A DNA stretch of 64,000 bases from Salana multivorans. Lineage in GTDB: Bacteria > Actinomycetota > Actinomycetes > Actinomycetales > Beutenbergiaceae. The position numbers and the translations under genes were made by a program. The stretch lies in NCBI RefSeq assembly GCF_003751805.1, contig NZ_RKHQ01000001.1:868001-932000 (forward strand). Reading direction: 5' to 3'. The notes under the pieces are model-generated. The model was not told the DNA's origin, ran no database searches, and worked only from the letters and a program-made list of their open reading frames with translations. This document shows, piece after piece, positions 1 to 64,000 of this stretch (its first letter is position 1; each line of letters opens with the position of its first letter).

Positions 1-871
1 GGTTGAGACCGTTGCGCAGGACGCCCATGACGAGGGCGCCGATGAGGGTCCCCCCGATGCCGCCGACGCCACCGGAGAGGCTGGCTCCGCCGATGACGGT
101 CGCGGCGATCGAGTCGAGCTCGTAGCCCTCGCCTGCGGTGGGAGCGGCCGAGACGAGGCGCGAGGTGAGGATCACGCCGGCGATCGCTGAGAGCAGGCCG
201 CTGACCGCGTAGACGCCGATCTTGATCCTCGGCACGTGGAGGCCGGACAGGAACGCGGTCTTCTCGTTGCTGCCGATGGCGAAGACCCCGCGACCGAACC
301 GGCTCTTGAGCAGGACCCATCCGACGACGGCGCACAGCACGAGCATGAGAACGGCCGGGAACGGGATCCCGAGGACCGACCCGTTGCCGAGCCAGGAGAA
401 GGCCCGTGGCAGGCCGGACACGGGCGAGCCGTTGGTCATGACCAGGACGGCACCGCGGGCGATCCCCAGCATGCCGAGCGTCGCGATGAACGGTGGGATC
501 TTCCCGTAGGCGATGAGGACGCCGTTGAGCGCTCCGACGAACGTCCCGCCGAGGAGCCCGACGAGGATCGCGAGGGGGATCGGCACCTCGGCCCTGAGCA
601 GGTCGGCGGTCAGCACGCCGGCGAGCGCGGCGATCGCGCCGACCGAGAGGTCGATGCCGCCGGTGATGATGACGTACGTCTGGCCGATCGCGATGATGGC
701 GATGACGGACGTCTGCGTCGCGATGTTGAGCAGGTTGTTGACCTGCAGGAACGGGGGCGAGCTCACGGCGAACCCGATGATCAGGACGACCAGGCCGGCA
801 ACGGCGCCGAGACGCTGGAGCTGGAGGCCGCGACGGGTCTGCCTCGGACGGGCGGTTGGCTCGGTGGTCAC
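1..871 (-). CDS. ABC sugar transporter permease (RbsC-like, CUT2), partial
   Basis: Inner-membrane permease of a ribose/polyol-type (CUT2) ABC importer. About 290 residues are visible from a GTG start at 871; the C-terminus runs off the window, so no stop is seen. The translation has alternating hydrophobic helices and the conserved early segment ITGGIDLSVGAI that marks RbsC-like BPD_transp_2 permeases, plus ATVIGGASLSGGVGG near the visible end. It starts 3 bp after the ATPase stop, so it is the third gene of an SDR-ATPase-permease operon. A substrate-binding protein would be expected beyond the window edge. Family assignment is firm; the sugar is not known, though the neighbouring SDR hints at a polyol or sugar acid. 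Confidence 0.9.
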   Translation of the reverse strand, partial: MTTEPTARPRQTRRGLQLQRLGAVAGLVVLIIGFAVSSPPFLQVNNLLNIATQTSVIAIIAIGQTYVIITGGIDLSVGAIAALAGVLTADLLRAEVPIPLAILVGLLGGTFVGALNGVLIAYGKIPPFIATLGMLGIARGAVLVMTNGSPVSGLPRAFSWLGNGSVLGIPFPAVLMLVLCAVVGWVLLKSRFGRGVFAIGSNEKTAFLSGLHVPRIKIGVYAVSGLLSAIAGVILTSRLVSAAPTAGEGYELDSIAATVIGGASLSGGVGGIGGTLIGALVMGVLRNGLN

Positions 872-874
872 GGG

Positions 875-2509
875 TCAGCTCCCAAGGTGGTTCATGGCGT
901 ACTGGGTGATTTCCTGCTGGGAGGTCTCGGCGGTCAGCAGGTCCGCGGTGATCCGGCCCTCGGCCATCACGAGGATCCGGTCGGTGATGCCGAGCACCTC
1001 GGGCAGCTCGGAGGAGATGACGATCACCGTCATGCCCTCGCGAACGAGCGCGAGGATCAGCTCGTAGATCTCGTACTTGGCCCCGACGTCGATCCCTCGG
1101 GTCGGCTCGTCGAAGATCAGGACCTCGGCGCGCGTGCACAGCCACTTCGCCAGGACGACCTTCTGCTGGTTGCCGCCGCTCAGCGTGCCCGCCTCCTGGC
1201 CGAGGCCGGCGACCTTGATCCGCAGGCGCGACACGAGCTCGCCCGCCGCCTCGCGGGCGGCCCGCTCGGCGACGAACCCGCCGCGCGTGAACCTCGGGTA
1301 GCTCGCCAGCAGGATGTTCTGCTCGATGCCCAGCTCGAGCATGAGGCCGTCGTTCTTCCGGTCCTCCGTCACGTATCCGATGCCGTGGGCGATGGCCTGG
1401 TGCGGGGCACGGATGGTCACGGGTCGGCCGTGCAGGAGAACGGTTCCGGACGCGCGCGGGTCGGCCCCGAAGACGGCGCGGGCCAGCTCGGTGCGCCCGG
1501 CGCCGACCAGCCCGGCGATGCCGAGCACCTGCCCCCGATAAGCGGTGAAGGAGATGTCCCGGAGCAGCGACGTCGACAGGCCGCGCACCTCGAGCGTCGG
1601 CTCGCCCACGTCCAGCGCGAGGCGCGCTGGGTACTGGTTGGTGATCTCCCGCCCGACCATCTCGCGGATGAGGTCGTCCATGTGCAGGTCGGCGAACCGG
1701 TGCTCCGCGACGAAGGCGCCGTCCCGCATGACGGTGACGCGGTCGACGATGCGTGCGAGCTCGCTCATCCGGTGGGAGATGTAGGCGATGGCGACTCCGT
1801 TCGAGCGCAGGTCGCGGATGACCGCGAAGAGCGCGTCGATCTCGGAGTCCGTGAGAGCTGCCGTCGGCTCGTCGAGGATCAGCACGTCGCAGTCGTGGGA
1901 GAGCGCCTTGGCGATCTCGACCATCTGCTGCTCCGCCACGCTCAGGTCCCGCACGAGACGACCGGGATCGACCGGGACGCCGATCCGGGCGAACAGCTCC
2001 TCGACCCTGCGGCGCAGCGCGCGGTCCGAGATGAAGCCCGGCAGGCCGGACCCGGGCTCGCGACCGAGGTAGACGTTCTGCGCGACCGTGAGATCCGGCA
2101 GGAGGTTGAACTCCTGGTAGACGATCGAGATGCCGGCCGCCTGGATCTCGTGCGGCCTGGTGTACGTGAACGGCTGCCCCCGGTAGACGATCTCGCCGGA
2201 GTCGGCCGTCTCCGACCCCGTCAGGATCTTCATGAGCGTCGACTTGCCGGCGCCGTTCTCGCCCATGATCGCGTGGACCTCCCCACGGCGGAGCGTGATG
2301 CGCCCGTCCGTGAGCGCGGGGACGCCGCCGTAGGCCTTCGTGACGCCGACGGCCGTGAGGAGGACGGCGCCGTCGCCGGGATCGACGCCGTCCCTGCCGA
2401 GGTCACCCCTGTCGACGTCGACGGGGTGAGTCGCTCCCGTGTCGCGGGGGCCGGCCGTCTCGCGCGCGTGACCGTCGCCCGGATCGGGAGAGCCCCACGG
2501 CGCGCTCAC
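875..2509 (-). CDS. Sugar ABC transporter ATP-binding protein (RbsA/MglA-like)
   Basis: Double nucleotide-binding protein (544 aa) that powers the adjacent CUT2 permease. First domain: Walker A GENGAGKST near residues 83-91, signature LSVAEQQ, Walker B LILDEPTAAL. Second domain: degenerate Walker A GLVGAGRTE, signature LSGGNQQK and LIFDEPTRGID, the usual asymmetry of RbsA-type proteins. I chose the GTG at 2509 because it overlaps the SDR stop (GTGA), the coupling pattern used repeatedly in this window. This leaves an unusual 45-50 residue Gly/Asp-rich leader before the first domain, so an internal start nearer the domain is possible. Substrate unknown. Confidence 0.9.
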   Translation of the reverse strand: MSAPWGSPDPGDGHARETAGPRDTGATHPVDVDRGDLGRDGVDPGDGAVLLTAVGVTKAYGGVPALTDGRITLRRGEVHAIMGENGAGKSTLMKILTGSETADSGEIVYRGQPFTYTRPHEIQAAGISIVYQEFNLLPDLTVAQNVYLGREPGSGLPGFISDRALRRRVEELFARIGVPVDPGRLVRDLSVAEQQMVEIAKALSHDCDVLILDEPTAALTDSEIDALFAVIRDLRSNGVAIAYISHRMSELARIVDRVTVMRDGAFVAEHRFADLHMDDLIREMVGREITNQYPARLALDVGEPTLEVRGLSTSLLRDISFTAYRGQVLGIAGLVGAGRTELARAVFGADPRASGTVLLHGRPVTIRAPHQAIAHGIGYVTEDRKNDGLMLELGIEQNILLASYPRFTRGGFVAERAAREAAGELVSRLRIKVAGLGQEAGTLSGGNQQKVVLAKWLCTRAEVLIFDEPTRGIDVGAKYEIYELILALVREGMTVIVISSELPEVLGITDRILVMAEGRITADLLTAETSQQEITQYAMNHLGS

Positions 2510-3264
2510 GGCATCACGTCCCCTGAGTTGGGGCCGAGGGTCTGACCCGTGTAGATGTTCCCGTCGGGCTCGGAGGCGAGCAGGATCGCGGTGGGCGTGA
2601 CCTCGTCGACCTGCCCGAACCTCGGGAGGGCGAGCTCGGCGAGCTTGCGCTCGCGCCACGCCGGGTTCACGGTGGCCATCACGGCGGTCTGGATCGGGCC
2701 CGGCGCGATGCAGTTGGCCGTGATGCCGTGCTGGCCGAGCTCGAGCGCGATCGACTTGGTGAACCCGATGATGCCGGCCTTCGACGCCGCGTAGTGGCTG
2801 TGCTCGACCCCACCCTTCTGGCCGATCTGCGAGGCCATGTTGATGATCCGCCCGAAGCCGGCGGCGATCATGTGCGGCACGGCGAAGTGGCAGGTGAGGT
2901 AGACGCTGCGCAGGTTGACGGCCAGCACCCGGTCCCACGTCTCCGGCGTGATGTCCTGCACGAGGTGCTGGTCGGTGACGTACGCGTTGTTCAGGAGCAC
3001 GTCGATCGACCCGAGCTCGGCGACGGTGCGCTCCACGAGCTCGCGCGCCACCTCCTCGGTGGAGATGTCGCCCCGCGTGAGCGCGACGCGCACCCCCGTG
3101 GACTCCAGCCGCGCGACCAGCTCGGCCATCGCGTCGTCGACCGGACCGAGGTGGTTGATCGACAGGTTGGCTCCCTCGGCGGCGAAGGCCTCGGCGAACC
3201 CGCGCCCGAGACCCGTCTCGGGACCGACGCCGGTGATGGCGACGTTCCGCCCTGCTAGCTTCAT
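2506..3264 (-). CDS. SDR family oxidoreductase
   Basis: Classical short-chain dehydrogenase/reductase, 252 aa, cytoplasmic, NAD(P)-dependent. A slightly variant nucleotide-binding loop lies at the N-terminus (TGVGPETGLGRG), followed by NNAY and the catalytic YAASK with an upstream Ser in NMASQIG. An ATG four codons upstream (3276) is possible, but the GGAGGT ribosome site fits the ATG at 3264. It is the first gene of the sugar-transport operon and overlaps the ATPase start by 4 bp, which suggests it oxidises or reduces the imported sugar or polyol. Exact substrate not determinable from sequence. Confidence 0.9.
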   Translation of the reverse strand: MKLAGRNVAITGVGPETGLGRGFAEAFAAEGANLSINHLGPVDDAMAELVARLESTGVRVALTRGDISTEEVARELVERTVAELGSIDVLLNNAYVTDQHLVQDITPETWDRVLAVNLRSVYLTCHFAVPHMIAAGFGRIINMASQIGQKGGVEHSHYAASKAGIIGFTKSIALELGQHGITANCIAPGPIQTAVMATVNPAWRERKLAELALPRFGQVDEVTPTAILLASEPDGNIYTGQTLGPNSGDVMP

Positions 3265-3278
3265 TGCTACCTCCATGA

Positions 3279-3312
3279 GGAATCGATTCCGTAGATCGAT
3301 TCCTGAACTATA
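3279..3312 (-). promoter_or_regulatory. LacI-type operator pair and -10 upstream of the sugar operon
   Basis: A perfect 12-bp palindrome GGAATCGATTCC lies at 3279-3290, with a central CG typical of LacI-family operators. A second copy with one intact half, TAGATCGATTCC, follows at 3292-3303, centre-to-centre 13 bp. A TATAGT -10 hexamer on the minus strand sits at 3307-3312, just upstream of both, so a bound repressor would cover the start of transcription. No convincing -35 is seen. The LacI gene at 7546-8658 has a differently built operator beside it, so the cognate regulator of this site is probably elsewhere. Confidence 0.6.
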
Positions 3313-3393
3313 GCCAGCCCATGTGTCCAGCGCAACACCCGAGTTCGCGCGCGGCTGCTCCTACGATGGAGCGACGCGTGGAAGGACCACCCG

Positions 3394-3570
3394 ATGCCCC
3401 TGTCGCTCGCTCTCCTGCTCGCCGACGGCACCGCCACCCCGAGCCCGTCGGGACCCCCGACGCCCGCCGACCTGCCGGGCTGGGTCGCCGCGCTCGTCGC
3501 GGTCGCGATCGTCGGCGCTGTCGTCGCGCTCCTCCTGCGGCTGCGCCGCTCCTCGCGCCTTCGGGAGTGA
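3394..3570 (+). CDS. Small single-pass membrane protein, hypothetical
   Basis: A 58-residue reading frame starting with ATG after a GAAGGA ribosome site. A short hydrophobic N-terminus (LSLALLLA) is followed by a Thr/Ser/Pro-rich segment, one membrane helix (about residues 31-49, WVAALVAVAIVGAVVALLL) and a basic RLRRSS tail. Topology looks like a small exported, membrane-anchored peptide with the Pro-rich part outside. High GC at third positions supports coding. I do not recognise a family. It stands alone between the divergent sugar operon and the MFS gene. Confidence 0.55.
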   Translation: MPLSLALLLADGTATPSPSGPPTPADLPGWVAALVAVAIVGAVVALLLRLRRSSRLRE

Positions 3571-3762
3571 CGGGCGCGTCCGGGTCGTCGAGCGCGTGGT
3601 CGTCCGGCGCGCGCCCGGACGACGACGGGCGGCGCGTCCGGCGAGCGACGCGCGGCCGAGCCGGCCCGGCGCGCTGACCCTCGCGAGGCGCCCCCGGCAG
3701 ACGGATCCGACGATCGGGCTCCCGACAAATGAGTTTTCCGCCCGTCGGTGGTCTACTCCACC

Positions 3763-5100
3763 ATGGACCCCATGCTCGAACCCGACATCCCCGCGACCGA
3801 GGCGGCCGACGCGGCCGAGGTCGACGCCGCCCCCGTCCCGGAGAACTGGGTGCGCAACGTCGTGCTCTTCCTCGGGGGCCAGACGGTCTCCCTGTTCGGC
3901 TCGATGCTCGTGCAGTACGCCGTCATGTGGTACCTCACGCTCACGACGAAGGAGGGCACGGTCCTCGCGCTCGCCACGATCTTCGGGTTCGTGCCGCAGG
4001 CGGTCATCTCGATCTTCGGCGGGGTGTGGGCGGACCGGCACAACCGCAAGTACCTGGTGATGGGCGCGGACGCCGCGATCGCCGTGGCCACCCTGGCGCT
4101 CGCCGTCCTCATGCTGCGCGGATCGGGCGACCTGTGGCTGATCTACGCCGTCATGGCCGTGCGCTCGGCCGGGGCCGGCATCCAGACCCCGGCGGTCGGA
4201 GCCCTCGTGCCGCAGATCGTTCCGGCGAGCCAGCTCCTGCGGATCAACGGACTCAACCAGTCGATCCAGGCGGGGATGATGCTGCTGGCCCCGGCGATCG
4301 CGGCCATCCTCTACGCGAACCTCGAGATCGGCTCGATCCTCTTCATCGACGTCGCCACCGCCGTCATCGGCATCGGCTTCCTCGCCCTCGTCCCGGTCCC
4401 GACCCTGCGCCGGACGGCCGGGCAGGAGCGACCGGCATACTTCGCCGACCTCGTCGGGGGCGTCCGGTACATCAGCGGGCACCGGCTCGTGCGCTGGCTC
4501 CTCGGGCTGTTCTTCGTCGTCATGCTGCTGGGCGGAGCGCCGTCGTTCCTCACCCCGCTCATGGTGGCGCGCACCTTCGGCGAGGAGATGTGGAAGCTCA
4601 CGGCCCTCGAGCTCGCGTTCTCGATCGGCATGATGATCGCGGGGGCCACGATCGGCTGGTGGGGTGCCAGGACCGGACGGATCCAGCTCATCCTCATCGG
4701 CTCGGTCGCGTTCGCCGTGTGCACCCTCGGCCTCGGCCTGTCACCCGTGCTGTGGGTGTTCCTCGTCTTCATGTTCCTGTTCGGGTTGGCCGTTCCGGCG
4801 TTCTCCACCCCGTCGACGACGATCATCCAGGAGGTCGTCCCGATGGAGCGGCAGGGCCGGGTGTTCGGCTTCCTCGGCATCGTGGGGGCGGTCTCGATGC
4901 CGCTCGGGGTCGGGGTGTTCGGGCCGCTCGCCGACGTCTGGTCGGTCCAGGTCGTGCTCGTCATCGCGGGTGGCCTCACGTTCGTCGCCCTCGCGCTCGC
5001 GCTCCTCACCCCGACCGGACGCTGGGCGCTCGCGCAGTCGCGCGTGAGGGACAGCGCGCTGGCCTACGGGGCGAGTCCCGAACCAGCCCCGGGCCGGTAG
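3763..5100 (+). CDS. MFS transporter (DHA3-like drug/metabolite exporter)
   Basis: Integral membrane secondary transporter, 445 aa, with about 12 hydrophobic segments. The loop between helices 2 and 3 carries GVWADRHNRK, the MFS motif A (GxxaDrxxrkx). The overall pattern resembles the DHA3/EntS-like branch, which exports macrolides, siderophores or other small molecules. An in-frame GTG at 3748 is an alternative start; ATG 3763 is preferred. Upstream, GGTGG and CCACC flank six bases at 3746-3763, a small inverted repeat at the start codon that could be an operator or chance. Substrate unknown. Confidence 0.8.
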   Translation: MDPMLEPDIPATEAADAAEVDAAPVPENWVRNVVLFLGGQTVSLFGSMLVQYAVMWYLTLTTKEGTVLALATIFGFVPQAVISIFGGVWADRHNRKYLVMGADAAIAVATLALAVLMLRGSGDLWLIYAVMAVRSAGAGIQTPAVGALVPQIVPASQLLRINGLNQSIQAGMMLLAPAIAAILYANLEIGSILFIDVATAVIGIGFLALVPVPTLRRTAGQERPAYFADLVGGVRYISGHRLVRWLLGLFFVVMLLGGAPSFLTPLMVARTFGEEMWKLTALELAFSIGMMIAGATIGWWGARTGRIQLILIGSVAFAVCTLGLGLSPVLWVFLVFMFLFGLAVPAFSTPSTTIIQEVVPMERQGRVFGFLGIVGAVSMPLGVGVFGPLADVWSVQVVLVIAGGLTFVALALALLTPTGRWALAQSRVRDSALAYGASPEPAPGR

Positions 5101-5158
5101 GAGCCGCGCGCCGCCGGGGTTGCCGGGGTTCGCGGGGTCGCCCGGCGACTCGGCCCGC

Positions 5159-6112
5159 TCACCTGCCGGCGAGCATCGCGAGCGCGTCGTGCGAGACGAC
5201 GGCGTGGACGCCCTTGACGCCGTTGACGATCTGCGTGACCCGCAGGTCCACCACCTGACCGGCCAGGTTCATCGCCTCCTTGCGCCCACAGCCCAGCCGC
5301 TCGGCCAGCAGGTCCCCCATCTCGCTGAGCGCGTCGAACGCCGCATCGTCCAGCGACGGGGCGAACCCGAACGTCACCCATCCCTCGTGCGTCCTCGCCC
5401 GCGGACCGTCGAGCGCGAGCCCCGCGATCAGGTCGACCTGGACGCGCACGCGCTCCATCGGGCACTCGACGGCCGTCGCGCCCGACTCGCCGTCCCCCTG
5501 GACCGCGTGTCCGTCCCCGAAGGAGACGAGGGCGTCGTCGACGGCCACCGGGAGGTAGAGGTCGGTCCCGACGACGAGGTCCTTGAAGTCGATGTTCCCT
5601 CCCGTGCGCCGAGGCGGGTGGGTCGAGAGCCGACCCGACTCCTCCGGCGCCACCCCGACCACGCCGAGGAACGGACGCATCCTGACGCGGTGGCCCTCGT
5701 TGCTCGTCGCGAGCCCGGTGACGGGGTCGAGATCCCAGCGCAGGTAGTGCGCCTCTCCCCCGTCGATCCCGAGCCGTCGGTCGTGCTCGACGGGGCGGCC
5801 ACCCACCCTGCTCCATCCCCACGACGCTGGGACGATCTCCAGGAACCGCACGCGGACCGTCGACCCGGGACGCGCGCCGGCGACCGCGACAGGACCGATG
5901 AGCGCATGACCGTCGTCGAGACCGGGGCGTCGCCACGCCACCGCCGCGCCGTGCCGCGGGGGCGGACCGGGGAGCGACTCGACCAGCCAGTCGCCGTCGA
6001 GCGTCCCGAAGGAGATCGTGTCGCCGGGATCGATCGTCAGGACGGGTGCGAGATCGCGGGAGAACGAGCCGTGACAGGTCTCCGGCCCGGGCTCGAGGTG
6101 GTGGTTCCGCAT
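5159..6112 (-). CDS. Acetamidase/formamidase family protein
   Basis: Predicted cytoplasmic amidase of the FmdA/AmdA family (317 aa), hydrolysing formamide, acetamide or related short amides to ammonia and the acid. The family shape is visible: an N-terminal beta-rich half with conserved acidic and glycine positions, GGNIDFKDLVVGTDLYLPV in the middle, FGDGHAVQGDGE (a metal-site-like HxxQGDGE stretch) and a C-terminal NGVKGVHAVV segment. I placed the start at ATG 6112 (MRNHHLEPG), because residues upstream of it are Arg/Pro-rich and unlike the family. Single gene, divergent from the PLP enzyme at 6194. Confidence 0.85.
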   Translation of the reverse strand: MRNHHLEPGPETCHGSFSRDLAPVLTIDPGDTISFGTLDGDWLVESLPGPPPRHGAAVAWRRPGLDDGHALIGPVAVAGARPGSTVRVRFLEIVPASWGWSRVGGRPVEHDRRLGIDGGEAHYLRWDLDPVTGLATSNEGHRVRMRPFLGVVGVAPEESGRLSTHPPRRTGGNIDFKDLVVGTDLYLPVAVDDALVSFGDGHAVQGDGESGATAVECPMERVRVQVDLIAGLALDGPRARTHEGWVTFGFAPSLDDAAFDALSEMGDLLAERLGCGRKEAMNLAGQVVDLRVTQIVNGVKGVHAVVSHDALAMLAGR

Positions 6113-6193
6113 GGGCCCGAGTCTCTCAGGCCAGCGCGCGGGACCCCGGCGCAGGGCGCCCCGCGGCGCGGGCATCCGACCTAGGCTGTCGGG

Positions 6194-7468
6194 GTGACCG
6201 ATCTCGACGTCTCCAGCTCATCCGTCGGCCAGGGCCCCTCCACCGGCATCGACGGCCCCGACACCGGCGGCTTCGACCCGGCGCTCGCCGACGCCACGAC
6301 GGTCGACGAGCTCGTCGCGCGCGGCAGCCTCAAGTGGACCGCGTTCCCCGACTGCCTCGGGGCCTGGGTCGCCGAGATGGACTTCCTGCCCGCCGCCCCG
6401 GTCCGCACCGCGCTCACCTCCGCCGTCGAGCGCGGTGCCTACGGCTACATCGCCCCCTCGCTCGCGGCGCGCACCCGCGCGGCCACCAGCGACTGGTACC
6501 GGCGCGAGTGCGGCTGGGCGGTCGCCCCCGAGGACGTCCATCTCGTCCCCGACGTGCTCCAGGCGCTGCGCGTCGCCCTCGACCACGTCGCGGGTGCCGG
6601 GTCCGTCGCCGTCGTCACCACACCGGCCTACATGCCGTTCCTCACCCGGCCGCAGGCGGTCGGCCACGACGTCGTGCTCGCACCGGCCCGGGTCGACGAC
6701 GGGGGCGTGTGGCGCCACGACCTCGCCACGCTCGACGCCGCCCTCGCCGAGGCGGGCCGGCGCTCCCGCGAGGCCGGCGCCCGCCCGCTGCTGATCCTGT
6801 GCAATCCCTGGAACCCGGTCGGTCGCGTCCTCACCCGCGAGGAGCAGCTTGAGATCGCCGACGTGGTCGAGCGGCACGGCGCCCTCGTGTTCAGCGACGA
6901 GATCCACGCCCCGCTGCGCTTCGACGGCCTCCCGCACGTCCCGTACGCGAGCATCGACGCGCGGACGGCCGCACACACCGTGACGGCGGTGTCGGCGTCG
7001 AAGACGTGGAACCTCGCGGGCCTCAAGTGCGCGCAGCTCCTCGCGACCGACCCCGAGCTGGCCCAGGTCCTGCGCCGCCCCACGACGCTCGCCGGGCTGG
7101 AGCCGGCGACGGTCGGCGTGCTCGCGAACGCGGTCGCGTTCGAGCGCGGCGAGCCCTGGCGCGCCGCCGTCCTCGCCTACCTCGCCGACAACCGCGAGAC
7201 GTTCGCGCGCGCCGTCGCCGGCATCGCGGGCGCGCGGCACCGCCAGCCCGAGGGCACCTACCTCGCCTGGGTCGACCTGCGCGAGGCGCGCACGCCGGAG
7301 GGCGAGCGACCGCCGGCCGACCTGGCCGCCTACCTGCGCGAGCGGGTCGGCGTCGCGATCAACGACGGGGCGAGCTGCGGCCTGCCCGGGTTCATCCGGG
7401 TCAACCTCGCGACGCCGCGGCCGGTCCTCGCGCGCATCGCGGAGGCGATCGCCGGCGCGTTCGCCTGA
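6194..7468 (+). CDS. PLP-dependent C-S lyase/aminotransferase (MalY/PatB-like)
   Basis: Fold-type I pyridoxal-phosphate enzyme, 424 aa. N-terminal WVAEMDF is typical of the MalY/PatB branch (cystathionine beta-lyase-like). Asn-Pro of the cofactor pocket is seen in LCNPWNPVGR, the Asp-Glu-Ile-His run in FSDEIHAPL, and the catalytic lysine in SASKTWNLAGLK. Expected reaction: beta-elimination of cystathionine or cystine, possibly with aminotransferase activity. The GTG start is preceded by TAGGCT at 6182-6187 with 6 nt between, so the mRNA is probably leaderless. Stands alone, convergent with the LacI gene. Confidence 0.85.
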   Translation: MTDLDVSSSSVGQGPSTGIDGPDTGGFDPALADATTVDELVARGSLKWTAFPDCLGAWVAEMDFLPAAPVRTALTSAVERGAYGYIAPSLAARTRAATSDWYRRECGWAVAPEDVHLVPDVLQALRVALDHVAGAGSVAVVTTPAYMPFLTRPQAVGHDVVLAPARVDDGGVWRHDLATLDAALAEAGRRSREAGARPLLILCNPWNPVGRVLTREEQLEIADVVERHGALVFSDEIHAPLRFDGLPHVPYASIDARTAAHTVTAVSASKTWNLAGLKCAQLLATDPELAQVLRRPTTLAGLEPATVGVLANAVAFERGEPWRAAVLAYLADNRETFARAVAGIAGARHRQPEGTYLAWVDLREARTPEGERPPADLAAYLRERVGVAINDGASCGLPGFIRVNLATPRPVLARIAEAIAGAFA

Positions 7469-7545
7469 CCCGCCGGGCCGCCCCGGCGTCGCGGGCCCAG
7501 CCCGGAGACACGAGCCGGCAGGTCACGCCCGGCCGGCCGCCTCCG

Positions 7546-8658
7546 TCACGGTCGCCCGGGCTCCTCGCCGGGCTCGTCCTCGCCGCGCTGCCCCACCGCG
7601 GACCGAGCCGTCCGCTCGACCCGGAGCGGACCCGTCGAGCCACGCAGCCGGATCTCGGGCTCGACGAGCACCTCGGTCTCGGGCACCTCGCGTCCCGCGA
7701 TGAGCTCGGTCGCGAGGTGGCCGACGTGCTCGGCGATGCGCTCGATGGGCTGGCGCACCGTCGTGAGCGGGGGGTCGGTGTAGTCGAGGAGGGGTGAGTC
7801 GTCGTAGCCGATGACGGAGACGTCGCGCGGCACGCTGAGACCGGCCCGGGCGATCGCCCGGTAGGCGCCGAGCGCCATCTCGTCGCTCGACGCCACGAGC
7901 GCGGTGACCTGCCGCGCCAGCAGGGCCGACGCCGCCTGCGTCCCGCCCTCGGCGTTGAAGTGCGCCCGCACGACGAGGTCCTCCGCGTCGACCCCGCGGC
8001 TGCGCATCGCCTGGAGGAACCCCTCGACGCGACGGTCGGCGGGGGTGTTGCCGACGGGGCCGGCCAGCAGGCCGATCCGGCGGTGGCCGAGGTCGTGCAG
8101 GTAGGCGACGGCGATCTCGGCGGCGCGCCAGTCGTCCGTCGAGACGACGGGTGCGTCCGACTCCGGGAACCCGCCGTTGATGCTGAGGTACGGGATGCCG
8201 CGCGACTCGACGAGCCGGACGACGCGGTGGTCGGCGTGCCGGATCGTGTTGCTCGACGACAGGAACACGATCGCCGCGACGCCCGAGCCGAGGAGGGCGG
8301 CGACGTAGTCGCGCTCCTGCACGGTGCCCGGGTACACCTGGCAGATCACCGTCTTCAGGCCGTACGGGCTGAGCGCGTTCTCGATCCGCTCGGCCTGGCG
8401 GGCGAAGATCGGGTTGGTGAGGCTCGGGGTGAGGAGCAGCACGAGCTCGTCGGCCATCGGTCGCTCGTAGCCGACCGTGCGCAGCGCGTCCTCGACCGCC
8501 TGCCGGGTGGCCGAGGACACGCCGTACCGGCGGTTCAGCACCCGGCTCACCGTCGCCTCGCTGACATCCGCGATCTCGGCGATCTCGGCGAGGCTGGCCG
8601 ACCCCTGGGGCGCCCGGGTCCGGCGCCGGGCCCCGCCCTCGGGTTCCGTTCGCGACAT
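7546..8658 (-). CDS. LacI family transcriptional regulator
   Basis: DNA-binding repressor, 370 aa. After a short Arg-rich leader the N-terminal HTH reads SLAEIAEIADVSEATVSRVLN, followed by the hinge helix and a periplasmic-binding-protein-like effector domain (residues about 75-345) containing GYDDSPLLDYTDPPLTTV, characteristic of the family. An acidic, probably disordered tail ends the protein. Start at ATG 8658 behind a GGGAGAGGGAGAG ribosome site. It faces the two glycosidase-like genes across 134 bp that contain a perfect inverted repeat, so autoregulation and control of 8793-12238 by a sugar are likely. Confidence 0.92.
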   Translation of the reverse strand: MSRTEPEGGARRRTRAPQGSASLAEIAEIADVSEATVSRVLNRRYGVSSATRQAVEDALRTVGYERPMADELVLLLTPSLTNPIFARQAERIENALSPYGLKTVICQVYPGTVQERDYVAALLGSGVAAIVFLSSSNTIRHADHRVVRLVESRGIPYLSINGGFPESDAPVVSTDDWRAAEIAVAYLHDLGHRRIGLLAGPVGNTPADRRVEGFLQAMRSRGVDAEDLVVRAHFNAEGGTQAASALLARQVTALVASSDEMALGAYRAIARAGLSVPRDVSVIGYDDSPLLDYTDPPLTTVRQPIERIAEHVGHLATELIAGREVPETEVLVEPEIRLRGSTGPLRVERTARSAVGQRGEDEPGEEPGRP

Positions 8659-8712
8659 CTCTCCCTCTCCCATCGTCCGGTCAGGAGGCTACCGCGCGAC
8701 CACCTCCTCCTT

Positions 8713-8743
8713 CTTGCAAGAGAACGTTGCAAGTTTGCATAAT
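8713..8743 (+). promoter_or_regulatory. Promoter with embedded inverted-repeat operator for the glycosidase operon
   Basis: CTTGCAA (8713-8719) and TTGCAAG (8727-8733) form a perfect 7-bp inverted repeat around a 7-bp spacer. The left arm contains a -35 (TTGCAA, 8714-8719), which is 18 bp from a -10 CATAAT at 8738-8743. A repressor on the repeat would block the -35 and spacer. The adjacent divergent LacI gene is the obvious candidate regulator. Confidence 0.7.
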
Positions 8744-8792
8744 GGACCCCGGGACGACCGTCGCACGACGTTACGAGGAAGTGACCCCGCCG

Positions 8793-10544
8793 ATGCCTGA
8801 CACACGATCCACCCTCGACCTGCCGCCCGGCCCCGCGTTCATGCTCGACGGGGACGAGGAGCTGTTCGTCCTGCCGTCGGACGCCGACCACGGCGAGCTC
8901 GTCGGGCGCGGGCGATGCTGGTTCCTGCCGGAGTCGCCGACGTCGAGCGAGCCGGCCTGGCTCGTCGAGGCCGACGGCGCGATCGTCGCCCGCCGCACCG
9001 GGACGGGCTGGCGCGTGGAGACCGATGGCCCGCCGACGCGGACCGCGCACCGTCCGCGCCCGCACGCGGACGTCACGGGGGCACCGTTCCTCCTCGACCT
9101 CCCCGGCGGGGAGCTGCTCGCCGACGCCTTCGCCGGCTTCTACTGGGGCACGATGCTGCCGAGCGTCATCGAGCGCACCGCGGCGAAGGACTACCCGGAC
9201 GCCGACGGCTACGTCGCCTCCACGCTCGCGAGCACCTACCTCGGCACCTACCCGGACGTCGACCACGAGTTCCAGATCAAGGGCCGGCTCGCCTGGGGCA
9301 GCCGGCTCGACCTGGACGTCGTGCGGCGCATGATCGAGCTGCAGCTCCGGATGATGCGCGAGGACCCGACGGGGCTGTGGCGCGACCCCTGCGCCGTGCA
9401 GCCCGACGGCACCCGCGAGTACCACGTGCGCCGCAACAGCATGGACGGGCGCGAGAACGCCGTGATGTTCCTCGTCACGGGCAACATCGAGGTGCTCGAG
9501 TCGATCTGGCTGTACGTCGCGCGCACGAAGGACGTCGCGTGGCTGGCCGCGCGGATCCACGACGTCGAGGGCGCGGCGTCCGGGATCGAGGAGTACATCG
9601 ATGCCGGCGGACGGCTGTGGGGCGACGTCTACTACGAGGACCAGGTCATCAAGGACGGCCGCGAGACCATGGCGCAGGCCCTCGCGGTCCGCTCCTACGG
9701 ACTGCTCGCCGAGCTCGAGGACCTGCTCCACCGCGACGACCGGGCCGTCGCCTACCGAGCCCTCCGGGATCGCCTGGCCGCGTCCCTGCGCGACCCCCTC
9801 CCGTCGGGGTGGTGGGACGCCGACGAGCTGCGCTTCGTCGACTGGGTCGATCGCTCGGGGCGGGTGCACGACCACATCCACCTGCTCGCCAACGTGCTGC
9901 CGGTGCTCGCGGGCGCCGCCGACGCCGAGCAGGAGCGCGCCGTCGAGGCGCTCGTGCAGCGGGAGCTGGCCGAGTTCCAGCGGTTCCCGACGTTCCTCTC
10001 GGCGCGGATCGCGGACTACACCGACAGCGAGATCGGCGACGGCGGCCCGTACGACCTGTGCGCGGCCGGGCGGTACTGGTGCTGGGACGCGGCCTACTGG
10101 TGGCACCGGCGCGACGGACGGATGCTGCGGGACCAGCTCGACCGGGTGGCGGCGCAGGGGGCCGCCGACGGCTACGTCATGGGCGAGCGGTACGACATGG
10201 ACCACGTGTACTACGTCGACGGCTCCCCCTGGCACGGCGCGGCGCACTACTACGAGTACCCGTGCGTGTACTCGTGGGTGCTCGTGCACGACTACCTCGG
10301 CATCCGCCCCGCGCTGGACGTCGACCTCGTGATCGCCCCGCGGCTGACCGAGGTCGGGACGGTGGAGCTGGGCGCGTTCGGGGTGCGGTACACCCACGCG
10401 GCCGACGGCTTCACGCTCGAGAACCTCGCCGGCTCGCCCCGGACCTTCCGCGTCGACCTGAGCGCCCTGCATCCGGGTGCGCCCGAGCGCGTCGTCGAGA
10501 TCGCGGCCGGCGGGGCCGTCGTCCTCGACGGGGCCGCCTCGTGA
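8793..10544 (+). CDS. Six-hairpin (alpha/alpha)6-barrel glycosidase-like protein
   Basis: 583 aa, no signal peptide, so cytoplasmic. The middle part is a run of alternating helices with aromatic-rich turns (GGPYDLCAAGRYWCWDAAYWWHRRDG; YYVDGSPWHGAAHYYEYPC) as in six-hairpin glycosidases of clans GH-L/GH-M/GH-Q. The C-terminus is beta-rich (LGAFGVRYTHAADGFTLENL), as seen at the end of GH94/GH36-like enzymes. I cannot assign a GH family or catalytic pair with confidence. First gene of a two-gene operon overlapping the next by 4 bp; LacI-type control. Probable role: hydrolysis of an imported oligosaccharide. ATG 8793 is chosen; a GTG at 8781 is possible. Confidence 0.65.
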   Translation: MPDTRSTLDLPPGPAFMLDGDEELFVLPSDADHGELVGRGRCWFLPESPTSSEPAWLVEADGAIVARRTGTGWRVETDGPPTRTAHRPRPHADVTGAPFLLDLPGGELLADAFAGFYWGTMLPSVIERTAAKDYPDADGYVASTLASTYLGTYPDVDHEFQIKGRLAWGSRLDLDVVRRMIELQLRMMREDPTGLWRDPCAVQPDGTREYHVRRNSMDGRENAVMFLVTGNIEVLESIWLYVARTKDVAWLAARIHDVEGAASGIEEYIDAGGRLWGDVYYEDQVIKDGRETMAQALAVRSYGLLAELEDLLHRDDRAVAYRALRDRLAASLRDPLPSGWWDADELRFVDWVDRSGRVHDHIHLLANVLPVLAGAADAEQERAVEALVQRELAEFQRFPTFLSARIADYTDSEIGDGGPYDLCAAGRYWCWDAAYWWHRRDGRMLRDQLDRVAAQGAADGYVMGERYDMDHVYYVDGSPWHGAAHYYEYPCVYSWVLVHDYLGIRPALDVDLVIAPRLTEVGTVELGAFGVRYTHAADGFTLENLAGSPRTFRVDLSALHPGAPERVVEIAAGGAVVLDGAAS

Positions 10545-12238
10545 CCACGCGGCTCGACCTCGACCTCGCGTCCACCCCGTTCAGCCGTCGCGGGTCCTAC
10601 CTGGCGGTGTCCCGGCTGGCCGACGGCGTGTTCCTGCGGACCGTGCGCGGCAACGTGCGCGAGCGCGACCTCGTCCGGATCCTCGTCGACGGGGACGCGG
10701 CGCCGGCCGCCGTGGCGCGGCCGGGGCTGCTGTCGCTGCGCAGCGGTGGGACCGAGGTGGAGCTCGCGCTGGCCGGCAGCGGCCGCGCGCTCGTCCGCGT
10801 CACCGGCGGCTCGGCCGTGCTCGACCTGCAGGTGGGCTCGCAGTACGACGTCGTGCTGCGGGAGCGCGCGGACGTGTGGCGCTTCGTCGCGAGCGGAGCG
10901 AACCGCAACTATCGGCTCGCCGTCACCGGGTCCGCGCGGCTCGAGACGGGGTGGGACGGGGTCAAGGACGCCTCGGCCCGGCTCGTCCTGGACGCGACGT
11001 CCCGGCCGGTCGTCGTGACGATCGACGAGTTCGGCATCAGCGCCGCGCCGTTCGAGCCGGCGTCGATCGATGCGGTCGCGGCCGAGGCGGACGCCGAGTA
11101 CGCGGCCTGGTCCGCGCGGCACGGTCACCGCGACGGGGACCCGGCGGTGCGCTCGGCGGCCCGGCTGGCCGCGTTCGTCACGTGGGCCGCCCTGGTCCCG
11201 CCCGGCGGAGCGCTGCGGCGGGAGTCGATGCTGATGTCGAAGAACCGGATGACGAACGTGTGGGCGTGGGACCACTGCTTCAACGCGATGGCGCTCTGGC
11301 GCGACCCCGACGCCGCGGCCGACCAGCTCCTCACCCTGTTCGACCACCAGGACGCCGAGGGCGGTCTCCCGGACTACGTGAACGACGCTGGCATCGAGCC
11401 GAACTTCGTCAAGCCACCGATCCACGGCTGGTCGGTCGGGTTCCTGATGGACCGCGGCGGGCTCACGGACGAGGCCGTCGCCGGACTGTACGAGCCGCTC
11501 GCCCGGTGGACGGACTGGTGGTTCGCGCACCGCGTGTACGGCGCGGACGGCGTGCCGTCCTACAACCACGGCAACGACTCCGGGTGGGACAACTCGACCG
11601 TCTTCGCCGGCGGGGTCCCGGTGCAGAGCCCCGACCTGCTCGCGTTCCTCGCGCTGCAGATGTCGACCCTCGCGCGCATCGCCGACCGCGTGGGCCGTCC
11701 CGGGGACGCCGACGGCTGGCGCGTCCGCGAGCGCGCGACGGTCGACCTGCTGCTGCGGCACTTCTGGGTCGGGGGCCGGTTCGTCGCGCGTGACACGCCG
11801 TCGCAGCGCGCGATCGACTCCGCCAGCCTGCTGACGCTCATGCCGCTCGCGCTCGGCGACGCGCTGCCGGCCGACGTGTTCGACCGGTGCGTCGAGCGGC
11901 TGCTGGACGGCGGCTTCCTCACGGAGCACGGGCTCGCGACGGAGCCGATCACGAGCCGGCACTACGTGCCGGACGGCTACTGGCGCGGGCCGATCTGGGC
12001 GCCGACGACGATGCTGCTCGTCGACGGCCTGCGCCGGGGCGGGCGCGGCGACATCGCGGACGACGTCGCGCGCCGGTTCGTCGCCACGTGCACCGCGGGC
12101 GGGATGGCGGAGAACTTCGACGCGATCACCGGCGAGGGGCTCCGGGACCTCAGCATGACGTGGACCGCGTCCGTGTTCCTCCTGCTCCTCGCCACGGGCG
12201 ACGCCGAGCCAGCGGGCGACGCCGAGCCGTCGTCCTGA
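10541..12238 (+). CDS. MGH1-like/GH63-like glycoside hydrolase
   Basis: 565 aa, cytoplasmic. A beta-rich N-terminal region (residues 1-190) precedes an (alpha/alpha)6 barrel. Landmarks are WAWDHCFNAMALW, DGVPSYNHGNDSGWDNS, GYWRGPIWAPTTMLLVDGL and AENFDAITGEGLRD, the pattern of GH63/GH37-type and mannosylglycerate-hydrolase-like enzymes, where an Asp in the DNS segment and a Glu near the end act as acid and base. GTG start overlaps the upstream stop (GTGA). The pair with the preceding gene suggests two glycosidases acting in sequence on one substrate, which the sequence does not name. Confidence 0.75.
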   Translation: MTTRLDLDLASTPFSRRGSYLAVSRLADGVFLRTVRGNVRERDLVRILVDGDAAPAAVARPGLLSLRSGGTEVELALAGSGRALVRVTGGSAVLDLQVGSQYDVVLRERADVWRFVASGANRNYRLAVTGSARLETGWDGVKDASARLVLDATSRPVVVTIDEFGISAAPFEPASIDAVAAEADAEYAAWSARHGHRDGDPAVRSAARLAAFVTWAALVPPGGALRRESMLMSKNRMTNVWAWDHCFNAMALWRDPDAAADQLLTLFDHQDAEGGLPDYVNDAGIEPNFVKPPIHGWSVGFLMDRGGLTDEAVAGLYEPLARWTDWWFAHRVYGADGVPSYNHGNDSGWDNSTVFAGGVPVQSPDLLAFLALQMSTLARIADRVGRPGDADGWRVRERATVDLLLRHFWVGGRFVARDTPSQRAIDSASLLTLMPLALGDALPADVFDRCVERLLDGGFLTEHGLATEPITSRHYVPDGYWRGPIWAPTTMLLVDGLRRGGRGDIADDVARRFVATCTAGGMAENFDAITGEGLRDLSMTWTASVFLLLLATGDAEPAGDAEPSS

Positions 12239-12265
12239 GCGCAGGCGCGCGCCCGCGCCCCGGGG

Positions 12266-14628
<2,363 letters not shown>

Positions 14629-14695
14629 GGGGCAGTCCAAGACGTGAGCGACGAGCGAGAGAGGAGAGGACGGTTCGAGCGGCGACCTGCCCGCG

Positions 14696-14701
14696 ATTCT
14701 A
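14696..14701 (-). promoter_or_regulatory. -10 element of lysC-asd
   Basis: TAGAAT on the minus strand, 68 nt upstream of the lysC start. No good -35 at 16-18 bp. The intervening leader has no obvious lysine riboswitch. Confidence 0.4.
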
Positions 14702-14782
14702 GAGCCCTTCCCACCACGTGGACCCGATCCGCCCAGTCGCCGGACACCGGACCGGCCGCGACGTCCTCGGCGGCGCGCCGCG

Positions 14783-15841
14783 TCAGTCGAGGGCGCGGCG
14801 CCAGGCCTCGAGCACCCGCGCCGTGAACAGCGACTCGCCCCACGTCATCTCGGGCGCCTCGACCGCACCCGTCGCGAGCGCGACCGCGACCGCGTCGGCC
14901 TCCGCCGCCATCGGCTGGACGACGGGGACGCGAACCTCCTCGACGTCGCGCCCGACGCGGCGCAGCACGAGCCGGTCGCCGCTCCCCGTCCGGCTGCCCC
15001 AGACGTCCGGGACCTCGATGCTGCCGTGGCTGCCGTGGATCGCCACGGCGCCGTCGAGGTCGGACCGCACGGAGGTGCGCAGCGTGGCCGTCAACGACCC
15101 GATCCCGAGCGCGACGCTCGCGTGCAGGTCGACACCGGTCTCGCCGACGATCCCGGCCCGGGACAGGACGGCGACGTCCACCGCGTCCGCCGCCGCGAGG
15201 CCGTCGACCCCGGACAGGTCGGCCGCGACGGCACCGGACGCCGTCGCGACGCCGACCGCGAACGACGCGGGGTACGCGCCGACGTCGAGGATCGCGCCAC
15301 CACCGAGCGCGGGGTCGTAGAGCCGCCCGACGCCGCGGGTGTCCCGACCGCCGAACGCGGCGTCGACCAGGTGCACCTCCCCGATCGCGCCGTCGGCCAG
15401 CAGCTCGCGCAGCCGGTCGGCGAGCGGGCCGAACCGGTACTTGAACGCCTCGAGGAAGGGGACGCCGGACCTCGCGACGGCCTCGAGCATGGCGGAGCTG
15501 TCGGCCAGGCTCGGCGTCAGCGGCTTCTCGCAGAGCACGGCCTTGCCGGCCGCGAGGGACGCCTCGACGAGCCGGAGGTGGGTCGAGTTCACGGTGGCGA
15601 CGTAGACGGCGTCGACGTCGTCGTGCACGACCACCTCCTCGTACGTCCCGCTCACGGGCGCACCGTTCTCGGCGGCGAACGCCGCCGCCCGCTCCGGCGA
15701 GCGGCTGCCGACCGCGTGCAGCGTCCCGCGGCTGCTCGCGCGCAGGCCGACGAGGAAGTCGCGCGCGATGACGCCGGGCCCGAGCACCGCCCAGCGCAGG
15801 CGGGTCGGCTCGGGACGCGTCGGTGGGGTCGGTGTGGTCAT
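14783..15841 (-). CDS. Gfo/Idh/MocA family oxidoreductase
   Basis: 352 aa NAD(P)-dependent dehydrogenase of the glucose-fructose oxidoreductase/inositol dehydrogenase type. Rossmann loop [13 protein letters not shown], then [10 protein letters not shown] (the EKP motif, catalytic Lys), and a C-terminal alpha/beta domain with [12 protein letters not shown]. Substrate unknown; members oxidise sugars or dihydrodiols. The start ATG overlaps the TauE gene stop (ATGA), so the two are cotranscribed. A second, more divergent member of this family is at 54271-55284. Confidence 0.85.
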
Positions 15842-16620
15842 GACGTCCAGCCTGCAACCACGTCGTAGCCAAGTCGAATCAGCAGGCCGGCGACCACCAC
15901 GACGAGGACGACCCGGACGAAGGCGCTCCCGTTGCGGATGGCCATCCGCGCGCCGATATAGGCGCCGACGAGGTTGGCGGCGCCGACGACGAGGCCGAGC
16001 TGCCAGAGCACGGCGCCGTGCGGGATGAAGAAGATCAGGGCTCCGGCGTTGGTCGCGAGGTTGACGATCTTCGCGATCGCCGAGGCCGGGAGGAACGCGT
16101 AGCCGAGCAGGCCGACCAGCGCGAGGACGAGGAACGTGCCGGTGCCGGGCCCGAGCAGACCGTCGTAGCCGCCGATGACCAGGCCGATGCCCGCCGCCGT
16201 CCAGCGATGCCGGTTGCCCTCCCAGCGCAGCTCGGTGACGCGGCCGAGCCGGGGTCGGGCGAGGACGAGCGCGAGGACCCCGACGAGGACGACGACGATG
16301 ATCGGCCGGAACGCCGCCGCCGGGATCTGCGACGCGAGCGCCGCCCCGCCGAACGCGCCGACCAGCGCGGCGAACGCGGCGGGGAGCGCGGTCGTCAGGT
16401 CGGGCTGGAGCCGGCGGTAGTACGTCGTGGCGCTGACGCTGGTGCCGATGATCGAGGCGACCTTGTTCGTCGCGAGGGCCTGGAGCGGGGTGATGCCGGG
16501 CGTCAGGAGCAGCGCGGGGAGCTGGATGAGACCCCCGCCACCGACGACCGCGTCGACCCATCCCGCCGTCAGGCCCGCGAGGGCGAGCAGCAGGATCGTG
16601 GTGAGCTCAAGCTCCGGCAT
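15838..16620 (-). CDS. TauE/SafE family sulfite/organosulfur anion exporter
   Basis: 260 aa integral membrane protein with about eight hydrophobic helices in two repeats: GWVDAVVGGGGLIQLPALL near the N-terminus and GGYDGLLGPGTGTFLVLAL in the second half, the paired glycine-rich motifs of the TauE/SafE (DUF81) family. Members move sulfite, sulfoacetate or similar anions, but this is weakly established. ATG 16620 is chosen (MPELELTT); the start lies 14 bp inside the end of tatC. Confidence 0.85.
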   Translation of the reverse strand: MPELELTTILLLALAGLTAGWVDAVVGGGGLIQLPALLLTPGITPLQALATNKVASIIGTSVSATTYYRRLQPDLTTALPAAFAALVGAFGGAALASQIPAAAFRPIIVVVLVGVLALVLARPRLGRVTELRWEGNRHRWTAAGIGLVIGGYDGLLGPGTGTFLVLALVGLLGYAFLPASAIAKIVNLATNAGALIFFIPHGAVLWQLGLVVGAANLVGAYIGARMAIRNGSAFVRVVLVVVVAGLLIRLGYDVVAGWTS

Positions 16621-17527
16621 CGCGACGCTTCGCCCGGCGACGGTCGAGCAGCACCGAGAGGCCGAGGGCACCCCCGTAGAGCGCGAGGAGCGGGAGCGCC
16701 ATGAGGAGCATGGAGACGGCGTCGGGCGAGGGGGTCGCGAACGCGGAGAACGTGAAGATCCCGACGACCGACCAGCGCCAGCTCGCGAGCCAGACCCGGG
16801 CGCGGACGGCGCCGACCGCCGTGAGCATCACCATGAGCAGCGGGAGGAGGAACGCGAGCCCGAAGATGACGAGGAACTGCGTGACGAACGTGACGTAGTT
16901 CGCCATGTTGATGAGGTTCTCCACCTCGTCCGGGATCGCGCCGCCGAGGATCCGCGTCGCGGTGGGCAGCACGGTCCACGCGACGTACGCGCCCGCGAGG
17001 AACAGCGGAGCCCCGAACCCGACGAAGGCGAGGCCGTAGCGCTTCTCCCGCCCGGTGAGGCCGGGGGCGAGGAAGGCCCAGACCTGGTAGAGCCACCACG
17101 GGCTCGTCATGAGGATGCCGAGGAAGACGGAGACGCGGACCTTGGTGTCGAAGGCGGCGAGGACGTCCTGGAAGTTGAGCCGGGCCGGGATGCCCGCGGC
17201 CTGCATCGCGTCGATCGGCTGACGCAGCAGGTCGATGACGTGCGGGTAGACGAACCAGCCGACGGCGGCGCCGACCAGGATGCCGACCACCGCCAGGACG
17301 ACGCGGTTGCGCAGCTCGCGCAGGTGGTCGCCGAGGCTCATCCGGCCCTCGGGGTTGCTGCGACGCCGCAGGCGGGGGCGGGGTGAGCGTCGGCGCGGGG
17401 CCGCCGGGTCCTCGGTCTCCGGCGCGGGTGATGTCGCCGGGGCCCGGAGTGACGCGGCGGCGGTCACCGACGCGGTCGGGGCGGCGGCGTCAGCGCCGAC
17501 GGCGTCGAGCGGACGGGGGTCGGCCAC
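16607..17527 (-). CDS. tatC: Sec-independent protein translocase TatC
   Basis: Core receptor of the twin-arginine translocase, which exports folded proteins. The conserved N-terminus SLGDHLRELRNRV is followed by six hydrophobic helices and the FVTQFLVIFGLAFLLPL segment. From the GTG at 17527, 4 nt after the TatA stop, the protein has 306 residues with a 60-residue Ala/Pro/Arg-rich leader. The alternative ATG at 17341, directly before SLGDHL, would give the canonical length and has GAGGG upstream. The true start is open between these two. Confidence 0.93.
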   Translation of the reverse strand: MADPRPLDAVGADAAAPTASVTAAASLRAPATSPAPETEDPAAPRRRSPRPRLRRRSNPEGRMSLGDHLRELRNRVVLAVVGILVGAAVGWFVYPHVIDLLRQPIDAMQAAGIPARLNFQDVLAAFDTKVRVSVFLGILMTSPWWLYQVWAFLAPGLTGREKRYGLAFVGFGAPLFLAGAYVAWTVLPTATRILGGAIPDEVENLINMANYVTFVTQFLVIFGLAFLLPLLMVMLTAVGAVRARVWLASWRWSVVGIFTFSAFATPSPDAVSMLLMALPLLALYGGALGLSVLLDRRRAKRRDAGA

Positions 17528-17530
17528 CGC

Positions 17531-17851
17531 TCAGGAGCGGGGCAGGTTCGGGGGCTTGCCCCCCGGGGTGAACGTCGAGTCGGCGTCCCCCGCGACCGTC
17601 GACGCCGGTGGCGTCGGCGCGGTCGGTGCGGGCGGGGCGGCGGCCTCGGGACGGACCGGGACGTCCACCGGGGTGGTGGCCGACGCGTCGACGGGGGCGT
17701 CCACCGGCTCGTCCCGCAGCTCGCGGATCTCGTTCTTCATGATCTTCATCGACTTGCCGAGGTTGCGCGCGACGTCGGGCAGCCGAGTCGCGCCGAACAG
17801 GAGCAGCACGACGAGCAGGAGAAGGAGAAGGTGGGGCCACGTCAATCGCAT
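17531..17851 (-). CDS. tatA: Sec-independent protein translocase TatA/TatE
   Basis: 106 aa. One N-terminal membrane helix (LLLLLLVVLLLFGATRLPDVAR, with the conserved FG before the amphipathic helix), then a charged amphipathic helix and a long Pro/Ala/Thr-rich tail. Forms the protein-conducting part of the Tat pathway with the TatC encoded just downstream. ATG with a clear GGAGGAAG ribosome site. No tatB is nearby. Confidence 0.93.
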   Translation of the reverse strand: MRLTWPHLLLLLLVVLLLFGATRLPDVARNLGKSMKIMKNEIRELRDEPVDAPVDASATTPVDVPVRPEAAAPPAPTAPTPPASTVAGDADSTFTPGGKPPNLPRS

Positions 17852-17917
17852 CGGTCTTCCTCCGAACAGTTGCAACGAGTCTACCTTTCGACCACGGCGT
17901 CCCCGTAGGGTCGGCGC

Positions 17918-18850
17918 ATGGAAGCAGCGACGCCGGCGATCGAGGTGCGCCACGTGCGCCGCTCGTTCGGCCCGGTCCAGGCGGTGGTCGATGCGAGCTT
18001 CGCGCTCGAGCCGGGGACGGTCACGGCCCTCGTCGGGCCGAACGGCTCCGGGAAGACGACCCTCATGCTCATGCTGGCCGGGCTGCTCGGCCCCGACGCC
18101 GGCGAGATCCACGTCGAGGGCCTGTCCCTGGCGACCGAGGGAGCGCGCGCCCGCGCGGCGATCGGCTGGATGCCGGACGTGTTCGGCCAGTGGGACACCC
18201 TGACCTGCACGGAGATCCTCACGACCTTCGCCGCCGCGTACCGCGTCGCCCCCGACGTCGCGCGGGCGCGGGCGGCCGAGCTGCTCGCGCTCGTCCACCT
18301 GTCCGAGTACGCGGCGGCGCCGGCGCGCGTGCTGTCCCGGGGGCAGAAGCAGCGGCTCGGCCTGGCCCGCGCGCTGGTCAACGCGCCGCGCGTCCTGCTC
18401 CTGGACGAGCCCGCGTCCGGTCTCGACCCGCGCTCGCGGCTCGAGCTGCGCGGCATCGTCCGTCACCTCGCCGCCGAGGGCGCCGCGCTCCTCATCTCCT
18501 CGCACGTGCTCTCGGAGCTGGAGGAGATGGTCGACGGCGCGGTCTTCATCCAGCGCGGCGTCACCTCGACGGCGCCACCGCCCTCACCCGTCATGCGCTG
18601 GCGGCTGCGCGTGCTCGACCCCGAGCCGTTCGTCGCCTGGGCGACGTCGGTGGGGCTGCCCGTCATCCCCGACCCGGAGGCCGCGGCGAGCGCGACCGGG
18701 CGCAGCTTCGTCGCCGACCTGCCGAGCGAGGTCCAGGCGGCCGCCCTCCTGCGCGACGCGATCACGGCCGGCGTCGCCATCTCCCAGCTCGCGCCGGCGG
18801 CCGGGCGGCTGGAACAGGCATACCTCGCGATGGAGGCGGACCGACGATGA
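17918..18850 (+). CDS. ABC transporter ATP-binding protein
   Basis: 310 aa cytoplasmic ATPase of an ABC-2 type exporter. Walker A GPNGSGKTT near residues 45-53, signature LSRGQKQRLG (Arg in place of the usual second Gly, common in this branch), Walker B VLLLDEPASGLD and the switch His in ISSHVLSE. The C-terminal 100 residues form an extra domain as in CcmA/NatA-like ATPases. TAGGGT at 17906-17911, 6 nt before the ATG, suggests a leaderless mRNA. Its stop overlaps the permease start. Confidence 0.92.
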   Translation: MEAATPAIEVRHVRRSFGPVQAVVDASFALEPGTVTALVGPNGSGKTTLMLMLAGLLGPDAGEIHVEGLSLATEGARARAAIGWMPDVFGQWDTLTCTEILTTFAAAYRVAPDVARARAAELLALVHLSEYAAAPARVLSRGQKQRLGLARALVNAPRVLLLDEPASGLDPRSRLELRGIVRHLAAEGAALLISSHVLSELEEMVDGAVFIQRGVTSTAPPPSPVMRWRLRVLDPEPFVAWATSVGLPVIPDPEAAASATGRSFVADLPSEVQAAALLRDAITAGVAISQLAPAAGRLEQAYLAMEADRR

Positions 18851-20025
18851 CCCAGCTCCCTCCCCTCCCGCCGTCGGCTCCCGAGCCGTCACCCGCCGGA
18901 CCACCCGCCGGACCGCCCGCGGACGTCGGCGCGCCGACGACGACGCTGGCCGGGCAGCCCGCGTCGTCGTCCGTCCCGCCACCCGTCCCGCGCAGCGGGC
19001 GCCCGACGTGGTGGGGCATCCGGACGGTGGCGGTGCTCGAGGCGCGGCAGCGGCTGCGCTCGACGCGGTGGAAGGTCGCGCTCGGCGTCTGGGCGGCGAT
19101 CGTCGGCGTCGTGACGCTCGGGATCGTCATGACGATCGGCGAGATGGGCGGCGCCGACGAGACGGCCGGCCGGATCTCGTTCGGGCTCGTGCTGCTGTTC
19201 GTCCTCATGCTGGGCCTGCTGGTGGCGCCGACGCTGTCGGCCACGTCGATCAACGGCGACCGCACGACGGGAACGCTCGCCGTGCTCCAGGCCACGACGC
19301 TGTCCGCCTGGGACATCGTGCTCGGCAAGCTGGCGGCGGCATGGGTGTCGGCGCTGGCGTTCCTCGCGGTCTCGACGCCGTTCCTGCTCTGGGCGTTCGC
19401 CCTCGGCGGGACACCGATCGCCGGCGCGTTGCTCGGCGTGATCATGGTGGCGTTCGTGCTGCTCGTGGTGTGCGCGATCGCGCTGGCGATGTCGGCGCTG
19501 GTGGCGCGCACGTCCGGGTCGGCGGTCCTCACCTACCTCACGGTCGCGCTGCTCTCGATCGGGACGCCGATCGCGTTCGGGCTGACGTCGTCGTTCGTGT
19601 CGTCCGGGTACGAGGACGTGCGGGTCTACGGCTACGCGAACCCCGGCGACGACGTGTGCACCTGGCACGAGGAGTCCCGCTGGGTGACGCACACCGAGCA
19701 CACGGCGTGGATGCTCGTGCCGAACCCGTTCACGATCGTCGCCGACGCCGGTGTGCTCGGGATGCCGAGCTCCGGCTCGTCGATGGGCGACGACCCGATG
19801 TCGGTGATCAGCTACGCCGTCCGGATGACGCTCGCGGGCGGCGTCGGGGACGTCAACGAGTGCTGGAGCGACGACATGCCGTGGACGCGGGACGCCCACC
19901 CGGTGCCGTACTGGCCATGGGGCGTCGGGGTCTACGTGCTCATGGGGGCGGGGGCGACGTGGTTCGCGGCGCGGCGCCTCGCGATCCCGGCGCGCACGCT
20001 CCCCAAGGGCACCCGTATCGCCTGA
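18847..20025 (+). CDS. ABC-2 type transporter permease
   Basis: 392 aa membrane partner of the preceding ATPase (ATGA overlap). A Pro-rich N-terminal tail of about 50 residues is followed by six hydrophobic segments. SATSINGDRTTGTLAVLQATTLSAWDIVLGKL is the typical cytoplasmic helix of ABC-2 permeases in which the first membrane pair is followed by an insertion/retention signature. A large extracellular loop between the last helices has paired cysteines (DDVCTWHEE and DVNECWSDD). Transport direction is probably export; substrate unknown. Confidence 0.85.
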   Translation: MTQLPPLPPSAPEPSPAGPPAGPPADVGAPTTTLAGQPASSSVPPPVPRSGRPTWWGIRTVAVLEARQRLRSTRWKVALGVWAAIVGVVTLGIVMTIGEMGGADETAGRISFGLVLLFVLMLGLLVAPTLSATSINGDRTTGTLAVLQATTLSAWDIVLGKLAAAWVSALAFLAVSTPFLLWAFALGGTPIAGALLGVIMVAFVLLVVCAIALAMSALVARTSGSAVLTYLTVALLSIGTPIAFGLTSSFVSSGYEDVRVYGYANPGDDVCTWHEESRWVTHTEHTAWMLVPNPFTIVADAGVLGMPSSGSSMGDDPMSVISYAVRMTLAGGVGDVNECWSDDMPWTRDAHPVPYWPWGVGVYVLMGAGATWFAARRLAIPARTLPKGTRIA

Positions 20026-20044
20026 GCCGGGGCTCGGCGCGGTC

Positions 20045-20080
20045 CAGGCCGAGCAGCGCGGCTCAGGCCGAGCAGCGCGG
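20045..20080 (+). repeat. 19-bp direct repeat, two copies
   Basis: CAGGCCGAGCAGCGCGG occurs at 20045-20061 and again at 20064-20080 in the convergent gap between the ABC permease and recR. No function assigned. Confidence 0.6.
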
Positions 20081-20093
20081 TCGGGTGGCCGAC

Positions 20094-20126
20094 GGGTCGG
20101 GCCGGTGGCCAACCGGCGGCCGACCC
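20094..20126. terminator. Hairpin between convergent ABC permease and recR
   Basis: GGGTCGG-GCCGGT pairs with ACCGGC-CCGACCC around a 5-nt loop, with a 2-nt bulge on the right arm: 13 base pairs. No T-tract, which is usual for high-GC actinobacterial terminators. Position suits bidirectional termination. Confidence 0.5.
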
Positions 20127-20198
20127 GCGACCAGGCCCCGACCGGCGGCCGCGCGCGACCGGCGACGCCGGCACCGGGCCGCGCGGGCGGACGCCGAC

Positions 20199-20807
20199 TC
20201 AGGCGTTGAGCCGGACGCGACCCTCGAACGCGCGGCCGAGCGTGACCTCGTCGGCGTACTCGAGGTCGCCCCCGACCGGCAGCCCCGAGGCCAGACGCGT
20301 CACCGCCACGTCCATCGAGGTGAGCAGCCGGGACAGGTAGGCGGCGGTCGCCTCGCCCTCGACGTTCGGGTCGGTCGCGAGGATGACCTCCGTCACGACG
20401 CCGGAGGCCAGCCGCGACATGAGCTCCCTGATCCGCAGGTCGTCGGGGCCGATGCCGTCGATCGGGTTGATGGCGCCGCCGAGCACGTGGTAGCGCCCGC
20501 GGAACTCCCGGGTCCGCTCGATGGCGACAACGTCCTTCGGCTCCTCGACCACGCAGAGCTGGGTCTCGTTGCGCCGCGGGTCCTCACAGATCCGGCATCG
20601 CTCGCCCTCGGCGACGTTCCCGCAGATCTCGCAGAAGCGCACCTTGGCCTTGACCTCGAGGAGCGCGTTCGCGAGGCGGGAGACGTCCGCGGGGTCGGAG
20701 TTGAGGATGTAGAAGGCGATCCGCTGGGCGCTCTTGGGGCCGACGCCCGGCAGCCGACCCAGCTCGGCGATGAGGTCGGCGACGACGCCACCGTATCCAG
20801 CGCTCAC
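20199..20807 (-). CDS. recR: Recombination protein RecR
   Basis: 202 aa, the usual RecR length. Acts with RecF/RecO to load RecA at gaps. N-terminal helix-hairpin-helix ([15 protein letters not shown]), a C4 zinc finger (CEICGN...CRIC) and a Toprim domain with the acidic residue in [14 protein letters not shown]. The GTG start overlaps the dnaX stop (GTGA), the conserved dnaX-recR order. Confidence 0.97.
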
Positions 20808-23800
20808 GTGCCCATCCTCCCGTCGGCGGGGTTGTCGACGATCTCGTCGATCACGACGCCGCCGAGCATCTTCGCGACGAGCGCGACGCCCATCATGGCG
20901 CCTCCGGCCGCGACGTCGACGGAGCCCGCGATCTCGGCGTCCAGCGCGTCGTCGTCCTCCCACGGCTCCGGCCCGGCCGAGGGGGTGCCACCGGTGCGCT
21001 CCGACGTCCGGTGGTCGGTGGCGTGGTCGACGCGGGCCCGCTGCCGGGCCGCGAGGTCGATGACGGGCGGAAGCTGACCGCCCGCACCACCGGTGGACGC
21101 AGCGGAGCCTGCACCCACCTGATCGCCGGCGGCACCTCCCGCCGCGGGAGCGGTCGCGGACCGCTGGGCGCCGACGCGACCGGCGCCAGCCCCCGGTCCG
21201 CCGGGACCAGCCGGACGACCCGGCGTACCGGCCGCCGTCGCATCCTGCCCGCCGCGGGCGGCCGCGGGGACGCCGGCCCCGGCGCCGCTCGCGGCAGACC
21301 CACCGCGCGCGGCACCCGTCGTGGGCTCGAACGGGTCGGATTCCTCCCAGGGCGCGGGGGGCTCGTGGTCGAACGACGGCTCCGGCGGGAGCGGGATGTC
21401 GTCCTCGTCCCGGCGCTGAGCCGTCGAATGAGCGTCACCGCGATCGTCGTCGCGGGGCTGGGGACGGGCGGCTCGGGACGGCCCGGCTCCAGCCGCGGCC
21501 CCGCGGGTCGGTGCGTCGCTCCGCGCTCCGCTCGCCTGGTCGGCCTCGGGCTCTGCCCGCGGCGGCAGCGGCGTGCCCTCCCAGTCGGCGAGCGCGCGCG
21601 CCACCGCCTCCGAGCGGGGCTCGACGCGCGGCGCCGCGGGCGCGGTCTCCTCCACCGCCGCGACCGCCGCAACCGTCGGGGAACGATCGAGGTCGTCGGA
21701 CGCGGCCGGGGACGCCACGGAGGCAGGCCGCGCGGAGGCCGGTTCGTCCTCCCCCGCGGTCGCGGTCGCCTCGGCCCGGGGGTCGCCGTCGCGATCGGCG
21801 GGTCGCGCGGCGGGACGGGTCGCGGCCGAGCCGCCTCCCGGCCCCCGACCTCCACCGGTCGCGCCGGCCCCGGCGGAGCCGCTCGGCCCGCCGGCGTCTG
21901 GCCCGCCACCCGGGCCACCGCCTGGTCCGCCACCCGGGCCACCGACGTCGACGACGACCGCGAGCCGCGCACCGACCGTCTCGTAGACGGCACGGGCGAC
22001 ATGGTCGGGACCGCCGCTGCCCGTGAAGGCGTTCGCCGGACCGGGGTGGTCGAACCGCAGCGTGAGGGTGTCCCCCGAGATGCCGGCCACCTGGGCGTTG
22101 TCCCGCACCGTCATCCAGGCGACGCGGCTGAACGTGCCGACGAGGTCGAGGACCTCGGGCCAGCGACGTCGCAGCTCGGTGCCGTCGAGACCGGCCGCGG
22201 GGTCGGCCGTCGGGGTCGCCGCCGCGGGCGGCGTGGCCGGCGCCGGATCCTGGGTCGAGGCAGCCGAGGCCGCCCCCTGCGTCGGGGCGGACGGGGCGGG
22301 AGCGGCCGGAGTCGACGCGACGGCCGGGTCGTCCGTGGCTGGCGCGGGTGCGCCGGGGGCCGGCGCGCTCCGCGTGGACCGGCCACGGGATCCGTCGTCG
22401 TCCGGCCGGCCGGCACCTTGCCGCGAGGGAGCCGGTGCCCCGGGTCGCTCCGACGCGGGCGGCTCCGCGCGACCGGCGTCGCGCCGGTCTCCGGATGCCG
22501 CCGCGCTCGACGGCTCCTCGGCAGCGGGCGCACCGGGGCGACCGGGCTCCGGCCGCCGGCCCTCCTGCGCCGGCCGGCGGGGACCGGCACCGCCCGCGCG
22601 CCCCGCGTCGTCGTCATGATCGGAAGCCGGCGACGCGACCGGCGCCGGCGCGCTCGGCACAGACGCGCTCGGCACGGACGCGCTCGGCACGGACACGGCG
22701 GGCGCCGGGGCGCCGAAGGCCCCGAGCGTGACGAGACCGCGCGTCAGGACCAGCTCGAGCTGGAGGCGCGGCGAGGTCGCGCCGACCATCTCGGTGAGAC
22801 CGGTGTTGACGAGGTCGGCGAGCGCGGACAGCCGCTGCGGCCCGAGGGCGCGGGCCTGCGGACGCATGCGCTCCAGCTCGTCCGCCGGCAGGGCGCGGAG
22901 CACGGCGTCGGCGGCCTCGCCGCTGGCGGCGATGACGATGAGATCGCGCAGCCGGTCGAGCAGGTCCTCGACGAACCGGCGCGGGTCCTGCCCCGACTCG
23001 ACCACGTTCTCGACCACGCGGAAGACCCCGGCGCCGTCACCCGCCGCGAGGGCCGAGACGACGTCGTCGAGCAGCGAGGACGGCGTGAATCCGAGCAGCG
23101 CCGCGGCGAGGGCGTAGGGGACGCGTCCGTCCTCGGCACCGGCGAGGAGCTGGTCGAGCACGGACAGGGAGTCGCGGACCGACCCTCCCCCGGCGCGCAC
23201 GACGAGCGGCAGCACCCCCGCGTCGACCTCGATGCCCTCCTGCGTGCACAGACCGGCGAGGTAGTCGGTGAGGGTGGCCGGCGGGACGAGGCGGAAGGGG
23301 TAGTGGTGCGTGCGCGAGCGGATGGTGCCGATCACCTTGTCCGGCTCGGTGGTCGCGAAGACGAACTTCACGTGGGCCGGCGGCTCCTCGACGAGCTTGA
23401 GCAGGGCGTTGAAACCCTGCGGCGTGACCATGTGGGCCTCGTCGATGATGAAGACCTTGTACCGGTCGCGCGCGGGCGCGAACACGGCGCGCTCGCGCAG
23501 GTCGCGCGCGTCGTCGACGCCGCCGTGGCTCGCCGCGTCGATCTCGACGACGTCGAGGCTGCCCGGGCCGCCCGTCGCGAGCTCGACGCAGCTCTCGCAG
23601 ACGCCGCAGGGGGTGTCGGTCGGACCCTGGGCGCAGTTGAGGCAGCGGGCGAGGATGCGGGCCGAGGTCGTCTTGCCGCAACCGCGGGGGCCGGAGAAGA
23701 GATAGGCGTGCGTGGCGCGATCGGAGCGGAGCGCAGCCCGCAGCGGATCGGTCACGTGCTCCTGGCCGATGACGTCGGCGAAGGAGTCCGGACGGTACCG

Positions 23801-23821
23801 GCGGTACAGGGCTGTGGTCAC
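20804..23821 (-). CDS. dnaX: DNA polymerase III subunit gamma/tau
   Basis: 1005 aa. Clamp-loader ATPase. Residues 1-370 form the AAA+ and collar domains: [14 protein letters not shown] (Walker A), a zinc-binding CLNC...CGVCESC, IIDEAHM (Walker B), FATTEPDKV and TIRSR (arginine finger). The remaining 600 residues are an extremely Ala/Pro/Gly-rich linker, with VPSA repeats and a run of GGGP repeats, then a short conserved C-terminus. GTG start; TACCCT at 23829-23834 lies 7 nt upstream, so the mRNA may be leaderless. No frameshift site was identified. Confidence 0.96.
22650..22694 (+). repeat. 15-bp tandem repeat within dnaX linker
   Basis: Three head-to-tail copies of GCGCTCGGCAC(A/G)GAC encoding the repeated Val-Pro-Ser-Ala-Ser unit of the DnaX linker. 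A second short repeat coding for GGGP lies at about 21904-21945. Both are likely to vary between strains. Confidence 0.8.
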
Positions 23822-23909
23822 GCGTCCCAGGGTAGACGGGGGCACCGACGTTTTGGCCGGGCGCTCACGAGGCTGTGGACGGACGGCACCGCGGACCGCC
23901 GGGTAGACG

Positions 23910-24003
23910 AGGACCCCCCGCACACCCATCAGAGCTCGCCTGCCCTTGCTACCTTCCGGTCCTGGGGGAGTTCAGCGAGATGACGCCGCACGGGGGGTCG
24001 GTC
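23910..24003 (-). ncRNA. ffs: Signal recognition particle RNA (4.5S-like, small bacterial type)
   Basis: The minus strand contains GGACCGGAAGGTAGCAAGGG, the conserved apical domain (GGAA tetraloop plus asymmetric internal loop) that binds Ffh. It is flanked by GACCCCCCGTGCGG at the 5' side and GTGTGCGGGGGGTCC at the 3' side, which pair to close a single long hairpin of about 95 nt. TAGACT at 24008-24013 with TGCACA 17 bp further upstream gives a promoter. The position beside dnaX-recR is common in actinobacteria. Ends are estimated to a few bases. Confidence 0.93.
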
Positions 24004-24007
24004 AACG

Positions 24008-24036
24008 AGTCTACCCGGCCCGCGCGGCGGTGTGCA
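24008..24036 (-). promoter_or_regulatory. SRP RNA promoter
   Basis: Minus-strand -35 TGCACA (24031-24036), 17-bp spacer and -10 TAGACT (24008-24013), just upstream of the RNA 5' end. Confidence 0.6.
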
Positions 24037-24068
24037 CGCGGGCGCCACCGCCACCGAGCGCCCGCCGA

Positions 24069-24098
24069 TTCGGGGATCGAGCGAGGTTCGGGTATCCT
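24069..24098 (+). promoter_or_regulatory. tRNA-Ser(GGA) promoter
   Basis: TTCGGG (24069-24074), 18-bp spacer and TATCCT (24093-24098), 10 nt before the tRNA. Confidence 0.5.
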
Positions 24099-24108
24099 CG
24101 TGCGGCCG

Positions 24109-24193
24109 GGAGGATTCGCCTAGTGGCCTATGGCGCACGCTTGGAAAGCGTGTTGGGTGCAAGCCCTCGGGGGTTCGAATCCCCCATCCTCCG
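24109..24193 (+). tRNA. tRNA-Ser (anticodon GGA)
   Basis: Class II tRNA of 85 nt. Acceptor stem GGAGGAT pairs with ATCCTCC, the anticodon loop CTTGGAAAG carries GGA, a long variable arm follows, and the T-arm reads GGGGGTTCGAATCCCCC. CCA is not encoded. It lies at the left edge of the accessory genes at 24252-27248, a common integration site, but no second copy of its 3' end was found in the window. Confidence 0.96.
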
Positions 24194-24251
24194 CCCAGCC
24201 CCTCGGGTCAGCTCGACCCTTCGGGTGACCTCGCCGCGAGGCAGGTGGCTC

Positions 24252-24581
24252 ATGAGCAACGACGTCCACGCCCCGTTTCCTGCCGCCATCCACCTCGACC
24301 TCGCCGCGATCGCACGAGCCTGCGAGCGCCACCACGTCGCCCGTCTGAGCCTGTTCGGCTCGGTGCTCACCGACCGGTTCGACCCGGACCGGAGCGACGT
24401 CGACCTCCTCGTCGAGTTCGCACCGAACGCGGAGCGCACGTTCCACGCACTCTTCGCGCTGCAGGATGAGCTCGAGCAGATCGTTGGCCGCCCCGTCGAC
24501 CTCGTCCAGGCCCGTAATCTCCGCAACCCCTACCTGATCAAGTCGATCACCAGCAGCGCGCGAGACCTGTATGCGGCCTGA
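24252..24581 (+). CDS. MntA-like nucleotidyltransferase (MNT antitoxin)
   Basis: 109 aa minimal nucleotidyltransferase. The active-site signature GSVLTDRFDPDRSDVDLLVEF (GSx(10)DxD) is intact. In characterised HepT-MntA pairs such a protein inactivates the HEPN toxin by adding AMP to a tyrosine. The HEPN gene starts 11 bp before this stop, so the pair is translationally coupled. ATG with GAGGCAGG upstream, directly after tRNA-Ser. Role as antitoxin is inferred from family and order. Confidence 0.8.
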   Translation: MSNDVHAPFPAAIHLDLAAIARACERHHVARLSLFGSVLTDRFDPDRSDVDLLVEFAPNAERTFHALFALQDELEQIVGRPVDLVQARNLRNPYLIKSITSSARDLYAA

Positions 24582-24915
24582 GACCCCCGCTCACCTCTGG
24601 GACGCACGCGAAGCCGCCCGGAAGGCACAGGCGCTCGGCAACGGCACCGACCAGGACTACCTCGACGACTGGGTCAAGCAGTCGGCGGCCGAACGGCAGC
24701 TGGAGATCATCGAGGAGGCCCTCGTCCGGGTTCGGCGCGACGATCCAGCAACGTTTCGCCGCGTCCCCGACGCGCGGCCGATCGTCGGCACCAGGAACGT
24801 GATCGCCCACCAGTACGACGTCGTCGACCACGTGCGTGTCCTCGCGCTGCTGCGGAACGACCTCCCAGCACTCATCGCGGTGCTGGACGAGCTCCTCGCC
24901 GACGCGACCGAGTAG
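24571..24915 (+). CDS. HEPN domain ribonuclease toxin (HepT/DUF86-like)
   Basis: 114 aa, all-helical DUF86 protein. Contains the HEPN RNase motif R-x4-H as GTRNVIAHQYDVVD (R and H around residues 73-78), with a tyrosine two residues after the His, the residue that is AMPylated in the Shewanella HepT-MntA system. Overlaps the MNT gene by 11 bp. Expected to cut RNA when released from its partner, serving plasmid or island stability or phage defence. No mutation of the motif is seen. Confidence 0.8.
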   Translation: MRPETPAHLWDAREAARKAQALGNGTDQDYLDDWVKQSAAERQLEIIEEALVRVRRDDPATFRRVPDARPIVGTRNVIAHQYDVVDHVRVLALLRNDLPALIAVLDELLADATE

Positions 24916-24943
24916 CCCCGGGGCACCTCAGTACGGTCTTCCC

Positions 24944-25348
24944 ATGAACTGGGCACTCGTCGCCGCGTTCGCCGGGTCGAGCATCGGCGCCGTCGCCGCC
25001 TTCCTGATCGCTCGGACCGACACCAACCGTCAGCTGGAGTACACGGAGCGTTTGCTGCGTCTCGCCAAGGAGGTGCCGGCCGACTGGCCCGGATCAACCG
25101 AGCTGACCGAGGCCGCCTACCGCCAGCTCGTCCTCACGCGACACCGCCTCCGACGCCGCAACGCGGCACCCGTGTGGTCCGCGATCGCCTGGGTGCTTGC
25201 GGCCGTTGCGGTCATTCTGGGCTTCGGCTTCCCGGGCCTCGTGTACACCTGGATCGGCCACGAGGCCGATCTCGGCCTTCGCATCGCCGCGACGTCCTTC
25301 GCGCTGCCGCTGCTCTACCTCGCGTGGCTCCAGCTCGACGACCTGTGA
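24944..25348 (+). CDS. Small three-helix membrane protein, function unknown
   Basis: 134 aa. One hydrophobic helix at residues about 4-23, an amphipathic cytosolic middle rich in Arg/Leu/Glu (LEYTERLLRLAKEV...RLRRRN), then two more membrane helices (about 76-104 and 113-130). Architecture resembles small effectors of nucleotide-linked stress or defence modules (SLATT-like), but I see no sequence signature that proves it. TACGGT at 24932-24937, 6 nt before ATG, gives a probable leaderless start independent of the HEPN pair. The stop abuts the macrodomain gene, which suggests joint function. Confidence 0.6.
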   Translation: MNWALVAAFAGSSIGAVAAFLIARTDTNRQLEYTERLLRLAKEVPADWPGSTELTEAAYRQLVLTRHRLRRRNAAPVWSAIAWVLAAVAVILGFGFPGLVYTWIGHEADLGLRIAATSFALPLLYLAWLQLDDL

Positions 25349-25353
25349 CCGCC

Positions 25354-25917
25354 ATGACTCGACTCACCGCGGTCCTCGGAGACCTCACGCATCAGAGGGT
25401 CGACGTCGTCGTCAACGCCGCGAGCAACCGCATGCGGGGAGGTGGCGGCGTCGACGGCGCGATCCACCGAGCCGGCGGCCCCGCCATCCTGCGCGACTGC
25501 ATCGCCCGGTTCCCGGACGGCATCGCGACGGGTGACGCGGGCTGGACCACCGCCGGCAATCTCCCCGCACGCTGGGTCGTCCACACCGTCGGCCCGAACT
25601 ACGCGGCCGGACAACGGGACCCCTCCCTCCTGCGGTCCTGCTATCGCCGCTCGCTCGCCGTGGCCGACTCGCTCGGGGCCACCACCGTCGCCTTCCCGCT
25701 CATCAGCTCCGGGATCTTCGCCTGGCCGCTCGCCGACGCGATCGAGATCGCCGTCGACACCATCGCGGCCACGCCGGCCACCGTCGACCACGTGATGATC
25801 GTGACGATCGACGACGCCACGCACCGCCGCGTCCACGCTCAGATCCTCCGCCGCTGCCCACCGTCGACGGAGGCCGGATCGGTCGGTGCCCTGCTCGACG
25901 ACCCGCCGACCCCGTGA
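25354..25917 (+). CDS. Macrodomain protein (ADP-ribose binding/hydrolase)
   Basis: 187 aa. Macro domain of the MacroD/YmdB type: VDVVVNAASNRMRGGGGVDGAIHRAGG contains the Asn of the substrate loop and the glycine-rich loop, PARWVVHTVGPNY follows, and the second loop reads FPLISSGIFAWP. Such proteins bind ADP-ribose and often remove it from proteins or hydrolyse O-acetyl-ADP-ribose. ATG 25354 or the GTG 25345 that overlaps the membrane gene stop could start translation. In the same frame, open sequence continues for 80 codons beyond the stop (see the next entry). Confidence 0.88.
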   Translation: MTRLTAVLGDLTHQRVDVVVNAASNRMRGGGGVDGAIHRAGGPAILRDCIARFPDGIATGDAGWTTAGNLPARWVVHTVGPNYAAGQRDPSLLRSCYRRSLAVADSLGATTVAFPLISSGIFAWPLADAIEIAVDTIAATPATVDHVMIVTIDDATHRRVHAQILRRCPPSTEAGSVGALLDDPPTP

Positions 25918-26222
25918 GGACTACGCGGCGGCCCCTACCTCTGGCACAAGCTGCGCGGTCGCCTCGCGCACACCCCGTTGCCGACCGACGCGGACGACCT
26001 GAGTGCCCTACTGACGGGCACCGCCGAGGACGTGCTCGGCGTCTCCCTCGCTGACGCGGACGGTCCCGTCCACCTCCCCGAGTTCGACCCCGGGCACGGG
26101 ATGTCCGCGGGACCCGACGTGGTGGCGTCGCACCGGCATCCCGACGCCTCTGGACCGCCACGCGGCGGCGATCGACGGACGCGACCGACCCGCGGGGTCC
26201 TCGCGGTCGTCCCCGTCCGCGC
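25918..26222 (+). pseudogene. Degraded coding remnant between macrodomain and HNH genes
   Basis: No intact gene, but clear coding character. In frame with the macrodomain stop the translation reads GGPYLWHKLRGRLAHTPLPT and continues through FDPGHGMSAGPDV; near 26125-26135 a shift of one base continues as WRRTGIPTPLDRHAAAIDGR. Third positions stay G/C-rich in each segment. This looks like the 3' part of a larger gene with a frameshift and no start. I do not recognise the family with certainty. Confidence 0.4.
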
Positions 26223-27248
26223 CTACCGCACGACCAGCGATCGACCGGCCAGGTCGTCCCGTAGCGCCTTGGACGCCCAGCGTTCGCGCGAGGCGTCCGC
26301 GTGGGCATCGAGCAGTTCGAGCCGCGGCAGTCGGTCGCGCGGAACGGTAAGCGCTCGCCCGTCCAGCCAGCCCAGGCCCGGGTACCTCTCGACCAACGGT
26401 GGTGCGACCTGGCTCTGCAGCGAGTCCGGATCGATCGTCAGGAGCATGGCGTCGAACAGCCCGTGCACGTCCTTACGCAAGAGCAGGCCACCGTTCGCCT
26501 CATGCACGGGCCGCGTCGCGTAAGAGTAGAGGTGCGCGGCGTCGAGCGCCTCCCGCGGCTGCACTCCCGTGACAGCGCACACCTCGCCGTACCGGGTCAG
26601 CAGTCTGTCGCGGAACTGGTCCTGGAACCGACGGACCCGTGTGCGCGTCTCGGCGAACCCGCCGTGCCTGCTCCACTCCCCGGGCTCGCCGATCTCAACG
26701 GCAATCCCCGTCGCCACGCCCTGGTGCAGGTCGATGTAGGGCACCGCCGAAACTGGATCGAGCCGTCGGATCGCGTTCTGCTGATCGGCGGAGGCATAGA
26801 CGTCCTTCAAGCCACGGACCGGCGCCTGCGCCGCAAACGTCGTCCAGCTCGATCCGTAGTGCGCCTCGAACATGGTGACCGGCACGGTCACCGGGACCGG
26901 CTCGTCAAACTCCTCGCCGCAGTTGGAACAGCGGTAGCGCGGGAGCCGCGTCAGCCGCTCCGTCCATCGGGAGGTAAGTTCGCATCGCGGGCACGCTCCG
27001 GCGTTCTTCTTCTCGGCCCACGACTCCACACGCTCCACGACGCCCCACCCGTAGACGGCGCGTTCGTCCCTCAGCACGAGGACGTCCCCCTCGGCCACCT
27101 GCCGCGAGTTGGGAACCCGCGAGTCGTAGTCGTAGTGCTCGCCGACGACGTCCCCGTAGAGATTCCCAAGCGGGTTGCTGAACTCACGCGTGAAGCAGCT
27201 CCAGAACGACCGGCGACCGGAGCCGGGGTCGGTCGCTCGCGGAGCCAT
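26223..27248 (-). CDS. HNH endonuclease with zinc ribbon
   Basis: 341 aa. The N-terminal 90 residues resemble a small beta-rich reader-like region (VLVLRDERAVYGWGVVERVE); a CPRC...CSNC zinc ribbon lies at about residues 90-117; the C-terminal domain is HNH_2: VCAVTGVQPREALDAAHLYSYATRPVHEANGGLLLRKDVHGLFD, with the conserved His residues and Asn. Typical of predicted restriction or defence nucleases. The local base composition is visibly less GC-rich than neighbours, suggesting transfer. Antisense to and downstream of the macrodomain genes; right edge of the accessory stretch. Confidence 0.8.
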   Translation of the reverse strand: MAPRATDPGSGRRSFWSCFTREFSNPLGNLYGDVVGEHYDYDSRVPNSRQVAEGDVLVLRDERAVYGWGVVERVESWAEKKNAGACPRCELTSRWTERLTRLPRYRCSNCGEEFDEPVPVTVPVTMFEAHYGSSWTTFAAQAPVRGLKDVYASADQQNAIRRLDPVSAVPYIDLHQGVATGIAVEIGEPGEWSRHGGFAETRTRVRRFQDQFRDRLLTRYGEVCAVTGVQPREALDAAHLYSYATRPVHEANGGLLLRKDVHGLFDAMLLTIDPDSLQSQVAPPLVERYPGLGWLDGRALTVPRDRLPRLELLDAHADASRERWASKALRDDLAGRSLVVR

Positions 27249-27306
27249 GGATAGAGCTCACCACATGCGACCGTGATTCGGCGACCGAGCCGCGGCGATC
27301 ACCCGC

Positions 27307-28179
27307 CTACGCCCGCCGGACCCGCGACGACCGCGCACGCGCGAGCACCCACCGCGTCAGCACGCCGCGCCGCGGGCCGACCAGGTAGACGAGCGCGAAC
27401 ACCACCCCCTGCGCGAGCACGATGGTGGCCCCCGACGCCGTGTCGAGGTAGTAGCTCGCGTACAGCCCCACGACGGCACACCCTGCGGCCACGACCGGCG
27501 CGATGACGAGCATCCGCCCGAACCGGTCGGTGAGCAGGTACGCGGTCGCGCCCGGGATGATGAGCATCGCGACGACGAGCACCACCCCGACCGCCTGGAG
27601 CGCGACCACCGACGTGAGCGCCAGCAGTCCCAGCAGCGTCGCGCCGAGCAGCCGCGGGTTGAGCCCGATCGTGTGCGCGTGCGTCGGGTCGAACGCGTAC
27701 AGCGTGAGGTCCCGGCGCTTGACCAGGACGACGACGAGCACGACCGCGCCGAGCGCCACGACCTGGACGAGGTCCGCGCGCGAGACGCCGAGCAGGTTCC
27801 CGAAGATGATGTGCGCCAGGTCCGTCTGCGACGGGATCACCGAGATCAGCACGAGCCCGAGGGCGAACAGCGTCGTGAAGACGATCCCGATCGCCGCGTC
27901 CTCCTTGACCCTGCTCGTGTCGCGGACGACGCCGATCAGCGCGACGGCGAGGAACCCGAACACCACCGCCCCCAGCGCGAACGGCAGACCGAACGCGTAG
28001 GCGATGACGACGCCGGGCAGCACGGCGTGCGACACCGCGTCGCCCATGAGCGACCAGCCGATGAGGACGAGCCAGCACGACAGCAGCGCGCACACCACGG
28101 ACGCGACGAGCGCCGTGAGGAGCGCGCGGCTCATGAACTCGTACGCGAGCGGCTCCAGCAGGAGGTCGACGACGTTCAT
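27307..28179 (-). CDS. Metal ABC transporter permease (Mn/Zn type)
   Basis: 290 aa membrane component of a Mn/Zn/Fe importer (ABC-3 family), with eight to nine hydrophobic helices. Landmarks: LIGWSLMGDAVSHAVLPGVV near the N-terminus and AMLIIPGATAYLLT in the C-terminal half. Its ATG overlaps the ATPase stop (ATGA). Last gene of the operon binding protein-ATPase-permease. Confidence 0.93.
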   Translation of the reverse strand: MNVVDLLLEPLAYEFMSRALLTALVASVVCALLSCWLVLIGWSLMGDAVSHAVLPGVVIAYAFGLPFALGAVVFGFLAVALIGVVRDTSRVKEDAAIGIVFTTLFALGLVLISVIPSQTDLAHIIFGNLLGVSRADLVQVVALGAVVLVVVLVKRRDLTLYAFDPTHAHTIGLNPRLLGATLLGLLALTSVVALQAVGVVLVVAMLIIPGATAYLLTDRFGRMLVIAPVVAAGCAVVGLYASYYLDTASGATIVLAQGVVFALVYLVGPRRGVLTRWVLARARSSRVRRA

Positions 28180-28964
28180 CGCGCCTCCCCCGCGCCCTCG
28201 CGTCGCGCCATCGGGTCGAGCCCGAACGCCTCCGCCAGCCGCTCCGGCGTGAGCACGTCGGCCGGTCGGCCGTGCGCGAGGACGCGCCGCATGAGGAGGA
28301 CGGCCTCGTCGGCGAGGTCGGGCAGCGCGTGCAGGTCGTGCGTGGCGACGAGGATCGTGCGACCGTCCCCCGCCAGCTCCCGCAGGAGGCCGGTGATCGT
28401 CGCCTCGGACACCTTGTCGACCCCGGCGAACGGCTCGTCCAGCAGCATCACCGACGCCTCCTGGGCGATCCCGCGCGCGACGAACGTCCGCTTGCGCTGC
28501 CCGCCCGAGAGCCGCCCGATCTGCCGGTCCGCGAGCTCGCGCAGCCCGACCCGGTCGAGCGCGGCCTCGACGACGGCGCGGTCGGCGGCCCGGGGCCGGC
28601 GGGTCGGACCAAGGCGTCCGTACCGGCCGGTCATGACGACGTCACGCACCGACAGCGGGAACGCCCAGTCGACCGCCTCGCTCTGCGGGACGTAGGCGAC
28701 CCGGCCCGACCGGCGAGCCCGGGCCGGGTCCTCGTCGCCGATCCGCACCGTGCCCGAGTCCGGCCGGATCGTCCCGACGATGGTCTTGAGCAGCGTCGAC
28801 TTCCCCGAGCCGTTCATCCCGACGAGCCCGCAGACGACCCCGGCCGCGAGCACGAGGTCCGCGCGGTCCAGGGCGAGGACGTCGCCGTAGCTGACCGTCA
28901 CGCCCTCGACGCGGACGACGGGCTCGCCCGGGAGCCCGCCCGCGGACCGGTCCGGCGCACTCAC
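28176..28964 (-). CDS. Metal ABC transporter ATP-binding protein
   Basis: 262 aa ATPase of the Mn/Zn importer. Walker A GMNGSGKST, PQSEAVDWAFPLSVRDVV (the distinctive Q-loop region of Mn/Zn-type ATPases), LSGGQRKR, LLDEPFAGVD and the switch His in VATHDLH. The GTG overlaps the binding-protein stop (GTGA). Confidence 0.94.
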   Translation of the reverse strand: MSAPDRSAGGLPGEPVVRVEGVTVSYGDVLALDRADLVLAAGVVCGLVGMNGSGKSTLLKTIVGTIRPDSGTVRIGDEDPARARRSGRVAYVPQSEAVDWAFPLSVRDVVMTGRYGRLGPTRRPRAADRAVVEAALDRVGLRELADRQIGRLSGGQRKRTFVARGIAQEASVMLLDEPFAGVDKVSEATITGLLRELAGDGRTILVATHDLHALPDLADEAVLLMRRVLAHGRPADVLTPERLAEAFGLDPMARREGAGEAR

Positions 28965-29932
28965 GACCCGGCCCCCGCACGGTCCCCGGTGAGCGCGGCG
29001 ACGATGACGTCGACGTCGTGCCGGATCAGGTCGAGGTAGGTCGGCACGGGCCCGCCGGGCTCCGAGAGCGAGTCGACGTAGAGCACGCCGCCGAACTCGG
29101 CGTCGGTGGCCTCGACGACCTGCTGCATCGGCTTGTCGCTCACCGTCGACTCGCAGAACACGGCGGGCACGTCGTTGGCGCGGACGAACTCGATGGTCGC
29201 GGCGATCTGCTGCGGCGTCGCCTGCTGCTCGGCGTTGACCGCCCAGATGTACTGCTCCGTCAGCCCGGCGTCGCGGGCGAGGTAGGAGAACGCGCCCTCG
29301 CAGGTGACGAGCGCCCGCTGCCGCTCCGGCAGCACGGCGAGCTCCGACACCAGCTCGTCGTGCACCTCCTGGAGCTGCGCTCCGTACGACTCGGCGTTGG
29401 CCGCGTAGTCGTCGGCGTGCTCGGGGTCGAGCTCGCCGAACGCCTCGGCCATGGTGTCGGCGTAGAGACGGACGTTGAGCGGGCTCATCCAGGCGTGCGG
29501 GTTGGGCAGGCCGGCGTACGCGTCCTCGGCGATGCTCATGACCTCGACGCCGTCGCTGACCACGACGTGCGGCACGTCGAGGTCGGCGACGAACCGCTCG
29601 AACCACAGCTCGAGGTTGAGGCCGTTGTCGAGGATGAGATCGGCCTCGGCCGCCCGGCGGATGTCGGACGGCGTCGGCTCGTAGTGGTGGATCTCCGCAC
29701 CGGGCTTCGTGATCGACTCCACGCGCAGGTGCTCGCCGGCCACGTTCTCCGCGATGTCGGCGAGCACCGTGAAGGTCGTCAGGACGACGGGGCGCTCGTC
29801 GCCGCCGGACGCGGCGGACGCGCCGGACGCACCCGAGCCGCCGCTCGCCTCGTCCCCGGTCGGCCCGGCACACGACGCCAGCGCAAGGCCGACGACGACG
29901 CCGACAGCTCCCGTCACGATCCTGGTCCTCAC
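28961..29932 (-). CDS. Metal ABC transporter substrate-binding lipoprotein
   Basis: 323 aa cluster A-I binding protein. The signal peptide ends in a lipobox LASC (Cys at about residue 21), followed by a Gly/Ser linker. Ligands expected for the site: His in EIHHYEPTP, His in NPHAWMSP, Glu in TCEGAF and Asp in YVDSLSEPGG. A H-H-E-D set and the lack of a His-rich loop favour manganese (PsaA/MntC type) over zinc, though specificity is hard to judge. GTG start with a GGAGAGG ribosome site. Confidence 0.92.
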   Translation of the reverse strand: MRTRIVTGAVGVVVGLALASCAGPTGDEASGGSGASGASAASGGDERPVVLTTFTVLADIAENVAGEHLRVESITKPGAEIHHYEPTPSDIRRAAEADLILDNGLNLELWFERFVADLDVPHVVVSDGVEVMSIAEDAYAGLPNPHAWMSPLNVRLYADTMAEAFGELDPEHADDYAANAESYGAQLQEVHDELVSELAVLPERQRALVTCEGAFSYLARDAGLTEQYIWAVNAEQQATPQQIAATIEFVRANDVPAVFCESTVSDKPMQQVVEATDAEFGGVLYVDSLSEPGGPVPTYLDLIRHDVDVIVAALTGDRAGAGS

Positions 29933-29954
29933 GTCACGACCACCTCTCCATCAC

Positions 29955-29999
29955 AAGTATCGGGTGGCCTAACTCTAGACATTGCCGAGCCGAAAACAA
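29955..29999 (-). promoter_or_regulatory. Promoter and possible metalloregulator site of the metal ABC operon
   Basis: Minus strand: TTGTTT (29994-29999), 16-bp spacer, TAGAGT (29972-29977). The -10 merges into AGTTAGGCCACC, a half-site like those of DtxR/MntR-family operators (TTAGGC), but the second half is poor. Metal-dependent repression is a reasonable inference only. Confidence 0.4.
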
Positions 30000-30090
30000 G
30001 CGGGCGCCCCGGCGCGTCTTCGCACGATCTCCACGTCCCGGCCCCGGAGCACCCATGGCTCGACAAGGTGCGATCGGTAGGCTTCGAATC

Positions 30091-30387
30091 GTGATCTTCA
30101 AGGCCGTCGGCGAGGGAAAGCCGTATCCCGACCACGGCCTCGTGACCACCCGCGACTGGGCCCACCTGCCCCCGCGACAGATCCGCCTCGACCAGCTCAC
30201 CACCGTGCGCACGACGCTCGACCTGCGCGGGCTGCTCACCGACGACTCGACGTTCTACGGCGACCTGTTCGCGCACGTCGTGGCCTGGCGGGGCGAGCTG
30301 TACCTGGAGGACGGCCTCCAGCGAGCGCTGCGGGCAGCGCTCCAGCAGCGGACGATCATCCACGCCCGCGTCCTCGAGCTCGGCTGA
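30091..30387 (+). CDS. Conserved actinobacterial protein (family often labelled VapB-type antitoxin)
   Basis: 98 aa, beginning VIFKAVGEGKPYPDHGL and ending with LYLEDGLQRALRAALQQRTIIHARVLEL. From memory this family is widespread in actinobacteria, sits upstream of a LytR_C protein gene as here, and is often annotated as a VapB-family antitoxin without any partner toxin. The name is therefore doubtful; conserved gene order suggests an envelope or housekeeping role. GTG start, with TAGGCT at 30078-30083 and 7 nt between, gives a leaderless pattern. Confidence 0.65.
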   Translation: MIFKAVGEGKPYPDHGLVTTRDWAHLPPRQIRLDQLTTVRTTLDLRGLLTDDSTFYGDLFAHVVAWRGELYLEDGLQRALRAALQQRTIIHARVLELG

Positions 30388-30450
30388 CCGAGCGAGACTC
30401 CTCCCCCGGCAGGACGTGCCGGCCGAACGCCGAAAGGTACCGTGTCACCC

Positions 30451-31086
30451 GTGACGACCCCGACGTACGACGAGGCCGCGCGCCGCAAGGCCCTGCGACG
30501 CAGGCACCTGCTCCAGCGCCAGACGATCATCTTCGGCAGCCTCATCGTCATCCTCGGGGCGCTCGTGCTGGCGGCCCTCGGCGTCTTCCTCAACATCCTC
30601 CCCGCGCCGTTCGACCCGGACTTCACGAACACGGAGGCCGAGACCGAGACCGGCCCGATCGTCCCCTGCCCGGCGGACGGCGCGATCCCCGTCGACTGGG
30701 CCGCCATCACCGCCAACGTCTACAACGGCACGACCCGCGGCGGCCTGGCGGCGACGACGGCGCAGGCGCTGCGGGACACCGGCGTCGCGACGGCGACCGA
30801 GGGGAACTACACCGGCGGAAGCTACGACGGGACGGTGCTCATCACCACCGGCATCGAGGGCATCTCGAGCGCCTACTCGATCGCCCCGCTGTTCCCGGAG
30901 CACGAGATCCTCTACGACGGGACCAAGTCGGACGAGGTGATCGACGTGGTCGTCGGCTCGAAGTTCGAGGCGATGTCGGCGGACGCGACGCCGCTCGACC
31001 CGGAGACCCCGCTCGTCGGGCCCGAGGGGTGCACGCCGATCAGCAAGCTCCCGACGGTCACGACCGAACCCGACGCCGCGCAGTAG
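30451..31086 (+). CDS. LytR C-terminal domain membrane protein
   Basis: 211 aa. A charged N-terminal cytoplasmic segment (YDEAARRKALRRRHLLQRQ), one membrane helix at about residues 27-50 and an extracytoplasmic LytR_C domain (residues 85-180: ITANVYNGTTRGGLAATTAQALRDTG). LytR_C domains occur in cell-wall polymer ligases and as stand-alone proteins. TACCGT at 30438-30443, 7 nt before the GTG, suggests leaderless initiation; GTG 30442 is an in-frame alternative. Confidence 0.85.
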   Translation: MTTPTYDEAARRKALRRRHLLQRQTIIFGSLIVILGALVLAALGVFLNILPAPFDPDFTNTEAETETGPIVPCPADGAIPVDWAAITANVYNGTTRGGLAATTAQALRDTGVATATEGNYTGGSYDGTVLITTGIEGISSAYSIAPLFPEHEILYDGTKSDEVIDVVVGSKFEAMSADATPLDPETPLVGPEGCTPISKLPTVTTEPDAAQ

Positions 31087-31115
31087 CGCTCGAACGACGC
31101 CGCGCCGGACCGACG

Positions 31116-31133
31116 GCCCGGCCCGGGCCGGGC
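31116..31133. terminator. Perfect GC palindrome after the LytR_C gene
   Basis: GCCCGGCCCGGGCCGGGC, an 18-bp perfect palindrome 30 nt past the stop. Could form a hairpin terminator; no T-tract. Confidence 0.35.
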
Positions 31134-31229
31134 ACCCCGCTCCCGACGCGCACCGCCGCAACCCCTGGCAGACTCGTCCCACGGCCGACCGCACCGCGAC
31201 ACCTCGGCCGCAGCTCCCGAGGAGAACCC

Positions 31230-31742
31230 ATGACGACGCCGAACCCCTACGGACCGCAGCCCTCGGACACGCCCCCGGGCGTGACGACCCCGGGCACGAC
31301 GCCGCCCGGCGCCTCGGTCCCGGGCATGCCGAGCCCGTCCGGGTCGCCCTACGGGGCGCCGTCGTACGGGTCCCAGCCCTACGGCGCGACCCCCTACGGC
31401 CCCGGTACCCAGGACGCGCCCGTCGCCGGGCCGCCGGCCGGCTCGCCCTACCAGTCGGCCTACCCGTACGACGCCATGCCGTACCGCCCGACGAACCAGC
31501 TCGCGATCGTCGCGCTCATCCTCTCGCTCGCCGGTCTCGCCACGTTCCTCACGGCCCCGGCCGGTGCGATCTGTGGTCACATCGCGCTCGGGCAGATCCG
31601 ACGCAACCCGGGTCAGCAGGGCTACGGGACCGCCGTCGCGGCGATCGTGAGCGGCTGGGTCATCACGGTCCTCGGCCTCGCTGCCGCCGCGTGGTTCATC
31701 TGGGTCATCACCCAGCTCTCCACGATCCCGAACCAGTACTGA
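31230..31742 (+). CDS. DUF4190 membrane protein
   Basis: 170 aa. The N-terminal 85 residues are Pro/Gly/Tyr-rich with repeated PYG and SPYG units, probably disordered and cytoplasmic. Two membrane helices follow: NQLAIVALILSLAGLATFL and GWVITVLGLAAAAWFIWV, separated by GHIALGQIRRNPGQQG, the DUF4190 signature. GAGGAGAA ribosome site before the ATG. Function unknown. Confidence 0.85.
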   Translation: MTTPNPYGPQPSDTPPGVTTPGTTPPGASVPGMPSPSGSPYGAPSYGSQPYGATPYGPGTQDAPVAGPPAGSPYQSAYPYDAMPYRPTNQLAIVALILSLAGLATFLTAPAGAICGHIALGQIRRNPGQQGYGTAVAAIVSGWVITVLGLAAAAWFIWVITQLSTIPNQY

Positions 31743-31780
31743 GATCGGTCGGACCGCCGTCACCGCGGCCCCGGAAGCAC

Positions 31781-31815
31781 TGAGGGCCCCGTCCGACAAG
31801 CGGACGGGGCCCTCA
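31781..31815. terminator. Strong bidirectional hairpin terminator
   Basis: A 15-bp perfect stem (TGAGGGCCCCGTCCG and its complement) around ACAAG, followed by GCGTTT. It lies between the DUF4190 gene and the convergent tRNA-Ser(CGA). Confidence 0.85.
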
Positions 31816-31825
31816 GCGTTTCGCG

Positions 31826-31912
31826 CGGTAGCGGTGGGATTTGAACCCACGGTGGCTTTGACACCACACAGCATTTCGAGTGCTGCACCTTCGGCCGCTC
31901 GGACACGCTACC
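31826..31912 (-). tRNA. tRNA-Ser (anticodon CGA)
   Basis: Class II tRNA of 87 nt on the minus strand. Acceptor GGTAGCG pairs with CGCTACC, anticodon loop CTCGAAA carries CGA, a long variable arm is present, and the T-arm reads GTGGGTTCAAATCCCAC. CCA not encoded. Confidence 0.95.
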
Positions 31913-31922
31913 CAGCCCGGAA

Positions 31923-31951
31923 AGTGTAGCCTCCCCGGACGGTCCGCCCAA
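31923..31951 (-). promoter_or_regulatory. tRNA-Ser(CGA) promoter
   Basis: Minus-strand TTGGGC (31946-31951), 17-bp spacer, TACACT (31923-31928), 10 nt upstream of the tRNA. Confidence 0.7.
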
Positions 31952-32019
31952 ACCGGTGTCGCCTCGGCCACACGGCCGAGCGGAATGCCCCGCCCGCGCG
32001 CGACGTTGCCGCAGACGTC

Positions 32020-33015
32020 ATGGCCACCAACACCCCCAGCCCCGCCGCGAGCAGCCCCACCACGAGCACGGTCTCGCCGCGCGTCCTCCACTCCACGTGG
32101 GCGCCGTCGTACGCCGACCACCGCCCCGACGCCACCGACGCCGAGCTGACCGAGGCCGCCGACCTGCTCGCCGGCCACCGCGTCCTCGCGCTCACGGGCG
32201 CCGGCCTCTCCACCGACTCGGGCATCCCCGACTACCGCGGCCCGCAGGCCCGCCCGCGCAGCCCCATGACGTACCAGCAGTTCGTGGCCGACCCCGCGTT
32301 CCGCCGCCAGTACTGGGCCCGCAACCACATCGGCTGGCTGCACGTCGGGCGCACCCAGCCCAACGCCGGCCACCGCGCGCTGGCCGACCTCGAGCGCGCC
32401 GGCGTCCTCACCGGCGTCATCACGCAGAACGTCGACCGTCTGCACCAGGCCGCCGGCTCCCGGCACGTCCTCGACCTGCACGGCAGCTACGCCGAGGTCG
32501 TGTGCCTCGACTGCGGCCGGGTCATCCCGCGCACCGAGCTCGACGAGCGTCTCGCCGACCTCAACCCGGGCTTCCGCGAGGCCGCGCTGGCCGCGTCCCC
32601 CGAGATCGCGCCGGACGCCGACGCGGTCGTCGCCGACACGGACGGCTTCCGCGTCGCGACGTGCGAGGTCTGCGGCGGCACGCTCAAGCCGCACATCGTC
32701 TACTTCGGCGAGAACGTCCCACCGGCGCGGGTCGCGCGCAGCTACGCCATGGTCGACGACGCCACCGCCCTGCTCGTCGCCGGCACCAGCCTCGCGGTCC
32801 AGTCGGGTCTGCGCCTGGTGAAGCGGGCCGCGCGCGCCGGCAAGCCGGTGGTCGTCGTCAACCGCGGCCTCACCCGCGGCGACGACCTGGCGACGCTCCG
32901 GCTGAACGCCGGCACCTCCCGGGCACTCCCGTTCCTCGCGGACGAGCTGACGTCGTCGGTCCCGCCGCGGACGACGGCGACGCGAGCCGCGGCATCCGCC
33001 AGACTCGACCCGTGA
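32020..33015 (+). CDS. Sir2 family NAD-dependent protein deacylase
   Basis: 331 aa. Removes acyl groups from lysines with NAD consumption. Sirtuin motifs in order: [17 protein letters not shown], the Arg-rich binding loop, TQNVDRLHQ, the catalytic His in HGSY, four zinc cysteines (CLDCG and CEVCGG) and VYFGENVP, with [11 protein letters not shown] near the end. The 30-residue N-terminal tail is Ser/Thr-rich. Overlaps the first crcB by 4 bp. Confidence 0.94.
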
Positions 33016-33449
33016 CCGACGAGACCCTCCCCCGACCACCCGGTTCCGTCGCGACGCCGCACTACCTCACCGGGCTGGCCCTGGTGATCGCCGGCGGTGC
33101 GCTCGGCTCGCTCGCCCGGTACCTGCTCCTGCTCGCCACCCCCCACCCCGCGGGACTCCAGGTGCTGACGATCTTCGTCATCAACGTGGTCGGGTCGTTC
33201 CTGCTGGGGCTGCTCGTCGGGCGCGTCCGCGCGGTCCTGACGCTAACCGCCGCGCGGTGGCGCCTGTTCCTCGGGACGGGCGTGCTCGGCGGGTTCACGA
33301 CGTACTCGACGTTCGCCCTGCAGGTCGTCACGGTGGCGGCCGACGGCGCGTGGTTCCTCGCCGCCTGGTACCCGGTCGTGAGCGTGGTCCTCGGGGTGCT
33401 CGTCGCGTGGACCGGGCTGCGGATCGGCCTGCGGACGGGGACCCGGTGA
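33012..33449 (+). CDS. crcB: Fluoride channel CrcB (first of tandem pair)
   Basis: 145 aa, four membrane helices. FVINVVGSFLLG (the GxxG/NxxGSF signature of Fluc channels) and GGFTTYSTFA are present. Exports fluoride passively. GTG start overlaps the Sir2 stop, and the stop overlaps the second crcB start. Tandem crcB genes in actinobacteria probably form a heterodimer. No fluoride riboswitch can precede it because the upstream sequence is coding. Confidence 0.93.
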   Translation: MTDETLPRPPGSVATPHYLTGLALVIAGGALGSLARYLLLLATPHPAGLQVLTIFVINVVGSFLLGLLVGRVRAVLTLTAARWRLFLGTGVLGGFTTYSTFALQVVTVAADGAWFLAAWYPVVSVVLGVLVAWTGLRIGLRTGTR

Positions 33450-33832
33450 CGGGCGCGGCGCTCGCGCTGCTCGTGGCCCTGGCCGGCGGCCTCGGCGCGG
33501 GCGGGCGCTACACGCTCGACGTCACGCTCGGGGCCCTCGCCACCCGCGCCGGACGGCCGGGATGGGTGCTCGCGGGGATCAACGTGACGGGGTCGCTGCT
33601 CATCGGCGTGCTGGCCGGGCTCGCGACGGCGGGGTCCCTGGGGGGCGAGTCGCAGACGATCCTCGCCACCGGCTTCCTCGGCGGGTTCACGACGTTCTCC
33701 GCCGCGAGCCTCGACGTCGTGGAGATGGAGGAGCGGTCCGGGCGGGACGCGGCGGTGCTGCGCGCGCTGGTCGTGCCGGTCGCGGCCGTCGCCGCCTGCG
33801 CGCTCGGGGTCTGGCTGGCCGGGGGCCTCTGA
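33446..33832 (+). CDS. crcB: Fluoride channel CrcB (second of tandem pair)
   Basis: 128 aa, four membrane helices. GINVTGSLLIG and GGFTTFSAAS match the Fluc signature. GTG start overlaps the first crcB stop (GTGA), so equal expression of both halves is expected. Confidence 0.93.
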   Translation: MTGAALALLVALAGGLGAGGRYTLDVTLGALATRAGRPGWVLAGINVTGSLLIGVLAGLATAGSLGGESQTILATGFLGGFTTFSAASLDVVEMEERSGRDAAVLRALVVPVAAVAACALGVWLAGGL

Positions 33833-33856
33833 CGAGGCCGGCCGGCACCTCGTCAG
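33829..33856. terminator. Hairpin spanning the crcB and tadA stop codons
   Basis: CTGACGAGG and CCTCGTCAG form a 9-bp perfect stem around a 10-nt loop, covering the stops of both convergent genes. Probably a bidirectional terminator. Confidence 0.55.
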
Positions 33857-34362
33857 CGGCGACGGGCCCGGAAGAACGCCCGCAGCTCCTCGCCGCACTC
33901 GTCGGCCCGCACGCCACCGACCACCTCGACGCGGTGGTTGAGCCGCGGGTCGCGCACGACGTCGGACACCGATCCGCACGCCCCCGCCTTGGGGTCGAAC
34001 GCCCCGAACACGAGCCGCGGCAGCCGCGCCAGCACCAGCGCGCCGGCGCACATCGTGCACGGCTCGAGCGTGACGACGAGCGTGCACCCCTCCAGCCGCC
34101 ACTGCCCGAGCGCCGCGGCCGCCTCGCGCACGGCCAGCAACTCGGCGTGCGCCGTCGGGTCGCCGTCGGCCTCCCGCCGGTTGCGTCCGCGCCCGATGAC
34201 GCGGCCCGCCGCGTCGACGACGACCGCGCCGACCGGCACGTCCTGCGTCGCGAGCGCCGCGCGGGCCTCGACGAGCGCCAGCCCCATGAGCGCGTCCAGC
34301 CGCGCCGGCTCGCCCGGCCCCTCGGCTGCCCACGCCGACGCCGGCCCCGGTTCCGTCTCCAC
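33853..34362 (-). CDS. tadA: tRNA adenosine(34) deaminase TadA
   Basis: 169 aa. Converts A34 to inosine in tRNA-Arg(ACG). The zinc site of the cytidine-deaminase fold is intact: TAHAELLAV (His and catalytic Glu) and LEPCTMCAGA. Start chosen at GTG 34362; the first internal ATG (34287) would cut into the first helix of the fold, so it is too short. Divergent from upp. Confidence 0.92.
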   Translation of the reverse strand: METEPGPASAWAAEGPGEPARLDALMGLALVEARAALATQDVPVGAVVVDAAGRVIGRGRNRREADGDPTAHAELLAVREAAAALGQWRLEGCTLVVTLEPCTMCAGALVLARLPRLVFGAFDPKAGACGSVSDVVRDPRLNHRVEVVGGVRADECGEELRAFFRARRR

Positions 34363-34392
34363 CGCCCCATCCTCGCCCACTAGCCTTGGCGC

Positions 34393-35028
34393 ATGCGCGT
34401 CCACGTCGCCGACCACCCTCTCGTCGCCCACAAGCTCACCGTCCTGCGGCAGGCGAGCACGCCGTCGCCGGTGTTCCGCCAGCTCACCGAGGAACTCGTG
34501 ACACTGCTCGCGTACGAGGCGACGCGGGGCATCTCGGTCGAGGAGGTCGACATCGTCACGCCCGTCGCGCCCACGACCGGCACGCACCTCACGACCCCGC
34601 GGCCCATGGTCGTGCCGATCCTGCGCGCGGGGCTCGGCATGCTCGAGGGCATGACGCGGCTGCTCCCCACGGCTGAGGTCGGCTTCCTCGGCCTGGTCCG
34701 CAACGAGGAGACGCTGGAGGCCGTCACCTACGCGAACCGCCTCCCAGACGACCTCTCCGGCCGCCAGTGCTACCTGCTCGACCCGATGCTCGCGACCGGC
34801 GGGACGCTCGTCGCCGCCATCGACTACCTGTTCGAGCGCGGCGCCCGGAACGTCACGTGCATCACGCTCCTGTGCGCGCCCGAGGGGCTGGACACGGTCG
34901 AGAAGGCCGTCGGCGACCGCGCCGACGTCACGATCGTCACCGCGTCCATCGACGAGCGGCTCAACGAGCGCGGCTACATCGTCCCCGGCCTCGGCGACGC
35001 CGGCGACCGCCTCTACGGCGTCGTCTGA
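34393..35028 (+). CDS. upp: Uracil phosphoribosyltransferase
   Basis: 211 aa. Salvages uracil with PRPP to UMP. The PRPP loop is [18 protein letters not shown], and [12 protein letters not shown] and the C-terminal [11 protein letters not shown] complete the family pattern. TAGCCT at 34381-34386, 6 nt before ATG, suggests a leaderless mRNA. Divergent from tadA. Confidence 0.96.
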
Positions 35029-35051
35029 CGGGTCGACCCGGGCCGCGAGGC

Positions 35052-35172
35052 GTCCGCTCTGCGCGGATCCGGCAACCCGCGACCCGCGCCGAGACCAGGT
35101 CTCACCCCGCTGACCTGCACGAACCCCGCGCCGCGGGTCGGTGGTCCGGCGACTGATCCGCGGAGAGCGGAC
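35052..35172. repeat. Long imperfect inverted repeat between convergent genes
   Basis: The 18-bp arms at 35052-35069 and 35155-35172 match at 17 of 18 positions (GTCCGCTCT with GCGCGGATC). Inside, GACCCGCG pairs with CGCGGGTC, and GAGACC/GGTCTC forms a small central hairpin. The whole 121 bp fits between the upp stop and the end of the minus-strand membrane gene. It may be a terminator, a structured RNA or a small non-autonomous repeat element. Confidence 0.6.
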
Positions 35173-35177
35173 GGCGC

Positions 35178-35534
35178 TCAGCGAGCCGCCCGACCCGACC
35201 GACCGGCCTGACCCGCCGGACCGCTCAGACCGGTCCGGTCGTCGACCAGGAGCACGACCCCGAGCGCCAGCACCGCGCTGACCAGCGCCACGCTGCCCCA
35301 CGGCCCTAGCGTCCCGGCGAGGACGTGGCTGCCGACGAAGCACGCGGCGCCCAGGAGCACCACCGCCACGAGCCGCCACCACGTCGTCGTCCGCCGGGAG
35401 CGGACGAGGCACCACGCGGCCCCGGCGACGACGACCACGCCGCCGACCCAGCGCAGGCCGGTCAGCTCGGCGGTCCCGAATCCGACGACGAGGGCGAGTG
35501 CGGCGACGACGGCGGTGAGGATCCGGTGAAGCAT
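35178..35534 (-). CDS. Hypothetical four-helix membrane protein
   Basis: 118 aa with four hydrophobic helices (residues about 5-23, 28-44, 53-70, 75-97), a WWR motif between helices 2 and 3 and a Gly/Arg-rich tail. No family recognised. TACGGT at 35541-35546, 6 nt before ATG on the minus strand, fits leaderless initiation. Confidence 0.7.
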   Translation of the reverse strand: MLHRILTAVVAALALVVGFGTAELTGLRWVGGVVVVAGAAWCLVRSRRTTTWWRLVAVVLLGAACFVGSHVLAGTLGPWGSVALVSAVLALGVVLLVDDRTGLSGPAGQAGRSGRAAR

Positions 35535-35591
35535 GGCTCCACCGTAGGCGCGCGGCGTGCGGACCGACCGGTCACGATCGAGAATGATCGG

Positions 35592-35996
35592 GTGAAGCGC
35601 TTCCTCACCGTCGTCCTCAACATCGTCTGGCTCGTGCTGGCCGGGATCCCGATGGCGCTCGGCTACGCGCTCGCCGGCCTCATCTGCTGCATCCTGATCG
35701 TGACGATCCCGTGGGGCATCGCGTCGTTCCGGATCGCGAACTACGTCCTGTGGCCGTTCGGCCGGACCGTCGTGCGCAGGCAGAGCGCCGGCATCGGCTC
35801 CACGCTGGGCAACGTCGTCTGGGTGGTGGTCGCCGGCATCTGGCTCGCGATCGGCCACGCGGTGTCGGCGCTCGCGCTGGCGATCACCATCGTCGGCATC
35901 CCGCTCGCGGTCGCCGAGCTCAAGATCATTCCCATCACGCTGACGCCGCTCGGCCGGGAGATCGTGCCGACCGACCGCCCCTTCGCCACCTGGTGA
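35592..35996 (+). CDS. YccF family inner membrane protein
   Basis: 134 aa. Two copies of the YccF hydrophobic repeat: LNIVWLVLAGIPMALGYALAGLICCILIVTIPWG and the related NVVWVVVAGIWLAIGHAVSALALAITIVGIP. Function unknown. GTG start; GAGAAT 6 nt upstream is a weak -10 candidate. Confidence 0.88.
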   Translation: MKRFLTVVLNIVWLVLAGIPMALGYALAGLICCILIVTIPWGIASFRIANYVLWPFGRTVVRRQSAGIGSTLGNVVWVVVAGIWLAIGHAVSALALAITIVGIPLAVAELKIIPITLTPLGREIVPTDRPFATW

Positions 35997-36064
35997 CGGC
36001 GCGCCCGACCGCCGCGGGACCGCCGGTTCCTCCCGACGAGCCGACCGCACATAGGGTTGACCGT

Positions 36065-38155
36065 ATGAGCATCGGTGTTCACGTTCACACCTCCGACCCC
36101 GCCACCCGCCGCGCGGCCGACGCCTGGCCGATCGGGCTCGACGCCCTCGGCTACGGCGGCGACTACAACCCCGAGCAGTGGGACGACGCCACCCGCCTGG
36201 AGGACATCGAGCTCATGCGGGAGGCCGGCGTCACGATCGTCAGCCTCGCGATCTTCTCCTGGGCCCGGCTGGAGCCGCGGGAGAAGGAGCACGACTGGGA
36301 GTGGCTCGACGTCACGATGGACCGCCTCCACGCGGCCGGCATCCGGGTCGACCTCGCGACGGCGACGGCGAGCCCGCCCCCGTGGCTCACCCGCAAGCAC
36401 CCCGAGATCCTTCCCCAGCTCGCCGACGGCACCGTCCTGCACCCCGGGGGCCGCCAGCACTACCGAATCTCCTCGCCCGTCTACCGCGACTACGCGCTGC
36501 GGATGACGCGGGCGATCGCCGAGCGGTACGGGTCGCACCCGGCGCTCGCGATGTGGCACATCGACAACGAGATCGGCTGCCACGTCCCGCTCGACTACTC
36601 CGACGACGCCGCCCACGCGTTCCGCCGCTGGCTGGAGCGCCGCTACGGGACGATCGAGGCGCTCAACGCCGCGTGGGGGACCGCGTTCTGGTCCCAGCGC
36701 TACGACGCGTTCGAGGAGATCCTCCCCCCGCGCACCGCGCCGACCTTCCCCAACCCGACGCAGCAGCTCGACTTCCAGCGCTACTCCTCCGACGAGCTGT
36801 TCTCCTACTACGCCGACATCCGCGGCGTGCTCGCCGAGGTGACGCCGGACGTCCCGTGCACCACCAACTTCATGGTGATGAGCCCGACCAACCAGATGGA
36901 CTACCCCGGCTGGATGGACCTGTCCCGCGAGTGGCCGGACGCGAGCGTCGACGTGGTCTCGAACGACCACTACATCCAGGCGTCCGACCCGCACCCCGAG
37001 CGCGAGCTGGCCTTCTCCGCCGACCTCGTCCGCTCGATCGCCGGCGGGGCGCCGTGGATGCTCATGGAGCACTCGACGTCGGCCGTGAACTGGCAGCACC
37101 ACAACCGGACACGCACGACGGCCGAGTCGCACCGCAACTCGCTCTCCCACCTCGCGCACGGCGCCGACGCGCTCCTGTTCTTCCAGTGGCGCCAGTCGCG
37201 CGCGGGCGCCGAGAAGTACCACTCGTCGATGTACCCGCACGCGGGGACCGACTCGGACGTCTGGCGCGGGACCGTCCGGCTCGGCGAGATCCTGCGGGCC
37301 GTCGGCGAGGTCCGCGGCTCGCGGGTCCACGCCCGCGCTGCGGTCCTGTTCGACTGGCCGTCCTCGTGGGCCGCGCGGCTGGACTCCCACCCGACGGACG
37401 ACGTCGACCCGCGCCTGCTCGCGCAGCGCCTGCACCACGCGCTCGCGCGGCGCGGCGTCATGGCCGACGTCGTGCGCGCGAGCGACGACCTGTCCGGCTA
37501 TGACCTCGTCCTCGTCCCCGAGCTGTACCTCACGACGCCGGAGGCGGCCGCCAACGTCGCCGCGGCGGCCGAGCGCGGCGCGACCGTGCTCGTCTCGTAC
37601 TTCTCCGGGATCGTCGACGCGTCCGACCACGTCTACCTCGGCGGCTACCCGGGCGCGTTCCGGGACCTGCTCGGCGTGCGCACCGAGGAGTTCTGGACGC
37701 TGCAGCCCGGCGAGACGCTCACCCTCAGCGACGGCGCGACCGCGACCACCTGGTCGGAGAACCTCCGCGCCGAGCCGGGCATCGAGGTGCTCGCGACCTA
37801 CGTCGGCGGCGACCTGGACGGCGTCCCGGCGCTGACCCGCCGCGCGGTCGGGTCGGCGGGCGGGTCCGCCTGGTACCTCGCGACGCGGGTGGACGACGAC
37901 GCCCTCCAGTCCCTGGTCGACCGGCTCGTCGAGGCGAGCGGCGTCGAGCCCGTCGTGGCCGAGGCGCCCGACGGCGTCGAGGTGACCCGCCGCACGGCCG
38001 ACGACGGACGCTCCTGGCTCTTCGTGCTCAACCACTCGGACGTCGAGGTGCGCGTGCCGGCGACGGGCCGCGAGCTCGTCACCGGCGTCGACGCGGCCGG
38101 CGAGCTGACGGTGGCCGCCGGCGCGGTGGCCGTCGTCCGCGAGACGCGCGCCTAG
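36065..38155 (+). CDS. Beta-galactosidase, glycoside hydrolase family 42
   Basis: 696 aa, no signal peptide. GH42 TIM barrel with GGDYNPEQW at the N-terminus, acid/base Glu in WHIDNEIGCH (about residue 169) and nucleophile Glu in MLMEHSTSAVNWQ (about residue 334), then the trimerisation domain (LVLVPELYLTT) and C-terminal beta domain. Cleaves terminal beta-galactosides, often from arabinogalactan or galacto-oligosaccharides. TAGGGT at 36052-36057, 7 nt before ATG, suggests a leaderless mRNA. No regulator is adjacent. Confidence 0.95.
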   Translation: MSIGVHVHTSDPATRRAADAWPIGLDALGYGGDYNPEQWDDATRLEDIELMREAGVTIVSLAIFSWARLEPREKEHDWEWLDVTMDRLHAAGIRVDLATATASPPPWLTRKHPEILPQLADGTVLHPGGRQHYRISSPVYRDYALRMTRAIAERYGSHPALAMWHIDNEIGCHVPLDYSDDAAHAFRRWLERRYGTIEALNAAWGTAFWSQRYDAFEEILPPRTAPTFPNPTQQLDFQRYSSDELFSYYADIRGVLAEVTPDVPCTTNFMVMSPTNQMDYPGWMDLSREWPDASVDVVSNDHYIQASDPHPERELAFSADLVRSIAGGAPWMLMEHSTSAVNWQHHNRTRTTAESHRNSLSHLAHGADALLFFQWRQSRAGAEKYHSSMYPHAGTDSDVWRGTVRLGEILRAVGEVRGSRVHARAAVLFDWPSSWAARLDSHPTDDVDPRLLAQRLHHALARRGVMADVVRASDDLSGYDLVLVPELYLTTPEAAANVAAAAERGATVLVSYFSGIVDASDHVYLGGYPGAFRDLLGVRTEEFWTLQPGETLTLSDGATATTWSENLRAEPGIEVLATYVGGDLDGVPALTRRAVGSAGGSAWYLATRVDDDALQSLVDRLVEASGVEPVVAEAPDGVEVTRRTADDGRSWLFVLNHSDVEVRVPATGRELVTGVDAAGELTVAAGAVAVVRETRA

Positions 38156-38182
38156 GGTCGAGCTCGGCGCGCGGCTCGACCC
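38155..38182. terminator. Hairpin after the GH42 gene
   Basis: GGGTCGAGC and GCTCGACCC form a 9-bp perfect stem around a 10-nt loop, starting on the last base of the stop codon. Bidirectional with the convergent metZ. Confidence 0.65.
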
Positions 38183-38231
38183 GCCGGACCGCCAGGCGCA
38201 CGCCCGGCGGCGGCGCGGCTCAGAACGGCAC

Positions 38232-39458
38232 TCAGAACGGCGCGGCGAGGCCTCGCGCGAGGTCGTCGACGAGGTCGGCCGGGTCCTCGAGCCCGACGGA
38301 CAGCCGGATCGTCGACTCCCCGATCCCGACCCGCTGCCGCCCCTCGAAGCCCGACTTCATGTGGGTGGTCGTCGCGGGGTGCGTGACGAGCGACTTCACG
38401 TCGCCGAGGTTGTTCGAGATGTCGATGAGCCGCAGCGCGTCGAGGAACGCGAACGCCCGGGCCTTGCCGCCGTCGGGATCGGTCGGGCCGTCCAGCGTGA
38501 ACGAGACGACCGTCCCGCCGGCCTCCTGCTGCGCCACGGCCAGCTCGTGCTGCGGGTGCGAGGGCAGGTAGGGGTAGCGCACGTCGACGACGCCGGGCTG
38601 CGCCTCGAGCCAGCGGGCGATCTCGAGGGAGTTCTCGGACTGCCGCCGCACCCGCAGGTCCATCGTCTCCAGGCTCTTGAGCAGCACCCACGCGTTGAAC
38701 GGGCTCATCGTCGGTCCGGTGTTGCGCAGGAAGGTCTGCAGCGGGCCGAGGACGTACTCGCGCGGGCCGAGCACGGCGCCGCCGAGGACGCGCCCCTGCC
38801 CGTCGATGTGCTTCGTCGTGGAGTAGACGACGACGTCGGCGCCGAGCGCCAGCGGCTTCTGCAGCACGGGGGTGGCGAAGACGTTGTCGACGACGACGAG
38901 GGCGCCAGCCCGGTGCGCCAGCTCGGACACCGTGACGATGTCGACGATGTCCTGCATGGGGTTGGTCGGCGTCTCGAAGAACACCACGTCGGCGGGCGTC
39001 GCGAGTGCCGCCGCCCACTGGTCGTTGTCGTGCGCGTCGACGTAGACGGTCTCGATGCCCCAGCCCTTGAACAGCTCGTCCAGGACGAGCAGCGTCGAGC
39101 CGAACATGGCGCGCCCGGCCACGATCCGCGAGCCTTGCCGCACCAGACAGGCCATCGACGCGAAGACCGCTGCCATCCCGGTGGCCGTCGCGAAGCACGC
39201 CTCCGCGCCCTCGATGAGCCGCAGCCGCTCCTCGAACGCCGAGGTCGTCGGGTTGGCGTAGCGCGTGTAGGAGAAGCGGTCGAGCTGGGCGAGGAAGGTC
39301 GCCTCGGCGTCGGCCGCGCGCGGGTAGACGTAGCCCTGGGTGAGGAACAGCGGCTCGGCCGTCTCCATGAAGCCGGTGCGCTCCTGGCCGCCGCGGATCG
39401 CGAGCGTGGTCGGGCGCAGGCCCTCGGGCAGGCTGCTGCGGGGCTGCGGGTCGGTCAT
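38232..39458 (-). CDS. metZ: O-succinylhomoserine sulfhydrylase (MetZ-like)
   Basis: 408 aa Cys/Met metabolism PLP enzyme. Condenses an activated homoserine with sulfide to make homocysteine. Tyr-Thr-Arg of the cofactor site in FSYTRYANPT, TATGMAAVFA, and the PLP lysine in STTKHIDGQGRVLGG (about residue 214). The sequence is closer to MetZ than to MetB (long PRAADAEATFLAQL opening), but the two are hard to separate. ATGA overlap with the rhodanese gene suggests sulfide supply by that protein. Confidence 0.88.
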   Translation of the reverse strand: MTDPQPRSSLPEGLRPTTLAIRGGQERTGFMETAEPLFLTQGYVYPRAADAEATFLAQLDRFSYTRYANPTTSAFEERLRLIEGAEACFATATGMAAVFASMACLVRQGSRIVAGRAMFGSTLLVLDELFKGWGIETVYVDAHDNDQWAAALATPADVVFFETPTNPMQDIVDIVTVSELAHRAGALVVVDNVFATPVLQKPLALGADVVVYSTTKHIDGQGRVLGGAVLGPREYVLGPLQTFLRNTGPTMSPFNAWVLLKSLETMDLRVRRQSENSLEIARWLEAQPGVVDVRYPYLPSHPQHELAVAQQEAGGTVVSFTLDGPTDPDGGKARAFAFLDALRLIDISNNLGDVKSLVTHPATTTHMKSGFEGRQRVGIGESTIRLSVGLEDPADLVDDLARGLAAPF

Positions 39459-39964
39459 GCCCCGGCCTCGTCGGCGTCCGGGCGCTCCTGGCTGCCCTGG
39501 TCGGGGTCGTCGTTCGTCGCGCCGGTCCAGCCCGACGGCGACGACGCCGGCGCGATCGTCCCGATGCTGGCGCCGTCCCACTCGGCGAGCGGGAGCCCCG
39601 ACTCACGCCAGCCGCCCGGACCCTCGATCCCGCCGGCCACGTTGTACGCGGGCGTCAGCCCGACCGCGGTGGCGATCGCCGCCGCGCGCGCCGAGCGGCT
39701 GCCACCACGACAGACGAACAGGACCGGACGGTCACCGCCCGGGGTGAGCCCGGCCGCGACGAGGCCGGCGAGCAGCTCCCGCGCGGCCTCGGGGTCTGGC
39801 AGCAGCGGGTCGAGGACCACCGGTCGACGCAGCTGCGAGGCGTCCGGGATCCCGGTCTCGGCCCACTCCTGCGGGGTTCGCACGTCCACGAGCACCGCGT
39901 CCTCGTGGTTCTCGAGCAGCTCCCACGCCTCCAGCGGCGTGAGGTCGCCCTCGTAGTCGGCCAT
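39455..39964 (-). CDS. Rhodanese-like sulfurtransferase
   Basis: 169 aa. Single rhodanese domain (residues 1-125), VDVRTPQEWAETGIP and the persulfide cysteine in FVCRGGSRSARAA. An Asp/Gln-rich tail of about 40 residues follows. Placed upstream of and overlapping metZ, an arrangement common in actinobacteria that points to sulfur delivery for homocysteine synthesis. CCGGAGGACCAC precedes the ATG. No SAM riboswitch was seen upstream. Confidence 0.9.
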   Translation of the reverse strand: MADYEGDLTPLEAWELLENHEDAVLVDVRTPQEWAETGIPDASQLRRPVVLDPLLPDPEAARELLAGLVAAGLTPGGDRPVLFVCRGGSRSARAAAIATAVGLTPAYNVAGGIEGPGGWRESGLPLAEWDGASIGTIAPASSPSGWTGATNDDPDQGSQERPDADEAGA

Positions 39965-40153
39965 GTGGTCCTCCGGTTCGGTCGTCCGCGCGCCAACGAT
40001 CGTATTCCCGGTCCGCCCGGCGCCTCGCCGCCGACCCGGTCCGGCCCACGTGGTGGACGCCGTCGGGCCGGTCCGAGCACGTCCTCGGTGCCGGTTCGGT
40101 CACGACGACGCGATCGGGCTGTCGGCGCGGGTGAGAGCGTGGGAGCGTGAGCC

Positions 40154-40589
40154 ATGGACGGACGGGCGCGGGTGCTGACGGCGGTGCTGGCGCGGGACTG
40201 CTCTCCGCGTGCACACCGGCCTTGGCCGGAAAGGCAGGGTTCGCCGTCGGACCCGACGGCGAGGTCCTGCTCGTCGCGGCCTCGTGCGGGAACGGCGCAC
40301 CGGGCTCGGCGGTGGCGGGGCTGGCCGTCGACAAGATCGGCGTCGACTCGACCGGTGAGCCGACCCGGGAGCGCATCGTCCGCGTCAAGGACCTTCGTCC
40401 GACTCCGGACCTGCCCGTCGTCGTCGAGGTCGACATCGACCTCGAGCCCGAGGCCGTCTACGTCGTCACCGGCTGGGACAGAGGGACGCTCGTCCGGATG
40501 AGCAACAACCTGTACAGGACCCGCGCAACGACCGAGTCGAGGAGTTCCTCGTGATCGCCTGCGGGAACCCACCGACCGTCCCCGCGTGA
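40154..40589 (+). pseudogene. Frameshifted lipoprotein gene
   Basis: Three open frames join into one plausible protein. ATG 40154 gives MDGRARVLTAVLA; near 40190 the frame changes and continues as GLLSACTPALAGKAGF, completing a signal peptide and lipobox (LSAC). The frame then runs to about 40515, after TGWDRGTLVRMSNNLY, where a second shift restores DPRNDRVEEFLVIACGNPP to a stop at 40587-40589. Each segment has G/C-rich third positions only in its stated frame. Both shifts equal one missing base next to G-rich runs. Either a recent pseudogene or two sequencing errors. Read as one frame it appears as a 135-residue ORF at 40147-40554. Confidence 0.6.
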
Positions 40590-40667
40590 CGGACGTCTCC
40601 CGAGGGTGTGAGGAAGCGGACGTCCCGCCGGATCCCGCGCCGGGTGCGGCGCAACTAGGCTGAACCC

Positions 40668-42068
40668 ATGGCTTCCCACTTTGATGTCGTCGTCCTCGGT
40701 GCGGGCCCCGGTGGCTACGTCGCCGCCATCCGTGCAGCGCAGCTCGGCAAGTCCGTCGCCGTCGTCGAGAAGAGGTACTGGGGCGGTGTCTGCCTCAACG
40801 TCGGTTGCATCCCGTCGAAGGCACTCCTGAAGAACGCGGAGCTCGCCCACACGCTCACCCACGAGAAGGCCAAGTACGGCATCGAGGGTGACGCCACCAT
40901 GTCCTACGGCCCGACGCACGCGCGCAGCCGTGCCGTGTCGGAGGGGATCGTCAAGGGCGTCCACTTCCTCATGAAGAAGAACAAGATCACCGAGGTCGAC
41001 GGCTGGGGAACGCTCACCAGCCCGAACTCGATGGACGTGGCGCTCGGCACCGGGGGCACGGAGCAGCTCACGTTCGACAACCTCATCCTCGCGACGGGCG
41101 CCGTGACGCGGATGCTCCCGGGCGTCCAGGTGAGCGCCAACGTCGTGACCTACGAGGAGCAGATCCTCGACCCGAACCTGCCCGGCTCGATCATCATCGC
41201 CGGCTCGGGCGCGATCGGCGTCGAGTTCGCGTACGTGCTGAAGAACTTCGGCGTCGACGTCACGATCGTCGAGTTCCTCGACCGGATGGTCCCGACGGAG
41301 GACGCCGAGGTCTCCAAGGAGCTCGCCAAGCAGTACAAGAAGCTCGGCATCGACGTCCTGCTCTCGACCAAGGTCGAGGCCGTCGAGGACACGGGCTCGG
41401 GCGTCCGCGTCACGGTGTCGCCGGCGGCCGGCGGCGAGCAGCGGGTGCTCGAGGCCGACCGCCTCCTGTCCGCGATCGGCTTCGCCCCGCGGACCGACGG
41501 CTACGGGCTCGAGAGCACCGGCGTCGCGCTCACCGACCGCGGCGCCATCGCGATCGACGAGTACATGCGCACCAACGTGCCGAACATCTACGCGATCGGC
41601 GACGTGACGGCGAAGATGATGCTGGCGCACGTCGCCGAGGCGCAGGGGATCGTGGCGGCCGAGACGCTGGCCGGGGCCGAGACCATGTCGATCGACTACC
41701 GGTTCGTGCCGCGTGCGACGTACTGCCACCCGCAGATCGGCTCGATGGGGCTCACGGAGCAGCAGGCCCGCGACGCCGGCCACGATGTCAAGACCGCGAC
41801 GTTCCCGTTCAGCGCCAACGGCAAGGCCCAGGGGCTCGGCGAGCCGGTCGGCTTCGTCAAGATCGTCGCCGACGCCGAGCGCAACGAGATCCTCGGCGCG
41901 CACATGATCGGCCCGGACGTCACGGAGCTGCTGCCGGCCCTCAACGTCGCGCAGACGTGGGACCTCACGGCGGACGAGGTCTCCCGCGTGATCTTCGCCC
42001 ACCCGACGCTCGGCGAGGCCGTCAAGGAGGCCCTGCACGGCATCTCGGGCCACATGATCAACTTCTGA
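40668..42068 (+). CDS. lpdA: Dihydrolipoyl dehydrogenase
   Basis: 466 aa FAD/NAD flavoprotein, the E3 component of pyruvate, 2-oxoglutarate and branched-chain dehydrogenase complexes. FAD loop [14 protein letters not shown], redox disulfide [13 protein letters not shown] (residues about 41-46), NAD loop [12 protein letters not shown], and the C-terminal His-Glu pair in [19 protein letters not shown] at 40656-40661, 6 nt before ATG, gives a leaderless pattern. Confidence 0.97.
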
Positions 42069-42111
42069 GGCTCCGGCCTCACCCGCGGCCGGCCCGACCG
42101 ACCGCGCGCCC

Positions 42112-42144
42112 ACGGCGCCGCTCCCCTCCCGGGGGCGGCGCCGT
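42112..42144 (+). terminator. Terminator of lpdA
   Basis: ACGGCGCCGCTCCC pairs with the GGGGGCGGCGCCGT side: a 10-bp stem extended by CCC/GGG, 44 nt past the stop and followed by TTCGCG. Confidence 0.7.
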
Positions 42145-42430
42145 TCGCGTGTCGCGGGGCGGCCGGGACGTGGCGGCGCGGCGACCCAGCGGCGCGGCGC
42201 GACCCAGCGGCGCGGTGGCGATGAGGCGACGCGGCGGCGCGACGGCTCGGCGGCGCGACAGCCTGGACGGGGCCGACCGAGCCCGGCGCCGCCCCGTCGT
42301 CAGGTGATCTACACGGTCTGGCCCCGGCGGACTCACCCCGGCGTCGGGACGAGCCGAGGTGACCGGCCACGGCGACCAGCGGGGCGCCGATCGGACCCCG
42401 GGCCGCCGGCCAGCGCCTCGGCCGCAATAA
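42145..42430. other. Gene-free stretch between terminators
   Basis: No supported gene. The first half is low-complexity GGCGCGG-type sequence, with GCGACCCAGCGGCGCGG repeated twice near 42180-42215. No promoter or conserved structure identified here. Confidence 0.5.
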
Positions 42431-42748
42431 CGTGCACGGGTGGGGCCGGGTCAGACCCGGCCCCACCCGGCCCCGGTCCGGCGCGTACGGCACACGCTCA
42501 GTGACCGGCTCTCCTGAGCCGCAGGGGGCATGGTGCGGACTCAGGAGCACCTCGGTGCCAGCAGCCTTGTGAGGGCAAGGCGCCATGACTGCACCGAGGG
42601 GTCGTGTGGTGGGCGGGGCCGAAGCCCCGCCCGTGCGGCTCCGCATTCCGGGACGGGACGTCCACGGGGTGAGGGCACCCGGACGTCTCACCTACCCCGG
42701 TGGCGAAGCCACATGACTCGAGCCCGACCCCCCGCCGGGCTCGTGTCT
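42430..42748 (-). ncRNA. Candidate structured non-coding RNA, unidentified
   Basis: About 315 nt on the minus strand, bounded by a good promoter (42755-42782) and a 14-bp terminator hairpin (42438-42468). Hairpins in order from the 5' end: CGAGCCCG/CGGGCTCG (42743-42719), GTGGC/GCCAC (42712-42700), GGTGAG/CTCACC region (42692-42668), a 9-bp GGGCGGGGC stem capped by a TTCG tetraloop (42632-42611), CCTCGGTGC/GCACCGAGG with inner GCCTTG/CAAGGC (42599-42550), and CTCCTGAG/CTCAGGAG with inner CCGCA/TGCGG (42547-42511). No ORF with coding character lies on either strand. It lacks the conserved cores of RNase P RNA, tmRNA and SRP RNA. A regulatory sRNA or unknown RNA class is inferred. Confidence 0.6.
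42438..42468 (-). terminator. Terminator hairpin of the candidate RNA
   Basis: A 14-bp perfect stem GGGTGGGGCCGGGT around a 3-nt loop; minus-strand transcription then reaches CGTGCACGTTATT. Confidence 0.75.
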
Positions 42749-42754
42749 GGAACG

Positions 42755-42782
42755 AACATAGCGAGTCGTTCACAGCGTGCAA
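42755..42782 (-). promoter_or_regulatory. Promoter of the candidate RNA
   Basis: Minus-strand TTGCAC (42777-42782), 16-bp spacer, TATGTT (42755-42760). One of the best promoter matches in the window, in a locally AT-richer patch with no gene behind it except the structured region. Confidence 0.7.
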
Positions 42783-43055
42783 AGAAGCAACTTGATCGAG
42801 GTACAACCGAGCGCTTGCGTTGTGAGGCACTTCTAAAATGCCCAGCGCGGTCTCGCCGTACACAACCACCACCTGTGATATCCACCACGGCACCACCGAT
42901 CGGGCTTTGATGTCTCACATTGTGGTCGAGGGCCAGCCGTCGCACGTCGGGGCCCCACGATGCGCGTCCGGCCCGCCAGCGGCCGTGCGGCTGGTCAACC
43001 ACGCTCCCGACGCGCACACTGGCTGGACACCAGCACACGTCACCCGGGAGTCACC

Positions 43056-43751
43056 ATGGTCACCATCGCCGTCCACGGCGTCGCCAGCCGCCGGCTCGCA
43101 CCCGAGCGAGCCACCGTCACCGTCGTCGCGACCGCGACCGGGGACGACCGGGCCGACGTCGTCACCCGCGTCGCGACCCAGCACGACCGCCTCGGCTCCG
43201 AGGCCGCGGCGTTCGAGGCGGCCGGCGCCGCCGAGAGCTGGCACACCAACGGCCTGACGACGGGTATCACGTGGGAGTGGCGGACCGTCGAGGGAACCAA
43301 CGAGCAGGTGCGTCGCTTCCGCGCGGACGCCGAGGTCACCGTGACGTTCCGCGAGATCGGCGAGCTCCAGACCTGGCTGCTCGACGTCGCCCAGCGCGAG
43401 GACGTCGAGGTCCGCAGCGTCGGCTGGGACCTCACCGACGCCACGCGCACCACCGCGCTCAGCCTCCTGCGCGCCGCAGCCGTGACGGACGCGGTCACCC
43501 GCGCCGTCGACCTCGCGGACGCGGCCGGCCTTGGCACCCCCCGCCTGAGCGCCCTGTACGAGTCGGGGCTGCGCCCGGGACTCGGCGACGGCGGCCCGCA
43601 CCCGACGCCGATGTTCGCGCGCGCGATGTCGGCCGATGCCGGCGGCGGCTCCGGGCTCGACCTGCACCCGCAGGAGATCGAGCTGACCGCGACCGTCACC
43701 GCCGACTTCACCACCGGCTCCTCCACCCCCGCCCCGATCGCGGCGGGCTGA
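43056..43751 (+). CDS. SIMPL domain protein (DUF541)
   Basis: 231 aa. ITVAVHGV-like start (MVTIAVHGVASRRLAPERATVTV) and the SIMPL pattern of repeated beta strands and helices; no signal peptide, so cytoplasmic unlike many E. coli-type homologues. Function unknown; linked in the literature to IRAK-type signalling by name only and to oxidative stress in bacteria. CGGGAGTCACC precedes ATG. Ends 3 bp before the polymerase gene. Possible -10 TAAAAT at 42834-42839. Confidence 0.8.
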   Translation: MVTIAVHGVASRRLAPERATVTVVATATGDDRADVVTRVATQHDRLGSEAAAFEAAGAAESWHTNGLTTGITWEWRTVEGTNEQVRRFRADAEVTVTFREIGELQTWLLDVAQREDVEVRSVGWDLTDATRTTALSLLRAAAVTDAVTRAVDLADAAGLGTPRLSALYESGLRPGLGDGGPHPTPMFARAMSADAGGGSGLDLHPQEIELTATVTADFTTGSSTPAPIAAG

Positions 43752-43754
43752 GGC

Positions 43755-44840
43755 GTGGCGCGGGCGAGCGACGCGGTCGTCCTCGACGTCGACGGGCGCG
43801 AGGTCCGGGTCTCCTCCCCCGGTCGGGTCATCTTCGAGACGAGCCCCGAGCCGATCACGAAGCTCGAGGTGGCCGAGTACGCGCTCGCCGTCGGCCCGGG
43901 ACTGCTGGGCGCGCTGCGCGACCGGCCGACCGCGCTGGAACGCTGGCCCGACGGGTACCGCGAGGGGATGAAGCTGACCACCCGGGACGGCCAGCAGGGC
44001 GACGGCTTCTACTCCAAGCGCCTGCCGAAGGGGGCGCCCGACTGGCTCACGACCGCGCGGATCACCTTCCCGAGCGGTCGGACGGCCGACGAGCTGTGCC
44101 CGCGGGAGCTCGCGGCGGTCGTGTGGGCGGTCCAGATGGGCACGCTCACGTTCCACCCGTGGCCGGTCCGCAGCGGCGACGTCGAGCACCCCGACCAGCT
44201 CCGGATCGACCTCGACCCGCAGCCGGGCACCGACTTCGACGACGCGGCGCGGCTCGCACCGCTCGTGCGCGCGGTGGCCGAGGAGGCGGGCCTCACGCTG
44301 TTCCCGAAGACCTCCGGCGGGCGCGGGCTCCACCTGTTCGCCCCGATCAGACCCGAGTGGGACTTCCCGACGGCGCGCCGGGCGACGCTCGCGCTCGCCC
44401 GGGAGATCGAACGTCGCGACCCGGCCCATGTCACGACCGCGTGGTGGAAGGAGGAGCGCGGCACGCGCGTCTTCATCGACTACAACCAGATGGCGCGCGA
44501 CCGCACGATCGCCTCGGCGTACTCGCCGCGGGCCAACGGACGCGCGACGGTCTCGGCCCCCCTGCACTGGTCCGAGATCGAGACGCCGGGGCTCGTCTCG
44601 CCCGACGACTTCACGATCCGGACGATGCCCGCCCGCTTCCGCGAGGTCGGCGACCTGTTCGCCGGCGCGAACGGGGCGGCGGGCGGCTGCGAGCCGGCGG
44701 GCCTCGAGACCCTGCTCGAGTGGGTCGAGCGCGACGAGCGCGACCACGACCTCGGCGAGGCGCCCTACCCGCCCGACCACCCGAAGATGCCGGGCGAGCC
44801 GCCCCGGGTGCAGCCCAGCCGCGCGCGGCACGACGACTGA
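43755..44840 (+). CDS. LigD-type DNA polymerase/primase (Prim-PolC-like)
   Basis: 361 aa archaeo-eukaryotic primase-superfamily polymerase, the stand-alone equivalent of the LigD polymerase domain. Metal-binding acidic pair in LRIDLDPQPGTDF, nucleotide loop FPKTSGGRGLHLF, and the late Asp/Asn in VFIDYNQMARDRTIASAYS. Fills gaps during end joining or, as Prim-PolC does with LigC in mycobacteria, during excision repair. GTG start. The separate ATP-dependent ligase at 53088-54233 is a likely partner; no Ku gene is in the window. Confidence 0.9.
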   Translation: MARASDAVVLDVDGREVRVSSPGRVIFETSPEPITKLEVAEYALAVGPGLLGALRDRPTALERWPDGYREGMKLTTRDGQQGDGFYSKRLPKGAPDWLTTARITFPSGRTADELCPRELAAVVWAVQMGTLTFHPWPVRSGDVEHPDQLRIDLDPQPGTDFDDAARLAPLVRAVAEEAGLTLFPKTSGGRGLHLFAPIRPEWDFPTARRATLALAREIERRDPAHVTTAWWKEERGTRVFIDYNQMARDRTIASAYSPRANGRATVSAPLHWSEIETPGLVSPDDFTIRTMPARFREVGDLFAGANGAAGGCEPAGLETLLEWVERDERDHDLGEAPYPPDHPKMPGEPPRVQPSRARHDD

Positions 44841-45078
44841 TCGCCGGCGACCGGCCACCCGACCGTCGAGCCCGACCGTCCGTCCCGTCCGGGCGACGAC
44901 CCGACCGCCCGTCCCTCGGGCGATGCCGGACCCGTGGCCTCCGGGAGGTCCCGGAGGTTATGCTTCTAGGTTCCGCCCGAGGTCGGATGGTCCTTGGGAC
45001 CGGGACGCGTGACGATGGTTTCAACGCGGTGGAACCCACCGCAGCCCGCCACGGGACCAGCTCGACGAAGGAGAGACC

Positions 45079-45468
45079 ATGACCGAGGACCACACGAACC
45101 CGAACCCCGAGCACACCGACGCCTACACCGAGGTGCCGACGCCCGAGGCCGAGGCGCCCAAGCACGCCGGTCCGGACAGCGATGGCCAGACCGAGGAGTT
45201 CACGGTCTCCGCGAACAAGCTGCTCGGCAAGGTGAAGGAGCTCATCAACGAGGGCAACGTGCGCAAGATCATCCTGCGCAACGAGGCCGGCAACACGCTG
45301 CTGGAGATCCCGCTCAACGCCGGTCTCGCCGGCGTCGCGGCCGCCGCGGTGTTCGCCCCCGTCCTCGTGGCCGTCGGCGCGATCGCCGCGCTCGTCACCT
45401 CCGTGAGCATCACGGTGGTCCGCGCCCCGAAGACCGACGTCCCCGTCGAGGACGTCCACCAGGGCTGA
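45079..45468 (+). CDS. DUF4342 domain protein
   Basis: 129 aa. An acidic, disordered N-terminus is followed by EFTVSANKLLGKVKELINEGNVRKIILRN and a hydrophobic segment LNAGLAGVAAAAVFAPVLVAVGAIAALV, the DUF4342 pattern. Function unknown. AAGGAGAG ribosome site. Ends at a strong terminator. Confidence 0.85.
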   Translation: MTEDHTNPNPEHTDAYTEVPTPEAEAPKHAGPDSDGQTEEFTVSANKLLGKVKELINEGNVRKIILRNEAGNTLLEIPLNAGLAGVAAAAVFAPVLVAVGAIAALVTSVSITVVRAPKTDVPVEDVHQG

Positions 45469-45481
45469 CCCTCATCCCAGG

Positions 45482-45514
45482 ACGAGCCGTGGTCGCGCTG
45501 CGACCACGGCTCGT
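45482..45514. terminator. Strong bidirectional terminator
   Basis: A 15-bp perfect stem (ACGAGCCGTGGTCGC and complement) with a 3-nt loop and TCTCGTCT after it, between the convergent DUF4342 and Lrp genes. Confidence 0.9.
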
Positions 45515-45569
45515 TCTCGTCTCCGGGCCGGCTCGGCTCACCCGGGACGCCGGTCTCGGGCCGGCGACC

Positions 45570-46001
45570 TCAGCCGCGCTCGACCAGCCGGCTCAGCATG
45601 ACGGTCGACTCCGTGCGCTCGATGCTCGCCGACGAGCGGATCCGCTCGAGCGTCTCCTCCAGGTGCGCGATGTCGCGCGCCCGCACCCGCACGATCGCGT
45701 CGGCCTGACCCGCGACGGTCCACGCCGACACGATCTCGGGGATCGGCGTCCACGCCTCCGCGAGCGCGCTCGGCGCCACCGCGCCGGCGCAGTAGACGAG
45801 CACGAGCGCCTCGATCCCCCAGCCGAGGGCGCCCGGCGCGACGGTCGCGGTGAACCCGAGCAGCACGCCGTCGTCGAGCAGCCGGTCGACGCGCCGCTTC
45901 ACGGCGGGCGCCGAGAGACCGACGACGCCGCCGACCTCCGCGTACGTCGCGCGTCCGTCGAGCTGCAGCTCCGCCAGGATCTGGCGGTCGATCCCGTCCA
46001 T
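45570..46001 (-). CDS. Lrp/AsnC family transcriptional regulator
   Basis: 143 aa. N-terminal HTH (IDRQILAELQLDGRATYAEVGGVVGLSAPAVKRRVDRL) and a C-terminal RAM ligand-binding domain. ATG 46001 is preceded by TATGAT at 46009-46014 with 7 nt between, so the mRNA is probably leaderless. Divergent from the dimethylargininase-ornithine aminotransferase operon, which it most likely controls in response to an amino acid such as arginine or ornithine. Confidence 0.92.
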   Translation of the reverse strand: MDGIDRQILAELQLDGRATYAEVGGVVGLSAPAVKRRVDRLLDDGVLLGFTATVAPGALGWGIEALVLVYCAGAVAPSALAEAWTPIPEIVSAWTVAGQADAIVRVRARDIAHLEETLERIRSSASIERTESTVMLSRLVERG

Positions 46002-46075
46002 GCTGGCGATCATAGGTGTCGGCCGCCACGCCGATGCAACGGATCCACGCCTCGTCGGCCTTCGACGGCGATCCA

Positions 46076-46105
46076 TTGCGACCACACGCAACGCGCGGTC
46101 GTTGC
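46076..46105 (+). promoter_or_regulatory. Overlapping inverted repeats, probable Lrp operator
   Basis: TTGCG (46076-46080) and CGCAA (46087-46091) around 6 bp overlap a second repeat, GCAACG (46088-46093) and CGTTGC (46100-46105) around 6 bp. They lie in the divergent gap between the Lrp gene and the catabolic operon, 59 bp before the latter. Confidence 0.55.
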
Positions 46106-46163
46106 CCGGCCGACCCCGCGGGTGCGACGGTTGACCGAGCAGCTACGCCCAGGAGGCCGCCCC

Positions 46164-46967
46164 GTGTCACGCCACTATCTGATGTGTCGCCCCACCTACT
46201 TCGACGTCGTCTACGAGATCAACCCGTGGATGCACGCGAACGTGCCCGTCGACCACGACCTCGTCATGTCGCAGTGGGAGACCCTGCGCGCGACCTACGA
46301 GGACCTCGGCTTCCGGGTCGACGTAATCGAGGGCGCACCGGGCCTGCCCGACATGGTCTACGCCGCCAACGGCGCCACGGTGGTGGACGGCCGGGCGCTC
46401 GGGGCGTCGTTCCACTACCCGCAGCGTCGTGCCGAGGCCGCGCTGTACAACGACTGGCTCCGCGCGCACGGCTTCGAGGTGACCGAGGCCGTCGCGGTCA
46501 ACGAGGGCGAGGGCGACTTCCTCACGGTCGGGCCGCGCATCCTCGCGGGCAGCGGGTTCCGCTCGGACACGGCCTCGCACGCCGAGCTGGCCGCCCTCAC
46601 GGGCCGCGAGGTCGTCGGGCTCGAGCTCGTCGACCCGAGCTACTACCACCTCGACACCGCGCTCACCGTGCTCGGCGACGACGACATCGCCTACCTGCCG
46701 CAGGCGTTCAGCGAGGCGAGCCGGGCGATCCTCGCCGAGCTCTACCCCCGGGCCATCCACGTCTCGCCGCAGGACGCGGCCGTGTTCGGCCTCAACGCCG
46801 TGAGCGACGGGCACCGCGTCGTCGTCGCGAGCCAGGCCACCGGCTTCATCGAGCAGCTTCGCGCGGCCGGGTACGAGCCGGTCCCCGTCGACCTGTCCGA
46901 GCTGCTCAAGGGCGGCGGCGGCATCAAGTGCTGCACGCTGGAGCTGCGCCCCGCCCCGTCCCGGTAG
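46164..46967 (+). CDS. Dimethylargininase-like amidinotransferase-family hydrolase
   Basis: 267 aa guanidino-group hydrolase of the DDAH/arginine deiminase fold. Key positions: LPDMVYAANG, NEGEGDFL, catalytic His in SYYHLDTAL and catalytic Cys in KGGGGIKCCTLEL near the C-terminus. Would release citrulline from arginine or methylarginines; exact substrate uncertain. GTG start with AGGAGG ribosome site. First gene of an operon with ornithine aminotransferase, under probable Lrp control. Confidence 0.87.
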   Translation: MSRHYLMCRPTYFDVVYEINPWMHANVPVDHDLVMSQWETLRATYEDLGFRVDVIEGAPGLPDMVYAANGATVVDGRALGASFHYPQRRAEAALYNDWLRAHGFEVTEAVAVNEGEGDFLTVGPRILAGSGFRSDTASHAELAALTGREVVGLELVDPSYYHLDTALTVLGDDDIAYLPQAFSEASRAILAELYPRAIHVSPQDAAVFGLNAVSDGHRVVVASQATGFIEQLRAAGYEPVPVDLSELLKGGGGIKCCTLELRPAPSR

Positions 46968-46999
46968 CGGGGGACGCCGGGACGAGGAGGAGGGTGACG

Positions 47000-48241
47000 A
47001 TGACGACGAGCGAGTCCCACCGGCACATCGAGGCCGTCGAGCGCCACGCCGCGCACAACTACCACCCGCTCCCCGTGGTCATCGCCTCGGGCGACGGGGC
47101 GTGGGTCACGGACGTCGACGGACGCCGCTACCTCGACTGTCTCGCCGCCTACTCGGCGCTCAACCTCGGCCACGCCCACCCCCGGCTCGTCGCGGTCGCG
47201 CACGAGCAGCTCGACCGGCTCACGCTCGTCTCGCGCGCCTTCCACCACGACCGGATGGCCGCCTTCGTCACGGGGCTCGCCGACCTCGTCGGCCCGCTCG
47301 TCGTCGCCGAGGGACCCGGCGGCACCGGCGAGGCGATGGTGCTGCCGATGAACACGGGCGCCGAGGCCGTGGAGTCGGCGATCAAGGTGGTCCGCAAGCA
47401 CGCGCACGACGTCCGCGGGATCGCCGAGCCCGAGATCGTCGTGGCCGACGGCAACTTCCACGGGCGCACGACGACGATCGTCTCCTTCTCCGGCGACCCG
47501 GACGCGCGCGACGGGTTCGGCCCCTACACGCCGGGCTTCGTCTCCGTCCCCTACGGCGACGCCGACGCGCTGGCCGCGGCGCTCACGGAACGCACGGCGG
47601 CCGTCCTGCTCGAGCCGATCCAGGGCGAGGCCGGCGTCGTGACGCCGCCGCCCGGCTACCTCGCGCGGGTGCGCGAGGCGACCGCCGAGCGCGGCGTCCT
47701 GCTCGTCGCCGACGAGATCCAGTCCGGCCTCGCGCGCGCCGGGTCGACGCTCGCGATCTCCCACGACGGCGTCCGTCCCGACCTCGTGACGCTCGGCAAG
47801 GCGCTCGGCGGCGGCATCGTGCCGGTCTCGGCCGTCGTCGGCTCCTCGGAGGTGCTCGGCGTCCTGACGCCCGGCACCCACGGGTCGACGTTCGGCGGCA
47901 ACCCGCTCGCCGCCGCCGTCGCTGCCGAGGTGGTCGCGATGCTGGCCGACGGGACGTGGCAGGAGCGCTCGCGCACCCTGGGCGCCCGGCTGCACGACGG
48001 GCTGTCCGAGCTGGTCGGGCACGGGCTGAGCTCCGTGCGCGGCCGCGGGCTGTGGGCTGGCATCGACGTCGCGCCCGAGGTCGGCACGGCCCGCGACGTC
48101 GCCGAGCGCCTGCTCGCGCGCGGCATCCTCGCCAAGGACACGCACACGACGACGCTGCGCCTCGCGCCGCCGCTCGTCATCACGGCCGAGGAGATCGACT
48201 GGCTGCTCGACCGTCTCCGCGACTGCCTCGCGGCGGTCTGA
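47000..48241 (+). CDS. rocD: Ornithine--oxo-acid aminotransferase
   Basis: 413 aa class III aminotransferase. Converts ornithine and 2-oxoglutarate to glutamate semialdehyde and glutamate. MNTGAEAVESAIK, FHGRTTTIVSFSG, LLVADEIQSGLAR, and the PLP lysine in TLGKALGGG (about residue 265) fit the ornithine branch. ATG 47000 with GAGGAGGAGG upstream; GTG 46994 is also possible. Together with the upstream hydrolase and Lrp regulator it forms an arginine/ornithine turnover unit. Confidence 0.92.
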   Translation: MTTSESHRHIEAVERHAAHNYHPLPVVIASGDGAWVTDVDGRRYLDCLAAYSALNLGHAHPRLVAVAHEQLDRLTLVSRAFHHDRMAAFVTGLADLVGPLVVAEGPGGTGEAMVLPMNTGAEAVESAIKVVRKHAHDVRGIAEPEIVVADGNFHGRTTTIVSFSGDPDARDGFGPYTPGFVSVPYGDADALAAALTERTAAVLLEPIQGEAGVVTPPPGYLARVREATAERGVLLVADEIQSGLARAGSTLAISHDGVRPDLVTLGKALGGGIVPVSAVVGSSEVLGVLTPGTHGSTFGGNPLAAAVAAEVVAMLADGTWQERSRTLGARLHDGLSELVGHGLSSVRGRGLWAGIDVAPEVGTARDVAERLLARGILAKDTHTTTLRLAPPLVITAEEIDWLLDRLRDCLAAV

Positions 48242-48283
48242 CGCCGGGGGTCGCGCCCCACCCCCTCCCGAGCCCCGCGCCGA

Positions 48284-48302
48284 GTGGGTTAGGCTAACCT
48301 AA
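48284..48302. promoter_or_regulatory. IdeR/DtxR-type iron box upstream of irtAB
   Basis: The 19 bases match the iron-box consensus TTAGGTTAGGCTAACCTAA at 17 positions, differing only at positions 1 and 3. Located 45 bp before the irtA ATG and overlapping a TAGGCT -10 candidate. Iron-dependent repression is strongly implied. Confidence 0.88.
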
Positions 48303-48346
48303 CCAACTGGCCGCCATGCCGAGCGCGCCGCTGGAGAGGGAGACCA

Positions 48347-51076
48347 ATGGCGAAGCGCGGCTTCACCGGAGCCATGATGCGCGGCTACGGCGCGCGCGAC
48401 CACGTGGCGACCGTCACCGGGATCGAACGGCTCGCGCCGCACTTCGTGCGCCTGCGGTTCCACTCGGACACGCTGCTCCAGGACGGCAACACGGTCGTGG
48501 CCCCCACCGCCTACCTGCGGTTCTGGTTCCCCGACCACGAGGGCCGCGACGTCGAGCACCAGCGGGGCTACACGCTCTCGGAGGCGGACGCGGCGACGGG
48601 CGACTTCGCCGTCGACGTCGTCCTGCACGAACCGGCGGGTCCGGCCTCCGCCTGGGCGCAGCGGGCGGAGATCGGGACCGCCATCCAGGTGACGGCGCTC
48701 GGCTCGACGCGCTTCGACCTGCCCGAGGAGCTGCCGGCCGGCTACCTGCTCGTCGGCGACGCCGCCTCGATCCCGGCGATCAACGCCATCCTCGGCGAGC
48801 TGCCGGCGGAGGTCCCCGTCGAGCTCTACCTCGAGGAGCACGACGCCGACGACCGCCTCATCCCCCTCGCCGCGCACCCGCGCGCCACCGTGCACTGGGT
48901 GCCGCGCCGCGGCGAGACGTCGCTGGCCGCCGCGATCGAGGCCCGGGACTGGTCCGACTGGTACGCCTGGATGGCCCCGGAGTCGGGGTCGCTCAAGCAC
49001 CTGCGGACGCGGCTGCGCGACGAGTTCGGCTTCCCCAGGTCCGAGGTCCACGCGCAGGCCTACTGGTACTACGGGCGCGCGTTCGGGTCGAACCGGTCGA
49101 AGGCTGCGCCCGAGCCGGTGCCGAGCGCCGAGGTCGGGCCGGACGCCGGGGCCGCCGCCTCGCCGTCCGCCGCCTCGCCGTCCACCGACGTCCGAGCCGA
49201 CCCTCCCGCCGACGCGGTGGCGAGCGACGCCGCCGCGAGCGCCGCGGACACCTCCGAGGCCGGGACGACCACCAGTCCGCGCGGTCGCTGGCGCGCCCAG
49301 GCCGGCGGCCGGCTGCTCGCCCCGCTGCGCGGCACGCTCGTCGTCGCCGGCGTCGCCCAGGCGCTCGTGACGCTCGTGCAGCTCGCGCCCTTCGTCCTGC
49401 TCGTCGAGCTGTCGCGCCTCCTGCTGTCCGGCGCGGACGCGCCATCGCTGTGGACGGTCGGGCTCTGGGCGGTCGGGCTCATGACGGCCGGGGTCGTCGG
49501 CTCGTCGGCGCTGCTCCTGTGGCTGCACCGCGTCGACGCCCGGTTCGCCCGCGACCTGCGCCAGCGTCTCCTCGGCAAGCTGGCGCGCCTGCCGCTCGGC
49601 TGGTTCGACGCCCGCGGCTCCGGACAGGTCAAGCAGCTCGTCCAGGACGACACCCTCGCGCTGCACTACCTCGTGACGCACGCCGTCGGCGATGCCGTCG
49701 CCGCCGTCGTGGCGCCGGTCGCGGTGCTCGTGTACCTCGTCGTGGTCGACTGGCGGATCGCGCTCCTGCTCCTGCTGCCCGTCCTCGCCTATCTCGTCGT
49801 CATGGCGATCATGGTCGTCCAGTCGGGTGCGCGGACCGCCGAGGCCCTGCGCTGGGCCGAGCGGATGAACGTCGAGGCCGGCGCCTACCTGGAGGGGCAG
49901 CCCGTCGTCCGCGTGTTCGGCGGCGCGGCCGCCTCGCGGTTCCGCGCGCGGCTGCAGCAGTACGTCACCTTCCTCGACGACTGGCAACGTCCGCTCACGA
50001 GCCAGAAGGCGTTCATCGACCTCGTCACCCGGCCCGCCACCTTCCTCCTGCTCATCTGCTCGCTCGGCACGCTGCTCATCACGACGGGGCGGATGGACCC
50101 CGTGACGCTCCTGCCGTTCCTGCTGCTCGGCACGACCTTCGGGCCGCGGCTGCTCGGTGTCGGGTACGGGCTCTCGGGCCTGCGCACCGGCCTGCTGGCG
50201 GCTCGCCGGATCCAGGTGACGCTCGACGAGCCGGAGCTCGAGACCGACGACGAGGCAGCACCGGGCACCCCCGCCGCCGCGCCACCCGGCCGCGTCGAGC
50301 TCGACGGCGTCGGCTTCTCCTACCGGCCGGGCGTCCCCGTCCTGCACGACGTCTCGCTCACGCTCGAGCCCGGCACCGTGACCGCGCTCGTCGGCCCGTC
50401 CGGCTCCGGCAAGTCGACGCTCGCCGCCCTGCTGGCGCGGTTCCACGACGTCGGGACGGGCGCGATCCGCATCGGCGGGCGCGACCTGCGCGAGCTCACG
50501 GCCGACGAGCTCTACACACGCGTCGGCTTCGTGTTCCAGCAGACCCAGCTCGTCCACGGCACGGTCCGGGAGAACATCGCGCTCGCGGTGCCCGACGCCC
50601 ACGACGAGGCGGTCGAGGCCGCCGCGCGGGCCGCGCAGCTGCACGAGCGCATCCTGCGCCTGCCGCGCGGCTACGACACCGTGCTCGGCCCGGACGCCGC
50701 GCTCTCGGGGGGCGAGCGCCAGCGGCTCACGATCGCCAGGGCGCTGCTCGCCGACACCCCCGTGCTCGTCCTGGACGAGGCGACGGCGTTCGCCGACCCC
50801 GAGTCCGAGTACCTGGTCCAGCGCGCGCTCGACCGGCTCACGGTCGGGCGGACCGTCGTCGTCATCGCGCACCGGCTGCACACCGTCACGGGGGTCGACC
50901 GGATCGTGGTGCTCGACCACGGCCGCGTCGCGCAGACCGGGACGCACGCCGAGCTGCTGGCCCGTGACGGCCGCTACCGGGAGCTCTGGCTCGCCGGCGA
51001 GCACGCGCGCACGACCGAGCCCGAGCCCGTCCTCACCGCGGGCGCGAGCCCGCTCGACAGCGAGGTGGCCCGATGA
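48347..51076 (+). CDS. irtA: Siderophore importer with fused siderophore-interacting domain (IrtA-like)
   Basis: 909 aa. Residues 1-245 form a ferredoxin-reductase-like siderophore-interacting domain (FAD-binding RGYT near 72-75, [12 protein letters not shown]), a Ser/Ala/Pro linker runs to about 310, then a six-helix type IV ABC membrane domain and a C-terminal ATPase with [30 protein letters not shown] and IAHRL. In mycobacteria IrtA works with IrtB to import ferric carboxymycobactin and reduce the iron. Length and domain order match. Iron box upstream; coupled to irtB. Confidence 0.92.
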
Positions 51077-52845
51077 TCCGCACCCTGCTCGCGCTGCTGC
51101 CCGACGGCAGCCGCCGCGCCGTCCTCGCCCACCTCGGCCTCACGCTGGTGAGCGTCGCCCTGCGGGCCGCCGGCGCCGTCCTGCTCGTGCCGCTGATCGG
51201 TGCCCTGTTCGGCGACGACCCCGGGACGGCCTGGCCGTGGGTCGGCGTCCTCGCTCTGGTGACGGCCGCCGGCTGGCTCGTCGACTCCCTCGTCGCCCGG
51301 ATCGGGTTCGGCCTCGGCTTCGGGCTCCTGGACAGCGGGCAGCGCACCGTCGCCGACCACATCACCCGGACGCGCCTGACCTGGTTCGACTCCGCCACCA
51401 CGTCGACGACGCGACAGGCCGTCGCGGCCACCGGCCCCGACCTGGTCGGACTCGTCGTCTACCTCGTGACGCCCCTCGTCGGGGCCGTCCTGCTGCCGGC
51501 GGCGATCGCCGTCGCGCTGCTGCCCGTGTCGCCGCAGCTGGGCCTCGCGGCGCTCGCCGGCGTCCCCGTCCTGCTCGGCGCGTTCGTGCTGTCCGGCCGG
51601 CTCAGCCGGAGCGCCGACCGCGCAGCGGCCGAGACGAACGGGGCCCTGACCGAGCGGATCATCGAGTTCGCTAGGACCCAGCAGGCCCTGCGCGCGTCGC
51701 GCCGGGTCGAGCCCGCCCGCAGCCACGCGGGCGCGGCGCTCGCGGCCCAGCACGGCGCGACGCTGCGGCTCCTCGCGATGCAGGTGCCCGGACAGATCGT
51801 CTTCGGTCTCGCCAGCCAGCTCGCCCTCCTGCTGCTGGCCGGCACGACGGTGGTGCTGGCGGTCCGAGGCGACCTGACCGGCCCCGAGACGATCGCGCTC
51901 ATCGTCGTCGTGGTGCGCTACCTCGAGCCGTTCACGATGCTCGCCGAGCTGTCGCCCGGCGTCGAGGCGACCACGGCCGCCCTGCGTCGCATCCGCGAGG
52001 TGCTCGGCGCCCCCGTCGACCCCACCGGGACGCGCAACGTCACCCCGCCGCGGCCGCCGCGGATCGAGCTGCGCGGGGTCGGCTTCCGATACGAGACGAA
52101 CGACGACGCCGCCGACACCGGTGGCGCCGGGACGCCGCTGGTGCTCGACGGGCTCGACCTCGTGCTCGAGCCCGGGACGACGACGGCGCTCGTCGGGCCC
52201 TCCGGCTCCGGGAAGAGCACGGTGCTCGCGCTGCTCGGCGGCCTGCACCGGCCGACGGCGGGGCAGGTCCTCGTCGACGGCGTCGACGCCGCGGAGCTGA
52301 CGGCGGACGCCCGCCGTGCCCTCGCGAGCGTCGTGTTCCAGCAGCCCTACCTGTTCGACGGCAGCGTCCGGGAGAACGTGCTGGTCGGCGACCCGGCGGC
52401 CGACGACGCGGCGCTCGCCGGCGCCGCGCGGCTCGCCCGGGTCGACACGCTGCTGGAGCGGCTGCCCGACGGCTGGGACACCCGCGTCGGCGAGGCCGGC
52501 TCGTCGCTGTCGGGCGGCGAGCGCCAGCGCGTCTCCATCGCCCGGGCGCTCCTCAAGCCGGCGCCCGTCCTCCTGCTCGACGAGGCGACGAGCGCGCTCG
52601 ACACCGAGAACGACGCGGCCGTGACAGCCGCGCTGACCGACGACCCGACGCCGCGCACGCGCGTCATCGTCGCCCACCGGCTCAGCAGCATCCGGGCGGC
52701 CGACCGCGTCGTCCTCCTCGAGGACGGACGCGTCACGGAGGACGGGACGGTCGAGGAGCTGCTCGCGGCCGGCGGCCGGTTCGCGGAGTTCTGGCGCCAG
52801 CAGGACGCGGCGTCCGGTTGGCGGCTCGCGGAGTCCGCCGGCTGA
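51073..52845 (+). CDS. irtB: ABC transporter, IrtB-like half
   Basis: 590 aa half-transporter: six-helix membrane domain (residues 1-300) and ATPase with [36 protein letters not shown] and VAHRLSS. Overlaps irtA by 4 bp (ATGA). Forms a heterodimer with IrtA for siderophore uptake. No siderophore biosynthesis genes are in the window, so the cell may use a xenosiderophore or make one elsewhere. Confidence 0.92.
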
Positions 52846-53087
52846 CCGGTCGGAGGCCGTCCTCGCCGGAGCAGCCGCGCGCGGTGTCCCCCCGGGAACC
52901 GGATCGCCGGACCTACCCGGGCCCACGGTGGACATCGGCGGAGCGAGGGCCACCGGTCGACCGGATCACCGGACGCACTCGCACCCGTGGTCCCCGCCGA
53001 CCGAAGCCATCGACCGACTCGGCCGACCGACTCCGCCGACCGACGCGTCCGGGCGCTCTGCGCGCCGCTCGTCCGGGCCGCTCCCGG

Positions 53088-54233
53088 CTACTGGCCGTGG
53101 AAGTCCGGGTCCGCGGCCGGCGCCCCGGGAAGGATCTCGTCGAGGTCGTACCCGGCCACCTCGTCGAGCTGGTCGTAGGTGCACGAGCTCGGATCGCGGT
53201 CCGGGCGCCACCGCTTGAACTGCGTCGTGTGCCGGAACCGGTCGCCCTCCATGTGGTCGTACCCGACCTCGAGCACCCGCTCGGGACGCAGCGGGACGAA
53301 CGAGAGGTCCTTCCCCCCGCTCCACCGCGACACCGCGCCCGGCTTGCGACCGCCGGCGTGCGCGGCGGGGTCGGCCCAGTCGCCCCAGGGGTGGGCGGCC
53401 GTCGCGGCGTCGTCGTCGAGGTCGACCCGGAGGTCCGCCAGCTCCTCGACCAGCTCGGCCCGCCGGGCCATGGGGAACGAGGCGGAGACGCCGACGAACT
53501 GCAGCCGGGACCCGGCGTACAGCCCGAGCAGGAGCGAGCCGACGAGCGGTCGCTCCGGCGTCGAGTCCTTGTGCGGCCGATATCCGGCGAGGACGACGTC
53601 GGCCGTGCGCGCGTGCTTCACCTTCGTCATGGCGCGCTTGTTCGGCGCGTAGGGACCGGCGAGCGGCTTGGCGACGACGCCGTCCAGCCCGGCCCCCTCG
53701 AAGCTGTCGAACCAGGCGGCCGCCACCTCGGGGTCGAGCGTCCGCGGCGTCGCCTGGACGCGCGGACCCAGCGGGCCGAGGCCGTCGAGCACCTCGATCC
53801 GCTCGCTCAGGGGACGTTCCAGCAGCACGTCGTCGCCGAGCGCGAGGAGGTCGAAGACGACGAGCGTCGCCGGCGCGCGCTCCGCCAGCATCCGGACGCG
53901 CGAGTCCGCGGGGTGGATGCGCTGGCCGAGAAGGTCGAAGTCGAGACGCGCGCCGTGGACCAGGACGATCTCGCCGTCGACGGCGCACGGGTCCGGCAGC
54001 TCCTCGCGCACGGCGGCGACGACGTCCGGGAAGTAGCGCGTCATCGGCTTGCCGTTGCGTGAGTAGATCTCCACCTCGCCGTCGGCGAGCAGGACGATCG
54101 CGCGGAAGCCGTCCCACTTGGGCTCGTAGGCGAAGGGGCCGTTCGTGGCGTCGGGACCGGGGATGCCCGGCGCCGAGGACGCGAGCATCGGGGCGAGCCC
54201 GACGAGGTCGGGGTACTGCTCGGCGATGGTCAT
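53088..54233 (-). CDS. ATP-dependent DNA ligase (LigC-like)
   Basis: 381 aa. Adenylation domain with the nucleophilic lysine in YEPKWDGFRAIV, then AVDGEIVL, FDLLALG, LDGVVAKPL and VKHARTADVVLAGYR, followed by an OB-fold. No polymerase or phosphoesterase domain, so LigC-like rather than LigD. ATG with AGGAG upstream. Probable functional partner of the polymerase at 43755-44840. The 242 bp between irtB and this gene hold short CCGACCGAC repeats and nothing else I can name. Confidence 0.92.
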   Translation of the reverse strand: MTIAEQYPDLVGLAPMLASSAPGIPGPDATNGPFAYEPKWDGFRAIVLLADGEVEIYSRNGKPMTRYFPDVVAAVREELPDPCAVDGEIVLVHGARLDFDLLGQRIHPADSRVRMLAERAPATLVVFDLLALGDDVLLERPLSERIEVLDGLGPLGPRVQATPRTLDPEVAAAWFDSFEGAGLDGVVAKPLAGPYAPNKRAMTKVKHARTADVVLAGYRPHKDSTPERPLVGSLLLGLYAGSRLQFVGVSASFPMARRAELVEELADLRVDLDDDAATAAHPWGDWADPAAHAGGRKPGAVSRWSGGKDLSFVPLRPERVLEVGYDHMEGDRFRHTTQFKRWRPDRDPSSCTYDQLDEVAGYDLDEILPGAPAADPDFHGQ

Positions 54234-54270
54234 CTCGTCGCTCCTGTCGCTCCGCCGTCCGGCCGCGCGG

Positions 54271-55284
54271 CTAGACCGACGCCCCGACGCCGGAGGCGGT
54301 GGCATCGGCCTCGGTGAGCCGCACGCCGATCTGGTCGGCCGCGTCCTGGAGGATGCGCTGGACGACGAGCGTGTCGTGCAGCGGCATGACGGGCGACTGG
54401 GTGAGACCCGCGGCCAGGCAGCGCTGGACCTCGACGAACTCGTAGGAGTAGCCGGCGCCGTCGGGCGGCACGTGCCGCTCCTCCGGATCCGCGCCCTCGC
54501 GGTGGAGCACGACGCGGTCGGGGTGGTGGAACCGCGGGGGCAGGTCGATCCAGCCCTCGGTGCCGTAGATCCGGGCGTCGCCGGGCATCGGCGAGCGGAA
54601 CGAGGTCTGGAGGGTCGCCGTGCGGCCCGAGCCGAAGTCGACGAGCAGGCCGGCCTCGGCGTCGGCGCCCGAGGGCAGGAGCGAGCCCCGCGCGGTGACG
54701 CTCACGGCGTCGCCGAGGACCATCTGGGCCATGCTCACGACGTAGACCCCGAGGTCGAGCAGCGTCCCGCCGCCGAGCTCGAGGTTGAACAGGCGGTCCT
54801 CCGGGTCGAACGGGCGGTTGATGCCGAGATCGGCGGCGACCGCGCGGACCTCGCCGATCGCGCCGTCGGCGACGAGGCGCCGGGCCTCTGCCACGGCGGG
54901 CAGGAACCGCGTCCACATCGCCTCCATGACGAAGACCTCGCGCATCGTCGCCTCCCCCACGACGCGCTGCGCGCCCGCGAGCGTGGCGGCGAAGGTCTTC
55001 TCCACCAGGACGGCCTTGCCCTCCCGGATCGCCGCGACGGCCTGGGCAGCGTGCTGCGTGTGCGGCGTCGCGAGGTAGACGGCGTCGATCTCGGGGTCGG
55101 CGAGCAGGTCCCGGTAGCCGACGTACGCGCGGGCGCCCGGGGCGTGGTCGGCGACGAACCGCTCGGCACGCTCGCGGCTGCGGCTGCCGACCGCCGTGAC
55201 GACACCGTCCGTCACGTGGGCGAAGTCGTCCGCCACCTTGGCGGCGATGCGGCCCGGCCCGAGGATTCCCCAGCGTGTGGTCAT
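54271..55284 (-). CDS. Gfo/Idh/MocA family oxidoreductase
   Basis: 337 aa NAD(P)-dependent oxidoreductase. Rossmann loop WGILGPGRIAAKVADDF, YLATPHTQHAAQA, and LVEKTFAATLAGA where the usual EKP is EKT. GGGTLLDLGVYVVSMA in the second domain. The first helix resembles dihydrodiol/xylose dehydrogenases. Starts 37 bp downstream of nothing obvious upstream; the ligase follows after its own start on the same strand. Substrate unknown. Confidence 0.87.
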   Translation of the reverse strand: MTTRWGILGPGRIAAKVADDFAHVTDGVVTAVGSRSRERAERFVADHAPGARAYVGYRDLLADPEIDAVYLATPHTQHAAQAVAAIREGKAVLVEKTFAATLAGAQRVVGEATMREVFVMEAMWTRFLPAVAEARRLVADGAIGEVRAVAADLGINRPFDPEDRLFNLELGGGTLLDLGVYVVSMAQMVLGDAVSVTARGSLLPSGADAEAGLLVDFGSGRTATLQTSFRSPMPGDARIYGTEGWIDLPPRFHHPDRVVLHREGADPEERHVPPDGAGYSYEFVEVQRCLAAGLTQSPVMPLHDTLVVQRILQDAADQIGVRLTEADATASGVGASV

Positions 55285-55333
55285 GCCCCCATCATGCCGA
55301 GGGGGTCGGACATCTGGCGAGGGCCGGGCCTCG

Positions 55334-55867
55334 TCAGGCGGCGGAGGGCAGGCGGGCGGCGCTCGGGACGCGGACGTCGACCTCGACCGGCCACGGCAGC
55401 CGGATCGTCGCCGTGAACGCGTCGCCGCCGAACCGGGTCGGGATCGCGGGCGGCGTCCGGAGCGCCTCGCGCACGGCGTCGAGGACGAGGGCGAGGTCGC
55501 GCGGGTCGCGCACCTCGACCGCTGCCCGCCCGCCTGCGATGCCGGCCAGGGCGACCGCGTCCCGGGCGACGCGCGCCGCGTCGTCGTCGGTGTGCACCCG
55601 GTCGAGACGGACGACGACGTCGACCGCCCCGCCGAGCAGGCGCAGGAGCCGCGACGCGACGGCGGCCGCGCCCGGGCCGGCGACCACGAGGTCGCGGCGG
55701 CCGCGGGCGAGCCAGCGCTGGACGTCGGCGACGAGGACGTGGAAGGGCACCGCGGCGTCGAGCTCGATGGCGACCGGCGCGACCGAGGGGGCGGGTCGCG
55801 CCGCGCGGGAGGCGGGACGGGTGGCGGCGCGACGGGAGGTGCGGCGGCGGGACGGGGCGAGGGACAT
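55334..55867 (-). CDS. Hypothetical protein
   Basis: 177 aa. Arg/Ala-rich N-terminus (about 45 residues) then an alternating helix-strand region (AIELDAAVPFHVLVADVQRWLARGRRDLVVAG...VDVVVRLDRVHTDDDAARVARDAVAL). No family recognised and no cysteines. Start at ATG 55867; Arg/Pro-rich codons upstream are not convincing. A short leaderless ORF precedes it. Confidence 0.6.
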   Translation of the reverse strand: MSLAPSRRRTSRRAATRPASRAARPAPSVAPVAIELDAAVPFHVLVADVQRWLARGRRDLVVAGPGAAAVASRLLRLLGGAVDVVVRLDRVHTDDDAARVARDAVALAGIAGGRAAVEVRDPRDLALVLDAVREALRTPPAIPTRFGGDAFTATIRLPWPVEVDVRVPSAARLPSAA

Positions 55868-55916
55868 GGGGGCTCCGCTGGGAGTCGGGACGGTGGCCGG
55901 GGTTGCCCGGCGCACC

Positions 55917-55991
55917 TCAGCGGTGGCCGGGCTCCGGCATACAGTCCGGACGCGCGACGCGGAGCTCGCGGGTGGGGTCTGGCCTCGTCAT
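55917..55991 (-). CDS. Possible leaderless 24-residue leader peptide
   Basis: ATG 55991 is preceded by TAGCGT (55999-56004) with exactly 7 nt between, the same geometry as many genes here. The peptide begins MTRPDPTRELRVARPDC and ends 49 nt before the start of the 55334-55867 gene. Short Arg-rich leaderless peptides often act as attenuation leaders in actinobacteria. Not proven. Confidence 0.4.
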   Translation of the reverse strand: MTRPDPTRELRVARPDCMPEPGHR

Positions 55992-56126
55992 GCGGACGAC
56001 GCTAGGGGCTGCACCCAGCCCGACGGAGGGACGGCGGAAACGTCCCGGATCCTGAGACGCAGCCGTCGGGCGCTCGGGAGCTGAGCCCCGGCGCGCCGGG
56101 TCGACGCCGGCACGGTGCGCGGGCAG

Positions 56127-56165
56127 CACGACGCGCCCGGGCCGTTCGGCTCCGGGCGCGTCGTG
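56127..56165 (-). terminator. Terminator after the DUF1540 gene
   Basis: CACGACGCGCCCGG pairs with CCGGGCGCGTCGTG: a 14-bp perfect stem with an 11-nt loop that can itself pair (GCCG/CGGC), 50 nt past the DUF1540 stop. A second 7-bp hairpin sits at 56186-56203. The rest of 55868-56214 carries only the leader-peptide ORF. Confidence 0.75.
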
Positions 56166-56214
56166 AGTCGCGGGCTGGACGCACCGCGCCGATCGCTCGG
56201 CGCGGCGTCCGGGA

Positions 56215-56502
56215 TCAGCGCGGCGTGTAGGTGAGGCAGTTCGCGGTGCCGCCGCCGGGGCCGACGCGGACGGCCTCGGCCGAGCACTCGAGCTCGGAGT
56301 TGAACACGCAGTCGGTGCGCTGGCACGCGCCGACCTGGGCGACGACGCGGTCGAGCCCGCCGCGCGCCGAGATGTCGATGAACGTGGCGCAGTCGGCCTC
56401 GCCGTCGATCGTCACGGCGAAGGCGGTGCAGCCGTCGTGGTTGTAGGAGCACCCAGCCACCGAGCACTCGACGACGTGGGGCATCTCGATGAGAGCGGCC
56501 AT
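56215..56502 (-). CDS. Double DUF1540 cysteine-rich protein
   Basis: 95 aa, two tandem copies of a four-cysteine module: VECSVAGCSYNHDGC...DCATF (residues about 9-42) and GACQRTDCVFN...ECSAE...NCLTY (about 55-90). Each probably binds one metal ion, zinc or iron. Function unknown. GAGGAGGAA ribosome site, good promoter, and a strong terminator, so it is a well-expressed single-gene unit. Confidence 0.88.
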   Translation of the reverse strand: MAALIEMPHVVECSVAGCSYNHDGCTAFAVTIDGEADCATFIDISARGGLDRVVAQVGACQRTDCVFNSELECSAEAVRVGPGGGTANCLTYTPR

Positions 56503-56544
56503 GATTTCCTCCTCGCTGCGGTCCGCTGTTGCGGAATTACCGTC

Positions 56545-56573
56545 AGAGTAGGCCGGTCGAACCAATTACACAA
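56545..56573 (-). promoter_or_regulatory. Promoter of the DUF1540 gene
   Basis: Minus-strand TTGTGT (56568-56573), 17-bp spacer, TACTCT (56545-56550). Lies in an unusually AT-rich patch (about 56520-56670). Confidence 0.65.
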
Positions 56574-56704
56574 CGAAGTTTAGGCTCCCCTTCCCTTGGA
56601 ACCACGCCATTCTCATGCAATTAGGAAACGTCTCCGGCGCAGATATATTTACGCAACACTCGCCTTTCCGAACGGCCCGCGGGACGGGCGTCTACGGTGG
56701 GCAC

Positions 56705-57280
56705 GTGCGGTGGCGAGGACCGGGGGCCCGGGCGGAGACGGCGCGGCTGAGCCGGCTCGACGCGGTCCGGCCGCGCGCCTACGCCGCCCTCAGCGAGGTC
56801 GAGCGCGCCCGGCTCGCGACCCTGTCGGACGCCGCGGCGGACGAGGTGCTGCTCGGTCGCTGGCTCCTGCGCTCACTCGCGGCCGAGGCCGTCCCGGGCG
56901 CCGAGCCGCAGGACGTCGTCGTCGAGGCGACCTGCCCCGCCTGCGGCCGCGAGCACGGCCGCCCCACGCTCCCCGGTCTGGGGCTGCTCGGCAGCATCGC
57001 GCACGCGGGCGGGCTCGTCGTCGCGGCCGTCGCGCGGCGGGACGCCTGGTCCGCGGTCGGGATCGACACCGAGCCGGTCGGCGCGCAGGGCCTCGGCGAG
57101 GCCGAGCTGCTGCGGTGGACCGAGCGCGAGGCGATCGGCAAGGCCCTTGGCGTCGGGATCGTCGAGCACGTCGCCCTCGACCCCGCGGCCGGTCGCCCCG
57201 ACGACGCCGCTCGCCCCGACGGCTGGCGGCTCGAGCGGCTCGCGACCCCCGGCCACCTCACGACGCTCGCCCTGCGCTGA
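56705..57280 (+). CDS. 4'-phosphopantetheinyl transferase family protein
   Basis: 191 aa. Transfers phosphopantetheine from CoA to a carrier-protein serine. The pseudo-dimeric fold shows LLGRWLLRSLAA early, the metal motif VGIDTEPV and WTEREAIGKALGVGI, matching the (I/V)GxDxE and WxxKEAxxKAxG signatures, though Lys is replaced in the first position of the second. GTG start with TACGGT at 56693-56698, 6 nt away. The nearby Pls-type synthetase has a carrier domain that needs such activation. Confidence 0.82.
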   Translation: MRWRGPGARAETARLSRLDAVRPRAYAALSEVERARLATLSDAAADEVLLGRWLLRSLAAEAVPGAEPQDVVVEATCPACGREHGRPTLPGLGLLGSIAHAGGLVVAAVARRDAWSAVGIDTEPVGAQGLGEAELLRWTEREAIGKALGVGIVEHVALDPAAGRPDDAARPDGWRLERLATPGHLTTLALR

Positions 57281-57344
57281 CCGCGGCGCGCGCCGCTGCC
57301 CCGGACCACGGCCCGCCCCGACGGACGGTGACGACGAACGACGG

Positions 57345-58670
57345 CTACGGCAGCGCGGGCAGCCCCGGCCGGCGCAGCCACGCGTCGAACAGTCCCGCGA
57401 GGTCCCGCCCCGTTCGCTCGCGCACGTGGGCCTCGAAGTCCTCGGTCGAGACGACCGAGTGCCGCCGGTCGTGGGTCCAGGACCGCACGACGTCGAAGAA
57501 CGCCTCGTCGCCCAGCTCGGTCCGCAGCGCGTGCAGCGTGAGGGCGCCGCGCTCGTAGACCCGGTCGTCGAACATGTCGGCCGGGCCGGGATCGGCCAGG
57601 ACGAGATCCTGCGGCTGGCCGGCGAGCCGCGCGTGGAAGCGCGCCGCGAGCTCCGCGGCGCTCGGCCCGCCCGAGGCCTGCGACCAGATCCACTCCGAGT
57701 AGCAGGCGAACCCCTCGTTGAGCCAGATGTGGCGCCACTGCCGCACGCCGACGGAGTTCCCGAACCACTGGTGCGCCAGCTCGTGCGCGATCAGGCGGTC
57801 CGAGCCCTGGTCGCCCAGCACGTGGTTGGAGCCGAACGTCGCCATGCCCTGCGCCTCGGTCGGGATCTCCAGCTCGTCGTCGGTCACGACGACCGCGTAC
57901 CCGGGCAGCGGGTAGGGCCCGAACGCCTCGACGAACGTCGCCATCATGGCCGGCACGCGCGCGTGGACGTCCGCCCGCACCCGCTGGCGCAGCCGCGAGG
58001 GGTAGAGCACCGAGCCGGGCACGCCGCCGAGGTCGATCTCGTCCTCGACGTAGCGGCCGACCTGGACGGTCGCGAGGTATGGCGCCGCCGGAACGTCCTG
58101 GTGGAACCGCCAGACCCGGTCGCCCCCGACGGTGCCGTGGCTCCCCGGCACCCCGTTGGTCCGCACCCGGTAGCCCTTCTCGGCGCGCACCTGGATCCGG
58201 TAGCGCGACTTGCGCGCGGGGGTGTCGTTGCACGGGAACCAGGTCGCCGACCCGACCGGCTGCGACGCGACCAGCGAGCCGTCCTCGAGCTCCTCCCAGC
58301 CGATCGTCCCCCACCGGGTCCGCCGCGGTCGCGGCTTGCCCGCGTAGTCGACCTCGACGCTCAGGCGCGTCCCGGCGGGGACCGCCGCCGGCAGCCGGAC
58401 CGTCAGCTTGGTCGCGCTCTGCGCGTGCTTCGCCCGCCGCCCGTCGACCCGCGTCTCGCCGACGCTCAGCCCGACGAGGTCGAGCTGCAGCCGCGTCAGG
58501 GGCGCCAGTACGAGGACCGAGAGCACGGCCGTGCCCTGGAGCCGGTTGGTCCGCACCTGGTAGTGCAGGTCGAGGTCGTAGGACTCGACGTGGTAGCCGT
58601 CGTTCCCGGAGTCGGGCGTGTAGGGGTCGACCGCCGGCGGGTACCGGTCGATGGGGACGTCGACGGACAT
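57345..58670 (-). CDS. M1 family zinc aminopeptidase
   Basis: 441 aa, cytoplasmic (no signal peptide). N-terminal beta domain (residues 20-200), then the gluzincin site HELAHQWFGNSV with the third zinc ligand Glu 18 residues later in WLNEGFACY. GMATFG upstream is the variant of the GxMEN substrate-binding motif in which the Glu-Asn is replaced, so classical aminopeptidase specificity may be altered. It lies 38 bp downstream of the Pls-type gene on the same strand. In epsilon-polylysine producers a comparable M1-type enzyme degrades the polymer. Confidence 0.9.
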   Translation of the reverse strand: MSVDVPIDRYPPAVDPYTPDSGNDGYHVESYDLDLHYQVRTNRLQGTAVLSVLVLAPLTRLQLDLVGLSVGETRVDGRRAKHAQSATKLTVRLPAAVPAGTRLSVEVDYAGKPRPRRTRWGTIGWEELEDGSLVASQPVGSATWFPCNDTPARKSRYRIQVRAEKGYRVRTNGVPGSHGTVGGDRVWRFHQDVPAAPYLATVQVGRYVEDEIDLGGVPGSVLYPSRLRQRVRADVHARVPAMMATFVEAFGPYPLPGYAVVVTDDELEIPTEAQGMATFGSNHVLGDQGSDRLIAHELAHQWFGNSVGVRQWRHIWLNEGFACYSEWIWSQASGGPSAAELAARFHARLAGQPQDLVLADPGPADMFDDRVYERGALTLHALRTELGDEAFFDVVRSWTHDRRHSVVSTEDFEAHVRERTGRDLAGLFDAWLRRPGLPALP

Positions 58671-58708
58671 GGCACGACCTTCGGGGGCGACGAGGGGACC
58701 TGGGGAGC

Positions 58709-61700
58709 CTAGTCGGCCGATCCCCGGCCCGAGTACTGCCGGACGCGGACCGAGCGCCACGGCCCGATCGGGTTGCCGCTCCACCGGCTGCCCATCGGGA
58801 CCGTCTCCCCGCGCATGACGAGCGACGCCGGCCCGACGGTCGCGTAGGCGTCGATCGAGGCCGCCGGGAGGATGACGGAGTGCGGCCCGAGCGTCGCCCC
58901 CTCCTCGATCCGGACCGTGTCGATGCTCATGATCCGGTCGTGGAACAGGTGCGTCTGCACGACGCAGCCGCGGTTGACGGTGGCCCCGTCGCCGAGCTCG
59001 ACCAGGTCCGGCTCGGGGAACCAGTACGACTCGCACCACACGCCGCGGCCGATCCGGACGCCGAGCGTGCGCAGCCACAGGGCGAGCACCGGCGAGCCCC
59101 CGGCCGCGTTCGCGAACCACGGCGCGGCCATCATCTCGGTGAACGTGTCCGCCACCTCGGTGCGCCAGACGAAGCTCGACCACAGCGGGTGCTCGCCCGC
59201 GCGGATCGGCCCGACGATGAGCCACTTCGCCGCCGTCGTGGTCAGCGCCGCGACGACCGCGGCCACCGCGAGCACGACGCCGGACGCGAGAGCCGCCCAC
59301 CACACGCCCCACGTCGCGGCCGCCCACGCGAGCGTCAGCATGACGGTCACGCCGAGGGCGCACGTGAGGACGACGGGCACGATCCGGGTCGCCTCCCACA
59401 GGGCGCGGGCGACGCGCAGTCGCAGCGGCGGCGCATACGTGAGCGACTCGTCGCCGTCGTTCGGCACGCGCCGCAGGCGCACCGGCGGCGAGCCGAGCCA
59501 GGACGAGCCGGCCTTGGCCTTCGCCGGCGCGAGGGACAGGACGGCGACGAGGCCGTCGCGCGGGACCCGGTGGCCGGCCCCCGCCATGCCGGAGTTGCCG
59601 AGGAAGGCGCGCTTGCCGATGCTGGCCGGCGCGAGCCGGAGCCAGCCACCGCGCAGCTCGTAGGAGGCGACCATCGTGTCGTCAGCGAGGAAGGCACCGT
59701 CGGCGATCGTCGTCATCGACGGGATGAGGAGCACGGTCGACGCCTCGACCCCCGGCCCGACCCGCGCGCCGAGCAGCCGCAGCCACGCCGGCGTCGCCAG
59801 GCTGGAGTAGAGCGGGAAGAGCAGGGTTCGGGCGGAGTCGAGGAGCCGCTCGATGGTCCAGGCCTGCCACGCGACGCGGCCCTGGACCGGGTGGTCGCCG
59901 GCCGTGAGCCGGATCGAGGCCAGGCGGGTGAGGCCGACGACTAGGGCGGCGAACACGACGCCGGACACCAGCACCCCAGGCACGAGCCAGCGCACGGCCG
60001 CGAGCGCGAGCTCGCCCCACGTCTGCGCACCGCGGGCGCCGTGGCCGATCACCGCCAGCCCGGCCGCGAACGACCCGAGCGGCAGGATCGCGAGCACGAC
60101 GGCGCTCACCGCGTAGGCCAGCCGCCAGACGGGGCGACGCGGCGGGGCCTCGGCCGGCCAGTCGCCGTCCCCGCCCGGTCCCGTCTCGTGCACCCGGACG
60201 GCGGGCGACCCCGCCCACGAGGAGAACGCCTTGACCTTGCCGAACACGGCCGAGCCCGGGGCGACGTGCGCGCCGCGGCCGATCCGGGTGCCGGGAGCGA
60301 GCGTCGAGCGGGCGCCGACCGTCGCGTCGTCCTGGATCTCGACGTGGCCGATGCGGACGACCTCGCCGTCGACCCAGTAGCCGGCGAGGTCGACCTCCGG
60401 CTCGATCGATGCGCCGTCGCCGACCGTGAGCATGCCGGTGACCGGCGGCAGGGTGTGCAGCACGACGTGCCGGCCGATCCGCGCGCCGAGTGTCCGCGCG
60501 TACCAGGTCACCCAGGGCGCGCCCGCGAGGCTGACCGCGTCGATCTGCTGGCCGATCTGCTCGGCGAGCCACAGTCGCAGGTGCACGGAGCCGCCGCGCG
60601 GGTGGTCGCCGGGCTCGACGCCGCGCAGCAGCAGCCGGGCCGCGAGCGCCGCGACGGCCATCCGCCCCCACGGCGTGCCGAGGACGAGCACCGCGACGCC
60701 GAGCACCCACCACGACGTGACCGGCAGGAGACCGACGGGACCGGGGCCGCTCGCGCCGGCGAACGTGACGACGACGTTGGACGCGAGCAGCACCCACAGC
60801 AGCCAGCGCGCGCCCTGGAGCACGTAGAGCGGCACGTGCACGAGCGTCTGGAGCACCTGGGCACGGCGCGGCGTCGGGGCCGGCCGGGTGAAGGTGGCGG
60901 GGGCGTCCCGGGTGAGCGCGGCGCCGAGCATCTCGGCCTGGGCACCGAACCGCGGTCGGTCGTACAGCTCGGCGACCGTCGTCTCCGGGCGCCTCGCCCG
61001 CAGCCGCGAGACGAGCTGCGCTGCCGCGAGGGACCCGCCGCCGAGGTCGAAGAAGTCGGCGTCGGGCGACGCGACGGACACGCCGAGCACGGCCTCCCAC
61101 TGCTCGGCCAGCCACTCCTGCTCCGGTGCGACGCCCGGCCCGTCGGCCTCGGCGCCCGGGAGCGGCCACGGCAGCGCGTCGCGGTCGACCTTCCCCGACG
61201 TGCGGGTGGGGAGGTCGTCGACGACGGCGAGCAGCGGCACCAGCGCCGCCGGCAGCTCCTGCGCGAGCCGGGCCCGCGCGGCCTGCCGGTCGAGCTCGCC
61301 CGCCACGGTGAGGTAGCCGACGAGCAGCGGCGTCCCGGCGGCGTTGCGACGGACGGCGGCCGCGGCGCCGGTCACGCCGGGCAGGAGCTGGAGCGCGTTC
61401 TCGACCTCGCCCAGCTCGATCCGCCGGCCGCCGATCTTCACCTGGTCGTCGGCGCGCCCGACGAACAGCAGACCGGCCTCCTCGAACCGGACGAGGTCGC
61501 CGGAGCGGTAGGCGCGGGCCCAGCCGAGGCTCGGGAGCTCCGCGTACTTCTCGGCGTCCTTGACGGGGTCGAGGTAGCGCGCCAGGCCGACGCCGCCGAT
61601 GACCAGCTCGCCGACCTCGCCCTCGGCGACCGGCTCGCCGGACGCGTCGACGACGGCGAGCGCCCATCCCTGCAGCGGCAGCCCGATCCGCACGGGACCG

Positions 61701-62677
61701 ACCCCGTCGAGCGGCGCGGCGCACGCGACGACCGTCGCCTCGGTCGGCCCGTAGGTGTTCCAGACCTCGCGGCCGTCGGCGACCAGCCGGGCGGCCAGCT
61801 CGGGTGGGCAGGCCTCGCCGCCGAAGATGAGGAGACGCACGTTCTCGATCGACTCCGGCGGCCACAGCGCCGCGAGCGTCGGAACGGTCGAGACGACGCT
61901 GATCGCGCGGCGCTGCAGCCACGGACCGAGGTCCTCCCCCGACCGGACGAGCGCGCGGGGCGCCGGCACCAGGCAGGCGCCCGAGCGCCACGCGAGCCAC
62001 ATCTCCTCGCAGCTCGCGTCGAAGGCCACCGACAGGCCGGCCAGCACGCGGTCGCCGGGCCCCAGCGGGTCGTCGGCGAGGAACAGGTCGGCCTCGGCGT
62101 CGACGAACGCCGCGGCGCTGCGGTGGGAGACCGCGACGCCCTTGGGCGTGCCCGTCGAGCCCGACGTGAAGATGATCCACGCGTCGTCCTGCGGCCGCGG
62201 CTCGTTCGTTGACGTGTCGTCGGCGGCACCGATCGCGTCGGCGACCGGGGCGTAGCCGTCCGGGCCGACGACGCCGACGACCCGCGCCTCGCCGAGGACG
62301 AGGGCTGCGCGCTCCTCGGGGTCGTCGGCATCGACCGGAACGTAGGCAGCTCCCGCGGCGAGCACCGCGAGGATCCCGAGGTACAGCTCCCGCGCGCCCG
62401 AGGGGACGCGGACCCCGACGCGGTCGCCGCGGCGGACGCCGGCCGCGGCGAGCGACGCCGCCTCGCGCTCGACGGCCGCGAGCAGCTCGGCGTAGGTGAG
62501 CACGGGTGACTCGTCGTCGCCATCCGCCGCGAGGTCCGGCCTCCCCGCGAGCGACGGCGCATCGAGCGCCGGTGCGTCCGGGTGACGTGCCACGCTCGCG
62601 CGCAGCACGTCGAGCAGGGTGCGCGGCGCGGCGGCTCCGGCGGTCGCGTCGAGGACACCGGGTGCGCGACCAGGCAC
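58709..62677 (-). CDS. Pls/PosA family non-ribosomal peptide synthetase-like membrane enzyme
   Basis: 1322 aa. Residues 1-500: adenylation domain with IIFTSGSTGTPKGVAVSH (about 160-178), NTYGPTEATVV (about 310) and YRSGDLVRF (about 390). Residues 515-580: carrier domain with DFFDLGGGSLAAAQLVSRL (Ser attachment). From 620 on: six hydrophobic helices interleaved with three hexapeptide-like (left-handed helix) segments. Size and order match the epsilon-poly-L-lysine synthetase Pls of Streptomyces albulus and relatives. No condensation HHxxxDG motif, no thioesterase. GTG start with GGAGAGAGGGG upstream. Amino acid substrate is not known. Confidence 0.88.
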   Translation of the reverse strand: MPGRAPGVLDATAGAAAPRTLLDVLRASVARHPDAPALDAPSLAGRPDLAADGDDESPVLTYAELLAAVEREAASLAAAGVRRGDRVGVRVPSGARELYLGILAVLAAGAAYVPVDADDPEERAALVLGEARVVGVVGPDGYAPVADAIGAADDTSTNEPRPQDDAWIIFTSGSTGTPKGVAVSHRSAAAFVDAEADLFLADDPLGPGDRVLAGLSVAFDASCEEMWLAWRSGACLVPAPRALVRSGEDLGPWLQRRAISVVSTVPTLAALWPPESIENVRLLIFGGEACPPELAARLVADGREVWNTYGPTEATVVACAAPLDGVGPVRIGLPLQGWALAVVDASGEPVAEGEVGELVIGGVGLARYLDPVKDAEKYAELPSLGWARAYRSGDLVRFEEAGLLFVGRADDQVKIGGRRIELGEVENALQLLPGVTGAAAAVRRNAAGTPLLVGYLTVAGELDRQAARARLAQELPAALVPLLAVVDDLPTRTSGKVDRDALPWPLPGAEADGPGVAPEQEWLAEQWEAVLGVSVASPDADFFDLGGGSLAAAQLVSRLRARRPETTVAELYDRPRFGAQAEMLGAALTRDAPATFTRPAPTPRRAQVLQTLVHVPLYVLQGARWLLWVLLASNVVVTFAGASGPGPVGLLPVTSWWVLGVAVLVLGTPWGRMAVAALAARLLLRGVEPGDHPRGGSVHLRLWLAEQIGQQIDAVSLAGAPWVTWYARTLGARIGRHVVLHTLPPVTGMLTVGDGASIEPEVDLAGYWVDGEVVRIGHVEIQDDATVGARSTLAPGTRIGRGAHVAPGSAVFGKVKAFSSWAGSPAVRVHETGPGGDGDWPAEAPPRRPVWRLAYAVSAVVLAILPLGSFAAGLAVIGHGARGAQTWGELALAAVRWLVPGVLVSGVVFAALVVGLTRLASIRLTAGDHPVQGRVAWQAWTIERLLDSARTLLFPLYSSLATPAWLRLLGARVGPGVEASTVLLIPSMTTIADGAFLADDTMVASYELRGGWLRLAPASIGKRAFLGNSGMAGAGHRVPRDGLVAVLSLAPAKAKAGSSWLGSPPVRLRRVPNDGDESLTYAPPLRLRVARALWEATRIVPVVLTCALGVTVMLTLAWAAATWGVWWAALASGVVLAVAAVVAALTTTAAKWLIVGPIRAGEHPLWSSFVWRTEVADTFTEMMAAPWFANAAGGSPVLALWLRTLGVRIGRGVWCESYWFPEPDLVELGDGATVNRGCVVQTHLFHDRIMSIDTVRIEEGATLGPHSVILPAASIDAYATVGPASLVMRGETVPMGSRWSGNPIGPWRSVRVRQYSGRGSAD

Positions 62678-62820
62678 GGGTGCCCCTCTCTCCTCGGTCG
62701 GTCCAGCGGCCCGACGCGGGCGACGAGCGCCCGGTGATCCTCGCTCCGCATTCTGCCCGAGCGAGGTGAACGGGACCTGAACGAGGCGTCGGGAGCCCGC
62801 GCGGCGGTACGCTCCCGGGC

Positions 62821-63864
62821 ATGACGGATGCGCAGCGCGCCACGGCCGACTGGCACCCCGACGTGCTCGGCGGCGAGGTCGCCGCGCGCTCGATCCCCCT
62901 CACCCCGGACCGCGCGGCGGCGGAGAGCCCGGGCGCCGCGCCGTTGACCGCGACGCTCGTCCGGATGGCCCCGCCGCGCCATCGCCGGGCGTACCTCTAC
63001 CTCCACGGGTTCTCGGACTACTTCTTCCAGACCGACTGGGCGAGGAGGCTGGGCGAGCGGACGCGCGGCGACTTCTACGCGATCGACCTGCGCCGCTACG
63101 GGCGCTCGCTCGGCCCCGACCAGCTCGCCGGCGACGTGCGCGACCTGGCCGAGTACGACGAGGAGCTGCTCGCCGCGATCGACCTCGTGCGCGCCGACGG
63201 CCACGACCAGGTCCTCCTCGTCGCCCACTCCACCGGCGGCCTCATCGCGCCGCTGTTCCTCTCCCGGCACCGCCGGGCGGTCGACGGTCTCGTCCTCAAC
63301 TCCCCGTGGTTCGACATCAACGACTCCGGTCTCATGCGCCTGGTGTCCGGTCCGCTCGCCCGCGCCCACGCGCTGCGCGACCCGCGACGGATCGTGAGCG
63401 AGCTCGGCCCGGGCTACACCGAGACGATCCACGCGAGCCGCGGCGGGGAGTTCGACTTCGACCTGGCCTGGAAGCCGTTCGAGGGGTTCCCCGTGCGCGC
63501 GGGCTGGCTCGCCGCGATCCGTCGCGGCCAGCACCAGCTCGCCCGCGGGCTGCACCTCGGCCTGCCGATCCTCATGTGCACGTCCAGCCGCAGCGGGGGC
63601 ACGAACGGGCGCGCGCCGCGGCCCGGCGACCACGACGCCAGCGACACGGTGCTCGACGTCCGGCACATGTGGCGCGCCGTGCCGACCCTCGGGCGCGACG
63701 TCGTGCTGCGGACCGTCCCGGGCGGACGCCACGACCTCGCGCTGTCGGCCGGGCCGGCCCGCGACGACTACCTCCACGCCGTCGTCGACTGGGTCGAGCA
63801 GCGGTTCGGCATCGAGGACGACGACGGCCCGGCCGACGACCCCGAGGAGCGTCGTGCCCGATAG
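62821..63864 (+). CDS. Alpha/beta hydrolase (serine aminopeptidase S33/lysophospholipase-like)
   Basis: 347 aa, no signal peptide. Oxyanion loop LYLHGFSDYFFQ, nucleophile elbow VAHSTGGLIA, acid Asp in DASDTVLD and catalytic His in GGRHDLALS. TACGCT at 62808-62813, 7 nt before ATG, suggests leaderless translation. Divergent from the Pls-type gene across 143 bp, so possibly co-regulated with it; substrate unknown. Confidence 0.88.
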   Translation: MTDAQRATADWHPDVLGGEVAARSIPLTPDRAAAESPGAAPLTATLVRMAPPRHRRAYLYLHGFSDYFFQTDWARRLGERTRGDFYAIDLRRYGRSLGPDQLAGDVRDLAEYDEELLAAIDLVRADGHDQVLLVAHSTGGLIAPLFLSRHRRAVDGLVLNSPWFDINDSGLMRLVSGPLARAHALRDPRRIVSELGPGYTETIHASRGGEFDFDLAWKPFEGFPVRAGWLAAIRRGQHQLARGLHLGLPILMCTSSRSGGTNGRAPRPGDHDASDTVLDVRHMWRAVPTLGRDVVLRTVPGGRHDLALSAGPARDDYLHAVVDWVEQRFGIEDDDGPADDPEERRAR

Positions 63865-64000
63865 CCCACCCGGCTCGTCGGCGCCGTGGCGGGCGGTCGC
63901 GGCCGAGCTGCGGGCCCTCGTCGTCCTGCTCGGCCGGATCCTGCTGCGCCACGGACTGCCGCTGCTCGGGATCGGCGCGCTCGGGCTCACGGCCTCGTTC
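63854..64000 (+). CDS. Hypothetical membrane protein, partial
   Basis: Only the first 49 codons are visible. GTG start overlaps the hydrolase end by 11 bp. A hydrophobic helix begins near residue 21 (LVVLLGRILLRHGLPLLGIGALGLTASF). Continues beyond the window; no family can be given. Confidence 0.6.
   Translation, partial: MPDSPPGSSAPWRAVAAELRALVVLLGRILLRHGLPLLGIGALGLTASF

Follow-up and report, generated by a model that had tools for sequence, protein, structure and literature searches.

A candidate structured small RNA gene, divergent from a SIMPL gene, in Salana multivorans and a second genus of its family

The window analyzed here, a 64,000-nucleotide stretch of the 3.89-Mb Salana multivorans genome (G000:C1:868001-932000), contains a 1-kb gap without genes between lpd, an oxidoreductase gene ending at 42068, and a gene for a SIMPL (DUF541) protein at 43056..43751 (Pfam PF04402, E 1.5e-27), which is followed by a LigD polymerase-domain gene. 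The proposed RNA lies in this gap on the minus strand. Both lpd and SIMPL are on the plus strand, as expected from the initial annotation, which had described flanking genes that read the other way. Its description of the interval as gene-free was also borne out, as no frame resembled coding sequence. Third-codon-position GC was 0.58-0.87 in the six gap frames vs. 0.96 and 0.97 in the flanking genes, and Pfam returned nothing up to E 0.1 for four of the six; on these grounds, we rejected a protein-coding reading of the gap. By BLAST, the interval is a single copy in its own genome. Just 3′ of the lpd stop, a GC-rich hairpin at 42110-42150 looks like the lpd terminator, and its sequence GGCGCCGCTC...GGCGCCGT is kept behind lpd in three other genomes of the family (G004, G005, and G006). 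Short GC-only direct repeats (e.g., CGACCCAGCGGCGCGG) occupy 42170-42250, between this putative lpd terminator and the terminal hairpin of the RNA.

The proposed small RNA gene spans approximately 320 nt (42424..42748, minus strand), with the start placed 6-7 nt after the -10 element and the end placed after the terminal hairpin; its fold z score, its rank among tiles of the window, and a putative homologue in G006 all point to it. The minus strand of the interval (353 nt) folds at -221.5 kcal/mol, with a z of -7.5 vs. dinucleotide shuffles, and the plus strand has a z of -5.5. Among 320 tiles of 320 nt taken from the window (both strands, one fold each, with regression on dinucleotide content), the minus-strand interval was the most over-stable of the sample, at a residual z of -6.0 that 0 of 320 tiles reached. 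The initial annotation had named it the window’s best candidate for an undescribed element. The next most over-stable tile and the only other clear outlier, 31601-31920 (residual z -3.4 and -3.3 on the two strands), overlaps a tRNA-Ser gene at 31825-31912.

In the predicted minimum free energy structure, the window RNA forms separate hairpins in a row, and neither a closing helix nor a central bubble is present. Its parts, all on the minus strand, begin with a first hairpin, GAGCCCGGCGGGGGGTCGGGCTC (42720..42742), recognized by fold and reading and not seen in G006, and with a G-rich 5′ motif, GTAGGTGAGACGTCCGGGT (42677..42695), of which 13 nt are identical in G006. These are followed by a 9-bp GC hairpin with a UUCG tetraloop (42611..42632, by direct reading and fold), by hairpin A, with the loop CCCUCA (42550..42599) and compensatory changes in G006, and by hairpin B, with the loop CCAUGCCCCC closed by GCA/UGC (42511..42547), for which G006 has 12 identical letters and a compensated stem. 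A terminal hairpin with a perfect 15-bp stem (42437..42469, by direct reading) closes the series. The hairpins initially described, including the GC stem with UUCG, are thus present in both sequence and fold. The 14-bp terminator said to end the element is a more qualified case: the hairpin exists, with 15 bp rather than 14, but the term was too strong, since the tail carries a weak, displaced, U-rich GUUAUU and no proper U-run, and a program scan of 41000-44500 reported no terminator. Because this U-rich tail is weak and displaced, we only infer a terminator role, in which the hairpin would likely act bidirectionally between the RNA and lpd.

The Rfam search that had been suggested as a check matched no family. 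Nothing reached a gathering score within the interval, and the fifteen matches at E up to 10 over 42069-43060 were all far below theirs. Within the window, gathering-score matches were limited to SRP RNA at 23906 and two tRNAs, all outside the interval, and the RNase P RNA of this genome lies at G000:C2:771114. The claimed absence of the cores of RNase P RNA, tmRNA, SRP RNA, and common riboswitches was confirmed in this way, as none of them gave a gathering-score match in the interval. A limited literature search, part of which matched mostly on general terms, found no description of this RNA.

Searches at the DNA level were fruitless. Outside its own genome, BLAST of the interval against 24 genomes of the family found only two short pieces. 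Plasmids and phages yielded only short, weak pieces (best E 3e-3) with no convincing relative, and nothing convincing came from loci with lpd relatives in 80 named genomes. We therefore used synteny, in which the constant neighbor is SIMPL, not lpd. SIMPL relatives are present in 12 of the 24 family genomes, including the window’s own, and upstream DNA was read in 10 of the 11 others (the eleventh being G018). Opposite the SIMPL orthologues of G000, G004, G005, and G006, GATCAAG is followed after 30-31 bases by TA[T/A]GTT; the latter three are all the genomes of genus g5, a second genus in the family. The promoter was therefore found in 3 of the 10 other genomes read, all g5, and the seven other SIMPL upstream regions (G001, G007, and five of genus g9) were without it. 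The gene downstream of the RNA is convergent in all four genomes, being lpd in G000 and G005 and a gene for a WYL regulator in G004 and G006; in these last two, the gene end-on to the RNA encodes an HTH_11-WYL protein. Promoter and synteny thus place the candidate beyond the species, in four genomes and two genera, with g5 as the only other genus. Two of the refuting outcomes named in the initial annotation, a known Rfam family and a lack of conservation outside the species, therefore did not arise.

In the window, the -10 element TATGTT (42755..42760, minus strand) is preceded, across a 16-bp spacer, by a directly read -35 element, TTGCAC (42777..42782, minus strand). In G004, G005, and G006, the spacing between GATCAAG and TA[T/A]GTT is that of the window to within 1 base, and a TTG stands near the place corresponding to -35 with an 18-bp spacer. 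The initial annotation had called the window promoter near-consensus, which is an overstatement: TTGCAC-16-TATGTT (42782-42755) agrees with the sigma-70 consensus at 7 of 12 positions by our own count, a program scan of 41000-44500 reported no promoter, and the loose form TTGN3-N16-18-TAN3T was found in 8% of shuffles of the promoter-bearing stretch. Only its conservation makes the window promoter convincing. Of 396 genomes from the order, 16 contain the promoter pattern, at 20 places, compared to 6 for a reversed control (own count). SIMPL, located by tblastn of the window’s SIMPL protein against the fetched surroundings, is within 1.5 kb of 5 of these 20 places, all in the four genomes (the G005 promoter copy appears twice, near both contig ends), and within that distance of none of the 15 others. 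Among the 24 family genomes, the pattern is confined to the SIMPL locus of G000, G004, G005, and G006 and one extra G000 site.

The extra site (G000:C2:577465-577509) is a leaderless-looking TTGATC-17-TACGTT with a CTTGATC-N6-GATCAAG palindrome; it precedes a gene that is presumably SatD-like, adjoining one that we take to be aroB-like. Pfam gave only HTH-type matches for the former gene, the best being GerE, in its C-terminal part. The two G005 copies reflect an lpd-RNA-SIMPL stretch near both ends of one 3.67-Mb contig (G005:C1:53457 and 3653134), which probably means that the overlap of a circular assembly was left untrimmed.

The region just upstream of -35 contains candidate operator boxes. 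In G004, G005, and G006, the best-scoring 14-mers against the palindrome TTRAY-N4-RTYAA are centered exactly -70.5 and -39.5 from the -10, i.e., 31 bp apart, with distal and proximal scores out of 10 of 10 and 8 in G004 (where the proximal 8 is tied with another 14-mer at -81.5), 10 and 9 in G005, and 10 and 10 in G006. The window has a single weak box, a proximal 14-bp putative regulator box TGTACCTCGATCAA (42792..42805, minus strand) that scores 8/10 at -38.5, and no clear distal box. Approximately 20% of shuffles of the 110-base upstream stretch reach 8 or more, so that the score alone is not unusual and only position speaks for the window box; its GATCAAG half lies at -37/-38 from the -10 in all four genomes. 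Boxes of at least 9/10 occur as 80 copies, overlapping ones counted, in 892,302 bases of fetched loci, in which two such boxes 31 bp apart are seen at this promoter of G005 and of G006 and nowhere else. As the consensus was derived from these same promoters, the evidence lies solely in how the boxes are spaced and in their absence elsewhere. FNR and PrfA boxes (TTGATNNNNATCAA and TTAACANNTGTTAA) share the 5-N4-5 geometry of the candidate boxes by form only. A SatD-type operator site was rejected as a model, since the CTTGATC palindrome at G000:C2 has a 6-bp gap, unlike the boxes here.

The RNA body, compared by sequence, diverges fast. The window and G006 share GAGACGTCCGGGT and CATGCCCCCTGC (12-13 bases) in the same order, and both their longest common word (13 nt) and their colinear chain were reached by 0 of 200 dinucleotide shuffles. 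The chain between the window and G005 was reached in 78 of 200 shuffles and that with G004 in 200 of 200, with no significant words. Within g5, the figures were 18 of 200 for G006 vs. G004 (borderline), 48 of 200 for G006 vs. G005, and 200 of 200 for G005 vs. G004. By our own reading, the G005 and G004 bodies are short, at approximately 105 and 135 nt. When hairpins A and B of the window alone were turned into a covariance model and 193 kb were searched, the best score apart from the window’s own belonged to the G006 locus (23.4 bits, E 0.071), and the next match had 15.0 bits. Run over the complete G006 genome, the same model returned nothing up to E 10. This result speaks against strong homology, and homology with G006 therefore rests on synteny and two sequences. 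Matches of this model at E 3.9-9.9 in G001, G009, G004, and G005 were taken for chance, as none was at the SIMPL locus.

Paired changes between the window and G006 indicate that hairpins A and B are maintained. Seven of the 32 pairs differ on both sides, with 93.7% of cells paired in an alignment that was fitted to the window’s structure; of 500 shuffles, 7 equalled the number of changed pairs and 4 the 93.7% pairing, and sliding the structure lowers pairing to 28-48%. The C-rich loop letters of both hairpins are identical in the two genomes. Taken alone, the loop pattern was found in 24 of the 396 genomes, a frequency similar to that of its reversed control (23, own count). When 24 of the 25 loop-pattern places were folded (one, off-centre and near a contig end, was omitted), only in the window and G006 did the loop letters stay unpaired on a stem stronger than -20 kcal/mol; four other places folded below -20 kcal/mol but with these letters paired. 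With strict filters and scoring limited to 10 candidates in each genome, a two-sequence model likewise retrieved only the window and G006 among the 396 genomes. We considered and rejected a kissing interaction of loop B with the G-rich 5′ loop, which looks possible in G006 (GCAGGGG/CCCCUGC, own reading) but is not kept in the window.

These comparisons bear on whether the RNA itself is what selection maintains. The selected feature could instead be a cis element, a divergent promoter and operator controlling SIMPL, with the RNA body a by-product closed by terminator hairpins. In its favor, the boxes lie between the two start points, and the promoter and boxes are conserved in four genomes in which the G004 and G005 bodies are unlike that of the window. 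The seven compensated pairs in hairpins A and B speak against such a by-product, as does a window body structured far beyond what one would need, and we regard this explanation as fairly unlikely. It seems improbable that there is no functional RNA at all and that the long gap merely holds inverted repeats of high GC content, terminators working in both directions, and the remains of an insertion. Both strands fold well, the boundaries are very GC-rich, and the lpd-SIMPL gap in G005 is only approximately 355 bp, all of which would suit this idea, but it is opposed by the conserved promoter geometry and linkage, by the related body in G006, and by the lack of a second genomic copy or of a convincing relative in phages or plasmids. 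The interval is very likely to hold a small RNA gene. At the level of sequence comparison, synteny, the promoter in four genomes of two genera, and the paired changes in G006 support the claim of an intergenic structured RNA that has its own promoter. The interval also has what generally marks stand-alone bacterial small RNAs, namely a promoter of its own, no open reading frame, and a convergent downstream gene.

How such an RNA might work can be approached through known actinobacterial RNAs. Ms1 RNAs are approximately 300 nt long, and in both Ms1 and 6S RNA a long helix closes the molecule around a central open bubble. Like Ms1 and scr3559, the candidate is an actinobacterial intergenic RNA of similar size, weakly conserved in sequence and kept by synteny. 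Its hairpins might therefore be active in binding or sequestering a protein (RNA polymerase, as 6S and Ms1 do, or a regulator) rather than in pairing with mRNA. This reading is favored by the very stable hairpin array, by the Ms1-like size, and by the prediction of one long rod over much of the G006 body. We nevertheless consider it unlikely, because the predicted shape of the window RNA is a linear array of separate hairpins rather than a 6S-like rod, lacking a closing helix and a central bubble, and because the Rfam search at E up to 10 did not list 6S RNA. The synteny also differs: Ms1 is placed between HAD-IB hydrolase and oxidoreductase genes (PMC9130861), and the flanks here are lpd and SIMPL, neither a HAD-IB hydrolase. 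On these grounds, both Ms1 and 6S RNA were rejected as identities for the candidate.

The WYL genes end-on to the RNA in two genomes suggest a further arrangement. One source describes an Sm/Hfq-like fold in WYL domains, presents RNA or another nucleic acid as a proposed activator of such regulators in Actinobacteria, and states that no Hfq homologue has been identified in this phylum (PMC6789036). The RNA would here be the nucleic-acid partner of the WYL-domain regulator, with the C-rich hairpins as the ligand and the promoter boxes as part of the circuit; we hold this to be very improbable.

We tentatively favor a regulated, stand-alone antisense RNA. In this proposal, an RNA of approximately 320 nt would be read from the minus strand, in the direction leading away from the SIMPL and LigD-polymerase genes, from a promoter switched by a DNA-binding regulator at the TTRAY-N4-RTYAA palindromes just upstream of -35, and the regulator could possibly switch SIMPL together with the RNA. 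Divergently transcribed small RNAs under a dedicated regulator form a general class, which the candidate resembles in having its promoter back to back with a protein gene and operator-like boxes in between; the boxes match CRP/FNR-type 5-N4-5 geometry only by form. The RNA would act in trans by antisense pairing, in which mRNAs with G-rich ribosome-binding sites would meet the C-rich loops CCCUCA (A) and AUGCCCCCUGC (B) presented by rigid hairpins. Within the 64-kb window, sequences complementary to loop B (CAGGGGGCATG, at most one mismatch) were confined to the RNA gene itself.

The closest analogy for this mode is 6C RNA, whose two hairpins each bear a loop of at least six C. Mai et al. are said to have identified these C-rich loops, in 2019, as target-binding sites, and C-rich loops in stable hairpins would fit antisense binding to G-rich start regions in the way reported for 6C. 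Likenesses include a stand-alone actinobacterial small RNA and neighboring hairpins with C-rich loops. The differences are in length (a 75-position model vs. approximately 320 nt) and in the loops, which are CCCUCA and that of hairpin B here vs. two six-C loops in 6C. The 6C family (RF01066) was not among the fifteen matches at E up to 10 in 42069-43060. It was equally silent at E ≤ 0.001 in all 24 family genomes, a result with a weak control, as only Corynebacterium glutamicum scored among 14 control genomes, and below the cut-off. This silence may reflect divergence, loss, or low sensitivity. A likely reading by analogy is that the RNA shares an antisense mode with 6C without being a member of that family, which is described as widespread in Actinobacteria (PMC9569102).

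The interval very probably specifies a genuine and undescribed small RNA, which recurs with the same promoter and SIMPL neighbor in a second genus of the family. Synteny and promoter geometry can evidently recover an RNA that Rfam and BLAST miss. To our knowledge, few small RNAs have been described in Actinobacteria outside Mycobacterium, Corynebacterium, and Streptomyces. Given the precise layout of candidate operators, the stable gene partner, and two maintained C-loop hairpins, both the regulator and the targets of this RNA could be identified by ordinary experiments.
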